NCBI GenBank assembly: GCA_026399755.1 | Contig: JAPLQI010000066.1 | Span: forward strand, 1-33,172 | Direction: 5' to 3' | DNA from: Pseudomonadota bacterium | Lineage (GTDB): Bacteria; Pseudomonadota; Gammaproteobacteria; Burkholderiales; Chitinibacteraceae | Length of the DNA stretch: 33,172 bases | Shown here: positions 1 through 33,172 of the stretch, one piece after another | Numbering within the stretch: the first letter of the stretch is position 1 | Layout: each line of letters opens with the position of its first letter | Made by a program: the position numbers and the translations under genes | Notes under the pieces: generated by a model | The model's database searches: none | Seen by the model: the letters and a program-made list of their open reading frames with translations, nothing else | What the model was told of the DNA's origin: nothing

Positions 1-14
1 AATAGGATTTAAAA

Positions 15-806
15 ATGAATAAATTTTTGCTTGCTACCTTGTTTGCGTTGACCAGCTTGGTGTCTCATGCGGATTTGCTAGATACGATTAAAGCCCGTGG
101 GTCTTTGATTGCTGGGGTGCGTGCTGATATTCCACCTTTTGGGCAAAGAAATAAAAACCAAACGGTATCTGGTTACGATGTTGATTTTGCTGGCGCAATG
201 GCTAAGAAGTTGGGTGTAAAACTAGTCGTGCAGGATTTGGATCCGAATGAGCGCATTGCTGCAGTTAAATCGGGCAAGATTGATATCTTGGTTGCTACTT
301 TTACAAAAACGGCTGAGCGTGAACGCGAAGTAAGCTGTAGCAATGGATATTTTGTTGCTGCGCAGAAAGTATTGTCAAAGAAAGGCAAGTTTCCTTCGCC
401 AGAGTCTTTGGCTAAAGCCAATATTGGCGTGGCACGCGGCACAACAGGCTCAGATTTGGTGCGTAAGCAATATCCTAAGGCGACAGTGATTGCCTTTGAT
501 GATATCCCTGAAGCGGTCCGCTTTTTAGAGGAGGGGAAAATTGATGCCGTGGTGGATGATGAGCCTTCTTTAGCCCGTTCATTAAGCAAAATGTCTAATA
601 AAGCTCAGTTTGAATTATCGAGTTACGCAAATGCGACCGAAATTTATGCCATTGCGGCTAAGTTGGGTGAAAAGCGTTTGATGAGTCTGATTAATGAAAC
701 ACTGATTGAAATGGAAAATAGCGGTGAGGCTGAGCGTATTTTTAATCAATGGTTTGGGCCGCAAACAGCAACGCCATTCCCACGCACTTTTAAAATTCGT
801 GGTTAA
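15..806 (+). CDS. Periplasmic amino-acid-type substrate-binding protein (SBP_bac_3 family), copy 1
   Basis: This 263-residue protein is a secreted solute-binding protein of the bacterial extracellular family 3, the class that feeds polar amino acids to ABC importers. Residues 1-19 form a signal peptide ending in a Ser-His-Ala cleavage context. The mature part opens with the family's LLDTIKARG-x-LIAGV strand and contains the GYDVDFAGAMAKKLG lobe-1 motif, an ARGTTGSDL hinge segment and VVDDEPSLA in lobe 2. The ATG follows an AGGA ribosome site. Its neighbour 1051-1842 is a paralogue, about 70% identical by eye, and no permease or ATPase gene is present. The ligand cannot be read from sequence; a histidine-, glutamine- or glutamate-like amino acid is typical of the family. 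Confidence 0.9.
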   Translation: MNKFLLATLFALTSLVSHADLLDTIKARGSLIAGVRADIPPFGQRNKNQTVSGYDVDFAGAMAKKLGVKLVVQDLDPNERIAAVKSGKIDILVATFTKTAEREREVSCSNGYFVAAQKVLSKKGKFPSPESLAKANIGVARGTTGSDLVRKQYPKATVIAFDDIPEAVRFLEEGKIDAVVDDEPSLARSLSKMSNKAQFELSSYANATEIYAIAAKLGEKRLMSLINETLIEMENSGEAERIFNQWFGPQTATPFPRTFKIRG

Positions 807-1050
807 TTTAACAACACAAGGTGTGATTTAGTAAGGTTTTATTTGTCATATAAGTGTTGTTTTATTGTAACAAATTCCAGTCAAAAGTAAGTGAAACTGC
901 TTATTGTCTAGTTTTAATAAAACAGACACATCTAGGTGGGTTGCACAGTTGGCGATTGCCGCAGTATGACGGTCGTGGCAAAAGGGCTTTAAGATTAGCG
1001 ATCTCTAATCTGATCTGACAATGATGTCGCATTTCTTGCCCGGAGCTTGT

Positions 1051-1842
1051 ATGCAACGATTATTTTTGGCTGGTTTACTTAGCATTTTCAGCATGCTCGC
1101 GCATGCTGATCTGCTAGATACAATTAAGGCGCGTGGCACTTTGATTGCTGGCGTGTCTGCAGATGTTCCGCCGTTCGGGCAAAGAAACAAAAATCACACG
1201 GTTTCAGGCTATGACGTTGATTTTGCTGCAGCTATCGCCAAGAAGCTGGGCGTTAAATTGCTGGTGCAAGATGTAGACCCTGCAGAGCGAATTCCTAGCG
1301 TAAAGGCGGGTAAGGTTGATGTGATTGTGGCGGCATTTACGAAAACACCCGAGCGCGAGCGCGAAGTGGCGTGCAGTATCGGTTATTTTGTAGCCTCGCA
1401 AAAAGCCTTAAGCAAAAAGGGCAAGTATCCTGCTTCGGAATCACTGGCTAAGGCACGGATCGCGGTATCTAAGGGCACGACAGGCGAAGATCTGTCTAGA
1501 AAGCTCTACCCAAAGGCAAGCATTGTGGCCTTTGATGATGTATCCAATGCCGTAAAGTCTTTAGAGCAGGGTGTTGTTGATGTGGTGATGGATGACGAAC
1601 CAACGTTGGCTGGTGCTTTAAACTCTATGGGCACTAAATCGCACTATGAGTTGTCGAGTTTTTCTAATGCCACAGAGATTCTTTCAGTTGCTGTGAAACT
1701 GAATGAAAAACGCCTGCTTAATCTAGTCAATGAAACCTTGCTAGAAACCGAAAAAAGCGGCGAGGCTGAGTTGATTTTTAATCGTTGGTTTGGCCCACAA
1801 ACTAATACACCTTTCCTACGGACATTCCGTATCCAAGGTTAA
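1051..1842 (+). CDS. Periplasmic amino-acid-type substrate-binding protein (SBP_bac_3 family), copy 2
   Basis: A tandem paralogue of the preceding binding protein, 263 residues from the ATG at 1051. I prefer that ATG to the in-frame ATG at 1021 because a GGAG ribosome site lies just before it and because translation from 1051 begins directly with a normal signal peptide (MQRLFLAGLL, cleavage after AHA). The mature sequence aligns with copy 1 end to end without gaps, including the RNKN-TVSGYDVDFA segment, the REREV-x-CS segment and the C-terminal FGPQT-x-TPF-x-RTF. Differences cluster in lobe 2, which could reflect a shifted ligand preference (inference). A 244-bp gap separates the two genes, enough for an independent promoter. 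Confidence 0.9.
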   Translation: MQRLFLAGLLSIFSMLAHADLLDTIKARGTLIAGVSADVPPFGQRNKNHTVSGYDVDFAAAIAKKLGVKLLVQDVDPAERIPSVKAGKVDVIVAAFTKTPEREREVACSIGYFVASQKALSKKGKYPASESLAKARIAVSKGTTGEDLSRKLYPKASIVAFDDVSNAVKSLEQGVVDVVMDDEPTLAGALNSMGTKSHYELSSFSNATEILSVAVKLNEKRLLNLVNETLLETEKSGEAELIFNRWFGPQTNTPFLRTFRIQG

Positions 1843-1852
1843 ACTTTAGTGC

Positions 1853-1874
1853 GCGTGGGCAGCTCTGCCCACGC
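1853..1874. terminator. GC-rich hairpin between convergent genes
   Basis: Nine-bp perfect stem (GCGTGGGCA with TGCCCACGC) and a GCTC loop, just after the stop of the second binding protein and before the end of the convergent DUF3617 gene. There is no T-run on either strand, so termination is plausible from position but not certain. Confidence 0.45.
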
Positions 1875-1888
1875 ATCTTATGCACAGA

Positions 1889-2356
1889 TTATTTGCAATC
1901 CCCTGTGCGCCTTGCATTGCCCTTAAGCAGCATCGTTTTGCCTTCCGCTTGAATTTTGTGCTCATATTGATAGCTATCTCTTGCCGAGCTAAATTGAATC
2001 ACACTATGCATGGTTGATGCCTGTGGTTTGTAGCATTGCATATCCATCGTGACGGTATTGCCGCTGTTGCTGATTTTGGGGGCATCGCAGTTCTGTTGTG
2101 CTTTTTGTCCCATATGCTGCCATTTACCTAGTTGCTCTTTGGATAAACAGGTAGACATAATCATCGTTCCTGCTTTTGTATCAAAACGCATATTAGGCTG
2201 CTGCATTTGTTTGAGCATATCTGGCTTCATTTTGTTCATCATTGCCTTTTGCTCGGGCGGCATTGCACTGATGATTTCCCATTGGCCTAACTGTGGCATG
2301 AGTTCGGCGGCTGCACTGATCGAGCTTAGTAAGGCCAAGGCATAGAAGGCGCGCAT
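1889..2356 (-). CDS. DUF3617 domain-containing secreted protein
   Basis: A 155-residue exported protein. The ATG at 2356 is chosen over the one five codons upstream (2371) because an AGGAG ribosome site lies seven bases before it and nothing comparable precedes the other. Residues 1-17 are a signal peptide (MRAFYALALLSSISAAA). The mature part starts with the LMPQLGQWEI opening typical of DUF3617, continues through a methionine- and lysine-rich helix, and has conserved cysteines in STCLS, NCDAP, MQCYK and GDCK that probably form two disulphides. The family is common in proteobacteria and has no established function. It stands alone, convergent with the binding-protein gene. Confidence 0.8.
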   Translation of the reverse strand: MRAFYALALLSSISAAAELMPQLGQWEIISAMPPEQKAMMNKMKPDMLKQMQQPNMRFDTKAGTMIMSTCLSKEQLGKWQHMGQKAQQNCDAPKISNSGNTVTMDMQCYKPQASTMHSVIQFSSARDSYQYEHKIQAEGKTMLLKGNARRTGDCK

Positions 2357-2539
2357 AAGGATGCTCCTCATAGAGATTCATCGTTATAGACTGGCAAAAG
2401 TAGCGCTTCTGTAAATAGTGTTGATGAGGGATTAAGCAAAAATAAGTAGCGATGATGGAAGCTAGAAAAATCTTAATCAATTAGGCAAAGAAGAGGATAG
2501 GGGAGGATCGTAGGAGGGCATTTGTGGTGGAGTACAAAA

Positions 2540-2566
2540 CAAAAAGCCCAATCCGAAGACTGGGCT
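2540..2566 (-). terminator. Rho-independent terminator of tRNA-Lys (2582-2657)
   Basis: Read on the minus strand, AGCCCA pairs with TGGGCT and is followed by TTTTTG. It starts 16 bases beyond the tRNA 3' end and closely resembles the terminator at 4604-4632. Confidence 0.8.
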
Positions 2567-2581
2567 AAATGCTTAAATACT

Positions 2582-2657
2582 TGGTGGGTCGTGCGGGATT
2601 CGAACCTGCGACAAATGGATTAAAAGTCCACTGCTCTACCAACTGAGCTAACGACCC
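2582..2657 (-). tRNA. tRNA-Lys (anticodon UUU)
   Basis: On the minus strand this is a 76-nt cloverleaf with the acceptor GGGTCGT paired to ACGACCC, D arm TAGCTCAGTTGGTAGAGCA, anticodon loop CTTTTAA (anticodon TTT), T arm with GGTTCGAATCC, discriminator A and encoded CCA. It is identical in sequence to the gene at 4751-4826. Confidence 0.97.
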
Positions 2658-2674
2658 GCTCTAAAGAGATGCGG

Positions 2675-2702
2675 ATTATAGCGGATATATTGAGATAGTC
2701 AA
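2675..2702 (-). promoter_or_regulatory. Promoter of tRNA-Lys (2582-2657)
   Basis: On the minus strand a -35 TTGACT, a 16-bp spacer and a perfect -10 TATAAT lie about 17 bp before the tRNA. The spacer shares ATCTCAATATAT with the spacer of the promoter at 4849-4876, showing that the promoter was copied together with the tRNA. Confidence 0.8.
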
Positions 2703-2720
2703 ATCTTTTTATATTTTTTT

Positions 2721-4250
2721 TCATCCGCCTACTGATTCTGGCTCAGCCAGTGGGCTGATGCACGGGAAAAGGAGGACGAAGCAAGTGCCATTATTTGGCT
2801 TACTTAATACGTCTATCGTGCCGCCAAATTGTTTATTGATAATGTTGAAAACAATATTAAGACCTAGCCCTGTGCCACCTTGGCCTCGGCGTGTTGTGAA
2901 AAATGGATCGAATATTTTGCCAAGATGATCTTCTGATATCCCTTTGCCATTATCCTTAAACAGCATGCGAACCGATGGGCCAATTTGCTCGGCTAAAATC
3001 TCGATCTGCCCTTTGTCTCCTGCAATAAATGCATGAGCTAAGGCATTCATTGTGAGGTTGGTTAATACCTGAGCCATCGCGCCTGGGTAGCCTTCTAGCA
3101 CAATGTCATTGTGACAAATAACCGTGACCTGAGTGCCACTTTGCTTGAGTGCGGGGTGTAGGCTGGAAGTGATTTCGTCGATATATTCTTTTAATTGATA
3201 TTTGCGGCGCTGCTCGCTGGTCTGGTCAACGGCAACTTGCTTAAAGCTTTGTATCAGCGTGGCTGCTCTTTCGGCATTACTCATAATCAGCTGAGAGGCT
3301 TGTTGTGCGGTTTCCATATATTGGATGACTTCTGATTTACGAATTGCGCCATTACTGATGGATTTGTGTAAAAGGTGGGTCGCGTCATTGAGGACCGATG
3401 CGCTGGTTAGCACAATGCCAACAGGGGTATTAATTTCATGTGCTACGCCAGCCACTAAGCCGCCTAAGCTGGCCATTTTTTCTGATTGCAAAAGGGAGAC
3501 TTGTGCCGCTTGCAAATCAGTAAACGCCTGTTGTGTGGCTTCTTCTGCTTGACGACGACGAGCCATAATCCGTTTGAGTTTGCGCTGGGTCTGATTGAAG
3601 CCTTGAACCACTTCACCAAATTCACTGCGTTGGGTTTCTACTAGCTCTTCAACCTCATCGCCATCGTGCCGTGATAGAGCAAACAAGGCATCGCGCAATT
3701 GGGCTAGAGGAATAAAGACCATTCGTAAACTAATCGTAAGTGCGAATAGTAGAATAAGGTCGATGACTAGAATCTCCAGCACTCTGCGCCGGATATTTTC
3801 ACGCAGGGCAGTGTCGATATGCTCTCTTGTGAAATAGACGGTTACCTTTCCGATTAAATTGCTTGCCGTTGCTTGGGGCTTGTCCACATCTTGGTAAATA
3901 GGCCGAGAAAGGTAAGGGCCTTTGGCGGACCATTGCTTGAGCAGCTTGTTGTTCTCATCTCTGCTGGCTTGTACAAATTGTTGGCCATCAAGATCAATGA
4001 CTAGGATGGCGAGCACTTCTTTCGGAAGCATTTCAGCAGCCAAAATTCTTTGCGCAGAGGCGGGGCTTAGATCCCAAAGAGAACGAGGTAAGCTAATGGC
4101 TAGTCGGCTGATTGTTTCTTGCTGAAGTTGCTCAAAACGTTGTTCTAGCTCGCGGGAAAGTAGGGCCTGCGCATAAATTCCAAATGCAGCAAGAATCGAT
4201 GTTGTTATAACGATAAATAAAACAATGAGTCGAATACGAATCGAATGCAT
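2721..4250 (-). CDS. Membrane sensor histidine kinase (orphan)
   Basis: A two-component sensor kinase of about 509 residues. The start is uncertain: ATG at 4250 gives a classical short cytoplasmic N-terminus (MHSIRIRL) before the first membrane helix, while an ATG at 4280 would add ten residues; neither has a strong ribosome site. Order of parts: membrane helix near residues 5-25, periplasmic sensor region to about 150, second helix (ILVIDLILLFALTIS), a linker and coiled coil (RRRQAEEATQQAFTDLQAAQ), H-box VAGVAHEINTPVG with the phosphoacceptor histidine, N-box LTNLTMNALAHAF, G1 DNGKGIS, F-box FDPFFTTR and G2 GGTGLGLNIV. All catalytic motifs are intact. The HEINTPVG box is of the kind seen in many unpaired proteobacterial sensors. 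No response regulator adjoins it, so its partner is unknown. Confidence 0.92.
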   Translation of the reverse strand: MHSIRIRLIVLFIVITTSILAAFGIYAQALLSRELEQRFEQLQQETISRLAISLPRSLWDLSPASAQRILAAEMLPKEVLAILVIDLDGQQFVQASRDENNKLLKQWSAKGPYLSRPIYQDVDKPQATASNLIGKVTVYFTREHIDTALRENIRRRVLEILVIDLILLFALTISLRMVFIPLAQLRDALFALSRHDGDEVEELVETQRSEFGEVVQGFNQTQRKLKRIMARRRQAEEATQQAFTDLQAAQVSLLQSEKMASLGGLVAGVAHEINTPVGIVLTSASVLNDATHLLHKSISNGAIRKSEVIQYMETAQQASQLIMSNAERAATLIQSFKQVAVDQTSEQRRKYQLKEYIDEITSSLHPALKQSGTQVTVICHNDIVLEGYPGAMAQVLTNLTMNALAHAFIAGDKGQIEILAEQIGPSVRMLFKDNGKGISEDHLGKIFDPFFTTRRGQGGTGLGLNIVFNIINKQFGGTIDVLSKPNNGTCFVLLFPCISPLAEPESVGG

Positions 4251-4280
4251 GTAAGTTATTTTCCAACGCAATAAGATCAT

Positions 4281-4603
4281 CGAATTTATCGGTCGATAGG
4301 TATCTTAAGACCATCTACTACGCGGGTTGCGCCGAGCAATGGTAAATAGCGACCTCTATGAGCTCAAGCTACGCTGTTTAGTGGCGAAGGTGGCCGTTAT
4401 AAGGGGATCAGAAGGTGTAAGCGGTGCTGTCAAGAATAATGGCGTGAGTATAGTTCAACAAGCAGAGCTCTTCTTTGTGTTGGATTGATGCGCGAGTTGC
4501 TATTAATTTTTTTTGGGGAGGGGAAAGGGGAAGGGGCTGTAAACACCGTAAAGGGGACGGGTTTAGGGTGGGTTTTTATGCTTCAGTTCTAGTTTGGCAG
4601 ACA
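4281..4603. other. Gene-free spacer with G-rich tract
   Basis: No coding region is seen between the kinase gene and the tRNA-Lys terminator. The notable content is a purine-rich stretch on the plus strand at about 4514-4576, whose core (4515-4536) is a perfect G-quadruplex motif, listed separately. Confidence 0.6.
4515..4536 (+). other. Four-tetrad G-quadruplex motif
   Basis: Four consecutive GGGG runs are separated by loops A, AAA and AA. Short loops and four-guanine runs are the conditions for very stable parallel quadruplexes. It lies about 265 bp upstream of the kinase start, on the kinase template strand, and about 70 bp past the tRNA-Lys terminator. Confidence 0.75.
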
Positions 4604-4632
4604 ACAAAAAGCCCAGTCTAGTTGGCTGGGCT
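4604..4632 (-). terminator. Rho-independent terminator of the tRNA-Lys pair
   Basis: On the minus strand AGCCCAG pairs with CTGGGCT and is followed by TTTTTG, 16 bases beyond the CCA end of tRNA-Lys(CUU). Confidence 0.8.
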
Positions 4633-4648
4633 AAGTCTTTGATTTTTG

Positions 4649-4724
4649 TGGTGGGCTGTGACAGATTCGAACTGTCGACCTACGGATTAAGAGTCCGCTG
4701 CTCTACCAGCTGAGCTAACAGCCC
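4649..4724 (-). tRNA. tRNA-Lys (anticodon CUU)
   Basis: Minus-strand 76-nt cloverleaf: acceptor GGGCTGT with ACAGCCC, anticodon loop CTCTTAA (anticodon CTT), T arm GTTCGAATC, encoded CCA. It follows tRNA-Lys(UUU) by 26 bp and is co-transcribed with it. Confidence 0.96.
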
Positions 4725-4750
4725 TAAATCTTTGCATCTGATTGTGTGAG

Positions 4751-4826
4751 TGGTGGGTCGTGCGGGATTCGAACCTGCGACAAATGGATTAAAAGTCCAC
4801 TGCTCTACCAACTGAGCTAACGACCC
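4751..4826 (-). tRNA. tRNA-Lys (anticodon UUU), second copy
   Basis: Same 76-nt gene as 2582-2657, base for base, with anticodon TTT and encoded CCA. It is the first gene of a two-tRNA unit with 4649-4724. Confidence 0.97.
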
Positions 4827-4848
4827 GCTCGCACTTCAGAGAGGACGC

Positions 4849-4876
4849 ATTGTAATATATTGAGATTTTGTGTCAA
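4849..4876 (-). promoter_or_regulatory. Promoter of the tRNA-Lys pair
   Basis: On the minus strand: perfect -35 TTGACA, 16-bp spacer, -10 TACAAT, then a GC-rich discriminator (GCGTCC) of the kind linked to stringent control of stable-RNA promoters. Confidence 0.8.
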
Positions 4877-5082
4877 CCCTTGGACCATATAAATTAGTAT
4901 AAAACGTGCGCATTAATTGCTTACTCACTGATTTATATAATTTTATTTTTTAAAAAAAATGGTCGGGAGGTTGATTTTATAAAGTCAGCAATGAGAAAAA
5001 TCGTGAATTTATGCCGTGGCCTTAATGCAGCAGGGCAATGGAAACACGGTAAACTTAAGTTTTCTTGAATTGGACAATCGTC

Positions 5083-5466
5083 ATGCGCTTGCTGCATACC
5101 ATGCTCCGTGTGGGCAATTTGGAACTATCTATTAAGTTTTATACCGAAGTACTAGGGATGCGTTTATTGCGCAGCAAAGATTTCCCTGAGGGGCGTTTTA
5201 CTTTAGCGTTTTTAGGCTATGAAGATGAAGCCAGCGGTACGGTGCTGGAGCTCACTCATAATTGGGATACAGCACAATACGATCTGGGTAATGCTTACGG
5301 GCATATTGCGATTGAAATCGACGATATTTTTGCCTGTTGTAATGATGTACGCCAAAAAGGCGGTAAGGTGGTTCGCGAGCCGGGTCCAATGAAGCATGGC
5401 AGTACGATTATTGCTTTTGTGGAAGATCCGGATGGTTACAAAATCGAATTTATCCAAAAGTCATGA
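5083..5466 (+). CDS. gloA: Lactoylglutathione lyase (glyoxalase I)
   Basis: GloA isomerises the hemithioacetal of methylglyoxal and glutathione to S-lactoylglutathione, the first step of methylglyoxal detoxification in the cytoplasm. The 127-residue product starts at ATG 5083 with MRLLHTMLRVGNLE, the usual family N-terminus; a TTG six codons earlier is not convincing. The four metal ligands of the Ni-dependent bacterial class are all present: His5, Glu56 (in TVLELTHNW), His74 (in YGHIAIE) and Glu122 (in DGYKIEFI). Its TGA overlaps the ATG of the antiporter gene by four bases, indicating translational coupling. Confidence 0.96.
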   Translation: MRLLHTMLRVGNLELSIKFYTEVLGMRLLRSKDFPEGRFTLAFLGYEDEASGTVLELTHNWDTAQYDLGNAYGHIAIEIDDIFACCNDVRQKGGKVVREPGPMKHGSTIIAFVEDPDGYKIEFIQKS

Positions 5467-6869
5467 TGAAAAAAAACTTACTTCTTGCTTTAAGTCTGTT
5501 GCCTAGCTTTGCACTGGCGGCAGATTTTGATGGTGCTAGCTTAAGCTTGCTTTGGGCGCTACCTTTTGTGGGCATTTTGCTCTCGATTGCGCTGTTTCCG
5601 CTGTTTGCACCGCATTTTTGGCACAGCAATTTTGGCAAGATCACTGCATTTTGGGTGGCATGTCTTTTATTGCCGTTTACCATGGTGTTTGGCTTGCCCA
5701 CATCGCTGGGCGTGATCGCACATGCGATGATTGCTGAATATATTCCCTTTATCTTGATTTTGTTTGCCCTCTACACCATTTCGGGCGGAATTTTGGTGTG
5801 GGGAAACTTGCATGGCTCTCCCAAACTCAATACTGCTCTTTTGGCTTTAGGCACGGTATTGGCATCAATTATGGGAACGACTGGCGCGGCAATGCTCTTG
5901 ATTCGTCCGCTGATTAAAGCCAATGACAACCGTAAACATAATGTGCACGTGGTGGTGTTCTTTATTTTCTTGGTGGCAAATATTGGTGGCGGTTTAACCC
6001 CTTTGGGTGATCCTCCCTTGTTTCTTGGCTTTTTAAAGGGGGTAGATTTTTTCTGGACCTTCAGCCATATGCTGCCTTTAGTGGCTTTTGCTGCTGCTGT
6101 ACTACTTACCGTTTTTTATTTTATTGATAGTTATTACTTCAAAAAAGAAGGTGTGCTAGAGGTTGATAAAACTAAAGACAAGCCGATTAAGATTCATGGA
6201 AAATTCAATTTTTTCTTGATTGCAGCGGTCGTGGCTGCTGTGGTGATGTCGGGAGTATGGAAGCCTGGTATTAGTTGGAATATTGCAGGCACAGATTTGG
6301 CTATTCAGGATTTAATGCGTGATTTAATTTTGCTGGCTTTAGCACTGCTTTCTTTAAAGTTTACTCCTAAGCCCGTTCGGGCCGGTAATGACTTTAACTG
6401 GGGCCCTATTCTAGAAGTAGCTAAATTATTTGCGGGTATTTTTATTGTAATGGCACCGGCGATTGCAATTTTGCGGGCGGGCGAGGCAGGGCATTTAGCG
6501 CCTCTGGTCAACACAGTCAGCAATGCCAGCGGTGGGCCAATTGATTATATGTATTTCTGGATGACGGGTTTGCTATCGGCATTCTTAGATAATGCGCCGA
6601 CTTATCTAGTGTTCTTTAATCTGGCTCATGGCGATGCGGTGCAAATGATGGGCCCTATGGCTTCTACTTTGCTGGCTATTTCGGCAGGCTCAGTATTTAT
6701 GGGCGCATTAAGTTATATCGGTAATGCGCCTAACTTTATGGTGAAGGCGGTTGCCGAAGATCGTGGTATTAAAATGCCAAGCTTCTTTGGGTATATGGCT
6801 TGGTCTTGCGCGATTCTTTTACCGCTATTTGTAGTAATGACTTTAATTTTCTTTAGTCACTCTTTTTAA
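5463..6869 (+). CDS. nhaD: NhaD-type Na+/H+ antiporter
   Basis: A 468-residue inner-membrane protein of the ion-transporter superfamily that includes NhaD, ArsB and CitM; NhaD proteins exchange cytoplasmic Na+ or Li+ for protons. It opens with a signal-like hydrophobic segment (LLLALSLLPSFALAA) and has about a dozen further hydrophobic helices. Typical motifs include GTTGAAMLLIRPLIKAN, NIGGGLTPLGDPPLFLGFL and FLDNAPTYLVFFNLA, with acidic residues inside membrane segments. The start ATG at 5463 overlaps the gloA stop; a second ATG at 5466 is equally possible. A strong terminator follows. Family assignment is firm, while NhaD rather than another cation specificity is inferred from these motifs. 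Confidence 0.88.
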   Translation: MMKKNLLLALSLLPSFALAADFDGASLSLLWALPFVGILLSIALFPLFAPHFWHSNFGKITAFWVACLLLPFTMVFGLPTSLGVIAHAMIAEYIPFILILFALYTISGGILVWGNLHGSPKLNTALLALGTVLASIMGTTGAAMLLIRPLIKANDNRKHNVHVVVFFIFLVANIGGGLTPLGDPPLFLGFLKGVDFFWTFSHMLPLVAFAAAVLLTVFYFIDSYYFKKEGVLEVDKTKDKPIKIHGKFNFFLIAAVVAAVVMSGVWKPGISWNIAGTDLAIQDLMRDLILLALALLSLKFTPKPVRAGNDFNWGPILEVAKLFAGIFIVMAPAIAILRAGEAGHLAPLVNTVSNASGGPIDYMYFWMTGLLSAFLDNAPTYLVFFNLAHGDAVQMMGPMASTLLAISAGSVFMGALSYIGNAPNFMVKAVAEDRGIKMPSFFGYMAWSCAILLPLFVVMTLIFFSHSF

Positions 6870-6890
6870 GTGATTGGGTTTTGAAACGTT

Positions 6891-6924
6891 AAAAGGGCGC
6901 TTGTTAAGCAAGCGCCCTTTTTTT
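6891..6924 (+). terminator. Rho-independent terminator after nhaD
   Basis: GGGCGCTTG pairs with CAAGCGCCC around a five-base loop, flanked by A4 and followed by a seven-T run. It closes the gloA-nhaD operon. Confidence 0.9.
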
Positions 6925-7131
6925 ATTGACGTATTTCTACTCTGATTGGGGATGGTCTCGGTATTGAGTTGTGGTAATGCAGTCGCTGACGTGTTTTTTA
7001 TAAAAATTGGGCTTATTGCAAGATTATGTTTAGAAGCTGCCGTATTATTTGTCATATAAAGTAAGCAATTTATGGGTTATAAGTTAGCGTTGTGTTGTTT
7101 CTTCGCTCTTATGCCTTTCACTGTTTGTTGT

Positions 7132-7160
7132 TTGAGCGTTGTTTTTTAGAAAAACATAAA
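7132..7160 (+). promoter_or_regulatory. Candidate promoter for the xfp leader
   Basis: TTGAGC, a 17-bp spacer and CATAAA resemble -35 and -10 elements. Predicted initiation near 7166 coincides with the 5' strand of the long stem at 7165-7175. Weak consensus, so tentative. Confidence 0.35.
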
Positions 7161-7164
7161 GCAT

Positions 7165-7318
7165 TGACCTTAGTCAGAAGTCTGAAGTTAAGCGCTGTGT
7201 ATAGTTGTTTGTGAGGAAGCAAGGCAGACCACCCGCAGCAGTAAGTGGGCAAGATGCCTAATTAAGCAATATTAGTGAGTTGCTTTGAACAGGGAACGAT
7301 AAGTCGAGACTAAGGTCA
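7165..7318 (+). ncRNA. Structured leader RNA candidate upstream of xfp
   Basis: An 11-bp perfect stem joins 7165-7175 to 7308-7318 across 132 bases. Inside, GAAGCAA (7215-7221) pairs with TTGCTTT (7280-7286) to close a three-way junction with two hairpins: GGCA (7223-7226)/TGCC (7255-7258), capped by CCCGC/GTGGG, and CTAAT (7258-7262)/ATTAG (7271-7275). A further hairpin CACTTA/TAAGTG follows at 7321-7351. The structure ends about 80 bases before the phosphoketolase start. I could not match it to a known riboswitch. It could be a cis-regulator, a separate small RNA or chance; the long closing stem argues against chance. Confidence 0.5.
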
Positions 7319-7400
7319 GACACTTACGTTAAATGTTTAGATGTTTAAGTGACTGATAATAAATAGATTTCCCGATCAGCAAACCTAAATGAGGTGTTAC

Positions 7401-9800
7401 GTGACTCAACAGCTATCTCTTGCACAAATCGATAAAATGCACGCTTACTGGCGTGCGGCTAACTACCTTTCTGTTGGCCAAATTTATTTGTTAGATAACC
7501 CGCTTCTTACCGAACAACTGAAGTTTGCTCACATCAAGCCTCGTTTGTTGGGCCACTGGGGCACGACGCCCGGTCTGAATTTTATTTATGTTCACGCTAA
7601 TCGCATTATTAAACAACGCAAAAGCCCAATGATTTATATCACTGGTCCTGGCCACGGTGGCCCGGGTTTAGTGGCAAATACTTATCTGGAAGGCAGCTAC
7701 GAAGAGTTTTATCCACATATCGACCGCACTACCGCCGGTATGCAACGACTGTTTAAGCAATTCTCCTTCCCACGCGGTATTCCTTCGCACGTAGCACCGG
7801 AAACTCCGGGCTCGATGCACGAAGGCGGCGAGTTGGGTTATTCGCTTTCACACGCTTTTGGTGCTGCATTTGATAATCCAACTCAAACGGTGATTGCCGT
7901 TGTGGGTGATGGCGAAGCTGAAACAGGCCCGCTGGCGGCATCTTGGCACTCCAATAAATACCTGCACCCAGTGAACGATGGTTTTGTACTGCCGATCTTG
8001 CATTTGAATGGCTACAAGATTGCTAATCCAACCCTGCTGTCCCGTATTAGCCACGAAGAAATTACCAAGCTATTTGAAGGCTACGGTTACAAGCCGCACT
8101 TTGTTGAGCTGAAGACCGAAACATTCAATGAAAAGAATGAATCGTTTACCGAGATCCACCAAAAAATGGCTGCGACCATGGATCTGTGTATGGCCGAGCT
8201 GGATGCGATTCGTGCTAAAGCACAAGCTGAAATGGATGCTGGTCAGCCTATCGTTCGCCCACGCTACCCAATGATTGTGATGCGTACGCCTAAAGGCTGG
8301 ACTGGCCCGAAAGAAATTAAGGGTAAGAAAGTTGAAGATTACTGGCGCAGCCATCAAGTGCCGTTCTCTGATATCGATGAAGAAAACGTTCACAACTTAG
8401 AAAACTGGATGAAGAGCTATCGTCCAGAAGAGTTATTCAATACTGATGGCTCTTTCAAGGCAGAGCTGGCTGAATTAGCACCAGAAGGCGCATTGCGCAT
8501 GGGTTCTAACCCAGTGGTGCATGGTCAAGAGTCTAAAGATCTGCGCATGCCAGATTTCCGCAAATATGCGGTTACGTTTGACAAGCCAGGTACTGTAAAC
8601 GCCGAAGCAACTCGCGTCATGGGTAAATTCCTGCGCGATGTGATGGATGAAAACGAAGAGCAAAAGAATTTCCGCATCTTTGGGCCAGACGAAACTGCAT
8701 CTAACCGTTGGAACGATGTGTTCGATGTATCGGGCAAAACTTGGTTTGCTGATTACCTTGAAGCCGATAAAAACAACGATTACCTAGCGCAAGATGGCCG
8801 CGTAATGGAAATCTTGTCTGAGCATACTTGCCAAGGTTGGTTAGAAGCGTACAACTTGACCGGTCGTCATGGCTTCTTCAGCTGCTACGAAGCGTTTATC
8901 CATGTGATTGATTCGATGTTTAATCAGCACGCAAAATGGCTGAAAACAACACGCACCATCAACTGGCGCAAACCGTTGCCATCGCTGAACTACCTGCTGA
9001 CATCGCATGTATGGCGTCAGGATCACAACGGTTTTAGTCATCAAGATCCAGGTTTCCTTGATCATGTGATCAACAAGCGCGCCGAAGTGATCCGCGTTTA
9101 CCTGCCAGCAGATGCCAACACCCTGCTCAGCGTAACCGATCACGTATTACGCAGCCGTCACTATGTAAACGTCGTGGTAGCAGGTAAACAGCCAGCTCTG
9201 CAATACCTGACCATGGATCAAGCCATTACCCATTGCACTAAGGGTCTGGGGATTTGGGACTGGGCGTCTAATGATCAAGGCGGCGAGCCAGATGTAGTCA
9301 TGGCTTGCGCGGGTGAAGTACCGACCATGGAAGCACTGGCTGCAACTGATTTGCTGCGCCAACACTTCCCTGATCTGAAAATCCGCTTTGTAAACGTCTG
9401 CGATTTGATGACCTTGCAGCCAGAAGAAGAGCACTCACACGGCTTAACAGATCGTGAGTTTGATTCGCTGTTTACTACCGATAAGCCAGTGATGTTTGCC
9501 TTCCACGGCTACCCATGGCTGATTCACCGCCTGACTTACCGTCGCAATGGTCATAGCAATATCCATGCGCGTGGTTATATCGAAGAAGGCTCGACCTCTA
9601 CACCGTTTGATATGGTGGTAGTGAACAAGCTGGATCGCTACAACTTAGCCATCGACGTGATCGACCGTGTGCCAGCACTGCAAAAAATCGGTGCTCATGT
9701 TCGTCAAAAACTGTCGGATAAATTGGTAGAACACGGCCAATACATCGCAGAACACGGCGACGATATGCCAGAAGTTAAAAACTGGAAGTGGCCTTATTAA
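7401..9800 (+). CDS. xfp: Xylulose-5-phosphate/fructose-6-phosphate phosphoketolase
   Basis: A thiamine-diphosphate enzyme that cleaves xylulose 5-phosphate (and usually fructose 6-phosphate) with phosphate to acetyl phosphate and glyceraldehyde 3-phosphate (or erythrose 4-phosphate). I place the start at GTG 7401, preceded by GAGG at six bases, rather than the ATG at 7389 that overlaps this ribosome site; the product is then 799 residues, normal for the family. Visible signatures: [52 protein letters not shown], the ThDP/metal motif [36 protein letters not shown] and [17 protein letters not shown]. No acetate kinase gene is adjacent. It is monocistronic, ending at a terminator. Confidence 0.97.
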
Positions 9801-9829
9801 TTAGCGCTGTTTAGCTGATTAAAACCCAC

Positions 9830-9864
9830 AAAAACCGCTTTCCTGATGGGGGAGCGGTTTTTTT
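9830..9864 (+). terminator. Rho-independent terminator after xfp
   Basis: AAAAACCGCT pairs with AGCGGTTTTT and is followed by further T residues, 30 bases after the xfp stop. Confidence 0.9.
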
Positions 9865-9880
9865 ATGGGTGCGATCTTTT

Positions 9881-9931
9881 GTAGGGCGGGTGAAACCCGC
9901 GAGCCATGTCGAATAAATACGCGGGTGCACC
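9881..9931. repeat. GTAGGGCGGGTG palindromic repeat, right arm truncated
   Basis: The left arm GTAGGGCGGGTGAAACCCGC and the loop ending AAATACGCGGGTGCACC match the copy at 28239-28297, but the sequence diverges before the end of the right arm. Member of the repeat family also at 22247, 25471 and (mini-form) 23686. Confidence 0.8.
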
Positions 9932-9960
9932 TCATAAGAGCTAATCAAATTGAGAAGGAT

Positions 9961-10200
9961 CTTTTTAGTGCCTTCGGCACGTTGATTTTGGAGCGGTAGC
10001 CACCGCGGGGGCCTTCCTTTCTTGAACGGCCAAGAAACGAAGCCAAAGAAGGCCGCCCCGACCAGCACGAAAGCCCCTCACTGCGGATAATCGGCTCGGC
10101 GAAAAAGGCTGCTCGCTCGCTGCCTCGCTACCCCTTTTCCGAAATCCCGAGCCGCTTATTCCTCGTTTCGGCGTGCTTCAAGGGGGGATTTAAGCCCTAT
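9961..10200. repeat. Probable interspersed intergenic repeat with long imperfect hairpin
   Basis: A GC-rich, non-coding-looking block. CGGCTCGG (10092-10099) pairs with CCGAGCCG (10147-10154), with GAAAAAGG/CCTTTTCC inside, giving a long hairpin whose loop carries GCTCGCTCGCTGCCTCGC. From memory, blocks of this kind recur between genes in betaproteobacteria and give spurious short ORFs; a minus-strand reading frame at 9811-10068 (85 codons, with FFGFVSWPFKKGRPPR) is such a case, running through the xfp terminator and the preceding palindrome. The window holds only one copy, so repeat status is inferred. Confidence 0.5.
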
Positions 10201-10377
10201 ATTTAGATCGTGGATCCTTACGTTCCTTGTTGTTTGCTAATGCAAAGTCAAATTACTTAACGCACAAGGAGGGGCATCTGTTTTACGAGCCACAATTTCT
10301 ACCCGCGTTTTTTCATGTGCACATGCAACAAAGTCATCTTACTGCCTTACAATGAGGGGTAAACAAGGGAGAAGGCT

Positions 10378-11126
10378 GTGAGCGATTTTGAGCGTTTATC
10401 TGATCTGGTAGCTTTGGCTCGACGGGTGGCGGCTGAAGAAATTATGCCGCGCTTTCAGCAGGTGGCGTCCGCACGTAAACACGATGGCAGCTTGTTTACT
10501 GAGGCGGATATGGCATCGCAAGCGGCTTTGCAGCGTGAGCTCCCAAAAATTGTAAATTGCCCAGTGCTGGGCGAAGAAATGAGTGTGGCCGAGCAAAAAG
10601 CGCTATGGGCAGATCATCAAGATGGCTTGTGGATTGTCGATCCAATTGATGGCACAACCAATTTTGTACACGGCTTGCCGCATTTTTCGGTGTCGATTGC
10701 CTTATTTCGCCAAGGGCGGCCTGTGTTGGGCGTGGTGTATGTACCCGCCTTGGACGAATGCTTTTCGGCTGCCGCAGGCTACGGCGCATGGATGAATGGG
10801 CGCCCTTTACCTCTGCGGCAGGAAGTGCCCAAATCTTTATGTGAAGCCGTAGCGGCAGTGGAGCCTAAGTATTTAGGCGGTATGGCTCTTCGACCATAGA
10901 CTGGTGCTGGCTGGCGGCAGGGCGTACAGATTTAATGTTGCATGGCTCGCAAAAATTATGGGATTACGCTGCAGGCGTGCTGATTCTATTGGAATCTGGC
11001 GGGCAAATTGCCAGCATTCATCATGATAATTACTGGCAGGATAATATTTGGCAAAGATCGGTGGTGGCCGCGCGTTGCCCATCTTTATTTAAACCTTGGT
11101 TGGAATGGGTTAAAAATAATCGTTAA
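10378..11126 (+). pseudogene. Inositol-monophosphatase-family gene, broken by an internal deletion/frameshift
   Basis: The GTG start at 10378 follows GGGAGAAGG. The first frame gives 173 residues with normal family motifs (LGEEMS at 64-69, WIVDPIDGTTNFVHG at 85-99, whose Asp88 and Asp91 bind metal) and stops at 10899 after EPKYLGGMALRP. The family continues in another frame directly across this point: SSTIDWCWLAAGRTDLMLHG, then KLWDYAAGVLILLESGG, ending at 11126. Relatives normally have roughly 15-20 residues between these two parts, which are missing, so a short out-of-frame deletion is likely. The C-terminal metal aspartate (WDYAAG) is therefore not translated with the N-terminal half. The family covers inositol-1-phosphatase, CysQ-like and histidinol-phosphatase activities. 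A sequencing or assembly error is the alternative. Confidence 0.8.
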
Positions 11127-11729
11127 AACATGCTGCTCAATAGCTTTTGCTGCATAACTAATATTGTTGTGACTATAGCTTGGTGCTGAGCATGTGAATG
11201 CGCAACATTCTTTATGGGATTGTTTGTCCTCGTTTCACTCAGTGCCAAGCTACATCTATTCAAATTTAGTCGTATCCGACAGCACAATAGTCAAATGGCC
11301 ACGTTGATTTATAAAAAAATCAATAGCTTAGTCGGTTATTAAAGGATATTTCAAGCGCAATCGCCAAGGAATCCAGTCAATTAGCGAGATGAATAAGTAT
11401 TTTACATTGTGTTGCAAATGGCATATTTGTGCTTCAATGCGTTCGATTCAATTTTTGACGGTGTTGTACTAAAATAAAAATATGATCGTTATCATTGTTG
11501 TCTTCAGATCGCTTTGATTAAATTTAAAGGGCCACTATGGATAACTCATTGATTTTATTGTAATGGCCATTGTGTATAAAATAATTAATCAGAGCCCATT
11601 AAAGCTAATTGGGGAGGCGTAATACTTTATGCTCACCCAAAAATCACTGGAAAATGCAGATGCAGTGTCGGGCAATACTTATGCACGTTTTACAATTCAT
11701 GCCGTTTGTTTCTTTGTGGAGAAGAGCAA
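11127..11729. other. 603-bp AT-rich spacer before the LysR gene
   Basis: No convincing gene. The region is AT-rich and contains an imperfect Fur-like sequence at about 11481-11499 (minus strand AATGATAA followed by CGATCAT). A short in-frame leader reading would begin at 11629 but overlaps the LysR gene in another frame and looks random. Confidence 0.5.
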
Positions 11730-12659
11730 ATGCTCATGCTCTCTAGGCATTTACCAAGTACCAGAACTTTACAATGCTATCTTGCCGTTGCACAGGAGCT
11801 CAATTTTAGAAGTGCTGCAGAGCTACTGAATATGTCTCAGCCGCCCTTATCTCGCCAAATCCAAGGGCTGGAAGATTTATTAAGGGTGCAACTTATCCAG
11901 CGGGACACTCGTCAGGTAAGTTTAACTCCAGCTGGTGAGCAGTTCAAAAGAGAGGCGCACACATTTTTATTGGCGCTTGATCTTGCTGTTCAGGGGATGA
12001 AGGTCAATTTTCAGGATGAATCTGAAGGCCCTGACATTGTGCGTATGGGCTTAACCAGTGTTATTAATTATTCTTTGATCCCCAATCTGAATATGCTGAT
12101 CAGCAGTCCAGACTTTGTAAGGAGTCGCTTGGAGCGTGCCTATTCTAAGTATTTGGTAGAGCGTGTTCGTCGGGGAGAGTTAGATATTGCTATTGTTGGC
12201 GATATTATCGCCCCGGCCGATGACCTGAGTGTTGAGTTAGTGGGGTGCGATCTAACCATCGTTGCGCTTCCTGCTAACCATCCAGCCGCAGAAAAACAGG
12301 TGCTAGAACTCAGCGACCTAGGCGATATGCCTCTGTTTTGGTTTTCACGCACGGATAACCCTGCTTTTTATGATAAATGTGAGCGCGTATTTAAAAGTTA
12401 TCATTATTCGGCTCCTCGACGACTCCAAGCCAAAGATTTTGCTGTGTTATTGGCTGCTATCGCCGCTGGTGAAGGAATAACCCTCTGCTCGGCGTCTATG
12501 CAAGCCACTTCTCATGTTGGTGTCGTCTATCGTGCACTTTCCGCTAAACTTGCTCGCCAGCTGGCTATAGATTTGCACATTGTTTCGCGCACACAGGAAA
12601 CGCGGCATCAGGTCTTGGATAAAATACAAACCATTCGCTCTGTGCTGAGCAGCAGCTAG
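11730..12659 (+). CDS. LysR-family transcriptional regulator
   Basis: A 309-residue LysR-type regulator. The ATG at 11730 is chosen because GGAGAAGAG lies just upstream; a TTG eight codons earlier is less likely. Residues about 5-65 form the winged helix-turn-helix (LNFRSAAELLNMSQPPLSRQIQGLEDLL ... LTPAGEQF, in the usual LysR pattern), followed by a linker helix and a periplasmic-binding-like effector domain from about 90 (IVRMGLTSVINYSLIPNL, GELDIAIVGD). It is convergent with the aldo/keto reductase gene and is the only regulator beside the minus-strand accessory cluster, so it is the natural candidate to control it (inference). The effector is unknown. Confidence 0.9.
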   Translation: MLMLSRHLPSTRTLQCYLAVAQELNFRSAAELLNMSQPPLSRQIQGLEDLLRVQLIQRDTRQVSLTPAGEQFKREAHTFLLALDLAVQGMKVNFQDESEGPDIVRMGLTSVINYSLIPNLNMLISSPDFVRSRLERAYSKYLVERVRRGELDIAIVGDIIAPADDLSVELVGCDLTIVALPANHPAAEKQVLELSDLGDMPLFWFSRTDNPAFYDKCERVFKSYHYSAPRRLQAKDFAVLLAAIAAGEGITLCSASMQATSHVGVVYRALSAKLARQLAIDLHIVSRTQETRHQVLDKIQTIRSVLSSS

Positions 12660-12664
12660 TTTAT

Positions 12665-12684
12665 AGCGCAGGCTAGCCTGCGCT
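12665..12684 (+). terminator. Hairpin after the LysR gene
   Basis: AGCGCAGG pairs with CCTGCGCT around CTAG, five bases after the stop, followed by TATTCTT. A likely terminator, perhaps serving both convergent genes, though the T-run is weak. Confidence 0.55.
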
Positions 12685-12754
12685 TATTCTTACTGCTATT
12701 ACTGAAAGATAGCCCTTGGAAAAAATGATGGTGCTAACTTTCAGTTTTTTCGGC

Positions 12755-13798
12755 TCAAGCATTAATTCCTTTCATTCCTTCGCTACTATAACGGGAGCCA
12801 CGTACTTGAGAAGCAGGCATTGCATGGTCCAGCTTCTTCAAATCTTCTGTAGTTAATGTTAAGGCAAGTGCTCCTAAATTTTCTTGTAGATAAGTTGAGC
12901 GGCGCGTGCCAGGGATCGGGACGATATGGGGGCCCTGAGCAAGCAGCCAAGCCAGTGCAACTTGGCTGGGGGCTACGGAATAATTTGTTGCAACTGCAAG
13001 TACCGTTTCTAGTAAAACAAGGTTATGGTTTAAATTTGTTTGTTCAAACCTTGGGTTGTTGCATCTAAAGTCTCCAGCGGCAAAGCTATCTGTGTTGCGT
13101 ATACGGCCACTTAAAAAACCGCGCCCCAGTGGTGAGTAGGCGACAAAGCCGATGCCGAGTTCTTGAGTTAGAGGCAAAATGTCTTGTTCAACCTCTCTGC
13201 TCCACAGGGAGTATTCGCTTTGTAATACAGATACAGGATGCACTTGGTGAGCTCGTCGCAGAGTTTTAGCTGAGACCTCACACAAACCAATATGCTCAAT
13301 TTTGCCTTCTTTAACTAAATCGGCAAGGCATCCCATGCTCTCATCTATGTCGATAGATGTGTCAAGCCGATGGATATAATAAACGTCGATACGATCAACG
13401 CCCAGACGCTTTAAAGAAGCTTCGCAGCAACGGCGAATATATTCTGGCCTGTTATTGATACGCCGAGCTGATGATGTATCGGCAGGCCATTCAATACCGC
13501 ATTTCGTTGCGATTTTGAGCTGCCCTGTCTTGTAAATATCTTGGCGTGAGCGAAGCAAATCACCGATCAGCAACTCATTATGCCCTTGGCCATAAATATC
13601 AGCTGTATCAATGAAAGTGACTCCACGATCAAGAACCTCATTGAGTAGTTTTTTCGAGTCCAGATCATTTGATGGGCCATAAAACTCGCTCATTCCCATT
13701 GCGCCGTAGCCTAAGCTTGATACGATTAAGCCCTCACTCAGTGTACGTTCTGGCAAGATTTTCCGGCTGGTTTGTTTGTTGCTTGTTGCTAATGTCAT
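12755..13798 (-). CDS. Aldo/keto reductase
   Basis: A 347-residue NADPH-type aldo/keto reductase, probably reducing an aldehyde or ketone in the cytoplasm. The ATG at 13798 has GAGA upstream; a TTG ten codons earlier is an alternative. The catalytic tetrad is intact: Asp64 and Tyr69 (DTADIYG), Lys99 (IATKCG) and His143 (YYIHRLD). LGYGAMGMSEFYG near the N-terminus and VAYSPLGRGFLSG fit the AKR13-like branch (perakine-reductase/YakC type). It is the last gene of the minus-strand cluster and is separated from the decarboxylase-like gene by a strong inverted repeat, so it may be transcribed on its own. The substrate is not deducible; within the AfsA cluster it could act as the reductase (inference). 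Confidence 0.92.
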   Translation of the reverse strand: MTLATSNKQTSRKILPERTLSEGLIVSSLGYGAMGMSEFYGPSNDLDSKKLLNEVLDRGVTFIDTADIYGQGHNELLIGDLLRSRQDIYKTGQLKIATKCGIEWPADTSSARRINNRPEYIRRCCEASLKRLGVDRIDVYYIHRLDTSIDIDESMGCLADLVKEGKIEHIGLCEVSAKTLRRAHQVHPVSVLQSEYSLWSREVEQDILPLTQELGIGFVAYSPLGRGFLSGRIRNTDSFAAGDFRCNNPRFEQTNLNHNLVLLETVLAVATNYSVAPSQVALAWLLAQGPHIVPIPGTRRSTYLQENLGALALTLTTEDLKKLDHAMPASQVRGSRYSSEGMKGINA

Positions 13799-13913
13799 AA
13801 ATAGTCTCTTTTTCTGTGGATGCGTCAAAAAATGAGCGAAGCGGATTCTGTCTTTAAATTAATGTTTGCTGCTGGTTTTCATCCCATTTAGAAGCGATGA
13901 CTTGGTCTGCATT

Positions 13914-13954
13914 ATTTGCAAGACCACCATACTGCTGTCCGTGGTCTTGCAAAT
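13914..13954. repeat. 14-bp perfect inverted repeat between two cluster genes
   Basis: ATTTGCAAGACCAC (13914-13927) pairs with GTGGTCTTGCAAAT (13941-13954), loop 13 bases. It lies 116 bp upstream of the aldo/keto reductase start and 20 bp after the decarboxylase-like gene. No T-run follows on the minus strand, so a regulator site or RNA hairpin is as likely as a terminator. Confidence 0.6.
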
Positions 13955-13974
13955 TTGCTTTCGTATTCTGCTTC

Positions 13975-14376
13975 CTAACTTTTTTTGGAATGAATAGAGG
14001 CAATCGCAGTTCGATAGGCGGTGAGTCCATTCATCGTTGCTGGCAGTCCCGCGTAAATAGCCATTTGGATGACGATTTCCAGTAATTCCTCTTGGCTAAC
14101 CCCAACATTGAGTGCTCCACGCATATGGAAGGCCAGTTGTTCTGGTGCATTACCCATCGCTGTAAGAGCCGCAACAGTCAGCATTTCTCGGGTTTTAAGA
14201 TCCAAGCCTGGCCGGCCCAGTACATCGGCAAAGGCATAATCGGTAACCAGACGAGCTAAGCCAGGGTCAAGTTCTGATAGTTTATCGCTGACACGAGAGG
14301 CTGTATTGGGCTCCAAAGCATCCATCAGGCGCCGCCCCAAGAGGGTCTTTTCACTCATAATGACTGGTGAGTTCAT
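13975..14376 (-). CDS. Carboxymuconolactone-decarboxylase-family protein
   Basis: A 133-residue all-helical protein of the CMD/AhpD-like family. The core LKTREMLTVAALTAMG and QLAFHMRGALNVGVSQEELLE followed by IQMAIYAGLPATMNGL is the classical gamma-CMD pattern; the AhpD-type CxxC pair is absent, so it is not a thiol peroxidase partner. Members range from true 4-carboxymuconolactone decarboxylase to many uncharacterised proteins near oxidoreductases. Its ATG overlaps the stop of the MFS gene (ATGA), so it is translationally coupled to it. No other protocatechuate-pathway gene is present, which argues against a role in aromatic breakdown. Confidence 0.88.
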   Translation of the reverse strand: MNSPVIMSEKTLLGRRLMDALEPNTASRVSDKLSELDPGLARLVTDYAFADVLGRPGLDLKTREMLTVAALTAMGNAPEQLAFHMRGALNVGVSQEELLEIVIQMAIYAGLPATMNGLTAYRTAIASIHSKKS

Positions 14377-15605
14377 GCCGATACGCTCGTTACAGCTGGC
14401 TGAGTAATCAGTAAAGGCCGGCCTAGATTGGCCACTACGAGGATGGATACTGCACCACCCAAGCCTGCTACCATCATTACGGCAGAAAATCCGCTATAGC
14501 TAAGCACCCAAGCACCCAACATTGCGCCGACACCGATAGCCGCATTGAAGATCGCCACATAGACAGCTGATGCAGGCATCGCAGCACTACCCGCTGTACG
14601 TAGAATCCATGTTTGAAACCCGACAAAGGTCACTGAGATGGCAGCTCCCCATATTATGAGCATCGCTGTTATTCCTGTTGTGCCAAGTGCAGCACCCCAA
14701 TAGCCCAAAGCAATAAGAGCAAAGCTGAGTAACATTAGCGCCAGTACTAGAAACGGCTTCAGATACCGGTCAATAAAGACCCCCGTTAAGATATTAGCCA
14801 GCAGTCCCGCAGCGCCAAAGCCAAACAATAAAGCAATCACAAGCGCTGATTGGATGCCTGGCATTTCGCGTAAAAAGGGCTCGATGAAAGTAAAAGCTGC
14901 AAAGTGCCCGGTTACCGCAAAAGCTGTGGCGATATAAATGCCCCATAAGTCCGCTCTACGCAGTACGGCGAAGAGAGCCGCCGCTGCTCCTTTACTACCA
15001 TCATGCTGGATGCGAGGCAGCACCGGCACCATCAGCAACGCGCTGATTAGGCTTAAAGCACCTATGGCAGAGAAAGCCATGCGCCAGCTGCTTTCTTGGC
15101 CGATAAGGGTGGATAGTGGAACGCCAAATACACTGGCGGCCGAGACCCCGCCAAAGACGATAGAGGTTGCCAGCCCAGCGTGGCGTGCCGGAGCAATTTG
15201 TGCTGCTGAAGCCGCAATGACAGCCCAAAATATACCGTGGGCGATTGCACCAAAGGCACGAGCGGCTAACAGCAGCTCAAAACTACTAGATAACATCGAG
15301 GCTATATTTGATAAACCAAGGCATAACATCAGCCCGATCAAGAGTTGCTTACGTGGTAATTGACCTAACATAAAGGCAGAGAGCAGGGCGCTAATGGCTC
15401 CAATCCAAGCGTAGAGAGTAACCGTTAAGCCAATGCTCGCTTCACTACGCCCAAGATCATGTGCAATGGCAGATAACAAACCAATAGGTGCTAACTCGGT
15501 AGTGACAATTGTAAAAGCACCAATGCCCAGTAGGATAATGGCCAGCCAAGTTCGCCAGCTTGGCAGCTCTGGCGTTTGATTTGAGTGTGATAGATTCTTT
15601 TTCAT
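14373..15605 (-). CDS. MFS transporter, drug/sugar-efflux (SotB/AraJ-like) type
   Basis: A 410-residue inner-membrane protein with twelve predicted helices, of the major facilitator superfamily DHA1 branch. Features include TTELAPIGLLSAIAHDLG in the first helix region, AARAFGAIAHGIFWAVIAA in helix 4 (like SotB/YdeA) and IVFGGVSAASVFGVPLST in helix 5. Such carriers export small molecules using the proton gradient. It sits between the phosphatase and decarboxylase-like genes in a tightly coupled operon, as expected for export of the operon's product or of a toxic substrate. The stop overlaps the next gene by four bases. Confidence 0.9.
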   Translation of the reverse strand: MKKNLSHSNQTPELPSWRTWLAIILLGIGAFTIVTTELAPIGLLSAIAHDLGRSEASIGLTVTLYAWIGAISALLSAFMLGQLPRKQLLIGLMLCLGLSNIASMLSSSFELLLAARAFGAIAHGIFWAVIAASAAQIAPARHAGLATSIVFGGVSAASVFGVPLSTLIGQESSWRMAFSAIGALSLISALLMVPVLPRIQHDGSKGAAAALFAVLRRADLWGIYIATAFAVTGHFAAFTFIEPFLREMPGIQSALVIALLFGFGAAGLLANILTGVFIDRYLKPFLVLALMLLSFALIALGYWGAALGTTGITAMLIIWGAAISVTFVGFQTWILRTAGSAAMPASAVYVAIFNAAIGVGAMLGAWVLSYSGFSAVMMVAGLGGAVSILVVANLGRPLLITQPAVTSVSA

Positions 15606-15639
15606 ATGGATCTCGGGGGGAGGATAAAAATAAGCGTAA

Positions 15640-16320
15640 TTAAGTAGCTAAGTGGCTCCAGCCACGTGCAGCCGCTAGTGCTGTTAGTTCACTTGAGCCC
15701 CCAATGGCGACTGCTACACCTACTGCTTCTAGCATTGCTACATCGGAAATATCATCTCCGTAGGCATAGCAGTTTTCTGCAAGGGCTCTATGTTTGTAGA
15801 GAAAAGACTTGAGGGCATCTGCTTTCCCTTTTCCTATGGTTTGAGGATGACCGATGCTCCCTGTTAACCGGCCTTGCTGATCTACTAATAATTGAGTGCA
15901 AAGGCAATGTTTAACGTTTAACTGATCAGCCAGTGGTTGCAATAAAGGAAGCATTGAGCCAGAAACCAATACGGGTACTACACCCGCAGCTTGGTGAGCC
16001 TTTAGTTGTTCCACTACAGTATTGATATAGGGAGGCTGCTGCTTATTAAAACGCTGCTCAAACCAATTCAGTCCTGCCTCTTGTAAGTCCTGCAGCAAAG
16101 CGTTTTTGAAAAAACTGTAATACAAATGGTTTAATTGCTCACGGGATTGGCCATTGGAACGTGCACAGCTAAAGGAATAATCGAAGTGCTCTTTCAGGCT
16201 AGGCATGCCTTGTCTCTCGCTCCAAAAAGAGAAAAAGTCGAACATGCTTTTAATCGAGATGAGTGTTTCATCAACATCAAAAAAAGCGTACTGGGTGGCA
16301 GACTTTAGTGCCGAGCTCAC
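15640..16320 (-). CDS. HAD-IB family phosphatase
   Basis: A 226-residue haloacid-dehalogenase superfamily hydrolase of subfamily IB (SerB-like), acting on small phosphate esters in the cytoplasm. Motif I is DVDET with nucleophile Asp15 and acid/base Asp17, motif II is VLVSGS, motif III lysine is in GKGKADAL, and motif IV is YGDDISD. A helical cap (residues about 20-100) fits subclass I. The start overlaps the stop of the tautomerase gene (ATGA), showing coupling. In the setting of an AfsA-type enzyme a phosphatase is meaningful, because the butenolide intermediate of A-factor synthesis carries a phosphate that must be removed; that assignment is inference. Confidence 0.9.
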   Translation of the reverse strand: MSSALKSATQYAFFDVDETLISIKSMFDFFSFWSERQGMPSLKEHFDYSFSCARSNGQSREQLNHLYYSFFKNALLQDLQEAGLNWFEQRFNKQQPPYINTVVEQLKAHQAAGVVPVLVSGSMLPLLQPLADQLNVKHCLCTQLLVDQQGRLTGSIGHPQTIGKGKADALKSFLYKHRALAENCYAYGDDISDVAMLEAVGVAVAIGGSSELTALAAARGWSHLAT

Positions 16321-16547
16321 AGGGCCTCCTCATAGACAAGTCGCCGACTTTTTTCACGAAACTCCGGAGCCGACCCAAGCACGCCTGCGTCGCCCCAGCG
16401 CGAGGGCTGTACTTCACTTATAAAAACTGAAATCTTATCGAGTGGTGCGGCTGTGGTTTCATGGACAATGCGAGTAATTCCTTCGATCAGGGCACGAGCC
16501 TGCTCATCGTCCTTTATTGGCCAAGTTGTAATTTGAATAACGGGCAT
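16317..16547 (-). CDS. 4-oxalocrotonate-tautomerase-family protein
   Basis: A 76-residue member of the tautomerase superfamily, whose enzymes use the N-terminal proline as general base for keto-enol isomerisation. The sequence starts MPVIQITTWP, so removal of Met exposes Pro1. The helix GITRIVHETTAAPLDKISVFISEV follows the 4-OT pattern. AGGAG lies six bases before the ATG. It is the first gene of a four-gene coupled operon (tautomerase, HAD, MFS, CMD-like) and follows a triple inverted motif at 16638-16682. The substrate is unknown. Confidence 0.9.
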   Translation of the reverse strand: MPVIQITTWPIKDDEQARALIEGITRIVHETTAAPLDKISVFISEVQPSRWGDAGVLGSAPEFREKSRRLVYEEAL

Positions 16548-16637
16548 GGAAATCTCCTAAATGTTTACTGCAAAGGGCCTCCCCTCTGTAGTGATTGGTT
16601 TACTTGATGAGTTGCTTTGCAATGGTATAAATCCAAA

Positions 16638-16682
16638 TATGCTTGCTTTGAAAATATTTTATTTCCGAAGCATAAATATGCT
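16638..16682 (-). promoter_or_regulatory. Candidate operator with three TATGCT half-sites
   Basis: TATGCTT (16638-16644), AAGCATA (16668-16674) and TATGCT (16677-16682) form two overlapping inverted pairs, one with 23 bases and one with 2 bases between arms. They lie 90-135 bp before the tautomerase start, the usual distance for LysR-type recognition and activation sites. Confidence 0.5.
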
Positions 16683-16707
16683 GAGCCAAGCGGCTAACCA
16701 GATTGAT

Positions 16708-17535
16708 TTAAGTGTGGGTCAGTAGTGAGGAAAAACTTGGTGACTGAAGTTTTAATTGCGCATGTATATCGCCACCTAAGCCATACCAGCCTATGGCTCC
16801 GCCATAACTCATTGAAGAACTCATATAAAGAACGACAATATTAATAATGCGGTTTGAGTTTTCCAGTGTCGGATCTGGAAACGGGTTAGGTAGCCGTGCC
16901 CAGTAACTTGCATTTCCATGCTTATCAGTCACAAATATGTTGGGGACGCCCAAGGGGCCAGGGCGAGTTGGACTGATTGCATCTAGATCGTGCTCACGCA
17001 GGCTCATCACGGTATACACACTGTCAGGAACAAGATGCTTACAATCGAGCTCAAACAAGGCAGATCGGCCATCTTCTGCCACTTGGATATGCAATGTTCC
17101 ACTTGCTTTAAGCCACTGTCCTAATGTGATTGGGGGGAGGTTTCTCCGTCCGTGTTCTTCTAGAAAATCAGGGACAGGGGCCTTATGCAGTGGAAAACTA
17201 GGCCGCTGTTCGTCTAGAGCCTGAGGCCGCTGTTCTGGGGAAAATAACATCCGATAATTATTAACTGGTAGTGGTAGCGGTAACGTGTAGAGCTCAAGAT
17301 TAGCCATCTCAGCCGGATGGTCTAGATCAATCCAGTGCAATATATCGTGCACCCCAAGCTCGCCAAAGGCCGGAGCCTTCGTGTCAGCGGAAACAATCGC
17401 AGCAGCCCACGGCAAAGCCCCTCCTTCTTGTGGGATTCGCCCAATCACAATAAAATTTCCATCTTTATTCATAATCTCGCTGGGCGGATATAATGGCCCT
17501 TGAGTTGTGACACTTAATTCAAAAATGGTGCTCAT
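16708..17535 (-). CDS. Unknown protein coupled to the AfsA-like gene
   Basis: A 275-residue protein I do not recognise. It has no signal peptide or membrane segment. Its composition is rich in proline, leucine and aromatic residues with alternating polar/hydrophobic stretches, suggesting a beta-rich fold. The segment ASGTLHIQVAEDGRSALFEL followed by LVPDSVYTVMSL and GNASYWARLPNPFP looks like a beta-sandwich. Its ATG overlaps the AfsA-like stop by four bases, so the two are made together and may act together. It could be an enzyme accessory or binding protein; no function is assigned. Confidence 0.75.
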   Translation of the reverse strand: MSTIFELSVTTQGPLYPPSEIMNKDGNFIVIGRIPQEGGALPWAAAIVSADTKAPAFGELGVHDILHWIDLDHPAEMANLELYTLPLPLPVNNYRMLFSPEQRPQALDEQRPSFPLHKAPVPDFLEEHGRRNLPPITLGQWLKASGTLHIQVAEDGRSALFELDCKHLVPDSVYTVMSLREHDLDAISPTRPGPLGVPNIFVTDKHGNASYWARLPNPFPDPTLENSNRIINIVVLYMSSSMSYGGAIGWYGLGGDIHAQLKLQSPSFSSLLTHT

Positions 17536-18341
17536 TGCGTGCTCACCAACTCTCTTTTAGGCTTATTATTTATGTGAGCAGATGGTGTGAGTGCGGATTT
17601 TTGTAGTAATGCCAGCATGGAAATTGTTATTTCATGAGCAAGCTCAGCTTCTTTTTCTGCAATATTGCTTGCTGGATAGACAGTAAATGCCACTTCTGCA
17701 GTAGCACACACGATGTTATTTTGTATAGCGGACATGGCTACTTTATAGCGAGCTCGCCGCTCATTACTATCCGACTCTAAAATACGGTAGTTCACATTTG
17801 CAGGCAGCGGAAATAAGAAGCCTTGAAATGCCGTATTCATTTCGTTAATAACGAAATATGTTTTTCCATTGTTAAATGGAAAAAAAGCTTCGGTCACGAC
17901 TAGGAATGACTGTCGAAAAGCTTCCACTAATATCATGCCTTGCACATGCTGGCCGCTTTGATGATCTCCCATGAGTTCGCAACGCTCATCGATATTTAGA
18001 GACATTTGAAATTCGTTATCACCAAGGCGTCGTGGCACCCCTAGGAGAGTATTGAAAGGTAATTTTTTATGACTCATGTCGCTAGGTGCACGATCTAATA
18101 CTCGGCGCAAATCTGTCGTTTCTAAAAAGGGTATAACTTCGAAACTATTTTCATATTTACGCAGAATGCAATGAATCTCATCCTCTTGCACCCCTTGACC
18201 TAAAATCAAGACTGCATTGTTGTTCATTAAGCCAACAGGTAAATTTGTTAATGATTTTAATTGATTTAAAGTTAGTACATCTTTTCCTTCGGCAAATTCA
18301 TTAAATTTGTCACCGACAACAAAATAGCATTTCTTTTCCAA
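17532..18341 (-). CDS. AfsA-like hotdog-domain protein (A-factor biosynthesis family)
   Basis: A 269-residue cytoplasmic protein. The start is TTG at 18341, with AGGGG five bases upstream; no ATG fits. The AfsA family condenses a beta-ketoacyl-ACP with dihydroxyacetone phosphate to start gamma-butyrolactone (A-factor) or related furan synthesis. Family signs: SHKKLPFNTLLG at residues 90-101 resembles the VHK...EVLLT motif, and MGDHQSGQHVQGMILVEAFR at 124-143 resembles the second motif ending in L-x-E-x-x-RQ; a second hotdog-like half continues through NYRILESDSNERRARYKVAM. The first 85 or so residues are extra and unassigned. It is AT-richer than core genes of the window. Family membership is likely; the reaction here is inference. 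Confidence 0.75.
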   Translation of the reverse strand: MEKKCYFVVGDKFNEFAEGKDVLTLNQLKSLTNLPVGLMNNNAVLILGQGVQEDEIHCILRKYENSFEVIPFLETTDLRRVLDRAPSDMSHKKLPFNTLLGVPRRLGDNEFQMSLNIDERCELMGDHQSGQHVQGMILVEAFRQSFLVVTEAFFPFNNGKTYFVINEMNTAFQGFLFPLPANVNYRILESDSNERRARYKVAMSAIQNNIVCATAEVAFTVYPASNIAEKEAELAHEITISMLALLQKSALTPSAHINNKPKRELVSTQ

Positions 18342-18443
18342 AGTAGCCCCTGCGCTTAATGATTAATACACAAATAATTATTTTATGAATATATATTTTT
18401 TGTTAAATATAATTTATTAAAATATAGAACTTTTATAGGTGTA

Positions 18444-18480
18444 ACTTTGGTCGCGATAAAGAGCCGGTCGCGACTAAAGT
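18444..18480. promoter_or_regulatory. Long inverted repeat upstream of the AfsA-like gene
   Basis: ACTTTGGTCGCGA (18444-18456) and TCGCGACTAAAGT (18468-18480) pair over 13 positions with one mismatch (a G-U wobble in plus-strand RNA), loop 11 bases. Each arm holds the palindrome TCGCGA. It lies 103-139 bp before the TTG start and about 70 bp after the preceding gene; without a T-run on the minus strand, an operator is the better guess. Confidence 0.6.
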
Positions 18481-18552
18481 CGTTATTTATTCAATTTGGT
18501 ATACTTCTAATTCTGTGAAATATATATGGGAAAGGTAGTAAGAAATTATAGA

Positions 18553-19164
18553 TCAAGCAGCTAACAAGCTAGCTCGTATATAGATACGGGTGAATAATCC
18601 ATCAGTACCTCCTGTGATGTATTGATCTCCTGCTTGTTGCACAATGTTGCGATAGCGATCACTTTCAAAAACAGCTCGATAGTCATTTAGTTCCCCTGAA
18701 AATCCAGAAATAAACATCACGCCTGGTTGGCCGCTAATAAGAGAGTGATAAGCGAGGAAAACTTCAACTGGGGCACTTTCTTGCACTACTTGGAAAATTG
18801 TTTCAGTACGCCATTTACGATAGGCTTGTGTTTTTGTTGGAGGTACTTCTACATGGCGAAGCTGCACAAAGTCAGTATCAGGAAGTGCATGTATGCAAGG
18901 TTTTGGAGCTTCGACGTAAGTAATTAGCTCACGTTTTACATCACCAACCATATGAATAGAAAAACGTTGCAAGTCCGCGTTTAACTCTTCTGTTCTTGTT
19001 GCAAAATCTGCTATCCCATCGTATGAGCGAAGTTGAAGTAGTTCTTGTTCTTCGAGATCAAATAGATACCGAGTACGAGCATCATCACTAAGGCTAGATG
19101 CAATTAATCGGCTAGCTTGCGATACGAGTGGAAAGCGAGAGATAAGAATAAGTTCAGCTGCCAT
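18553..19164 (-). CDS. Unknown protein heading the AfsA-like cluster
   Basis: A 203-residue soluble protein I do not recognise. AAAGG lies eight bases before the ATG. There is no signal peptide or membrane helix. The second half (VQLRHVEVPPTKTQAYRKWR, then EVFLAYHSLISGQPGVMFISGF, then YRAVFESDRYRNIV) has the strand-helix-strand rhythm of dimeric alpha/beta-barrel proteins such as the NIPSNAP or ABM type, but that is only an impression. It is separated from the AfsA-like gene by 211 bp that hold a large inverted repeat, so it may be regulated apart from it. Confidence 0.75.
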   Translation of the reverse strand: MAAELILISRFPLVSQASRLIASSLSDDARTRYLFDLEEQELLQLRSYDGIADFATRTEELNADLQRFSIHMVGDVKRELITYVEAPKPCIHALPDTDFVQLRHVEVPPTKTQAYRKWRTETIFQVVQESAPVEVFLAYHSLISGQPGVMFISGFSGELNDYRAVFESDRYRNIVQQAGDQYITGGTDGLFTRIYIRASLLAA

Positions 19165-19618
19165 CTTTATAACCTTTAATGTATGTGATGATATTTTTTG
19201 TGTTGTCGCATGAGAAATGTAAGCTTAAAGAAGAAATCTACTTTATTGAACTACTTTAAATGCAATACCTTTTAGGTATCGACTTGTCGGTAATTGAGGG
19301 CCTTGTAAGTAACCTGTACTAGGCAAAGTGGGTCTTCGTACTTGTTATAAGTTGATGCGGAAAAATTGCCGGAAAGAGCCTGTTGCTGAGGGAGAATGGC
19401 AGAAGGCCGTGATTAAGTCGTGCGTGTAGGATTGCAGAGTATTTGAGAAAAAGCAGCTGATTAAATATATCTATCTGCATCTAAAAGACTGTTGCAATAG
19501 CTAGGTTGTGAAAAAAAATATTAGCTCTAAAAATAAAGCTGAGTTCTATTACGGCCTAATTGTTCAGTTGCCATTAAAAACGGGCAGCTAATGAGCCGTT
19601 GCATTTTTAGGCATTAAT

Positions 19619-19649
19619 AACTCAGCCCTTCAAAGTCTGAGTTTTTTTT
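19619..19649 (+). terminator. Rho-independent terminator without an obvious gene
   Basis: AACTCAG pairs with CTGAGTT around an 11-base loop and runs into eight T. No plus-strand gene ends before it. Confidence 0.65.
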
Positions 19650-19836
19650 GATTTCTCTCAAACTAAACACTAAATTCGGTTGCTTACGGAGTTATTCTTA
19701 ATCAAAGCTAAAATAGCGTTGATTTTTCTTTAAGTAATGGCGGAAATGATGATTTTTCTCATTGCAAAATAAGAGAACCTTCGGTTTTTATAAGGAGTCG
19801 AGTGGTTTTCTTACATGTAATGTATTGCTAAACATT

Positions 19837-19852
19837 CGTTTGCTTTTAAACG
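19837..19852. promoter_or_regulatory. Inverted repeat in the nupC upstream region
   Basis: CGTTT and AAACG are separated by six bases, about 135 bp before the nupC ATG. The half-site resembles those of LacI-family (CytR-like) regulators, but evidence is thin. Confidence 0.25.
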
Positions 19853-19985
19853 CACTAAACATAAGTGAAACACCTTATTTCTTCAAATATTGCCAAGCCT
19901 ATATTGCAGGCTGAGTGAAAACCCGTAAAAAACAAGCCGCAGCGCACGCTAAATAAAGCGGTATGTGAAATTTCAGGAGACGAAG

Positions 19986-21263
19986 ATGTTAGAAGTTGGA
20001 CGCAGCCTAATAGGTATCGCTGTTCTATTATTGATTGCTTTTGCGCTTTCAATGAACAGAAAAGCAATTAAACCCCGCATTATTATTGCCGCATTACTCA
20101 CGCAGATTTCAATTGGCGCAATTGTGCTATTTATCCCGCTTGGTAAAGATATTTTACTGAATGTGGCTAATGCCGTGAATCATGTGCTGGATTATGGTAA
20201 TCATGGGATCTCATTTTTATTCGGCGGCTTAGTCGATAAAAAAATGTTTGAAGTCTTTGGCAACGGCGGATTTGTGTTTGCATTCCGTGTGTTACCGATG
20301 ATTATTTTTATGACTTCATTTATTTCAGTGCTTTATTACCTTGGTGTAATGCGCTGGATTGTTACTATTCTAGGCACTATCTTCCAAAAGCTATTGGGCG
20401 TGAGCAAGCTGGAGTCTTTTTCAGCAGTAACGACCATTTTCTTGGGGCAAAGCGAAATGCCTGCGGTGGTTAAGCCGTTTATGAAAACCATGAGCGGCCC
20501 TGAGCTGTTTGCGGTGATGTCTAGCGGTATGGCGGCGATTGCAGGCTCGGTATTGGCGGGTTATGCAGGCCTTGGCGTGCGTATGGAATACCTGATTGCT
20601 GCTTCATTTATGGCGATTCCAGGTGGTTTGTTATTTGCCAAAATCATTTGCCCAAGCACCGAAGAGAGCACAGTAGAAATTAAAGACCTGACTTTTGATG
20701 ACGAGCGCCCTGCAAATCTGATCGAAGCGGGTGCCGCAGGTGCATCGGTGGGTCTGAAGATTGCACTGAATGTAGGCGCGATGTTGCTGGCGTTTATTGG
20801 CTTGATTGCGTTGGTCAATGGCATGGTGGCGGGTATATCAGGCTTGTTTGGCCATCCTGAATACAATCTGGAATTGATTCTGGGTTACGTGTTCTCACCA
20901 TTGGCTTACTTAATTGGTGTGCCTTGGGAACATGCGGCTCTGGCGGGTAACTTCCTCGGCCAAAAAATGATCTTGAACGAGTTTGTGGCCTTTGTTGGTT
21001 TGGCTCCTTACCTTAAAGACGCGGCATCGGTAACGGCTGCTGGCTTGCAAGTATTGGATGCTAAAACACTGGCGATTCTGTCTTTTGCTTTGTGTGGCTT
21101 TGCCAACTTCTCGTCGATTGCTATTTTGGCCGGTGGTTTTGGCTCGGTAGCGCCAGAGCGCCGTTCCGAAGTAAGTCGTTATGGCATGCGCGTGGTGGCT
21201 GCTGCAACGCTGTCTAATTTGATGAGCGCAACCATTGCTGGTTTGTTTATTAGCATGGCTTAA
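19986..21263 (+). CDS. nupC: Concentrative nucleoside transporter (NupC/CNT family)
   Basis: An inner-membrane symporter that brings nucleosides into the cell with protons or Na+. ATG 19986 follows AGGAG by six bases; a GTG seven codons upstream lies before the ribosome site and is rejected. The 425 residues contain about ten hydrophobic helices. Family motifs: SFLFGGLVDKKMFEVFG with GFVFAFRVLPMIIF, VSKLESFSAVTTIFLGQSEM in the substrate site, MAAIAGSVLAGYAGLG, PWEHAALAGNFLGQKMILNE and CGFANFSSIAILAGGFG. It heads the nucleoside-salvage run that continues with deoC, matching the pathway. Confidence 0.95.
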   Translation: MLEVGRSLIGIAVLLLIAFALSMNRKAIKPRIIIAALLTQISIGAIVLFIPLGKDILLNVANAVNHVLDYGNHGISFLFGGLVDKKMFEVFGNGGFVFAFRVLPMIIFMTSFISVLYYLGVMRWIVTILGTIFQKLLGVSKLESFSAVTTIFLGQSEMPAVVKPFMKTMSGPELFAVMSSGMAAIAGSVLAGYAGLGVRMEYLIAASFMAIPGGLLFAKIICPSTEESTVEIKDLTFDDERPANLIEAGAAGASVGLKIALNVGAMLLAFIGLIALVNGMVAGISGLFGHPEYNLELILGYVFSPLAYLIGVPWEHAALAGNFLGQKMILNEFVAFVGLAPYLKDAASVTAAGLQVLDAKTLAILSFALCGFANFSSIAILAGGFGSVAPERRSEVSRYGMRVVAAATLSNLMSATIAGLFISMA

Positions 21264-21273
21264 GTTTTAAAGC

Positions 21274-21320
21274 AGGCTCTGTTGATTTATTCCCTTGTGA
21301 AATACAAGTCAACAGAGCCT
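21274..21320. repeat. 12-bp perfect inverted repeat after nupC
   Basis: AGGCTCTGTTGA pairs with TCAACAGAGCCT, with an inner CTTGT/ACAAG stem. It lies 10 bp past the nupC stop; no T-run follows, so it may attenuate or protect the mRNA rather than stop transcription. Confidence 0.6.
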
Positions 21321-21330
21321 AGTGGGTAGC

Positions 21331-21382
21331 TTGGGTTAGCTTGTTTGTTGGCCGTATTTGCCAATAAACAAGCGTAACCCAA
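21331..21382. repeat. Second long hairpin in the nupC-deoC gap
   Basis: TTGGGTTA pairs with TAACCCAA, then CTTGTT with AACAAG and TTGGC with GCCAA, giving about 19 pairs interrupted by two small mismatches. Two stacked hairpins in one gap suggest a processing or attenuation region between nupC and deoC. Confidence 0.6.
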
Positions 21383-21450
21383 CATGCTCAGATCAAGATC
21401 AAGCTTCATCTTTGAGGCGAACCGCTCAAATAATTGTTAAAGGAAAAATC

Positions 21451-22227
21451 ATGACTACTCAAAATCAACTCTGTGCCGCAGCCCTGCGTGGTTTGCACTT
21501 AATGGATTTAACCGCGCTGAACGATTCTGACACCGTGGCTTCAATTGAAGCTTTGGCCGCATCGGCAAAAACCCCAGTAGGTAATCCTGCAGCGCTTTGT
21601 GTTTATGCGCAATTTGTACCCACTGCAAAAGCAGCTTTGGCAGCTCACGGCTTAAATATTCCGGTTGCTACCGTAACCAACTTTCCTAAGGGCGAGCCAA
21701 CACCGGCTGAAGCGGCTGCTGAAACAGCCGCCGCTATTGCCAATGGCGCAGATGAAGTGGATGTTGTTTTCCCATGGCGCGCGCTGATGGCAGGCGATGA
21801 GCAAGTTGGCTTTGATGTGGTAGCGCAAAGCCGCACTGCGGTTGGCGACAAAATTCTGAAAGTGATTATCGAAAGCGGCGAGCTAAAAACAGCTGCGCTG
21901 ATTCGTAAAGCCAGCGAAATTTCAATTGCTGCAGGCGCGCATTTTATTAAGACCTCTACCGGTAAAGTGCCGGTTAATGCGACTCAAGAAGCCGCTGAAA
22001 TCATGATTCAAGCGATTAAAGACAGCGGCAAAGCGGTTGGCTTTAAGGCTGCAGGCGGCGTGCGTACTGCGCAAGATGCGCTGGAATATCTGGCCATTGC
22101 TGATCGCATCATGGGCCCAGATTGGGCTCAGGCGGCCACTTTCCGCTTTGGCGCATCCAGCCTGATGGGCAGCTTGCTGACCACCTTGGGCCACGATGCA
22201 GGCGCAACGGCTAAATCGGCGTATTGA
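21451..22227 (+). CDS. deoC: Deoxyribose-phosphate aldolase
   Basis: DeoC splits 2-deoxyribose 5-phosphate into acetaldehyde and glyceraldehyde 3-phosphate, the last step of deoxynucleoside breakdown. ATG 21451 follows AAAGGAAA; the frame is open further upstream only through hairpin DNA. The 258-residue product matches the 259-residue E. coli-type enzyme throughout: [37 protein letters not shown] with the proton-relay Asp104, FIKTSTGK with the Schiff-base Lys167, and [10 protein letters not shown] with Lys199. The YRFGASS-like phosphate region reads [13 protein letters not shown] and the C-terminus ends in the conserved tyrosine (KSAY). Confidence 0.97.
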
Positions 22228-22246
22228 TTATGTGGTTTAAGTTTTT

Positions 22247-22316
22247 GTAGGGCGGGTGAAACCCACCGATTTTGTAGCATTTCATACCAAGATCTGGCGG
22301 GTTTCAACCGCCCTAC
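22247..22316. repeat. GTAGGGCGGGTG palindromic repeat, deoC-deoA gap
   Basis: Arms of 21 bp, GTAGGGCGGGTGAAACCCACC and its near-complement ending CCGCCCTAC, with two mismatches and a 28-base loop. The flanking ACGATGATTCAAT is shared with the copy at 28239-28297. Confidence 0.85.
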
Positions 22317-22365
22317 GATGATTCAATACTTGTGATGGCATGTGATTTGTTTCAAAGAGGTTTAT

Positions 22366-23673
22366 ATGTTTCTGCCCCAAGAAATTATCCGTAAAAAACG
22401 CAATGGCGATGTTTTAAGTGGTGATGAGATTCGTTTTTTTGTGTCCGGCATTAGCGATCAGAGTATTTCTGAAGGGCAGATCGCAGCCTTGGCGATGGCC
22501 GTTTACTTTAAAGGCATGGAGCTGGATGAGCGTGTGGCGCTGACTTTGGCCATGCGTGATTCTGGGCAGGTTTTAGATTGGCGAAGCTTAGATTTACCTG
22601 GCCCAGTGTTGGATAAACATTCAACCGGCGGCGTGGGTGATCTGGTTTCCTTGTTGCTTGGGCCAATGATTGCGGCTTGTGGTGGCTTTGTACCGATGAT
22701 CTCTGGCCGTGGCTTGGGCCACACCGGTGGTACTTTAGATAAGTTTGATGCTATTCCCGGCTACAACACCGAGCCAAGCACCGAGCTATTTCGCAAAACC
22801 GTACGTGAAGTGGGCGTGGCCATTATCGGCCAGACCGGTGATTTAGCCCCTGCGGATAAACGCCTCTATGCGATTCGCGATGTAACGGCCACGGTGGAAT
22901 CGGTGGCCATGATTACCGGCTCGATTTTGTCGAAAAAATTATCGGCAGGGCTGGATGCGCTGGTGATGGATGTCAAAGTAGGTAGTGGCGCATTTATGCC
23001 TAATCTGGCCGCATCGCGTGAGTTGGCAACCAGTATTGTCGAAGTCGGTAATGGCGCAGGCCTACCCACTGCCGCGCTGCTCACCGATATGAACGAGCCT
23101 CTGGCCCCATGTGCGGGCAATGCCATCGAAGTGCGTTGCGCGCTGGATTACTTAAGCGGCAAACATCGCCCAACGCGCTTGCATCAGGTAACCATGGCGC
23201 TGTGCAGCGAAATGCTGGTGCTGGGTAAATTGGCGGCCAATGTGGCCGAGGCAGAAAGCAAGCTTATGGCGGCCCTTAATAGCGGCCGTGCAGCGGAAAT
23301 ATTTGGCCGTATGATCGCCAGCCTTGGCGGGCCTACTGATTTTATTGAAAAGCCAGAGCAATATCTGCCACAGGCCGCGCTACAAATTGCGGTGCCAGCG
23401 GCGCAAAATGGTTTTATTGTGGCTATAGATACCCGTGCGCTAGGCATGGCCGTAGTCAGCCTAGGTGGTGGCCGCCGTAAGCCGGGTGATGCACTCGATT
23501 ACGCGGTAGGTATTACCCAAATTGCTGGCCTAGGCCAAGAAGTAAGGGCAGGCGAGCCATTGGCGATTGTGCATGCACAAAACGCACAGGCGGCAGAGCT
23601 GGCGGTGCAAGAAATACAGGCTGCGTTTACATACGGCTTAGTTGCCGTGGCTAGCAATCCAATTATTTATTAA
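22366..23673 (+). CDS. deoA: Thymidine phosphorylase
   Basis: DeoA phosphorolyses thymidine (and deoxyuridine) to the base and 2-deoxyribose 1-phosphate. ATG 22366 lies five bases after AGAGG and gives the canonical [14 protein letters not shown] start; 435 residues, normal length. Pyrimidine-phosphorylase signatures: [10 protein letters not shown] (phosphate-binding loop), [34 protein letters not shown] and [15 protein letters not shown], then the C-terminal domain with [17 protein letters not shown]. It lies in the deo run 138 bp after deoC and supplies the substrate of deoB. Confidence 0.97.
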
Positions 23674-23685
23674 TAGTATTATTTT

Positions 23686-23703
23686 GGCGGGTAAACACCC
23701 GCC
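23686..23703. repeat. Minimal form of the GGGCGGGT palindrome, deoA-deoB gap
   Basis: GGCGGGT pairs with ACCCGCC around AAAC, and the flank CTAAGGAG provides the deoB ribosome site. It looks like a shrunken member of the repeat family found in the neighbouring gaps. Confidence 0.6.
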
Positions 23704-23717
23704 CTAAGGAGTCACCC

Positions 23718-24932
23718 ATGCGTGCCATCTTCCTGATTATGGATTCACTCGGTGTAGGCGCTGCACCCGATGCAGATAAGTTTGGTGATGTAGGCTCCAA
23801 CACCCTCGGCCATATTGCTGAGCGCTGTTTTAATGGTGAGGCCGATATTGATCGCAGTGGCCCGTTGAAAATTCCTCATCTTGAAGAGTTGGGAATGGGG
23901 CTGGCTTGTGGCTTAGCCAGCGGCAAAGTACCCGCTGGTTTATCCGCTACGATCAAGCCGACTGCCGCTTATGGCGCAGCTTTTGAGATTTCTTCTGGTA
24001 AAGACACGCCATCTGGTCACTGGGAATTAGCCGGTGTGCCGGTGTTGTTTGACTGGGGCTATTTCACAAAAAAAACCGATACCTTCCCGCCAGAATTACT
24101 GGAAACCTTGGTAAAACGTGCAGGCCTGCCCGGTTATTTGGGCAATTGCCACGCTTCTGGCACCGATATCATTGCCAAGCTGGGTGATGAGCACCGCGCT
24201 ACCGGCAAGCCCATCTTTTATACCTCGGCCGATTCGGTATTCCAGATTGCGGCGCATGAAGGAAGCTTTGGCTTGGAAAAGCTGTACGAGCTGTGCCAAA
24301 TCGCTCACGAAGAAATGTTGCAATACAATATTTGCCGCGTGATTGCTCGACCATTTGATGGCGAAACACCAGCCACTTACGCCCGCACCGGCAATCGCCA
24401 TGATTACGCCGTTGCACCGCCAGCTAAAACAGTCTTGGAAAAGCTGACTGATGCAGGTGGCACGGTGGTTTCTATCGGCAAAATCGCTGATATTTACGCG
24501 CATTGCGGCATTACTAAGGGTATTAAAGCCAGCGGCTTAACTGCGCTGTGGGATGCCACGCTAAAAGCAACAGAAGAAGCACCTGACAACAGCATTGTGA
24601 TGACCAATTTTGTTGATTTCGACGAGAAATTTGGCCACCGCCGCGATGTAGCGGGCTACGCCCGTGGCTTGGAATTATTCGATAAGCGCCTGCCAGAAAT
24701 GCTGGCCCTGCTTAAAGATGACGACATTCTGATTATCTCGGCCGATCACGGCTGCGATCCAACTTGGCCGGGCACCGAGCACACTCGTGAGCATGTGCCG
24801 GTGTTGGTCTACGGCAAGTGCGTTCCGGCTGGCAGCCTTGGTATTCGCGAATCTTTCGCTGACGTGGGTCAGAGCTTGGCTAACTGGTTCAATCTTTCTT
24901 CTTTCCCCGTTGGGAAAGCCTTTTTAGAGTGA
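23718..24932 (+). CDS. deoB: Phosphopentomutase
   Basis: DeoB converts (deoxy)ribose 1-phosphate to the 5-phosphate, linking DeoA and Udp to DeoC and the pentose phosphate pathway. AAGGAG precedes the ATG; 404 residues, close to the 407-residue E. coli enzyme. It belongs to the alkaline-phosphatase superfamily: metal-binding Asp9 in [12 protein letters not shown], the active-site threonine segment [34 protein letters not shown], then [20 protein letters not shown] with the second metal set. No defects seen. Confidence 0.97.
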
Positions 24933-24936
24933 TTTT

Positions 24937-24973
24937 CCATAAGAAACAATATGTTTTTCTTTGTTTCTTATGG
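24937..24973 (+). terminator. 13-bp hairpin after deoB
   Basis: CCATAAGAAACAA pairs perfectly with TTGTTTCTTATGG, five bases past the deoB stop, followed by a GT-rich tract; CCCCGC/GCGGGG (24984-24997) forms a second hairpin directly before cdd. Without a U-run it may only attenuate read-through into cdd. Confidence 0.5.
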
Positions 24974-25019
24974 GGTTGGTTTTCCCCGCAAGCGGGGTTG
25001 AAATGCTTTGGAGATGATG

Positions 25020-25448
25020 ATGACTCGTGAAGAACTCGATGCAAAAGAATTACTCGATCAAGCCCGTATTGCCCGTACTTCGGCCTATGCGCCGTATTCG
25101 CGCTTTTTAGTTGGTGCTGCGCTCATTACTAAAGACGGCCGCGTGTTTCACGGCTGCAATGTAGAAAACGCTTCTTATGGCCTGTGCAATTGCGCAGAGC
25201 GCACGGTGCTGTTTAGCGCCGTTGCTAATGGCTATAAGCCGGGTGATTTTTCTGCCATTGCTGTCGTGGGTGATACCCCCGGCCCGATCGCACCTTGCGG
25301 TGCTTGCCGTCAGGTGATGATAGAAATCGGTACACCTGCGCTGCCGGTGATTTTGGGCAATATGAAAGACGATATGGAAATCACCACCGCAGGCGATCTG
25401 CTGCCGGGTGCTTTCTACCTCGACCCAAAAGATACACCCGCGCTTTAA
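25020..25448 (+). CDS. cdd: Cytidine deaminase
   Basis: Cdd hydrolyses cytidine and deoxycytidine to uridine and deoxyuridine, which Udp and DeoA then cleave. Three ATG codons follow one another (25014, 25017, 25020); GGAG at 25010-25013 spaces best to the third, giving 142 residues of the short tetrameric class (about 130-140). Zinc-site motifs: CAE at Cys58-Glu60 within CNVENASYGLCNCAERT, and PCGACRQ with Cys93 and Cys96. It sits 87 bp after deoB. Confidence 0.95.
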   Translation: MTREELDAKELLDQARIARTSAYAPYSRFLVGAALITKDGRVFHGCNVENASYGLCNCAERTVLFSAVANGYKPGDFSAIAVVGDTPGPIAPCGACRQVMIEIGTPALPVILGNMKDDMEITTAGDLLPGAFYLDPKDTPAL

Positions 25449-25470
25449 ATATCCAATCGGATGCAAAATC

Positions 25471-25532
25471 GTAGGATGGGTGCAACCCGCCAAGTTTTGT
25501 GGTGAAACAGCGGCGGGTTTCACCCGCCCTAC
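25471..25532. repeat. GTAGGGCGGGTG palindromic repeat, cdd-udp gap
   Basis: Left arm GTAGGATGGGTGCAACCCGCC and right arm GGCGGGTTTCACCCGCCCTAC, 20-base loop. A third member between genes of the nucleoside operon. Confidence 0.85.
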
Positions 25533-25613
25533 GATTAGAGCTTAAATTTAAACTCAAACTACAAAACGTGGAATTTCTGAGAAGACGAGGTGATACGAGG
25601 AAATGATTGGTTT

Positions 25614-25644
25614 TCTCCGTGGCCCTCCGTGTTCTCCGTGGTTC
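25614..25644. repeat. CTCCGTG-type short repeat upstream of udp
   Basis: Three near-direct units (TCTCCGTGG, CCTCCGTGT, TCTCCGTGG) form a 31-bp block about 40 bp before udp. The same vocabulary (CTCTGTG...TCTCTGTGTTCTC) fills the element at 32656-32776. Confidence 0.6.
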
Positions 25645-25683
25645 AAGGTTTGGGTTCGTTTTTTTTCAAATTGAAGGACTCTC

Positions 25684-26445
25684 ATGTCTAAATCTGAAGT
25701 TTTCCATTTAGGTCTCGCTAAAAGCGATTTAGCCGGTGCCACTCTTGCGATTGTGCCGGGTGACCCTGCTCGTGTTCAGCGTATTGCTGAAAAAATGGGC
25801 AATGCCAAGTTGCTGGCCAGCCATCGTGAATTTACAACGTACCTTGCTGAACTTGATGGCAAGCCGATTGTGATTTGCTCTACCGGTATTGGCGGTCCTT
25901 CTACTTCGATTGCGGTAGAAGAGCTTGCTCAGCTGGGGATCAACACCTTCTTGCGCGTGGGTACAACCGGTGCGATTCAATCGCATATCAATGTGGGTGA
26001 TGTGCTGGTCACTACCGGTTCTGTTCGTTTGGATGGCGCAAGTTTGCACTTTGCACCGATGAGCTTCCCCGCTGTAGCAGATTTTGACTGCACTACTGCG
26101 CTGGTTAACGCGGCTAAAAAAGCCGGTAAACCACTGCATATCGGTGTAACCGCTTCATCAGACACCTTCTACCCAGGCCAAGAGCGTTACGATACTTGCA
26201 GCGGTCGTGTCCTGAGCAGCTTGCAAGGTTCGATGAAAGAATGGCAGGCGATGGGCGTGATGAACTACGAAATGGAATCCGCAACTCTGCTGACCATGTG
26301 CGCGACTCAAGGCTGGCGTGCAGGTATGGTGGCTGGTGTGATCGTAAACCGCACCCAGCAAGAAATCCCAGATGCTGAAGCCATGAAGCTGGCTGAGCAT
26401 ACTGCGGTAGATATCGTGATTGAAGCTGCGCGTAATCTGATTTAA
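25684..26445 (+). CDS. udp: Uridine phosphorylase
   Basis: Udp phosphorolyses uridine to uracil and ribose 1-phosphate. The 253-residue product has exactly the length of the E. coli enzyme and long identical stretches, for example [43 protein letters not shown] and [14 protein letters not shown]. Active-site features of the NP-I family are present: GDP near the N-terminus, the phosphate-binding RVGTTG, and MES for ribose. It ends the nucleoside-salvage run before a bidirectional terminator. Confidence 0.97.
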
Positions 26446-26483
26446 TTGTTGTCGATCGCGCTCTGTAACCCGCGATTAATGCA

Positions 26484-26518
26484 TAAAAAAACGGCCATCA
26501 TTGATGGCCGTTTTTTTT
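26484..26518. terminator. Bidirectional terminator between udp and ilvA
   Basis: AAAAAAACGGCCATC pairs with GATGGCCGTTTTTTT around ATT, giving a U-run in both directions. It overlaps the ilvA stop codon, so the two convergent genes share it. Confidence 0.95.
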
Positions 26519-28031
26519 AAGCACTCAAAAACAGTGCATAAGCGGGGTTATCGCTTTCATCCCAGTGCATATAGCCCAGTTTTTTCAGGAAGGCGTCGAA
26601 GGCGTCGTCGTCTTGTGGCGGCACTTGGATACCAACCAAAATGCGGCCGTAATCTGCACCGTGGTTGCGGTAATGGAAGAGGCTGATATTCCACTCGCCA
26701 CTCATGCCATTCAAGAAGTTCAGCAGGGCGCCGGGGCGTTCTGGAAATTCAAAGCGCATCAGCCGCTCGTTTTGCACATTGGGCGCTTTGCCGCCCACTA
26801 AATGGCGGATATGCAGCTTGGCTAGCTCGTTATCCGTGAGATCGACTGCGGCGATTTTTGCGGTAGCTAGCTCACCAATCAGTTCAATCACTTCACTGCG
26901 ATCGTTAATAGATAGGCCAACAAACACGTGCGCTTCGGTGCTGCTGGAATAGCGGTAGTTAAATTCGGTGATATTGCGCGCACCAATCAGCTGACAGAAA
27001 GTGCGGAAAGAGCCCGGCTGCTCAGGAATCGTCACGGCCACAATCGCTTCGCGCTGCTCGCCCATTTCGGCTTGCTCGGCGATATAGCGCAGGCGGTCAA
27101 AATTCATATTTGCGCCAGATGCTACGGCGATCAGCGTGGCGTCTTGTTTGCCTTCACGTTTGGCCCAAGCTTTAAGGCCAGCAATGGCTAGCGCACCGGC
27201 AGGCTCTAGAATCGAGCGATTGTCTTCGAATACATCTTTAATCGCCGCGCACATGGCATCGGTATCGACCAGAATCACATCGTCGACAAATTGGCGACAC
27301 AGTCGGAAAGTCTCTTCCCCAACTTGCTTCACTGCTACGCCATCGGCAAAGATGCCAACTTGCGGCAGGGTAATGCGCTCGCCTAGTTTCAGGCTTAAAT
27401 ACATGGCGTTGGCGTCAGTGGGCTCTACGCCAATGATTTTAATTTCTGGGCGCAGGCGTTTGATATAGGCCGCCATCCCCGCCAATAAGCCACCACCGCC
27501 AACGGGAACAAAAATCGCGTCTATATGATCGGGGTATTGGCGCAAAATCTCCATCGCAACCGTGCCTTGGCCAGCAATCACATCAGGATCATCAAAAGGG
27601 TGAATCAGCGTAGCGCCGGTTTGCTCGGATAAATTAAGCGCGTGCTGATAGCAATCGGAGTAAGAATCACCAATGAGCACCGCCTCTGCTCCACGGCGAG
27701 TAACGGCGTCTACCTTGATGCGGGGAGCGGTGGTTGGCATCACAATAGTGGCGCGGCATTTTAAGTATTGTGCCGCCATTGCCACGCCTTGCGCATGGTT
27801 GCCCGCAGAGGCCGCAACCACGCCGCGCTCTAGTTCGGCGTGCGTTAGCTTCACCATCTTGTTATACGCGCCGCGAATTTTAAACGAGAACACGGGCTGC
27901 ATATCTTCGCGCTTAAACAGCACTTTATTGCCAATGCGGCGCGATAGATTAGGGGCAAATTCGAGAGGTGATTCAATAGCCACATCGTAGACACGGGCTT
28001 TGATAATACTTTCCAGATAATCTTTCGACAT
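26517..28031 (-). CDS. ilvA: Threonine ammonia-lyase, biosynthetic
   Basis: IlvA deaminates threonine to 2-oxobutanoate, the committed step of isoleucine synthesis, using PLP. The 504-residue length is that of the biosynthetic form with two C-terminal ACT-like regulatory domains. Seen: the PLP lysine in FSFKIRGAYNKM, SAGNHAQGVAMAA, the glycine-rich phosphate loop PVGGGGLLAG, and ACT-like repeats opening at VTIPEQPGSFRTFCQ (about residue 330) and FEFPERPGALLNFLN (about 425), where isoleucine and valine bind in the family. Only a weak ribosome site precedes the ATG. It stands alone. Confidence 0.97.
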   Translation of the reverse strand: MSKDYLESIIKARVYDVAIESPLEFAPNLSRRIGNKVLFKREDMQPVFSFKIRGAYNKMVKLTHAELERGVVAASAGNHAQGVAMAAQYLKCRATIVMPTTAPRIKVDAVTRRGAEAVLIGDSYSDCYQHALNLSEQTGATLIHPFDDPDVIAGQGTVAMEILRQYPDHIDAIFVPVGGGGLLAGMAAYIKRLRPEIKIIGVEPTDANAMYLSLKLGERITLPQVGIFADGVAVKQVGEETFRLCRQFVDDVILVDTDAMCAAIKDVFEDNRSILEPAGALAIAGLKAWAKREGKQDATLIAVASGANMNFDRLRYIAEQAEMGEQREAIVAVTIPEQPGSFRTFCQLIGARNITEFNYRYSSSTEAHVFVGLSINDRSEVIELIGELATAKIAAVDLTDNELAKLHIRHLVGGKAPNVQNERLMRFEFPERPGALLNFLNGMSGEWNISLFHYRNHGADYGRILVGIQVPPQDDDAFDAFLKKLGYMHWDESDNPAYALFLSA

Positions 28032-28359
28032 AGCTTTAGACGGGTTGGTGAGAGGGAATGGATGATTCTACCGTTGAAAGTGTGGGCTTGGGGCTTTGCA
28101 AAAGCAGGCAGTAGCAAATCGGAGCGATTTATTTTGCTGAAGGGGGATTAGCTCAGTTAGCTTGTGCCTGCAATGGTAGGCTGGGCTAGCAGGCTTATCT
28201 CTCATCCGCTTAGGCTAAGATCATGAGTTTTATTTTTTGTAGGGCGGGTGCAACCCGCGAGCAGTGCAAAGAAATACGCGGGTTGCACCCGCCCTACGAT
28301 GATTCAATGCTTGTTATTGTGCTGCAGTATCTAGCTAAGCTGCACCCGCTATAAGCGGT
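28032..28359. other. 328-bp spacer with a tRNA-like fragment and a perfect palindrome
   Basis: No gene seen. Bases 28142-28158 (GGGGGATTAGCTCAGTT) look like the 5' end of a tRNA such as tRNA-Ala, but no D-stem partner, anticodon arm or T arm follows. The rest is occupied by the palindromic repeat at 28239-28297. Confidence 0.6.
28239..28297. repeat. GTAGGGCGGGTG palindromic repeat, best-preserved copy
   Basis: Two perfectly complementary 21-bp arms (28239-28259 and 28277-28297) around a 17-base loop. The right flank ACGATGATTCAATGCTTGT is nearly the same as beside the 22247-22316 copy, so the mobile unit is longer than the palindrome. Confidence 0.9.
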
Positions 28360-29364
28360 TCATTCCACCCCACGTAGCGTTTGAATTTCTTTATTCATCA
28401 TTAGATTTTCAAAAGCGATGCTGACATTTCGGCAGAATAATTCGATCAGTTCTTTATCTGGATTCGATAGAGCCACAGGGCCGTCGATAATCAGCAAATT
28501 AACTGGCCCGCGTTCGGTATGAAAAAAGCCGACAAAATGATCGGGAGCGTAGACGCTGTGGCTTTCCTGCATTGCTTGTTTGATTGAGGCATCAAATTGG
28601 GAGAGCTGGGCGACTTCTAGCTTTTTGCCACAAAGCGCCTGATAGCCACCAGTGGCATACATAACTTGAACACCGCCATCTTGTGATAGGGCTGCCATTC
28701 CGCCTTGCACAATGACATATAAAGCTTCTTGCTCAAAAAACAGTAGCGATTGCAATTGCTCTAGCACGCCTTGAGCAAATTGCTGAATAGATTGTTGTTT
28801 AAAAATACTGGCCGAGGCTTCAATGACTTTAATTAAACCACGGCGATTAGCCGCTAGCATTTGGCGCTGATGCTCGATCTGCATAATGTCTTTATACGAG
28901 CGCAAAGTGCCCAAGATTGCGGTGTAAAGTTTATCGCGGGTCAGCTCGGTTTTGGCTTTGTAATCATTAATATCGTAGCTTTCAATGACCCGCCGCTCTG
29001 GGGCAACGCCGGGCTGGCCTGTGCGTAAAATAATGCGGATCTGGTGATTGCCTAGGGTTTCGCGGATGGCATGAGCCACTTGCAGGCCGGAGTCTTCTTG
29101 CTCCATCACGACATCAAGTAATACTAAGGCGATATCGTGGCGGGTACTGAGCAAGGCCAAGCTTTCTGCGCCAGAGTAACAAGAGAGTATTTCTAAACGC
29201 TTACCTAAGAATTCGATATTAGCGAGTGCTAGCCGTGTGACATGATGAATATCAGGCTCATCATCGACCACCAAAATGGTCCAGCACTCTGGTCTATGAT
29301 CGTGGGCAGCGGCATCATCAATACTATCTTCATCTAGCCAATCATCATCTACGCTATTGCTCAT
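28360..29364 (-). CDS. Response regulator with DUF3369 output region
   Basis: A 334-residue cytoplasmic protein. The ATG at 29364 follows GAGAG; an ATG 24 codons upstream is less likely. After an acidic N-terminus (VDDDWLDEDSIDD) comes a receiver domain from about residue 27: ILVVDDEPDIHH with Asp34/Asp35, the phosphoacceptor Asp84 in LVLLDVVMEQ, and the lysine segment YKAKTEL. A DUF3369 region fills the rest (SYKDIMQIEHQRQMLAANRRGL, then KVIEASASIF, and a GAF-like end). No DNA-binding, GGDEF or HD domain follows. In other proteobacteria such proteins often end in HD-GYP; here none is present. The partner kinase is not adjacent. Confidence 0.9.
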   Translation of the reverse strand: MSNSVDDDWLDEDSIDDAAAHDHRPECWTILVVDDEPDIHHVTRLALANIEFLGKRLEILSCYSGAESLALLSTRHDIALVLLDVVMEQEDSGLQVAHAIRETLGNHQIRIILRTGQPGVAPERRVIESYDINDYKAKTELTRDKLYTAILGTLRSYKDIMQIEHQRQMLAANRRGLIKVIEASASIFKQQSIQQFAQGVLEQLQSLLFFEQEALYVIVQGGMAALSQDGGVQVMYATGGYQALCGKKLEVAQLSQFDASIKQAMQESHSVYAPDHFVGFFHTERGPVNLLIIDGPVALSNPDKELIELFCRNVSIAFENLMMNKEIQTLRGVE

Positions 29365-29568
29365 ATTTCTCTCTGCGTAAGGCTCATATATTGCTAGTGT
29401 AGAACTTATCGACTTGATTTGTATGCATGTGCGCACATTTTTACATATTAATTGCGAGTTCTTGCTGGGGGATAATTAGGCAAGAAACATTGAAATATCT
29501 GTCTATCAGTCTTTAAATTTAGCGCCTGTGCCGCCATCTGCCCTTTATAATATTGTTAAGGATTGATC

Positions 29569-30864
29569 ATGAGCCATATGACTCCGCAAGAAATCGTTCA
29601 CGAGCTAGATAAGCATATTGTTGGCCAAGCTGCAGCCAAGAAATCGGTAGCGATTGCGCTGCGTAATCGTTGGCGCAGGCAGCAGGTGGCAGAACCGCTG
29701 CGTAGCGAAATTACCCCAAAAAATATCCTGATGATAGGGCCTACTGGCGTGGGTAAGACTGAAATTGCCCGTCGCCTTGCCAAATTATCTGACGCGCCCT
29801 TTATTAAAGTAGAGGCGACCAAATTCACTGAAGTGGGCTATGTCGGTAAAGATGTAGACAGCATTATTCGCGATTTAGTTGAGGTTGCCGTCAAGCAAGT
29901 GCGTGATAAAGCCATTAGCCGCAATCGTGCCCGTGCAACTGACGCCGCTGAAGAGCGTGTATTGGATGTGCTCTTGCCACCGGGTGGCAATGATGAATCA
30001 GATACACGCCAAAAATTCCGCAAAATGCTGCGTGAAGGCAAATTTGATGATAAAGAAATAGAAATCGAAGTGGCAGCGAGCGTGCCAACGATGGAAGTGA
30101 TGAGCCCGCCGGGGATGGAAGACTTCTCTAGCCAGATCCAGCAAATGTTTAAAGGCGCGTTCTCAGATAAAAAGAAAGCGCAAAAGCTGAAAGTGGCCGA
30201 GGCGATGAAGCTGCTGACCGAGGAAGAAGCGGGCAAGCTAGTCAATGAAGAAGACGCTAAAACCGAAGCACTGCAAGCGGTTGAGCAAAACGGCATTGTG
30301 TTTATTGATGAGATTGATAAAGTCACCAGCCGTGCCGAGGCAGGCAGTGGCGAAGTCAGCCGCCAAGGGGTGCAACGTGATTTGCTACCGCTGGTAGAGG
30401 GCACAACGGTTACGACTAAATATGGCATGGTGAAAACCGACCATATTCTGTTTATTGCCAGCGGCGCCTTCCACTTAGCCAAGCCTTCAGATTTAATTCC
30501 TGAACTGCAAGGACGTTTTCCGATACGGGTAGAGCTCAATTCGCTGACTGTGGGCGATTTTGCCAGCATTCTGACCGGTACCGATGCCTGCCTTGTAAAG
30601 CAGTATCAAGCCTTGCTAGGTACTGAAGGCGTGGAGCTGGATTTCACCGATGCCGGTGTAAAGCGTATGGCCGAGATTGCTTGGCAGGTGAATGAGAGCA
30701 CCGAGAATATCGGTGCGCGTCGTTTATACACCGTGATGGAGCGCTTGCTAGAGGAGATTTCCTTTGATGCAAAAAGCGGCAAGATTGTGGTGGATGCAGA
30801 ATTTGTGAGTAGCAAATTAGGTGGCATTGCGGCAGATGAAGATTTGGCGCGCTATGTGTTGTAA
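29569..30864 (+). CDS. hslU: HslU, ATPase subunit of the HslUV protease
   Basis: HslU is the AAA+ unfoldase that feeds proteins to the HslV peptidase. ATG 29569 follows AAGGA by six bases; 431 residues. Seen: N-terminal [16 protein letters not shown], Walker A GPTGVGKT (57-64), pore loop GYVG (90-93), the I domain (about 105-240, helical and charged), Walker [10 protein letters not shown], sensor-1 region FIASGAFH and sensor 2 [16 protein letters not shown]; the C-terminus ARYVL resembles the tail that inserts into HslV. In most proteobacteria hslV lies directly upstream; here the upstream neighbour is the divergent DUF3369 regulator and no hslV is in the window. Confidence 0.97.
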
Positions 30865-30913
30865 GCCGTGAATACGCGCTGGCTATTTTGGCGGCGCTGA
30901 TCATGCTGATCAT

Positions 30914-30954
30914 ATTAAGGCGAAAAAGCAGAAGCTTTTTCGCCTTAATTTTTG
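30914..30954 (+). terminator. Rho-independent terminator after hslU
   Basis: ATTAAGGCGAAAAAGC pairs over 16 bp with GCTTTTTCGCCTTAAT around AGAA, followed by a T-run. Confidence 0.9.
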
Positions 30955-31672
30955 CCCTAAAGTATGCAAAAGGAATTGCTTTGGGGGGACGAAGACCGTT
31001 CTTCAGCTTACAGCTTGCCGTGCAAATATTTATATGGAATATGTTGTGCCATGAACTAAGCTGATGTTCAACTTTCTTGATAACTCTCTGTTTCTTTAAA
31101 ACATATTCAAACTTGTCGCACTGATGACACATTAGATGTGATCTTTTTGCGGCAAATCAATGCGTGCTTCGGGTCTTTACACACAGGCAGCTAATGTGTA
31201 TGTGGCTTGATTCTACGCCTATTATTTTCTTCCTTATTTTACTTGCTAAATGGCATTAGGCTTGACTCTTAGCCTTGTTTCCTTGCTATTTATAAGCCCA
31301 TATTTTGCAATTTGAGTCGCCTTAATTCGTCTTTAATTTGCATCTTACCCACAAAGTTATCCACAGCGGCTTTTACGGGTATAGGAATGAATTGGGATTA
31401 GCATAAAGACGCTCTATTAGGGATATCCCCGCTTTGTATCTGTAGGCTACTTGCCTCTATTATCTTTGATGCAACGGCGCGGTATGCGTCTATCTGCATA
31501 GGTATTTTATTTCCTAAGGTTTGTTAACTAAAGCAGAAGTCTTGCTATTTGTTTGTCATTAAATTGAAAAATAAAACGATTGTTTCATACGCGCAAAGCA
31601 CTATTTATTATTTTTATTAAATTGCTCCGTACATCCTCCCTTGCAAGCCCCATTGAAATAAGGATTGGCCTG
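30955..31672. other. 718-bp spacer before the ABC transporter
   Basis: No convincing gene. It contains two tandem DnaA-box-like sequences at 31345-31365 and AT-rich DNA that should hold the transporter promoter. An open frame runs into the transporter gene from 31580, but the translation before 31673 lacks gene-like character. Confidence 0.5.
31345..31365 (+). promoter_or_regulatory. Two tandem DnaA-box-like sequences
   Basis: TTACCCACA (31345-31353) and the perfect consensus TTATCCACA (31357-31365) are direct repeats with a 12-bp period, about 310 bp before the ABC binding-protein gene. Confidence 0.4.
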
Positions 31673-32635
31673 ATGCTTAAATTATTTAAACCTACTCTTT
31701 TAGCTGCACTTGTTAGCTTGTCGTTTACTGCGGGCGCTGCAGAAATGAAATCAGTCGCTGTCACGGCGATTGTTGATCACCCTGCGTTGGATGCTGCACG
31801 CAAAGGCGTAGAAGATGAATTGAAAGCGGCTGGCTTTGAGCCGGGAAAGCAAATTAAATATCAATTCCAAAGTGCTCAAGGCAATACCGCAACGGCTGCA
31901 CAAATTGCGCGTAAGTTTGTAGGCGATCAGCCCGATGTGATCGTGGCGATTGCTACACCAAGTGCTCAAGCTGTGGTGGCTGCAACGCGCACGATTCCGG
32001 TGGTGTTTACGGCAGTAACCGATCCGGTGGCGGCTAAATTGGTTAAAAGCTGGAAGACGGGTAACGATAATGTAACCGGCGTATCCGATATGCTGCAATT
32101 ATCCCCACAGATCGATTTAATTCTCAAAGTAAAACCCACAGCCAAGCGTATCGGCATGGTGTATAGCCCAGGTGAAGTGAATTCGACTATCGTGGCCAAA
32201 GAATTGAAAGCTGAATTGGCAAAACGCGGCATGACGCTGGTAGAAGCGCCAGCAGCGCGCACTGTGGATATCTCGACTGCGGCTAAAAGCTTAGTGGGCA
32301 AGGTGGATGCGATTTACACCAATACCGACAATAACGTGGTGTCTAGCTATGAATCTTTAGTGGGCGTGGCACAGCAAGCGCAGATTCCTTTGATCTCGGG
32401 CGATGCCAGCTTGGTTAAACGCGGTGCGATTGCGGCAATGGGCATGAGCTATTACGACTTAGGCCGCCAAACCGGCAAAATGGTCGTGCGTATTCTGAAA
32501 GGCGAAAAAGCCGGAGATATCGCACCTGAAGTGGGCGCTAAGCAAGAGCTGATGGTGAATGCCGGTGCCGCCAAGAAGCAAGGCGTAACGCTGTCTGCTG
32601 CACTGCTAAAAGAAGCTAAAGAAGTAGTGAAGTAA
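31673..32635 (+). CDS. ABC transporter substrate-binding protein (TrpX-like family)
   Basis: A 320-residue periplasmic binding protein of the ABC_sub_bind family (type 1 fold), whose characterised members bind tryptophan, tyrosine or related compounds. ATG 31673 follows AAGGA; the signal peptide (MLKLFKPTLLAALVSLSF) ends at AGAAE. Mature features: AVTAIVDHPALDAARKGVED, IARKFVGDQPDVIVAIATPS, PVVFTAVTDPVAAKLV, MLQLSPQIDLI, IYTNTDNNVVSSYESLVG and GMSYYDLGRQTGKMVVRIL. The permease gene follows after the inverted-repeat element, the usual order being binding protein, permease, ATPase. The ligand is inferred only from family. Confidence 0.92.
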   Translation: MLKLFKPTLLAALVSLSFTAGAAEMKSVAVTAIVDHPALDAARKGVEDELKAAGFEPGKQIKYQFQSAQGNTATAAQIARKFVGDQPDVIVAIATPSAQAVVAATRTIPVVFTAVTDPVAAKLVKSWKTGNDNVTGVSDMLQLSPQIDLILKVKPTAKRIGMVYSPGEVNSTIVAKELKAELAKRGMTLVEAPAARTVDISTAAKSLVGKVDAIYTNTDNNVVSSYESLVGVAQQAQIPLISGDASLVKRGAIAAMGMSYYDLGRQTGKMVVRILKGEKAGDIAPEVGAKQELMVNAGAAKKQGVTLSAALLKEAKEVVK

Positions 32636-32655
32636 GCTCTTTTGTATTAATCAAA

Positions 32656-32776
32656 AAAAGGTCTGTAGACACAGAGAACCCAGAGGACACGGAGCACACA
32701 GAGAAGTACAAAGCTAGACCTTGTTTTCCTCTGTGATCTCTGTGTTCTCATGTAGCTCTGTGTCTACAGACCTTTT
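32656..32776. repeat. 121-bp inverted-repeat element (MITE-like)
   Basis: Perfect 21-bp terminal arms: 32656-32676 (AAAAGGTCTGTAGACACAGA plus G) and its exact complement at 32756-32776. The interior is itself partly palindromic (CACAGAG and CTCTGTG units). It fills the gap between the binding-protein and permease genes and stops three bases before the first possible permease ATG. Confidence 0.8.
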
Positions 32777-32803
32777 GTAATGTTGTTCACCCTTGGAATA
32801 CTT

Positions 32804-33172
32804 ATGACTCCCATTGCCTTAATGGGCGCATTGGAAATTGGTTTGATCTTTGCGCTGGTGGCGCTTGGGGTGCTGATTTCTTTTCGCCTGCTGAATTTCC
32901 CCGATTTAACTGCCGATGGCAGCTTCCCCTTGGGTGGCGCGGTGGCGGCCACTTTAATTGCGGGTGGTCATGATCCTTGGTTTGCCTGTGCAATGGCGGT
33001 GCTAGCTGGGGCGGCTTCGGGTTGGCTGACGGCGTGGCTGAATGTGCGGCTGAATATCTTGCAATTGCTTGCCAGCATCTTGGTGATGATTGGCCTTTAT
33101 TCGATTAATTTACGCATTATGGGCGCGCCTAATCTACCGTTGATTGGCGCTCCAACGGTGTTTTCGCCTTTT
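32804..33172 (+). CDS. ABC transporter permease (BPD_transp_2 type), 3'-truncated by window end
   Basis: Only the first 123 codons are visible and the frame is open at the window end. The start may be ATG 32804 (MTPIALMGALEIGLIFALVA), ATG 32780, or ATG 32822; none has a strong ribosome site. The translation has hydrophobic helices and the segment LGVLISFRLLNFPDLTADGS followed by FPLGGAVAATLIAGG, typical of the inner-membrane permease of TrpXYZ-like and branched-chain-type importers. It forms the transport channel for the binding protein encoded just upstream; the ATPase gene is expected beyond the window. Confidence 0.9.
   Translation, partial: MTPIALMGALEIGLIFALVALGVLISFRLLNFPDLTADGSFPLGGAVAATLIAGGHDPWFACAMAVLAGAASGWLTAWLNVRLNILQLLASILVMIGLYSINLRIMGAPNLPLIGAPTVFSPF

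Follow-up and report, generated by a model that had tools for sequence, protein, structure and literature searches.

A horizontally acquired AfsA-family gene cassette that probably makes a small lactone-type antimicrobial

Gene content and acquisition

The analysed stretch of 33,172 nucleotides (the window) carries eight open reading frames between 12755 and 19164, all on the minus strand, and a LysR-family regulator gene convergent with them (Table 1). Four-base overlaps join neighboring genes at 17532/17535, 16317/16320 and 14373/14376. Coordinates, strand, overlaps and the facing regulator agree with the original prediction of eight tightly coupled genes. The proposed extent of 12755-19164 did not hold though, since the unit takes in the LysR gene and spans approximately 11.1 to 19.6 kb. 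Flank comparison showed that the same site lacks a block of ~8.5 kb in 8/8 congeners. In these genomes 120-472 bp separate one flank, which ends at 11,122-11,130, from the other, which starts at 19,531-19,861. The block is therefore an acquired island, and the window holds a horizontally acquired set of nine genes. The island edges are approximate because one congener (L108) also matches a 177-bp piece near 11,614-11,789.

Table 1. Features of the acquired island, in positions of the window.
Feature	Position	Strand	Evidence
Acquired island, LysR gene plus eight structural genes	11123..19643	.	Flank comparison with congeners
LysR-family regulator, convergent with the operon	11706..12659	+	PF00126 73.9 bits, PF03466 77.2 bits
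Aldo/keto reductase (AKR), proposed reducer of the acyl keto group	12755..13828	-	PF00248 249 bits
Inverted repeat, perfect, 14-base, between the CMD and AKR genes	13914..13954	.	Putative element
Carboxymuconolactone-decarboxylase-like (CMD) protein	13975..14376	-	PF02627 77.5 bits
MFS efflux-type exporter	14373..15605	-	PF07690 120 bits
HAD-IB phosphatase, proposed remover of the butenolide phosphate	15640..16320	-	TIGR01490 128.9 bits (cut-off 98.3)
4-oxalocrotonate-tautomerase-like protein with Pro2	16317..16547	-	PF01361 38.3 bits
UNK, conserved predicted beta-sandwich protein, SPOA0341 counterpart by gene order	16708..17535	-	Model pLDDT 83.6
AfsA-family hotdog enzyme, proposed phosphorylated butenolide synthase	17532..18341	-	PF03756 49.8 bits
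Hairpin between the ABM and AfsA genes, possible operator or attenuator	18443..18481	-	Folding energy
ABM, tandem dimeric alpha/beta-barrel protein, monooxygenase-like fold	18553..19164	-

The AfsA-type assignment made originally is borne out by a profile match at twice the Pfam cut-off of 24 and by conserved family residues (H127, H132, E140, R143 and Q144 in 83/83 aligned proteins, D126 in 82/83). The enzyme is a free-standing protein of 269 amino acids and is not located at the C-terminus of a polyketide synthase (PKS). PF03756 was the only Pfam family reported at E 0.1, with no AvrD family match. The window's genome encodes a single PF03756 protein, and the 14 control genomes encode none.

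Pfam also backs the identities given earlier to the phosphatase, AKR, MFS, tautomerase, CMD-like and LysR proteins. The AKR residues D74, Y79, K109 and H153, presumably the catalytic tetrad, are conserved in 41/41 aligned proteins. The phosphatase scores 100.7 bits on the Pfam HAD model, and the residues to which we assign a catalytic role are nearly invariant (D15, D17, T19, S120, D189 and D193 in 79/80 aligned proteins, K166 in 80/80). Pro2 of the tautomerase is present in 33/34. Narrower models remain below their cut-offs, with the CMD-like protein at 76.8 bits on TIGR02425 PcaC (cut-off 155.7), and the MFS protein at 262 and 154 bits on the NCBIfam models PRK03545 and cmx_cmrA. UNK and ABM, already noted as unrecognised, match no Pfam or NCBIfam model at E 0.1, and a profile search for UNK retrieved no PDB relative at E 1. 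UNK is conserved, with 49-59% identity to 33 aligned relatives and 51-57% to the four actinobacterial sequences in the alignment.

Co-occurrence among AfsA loci

We examined 84 AfsA-type loci, of which 80 came from a search (the best 80 of 99 relatives) and four were added. A UNK counterpart lies near AfsA in 41/84 loci, here called cassette loci, which leaves out L055 with a UNK match of 32% on the other strand, 5.9 kb from AfsA. All 41 encode ABM, and the phosphatase (40), exporter (38) and reductase (37) are nearly as constant, so that these genes travel together with AfsA. The genome-neighborhood comparison thus places AfsA repeatedly beside the phosphatase, reductase and exporter, and the clustering is not due to chance. 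Locus counts are not independent because they include same-species or near-identical pairs (e.g., L020/L021 and L068/L070); L012 and L079 in the non-cassette group are one locus included twice. Across the 82 loci with an AfsA match, which excludes L009 and L010 from both groups for want of a tblastn match, the HAD-IB phosphatase is paired with AfsA in 78. The tautomerase is absent from 9/41 and the CMD-like protein from 7/41 cassette loci, hence these two steps may be dispensable. The window's LysR has a match in 18/41 cassette loci, 17 of them at 30% identity or more. Regulators vary between two LysR types and TetR while the enzymes stay, and we therefore did not treat regulator type as defining the cassette.

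The cassette shows a sporadic distribution across proteobacteria and actinobacteria. Cassette loci do not form one clade of the AfsA tree, where positions are unsure owing to long branches; the label requires 8 changes, at least 6 of them forced by starred branches, compared to a shuffled mean of 27.7. Incomplete loci (L053, L084, L086 and the truncated L065) account for part of this scatter.

A dedicated maker of beta-ketoacyl thioesters is encoded in 22/41 cassette relatives, which is a new observation beyond the work on Ruegeria pomeroyi discussed below. Thiolases occur in 16 loci, covering 16/16 Enterobacterales/Vibrio cassettes, and KAS III in six, covering 6/7 actinobacterial cassettes; L082 was not counted, as its KAS III match (42%) is 6.2 kb distant and in the opposite orientation. 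The pSSP121038 locus encodes an ACP in addition to KAS III. Both enzyme types typically make four-carbon beta-keto thioesters, although the one cassette thiolase checked passes only a broad acyltransferase model. The suppliers in these relatives therefore point to an acetoacetyl thioester as the AfsA donor. Judged by this gene content, AfsA may join an acetoacetyl thioester with dihydroxyacetone phosphate into a butenolide core of roughly C7. Neither supplier was found in the remaining 19/41 loci, some of which are short contigs, nor in the window cassette itself. The window's genome encodes thiolases outside the cassette (55% and 43% identical), hence the donor could also be longer.

The Ruegeria pomeroyi counterpart

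The island is the counterpart of a known but chemically unsolved cluster of the SPOA0342 kind on the megaplasmid of R. pomeroyi DSS-3 (SPOA0339-0344 and adjoining AKR-CMD-MFS genes, NC_006569.1). All eight structural genes have matches there at 44-56% identity (HAD-IB phosphatase 44%, AfsA 45%, CMD-like protein 48%, MFS 49%, AKR and ABM 50% each, tautomerase 54%, UNK 56%). Both loci share the five-gene order ABM-AfsA-UNK-tautomerase-HAD, in which two hypothetical proteins (the SPOA0341 and SPOA0343 counterparts) flank AfsA, and both group AKR, CMD and MFS. The R. pomeroyi cluster was likewise judged to be acquired by its authors in the available text (PMC7426152). In R. pomeroyi, however, AKR-CMD-MFS stand apart as a divergent unit whose order is reversed, and a LysR gene lies between, whereas the window has all eight genes on one strand and a convergent LysR. 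Further R. pomeroyi regulator genes lack a counterpart in the window.

Diffusible killing by R. pomeroyi is lost when a transposon disrupts afsA, SPOA0341 or the gene of the regulator SPOA0344, and the parent kills the SPOA0341 and SPOA0344 mutants, so that the cluster is also needed for self-protection (PMC7426152, as available). Polar effects of such insertions blur the roles of single genes. The killing product is not named in the available text (PMC7426152), and no later paper naming it stood out among the literature matches listed. A Xenorhabdus cluster is called 'butyrolactone' in the available text of PMC10676414.

Proposed pathway and alternatives

The comparisons show which genes are present, that they are conserved, co-occur and were acquired, and that they are homologous to a killing cluster; we infer each chemical step, the donor length, the target, the regulation and the role of UNK. 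AfsA would form a phosphorylated butenolide by condensing dihydroxyacetone phosphate with a beta-ketoacyl thioester (most likely acetoacetyl-CoA or -ACP), and the HAD-IB phosphatase would then remove the phosphate. The resulting lactone or furan of roughly C7 could next be reduced and isomerised, and perhaps also oxidised, by the AKR, tautomerase, CMD-like and ABM-fold proteins before the MFS pump exports it. The product would kill or inhibit neighbors, and LysR might switch on the operon upon sensing the product or an intermediate. UNK may either finish the product or shield the producer from it. The cassette probably serves to synthesise and export a very small antimicrobial of the lactone type, and we lean towards the island being a self-contained interference cassette of the R. 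pomeroyi SPOA0342 kind working by these steps. A bolder version is possible yet rather doubtful, namely an unsolved class of ~C7 butenolide/furan antibiotics built from acetoacetyl thioester and dihydroxyacetone phosphate in two phyla, with UNK produced in large amounts next to the biosynthetic enzymes and either conferring resistance or holding the product.

The original prediction favored a butyrolactone, butenolide or furan signal. The butenolide part stands to some extent, given the AfsA domain, the phosphatase pairing and the accompanying reductase and exporter, while a Streptomyces-style signal is not supported. Streptomyces gamma-butyrolactone systems (AfsA, ScbA/ScbR) share the PF03756 condensing enzyme and the proposed phosphatase and reductase steps. 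The window differs by its additional conserved UNK and ABM proteins, and its AfsA scores only 25 bits on the ScbA/BarX model NF041195 (cut-off 200). Pfam recognised neither an ScbR/ArpA-type receptor nor a butenolide-phosphate reductase domain in the cassette. The genome's best match to the ScbR model NF041196 reaches 64.9 bits (cut-off 150), in agreement with the receptor having been reported missing, and 13/14 control genomes contain matches below the cut-off too. TetR proteins adjoining four actinobacterial cassettes were rejected as ScbR receptors (32-47 bits against 150). A true pheromone steering genes elsewhere, with R. pomeroyi killing as an output of regulated genes, would be consistent with AfsA products acting as signals in Streptomyces. 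The available text of PMC7426152 leaves signaling open and reports that full transcription of 10 cluster genes depends on afsA. Of 4,252 genes, however, the afsA mutation altered only 21, and 10 of these belong to the cluster (PMC7426152, as available). Regulators swapped while enzymes are kept are also unlike an expected signal-receptor pair. Together with the missing receptor and the killing by the R. pomeroyi relative, this makes a pheromone unlikely, and an antimicrobial, perhaps self-inducing, probably fits better than a free-standing signal.

Streptomyces AfsA usually uses a longer beta-ketoacyl-ACP, and drawing such a donor from fatty acid synthesis would yield a longer-chain A-factor-like or 2-alkyl-furan product. 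The gladiostatin domain accepted a C8 mimic, and the window cassette lacks its own supplier. Suppliers of two unrelated, typically four-carbon-making types in 22/41 relatives argue for the shorter donor, and we regard the longer one as improbable. A catabolic or detoxifying island, in which CMD, tautomerase, AKR and MFS act against a foreign lactone or aromatic compound by degrading it or pumping it out, could draw on the best NCBIfam models and on CMD, tautomerase and some LysR families being part of aromatic catabolism. In the cases studied, to our knowledge, AfsA and its phosphatase synthesise lactones and do not degrade them. Killing moreover requires the R. pomeroyi counterpart (PMC7426152, as available), and a catabolic role is very unlikely.

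Methylenomycin biosynthesis (MmyD/MmyA/MmyC) works in a similar way, as the available text proposes that a butenolide synthase condenses a sugar-type ketone and an acetoacetyl thioester en route to a small antibiotic (PMC12593393). MmyD is however AvrD-like and thought to use a pentulose, while the window protein matches PF03756 only. The methylenomycin furan (MmfLHP) and gladiostatin PBS systems combine an AfsA enzyme with phosphatases in the cluster, in the former MmfP, and phosphatases are present in the gladiostatin gene cluster as well. MmfH is a flavin-dependent reductase, and the Pfam search of the cassette proteins yielded no domain of a flavin enzyme. The gladiostatin AfsA domain differs in being fused to a PKS.

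Most of what is needed to make a small diffusible antimicrobial would be encoded in one cassette, together with a dedicated pump and regulator and probably immunity. For chemists, the donor and the mass of the core predicted here are a direct target, and congeners with an empty site allow a natural comparison. Solving UNK would be worthwhile, given its close similarity to actinobacterial copies yet lack of a Pfam family. Regulation may differ from R. pomeroyi because the window's LysR, which adjoins the operon inside the island as a dedicated regulator, finds no match at E 1e-4 when searched against the R. pomeroyi locus, and that cluster has three predicted regulators (PMC7426152, as available). 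The hairpin between the ABM and AfsA genes folds at -15.2 kcal/mol, whereas shuffled sequences average -8.3 (z -2.75) and 1/200 of them folds as well.

The cassette and its insertion

All eight co-directional genes and the convergent LysR gene of the original prediction are present in the window, as are the three 4-base overlaps between cassette genes. The proposed AfsA protein matches the Pfam AfsA model at 49.8 bits (cut-off 24) and is encoded by the only AfsA gene of the genome. Residues presumed from family knowledge to be catalytic are well conserved. H127, H132, E140, R143 and Q144 of AfsA are invariant in 83 aligned proteins including the window copy, HAD motif residues are kept in 79 or 80 of 80, tautomerase Pro2 in 33 of 34, and D74, Y79, K109 and H153 of the aldo/keto reductase (AKR) in 41 of 41. 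Judged from these alignments, the enzymatic machinery appears intact. The inverted repeat and the hairpin might possibly contribute to transcription control.

Cassette genes and other features of the window
Feature	Position	Strand	Pfam match or description
tRNA-Lys	2582-2657	-	
tRNA-Lys	4649-4724	-	
tRNA-Lys	4751-4826	-	
LysR regulator	11706-12659	convergent	LysR
AKR	12755-13828	-	AKR
Inverted repeat	13914-13954		perfect, 14 bases; between CMD and AKR
CMD	13975-14376	-	CMD
MFS exporter	14373-15605	-	MFS
HAD	15640-16320	-	HAD
Tautomerase	16317-16547	-	tautomerase
UNK	16708-17535	-	no Pfam or NCBIfam match at E 0.1
AfsA	17532-18341	-	AfsA
Hairpin	18443-18481		stable; between ABM and AfsA
ABM (tandem dimeric alpha/beta-barrel, monooxygenase-like fold)	18553-19164	-	no Pfam or NCBIfam match at E 0.1

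The window was compared with the corresponding stretch in eight other genomes of the genus. The flanks of the cassette (left ending at 11,122-11,130, right from 19,531-19,861) lie only 120-472 bp apart in all eight, and the stretch between them in the window contains no genes other than LysR and the eight structural ones. This block is therefore an insertion. The left edge is approximate, because one congener (L108) shows an additional 177-bp match near 11,614. Parts of the tRNA-Lys region match repeatedly within the congeners.

Conservation and rarity of the cassette

An AfsA alignment including two same-family relatives was used to scan one genome per species across 84,980 species. A relative was encoded in 99 stretches, and the best 80 of these together with four from a family search make up 84 loci. 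Neighboring genes lying no more than 9 kb from AfsA were counted by tblastn, dropping a distant UNK match in L055. UNK lies near AfsA in 41 of the 84 loci, accompanied by ABM in 41, HAD in 40, CMD in 34, tautomerase in 32, AKR in 26 and the window-type MFS in 24, with missing genes partly explained by short contigs. Counting substitutes, a reductase (AKR or SDR) is found in 37, and 38 have an exporter, either EamA or one of two MFS types. The cassette genes travel together. The counts are not independent events, given that L012 and L079 are the same locus and several rows are close kin. The 41 other AfsA-matching loci encode HAD (38), FAD monooxygenase (17) and AKR (14), and less often ABM (3), CMD (3), MFS (3) or tautomerase (1). 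A second recurrent grouping joins AfsA, HAD and FAD monooxygenase, often with AKR (L011, L012 and others such as L049, L050, L067 and L093). The Photorhabdus khanii cassette (L065) seems to be decaying in that strain, because its AfsA and ABM frames look truncated and a UNK match is absent.

Since the loci had been found via AfsA, UNK was also searched by itself. It had two matches among 72,556 plasmid records. A sample of 369 genomes from the class gave one further full-length match beyond the window, the rest being partial. AfsA and HAD adjoin UNK in all three full-length matches. Two of these loci are leaner, with no tautomerase, CMD or MFS match on the Streptomyces plasmid pSSP121038 and no ABM, tautomerase or CMD match at L131. 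Among 399 sampled genomes of the order, the window's UNK is the sole full-length one. The cassette is rare and scattered. Its closest relative seen, in Aquabacterium sp. A7-Y, has 62-73% identity over seven genes, with neither CMD nor LysR matched in the stretch examined. Other frames, some above 1,200 aa, also contain the C-terminal half of UNK (L013 9030-9980; partial class-sample matches). By eye, the L013 protein looks secreted and adjoins a carbonic-anhydrase-like protein.

Likely function

The cassette belongs with the kind of killing cluster known from Ruegeria pomeroyi DSS-3, whose megaplasmid is one of the UNK plasmid matches. All eight structural genes match there at 44-56% identity, whereas the window LysR has no match at that locus. 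The megaplasmid record prints newer tags, so UNK and ABM were equated with SPOA0341 and SPOA0343 by gene order around AfsA. In the available portions of PMC7426152, Sharpe and colleagues screened 10,000 transposon mutants for lost diffusible killing, and six of seven isolated non-killing mutants map in the cluster. AfsA (SPOA0342) mutants lost killing and kept immunity, while SPOA0341 and regulator SPOA0344 mutants lost killing and became sensitive to the parent. AfsA is needed for 10 cluster genes to be fully transcribed, and a proteome study cited there puts SPOA0339-0343 at 1-6% of the proteome. According to the same portions, 35 organisms have an AfsA relative, 29 of them together with both flanking genes. 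Ruegeria sp. EL01 and Shimia marina are among these organisms and also appear in our set (L029, L033). The authors judge their cluster horizontally acquired. They do not identify the killing molecule, and we found no identification of an R. pomeroyi-type product in the literature consulted. The small-molecule cluster originally predicted is real and its proposed chemistry plausible. Most likely, the cassette serves to make and export a small antimicrobial of the butenolide or furan type and to regulate itself; a Streptomyces-style signal is less likely.

Beyond what the consulted parts of PMC7426152 report, many cassette relatives encode a dedicated enzyme for making a beta-keto thioester. Each of the 16 cassettes from Enterobacterales and Vibrio encodes a thiolase (one is the Ewingella query itself, and the other 15 are 63-79% identical to it), and KAS III is encoded in six of seven actinobacterial cassettes (at least 56% to the query copy). 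The top model for the Ewingella thiolase is acetyl-CoA acetyltransferase, below cut-off, and a broader acyltransferase model passed; the two KAS III proteins tested passed both the general KAS III and FabH cut-offs. Plasmid pSSP121038 carries an annotated KAS III and an acyl carrier protein. Because two unrelated enzymes fill the same slot, an acetoacetyl thioester is pointed to as donor. A similar start, from acetoacetyl-ACP and a pentulose, has been proposed for methylenomycin biosynthesis (PMC12593393, in part). The gladiostatin AfsA domain releases a 3-ketobutyryl group upon DHAP addition and converts a C8 mimic into a butenolide (PMC7756379, in part). Against a C4 donor, 19 of 41 cassettes have neither thiolase nor KAS III matches, and the window cassette itself lacks both; thiolases are encoded elsewhere in its genome. 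On balance, we lean slightly towards AfsA using a C4 donor.

Other AfsA arrangements

Two loci without an AfsA match by tblastn carry different layouts. In the same genus, L010 (G034, 9562-14057) combines a tandem-hotdog AfsA with a HAD hydrolase, a cytochrome P450 and an MFS protein. In the same family, L009 (G002, 7215-12688) encodes a PKS ending in ACP and AfsA domains, followed by HAD and FAD monooxygenase, a layout resembling the gladiostatin chain-release arrangement.
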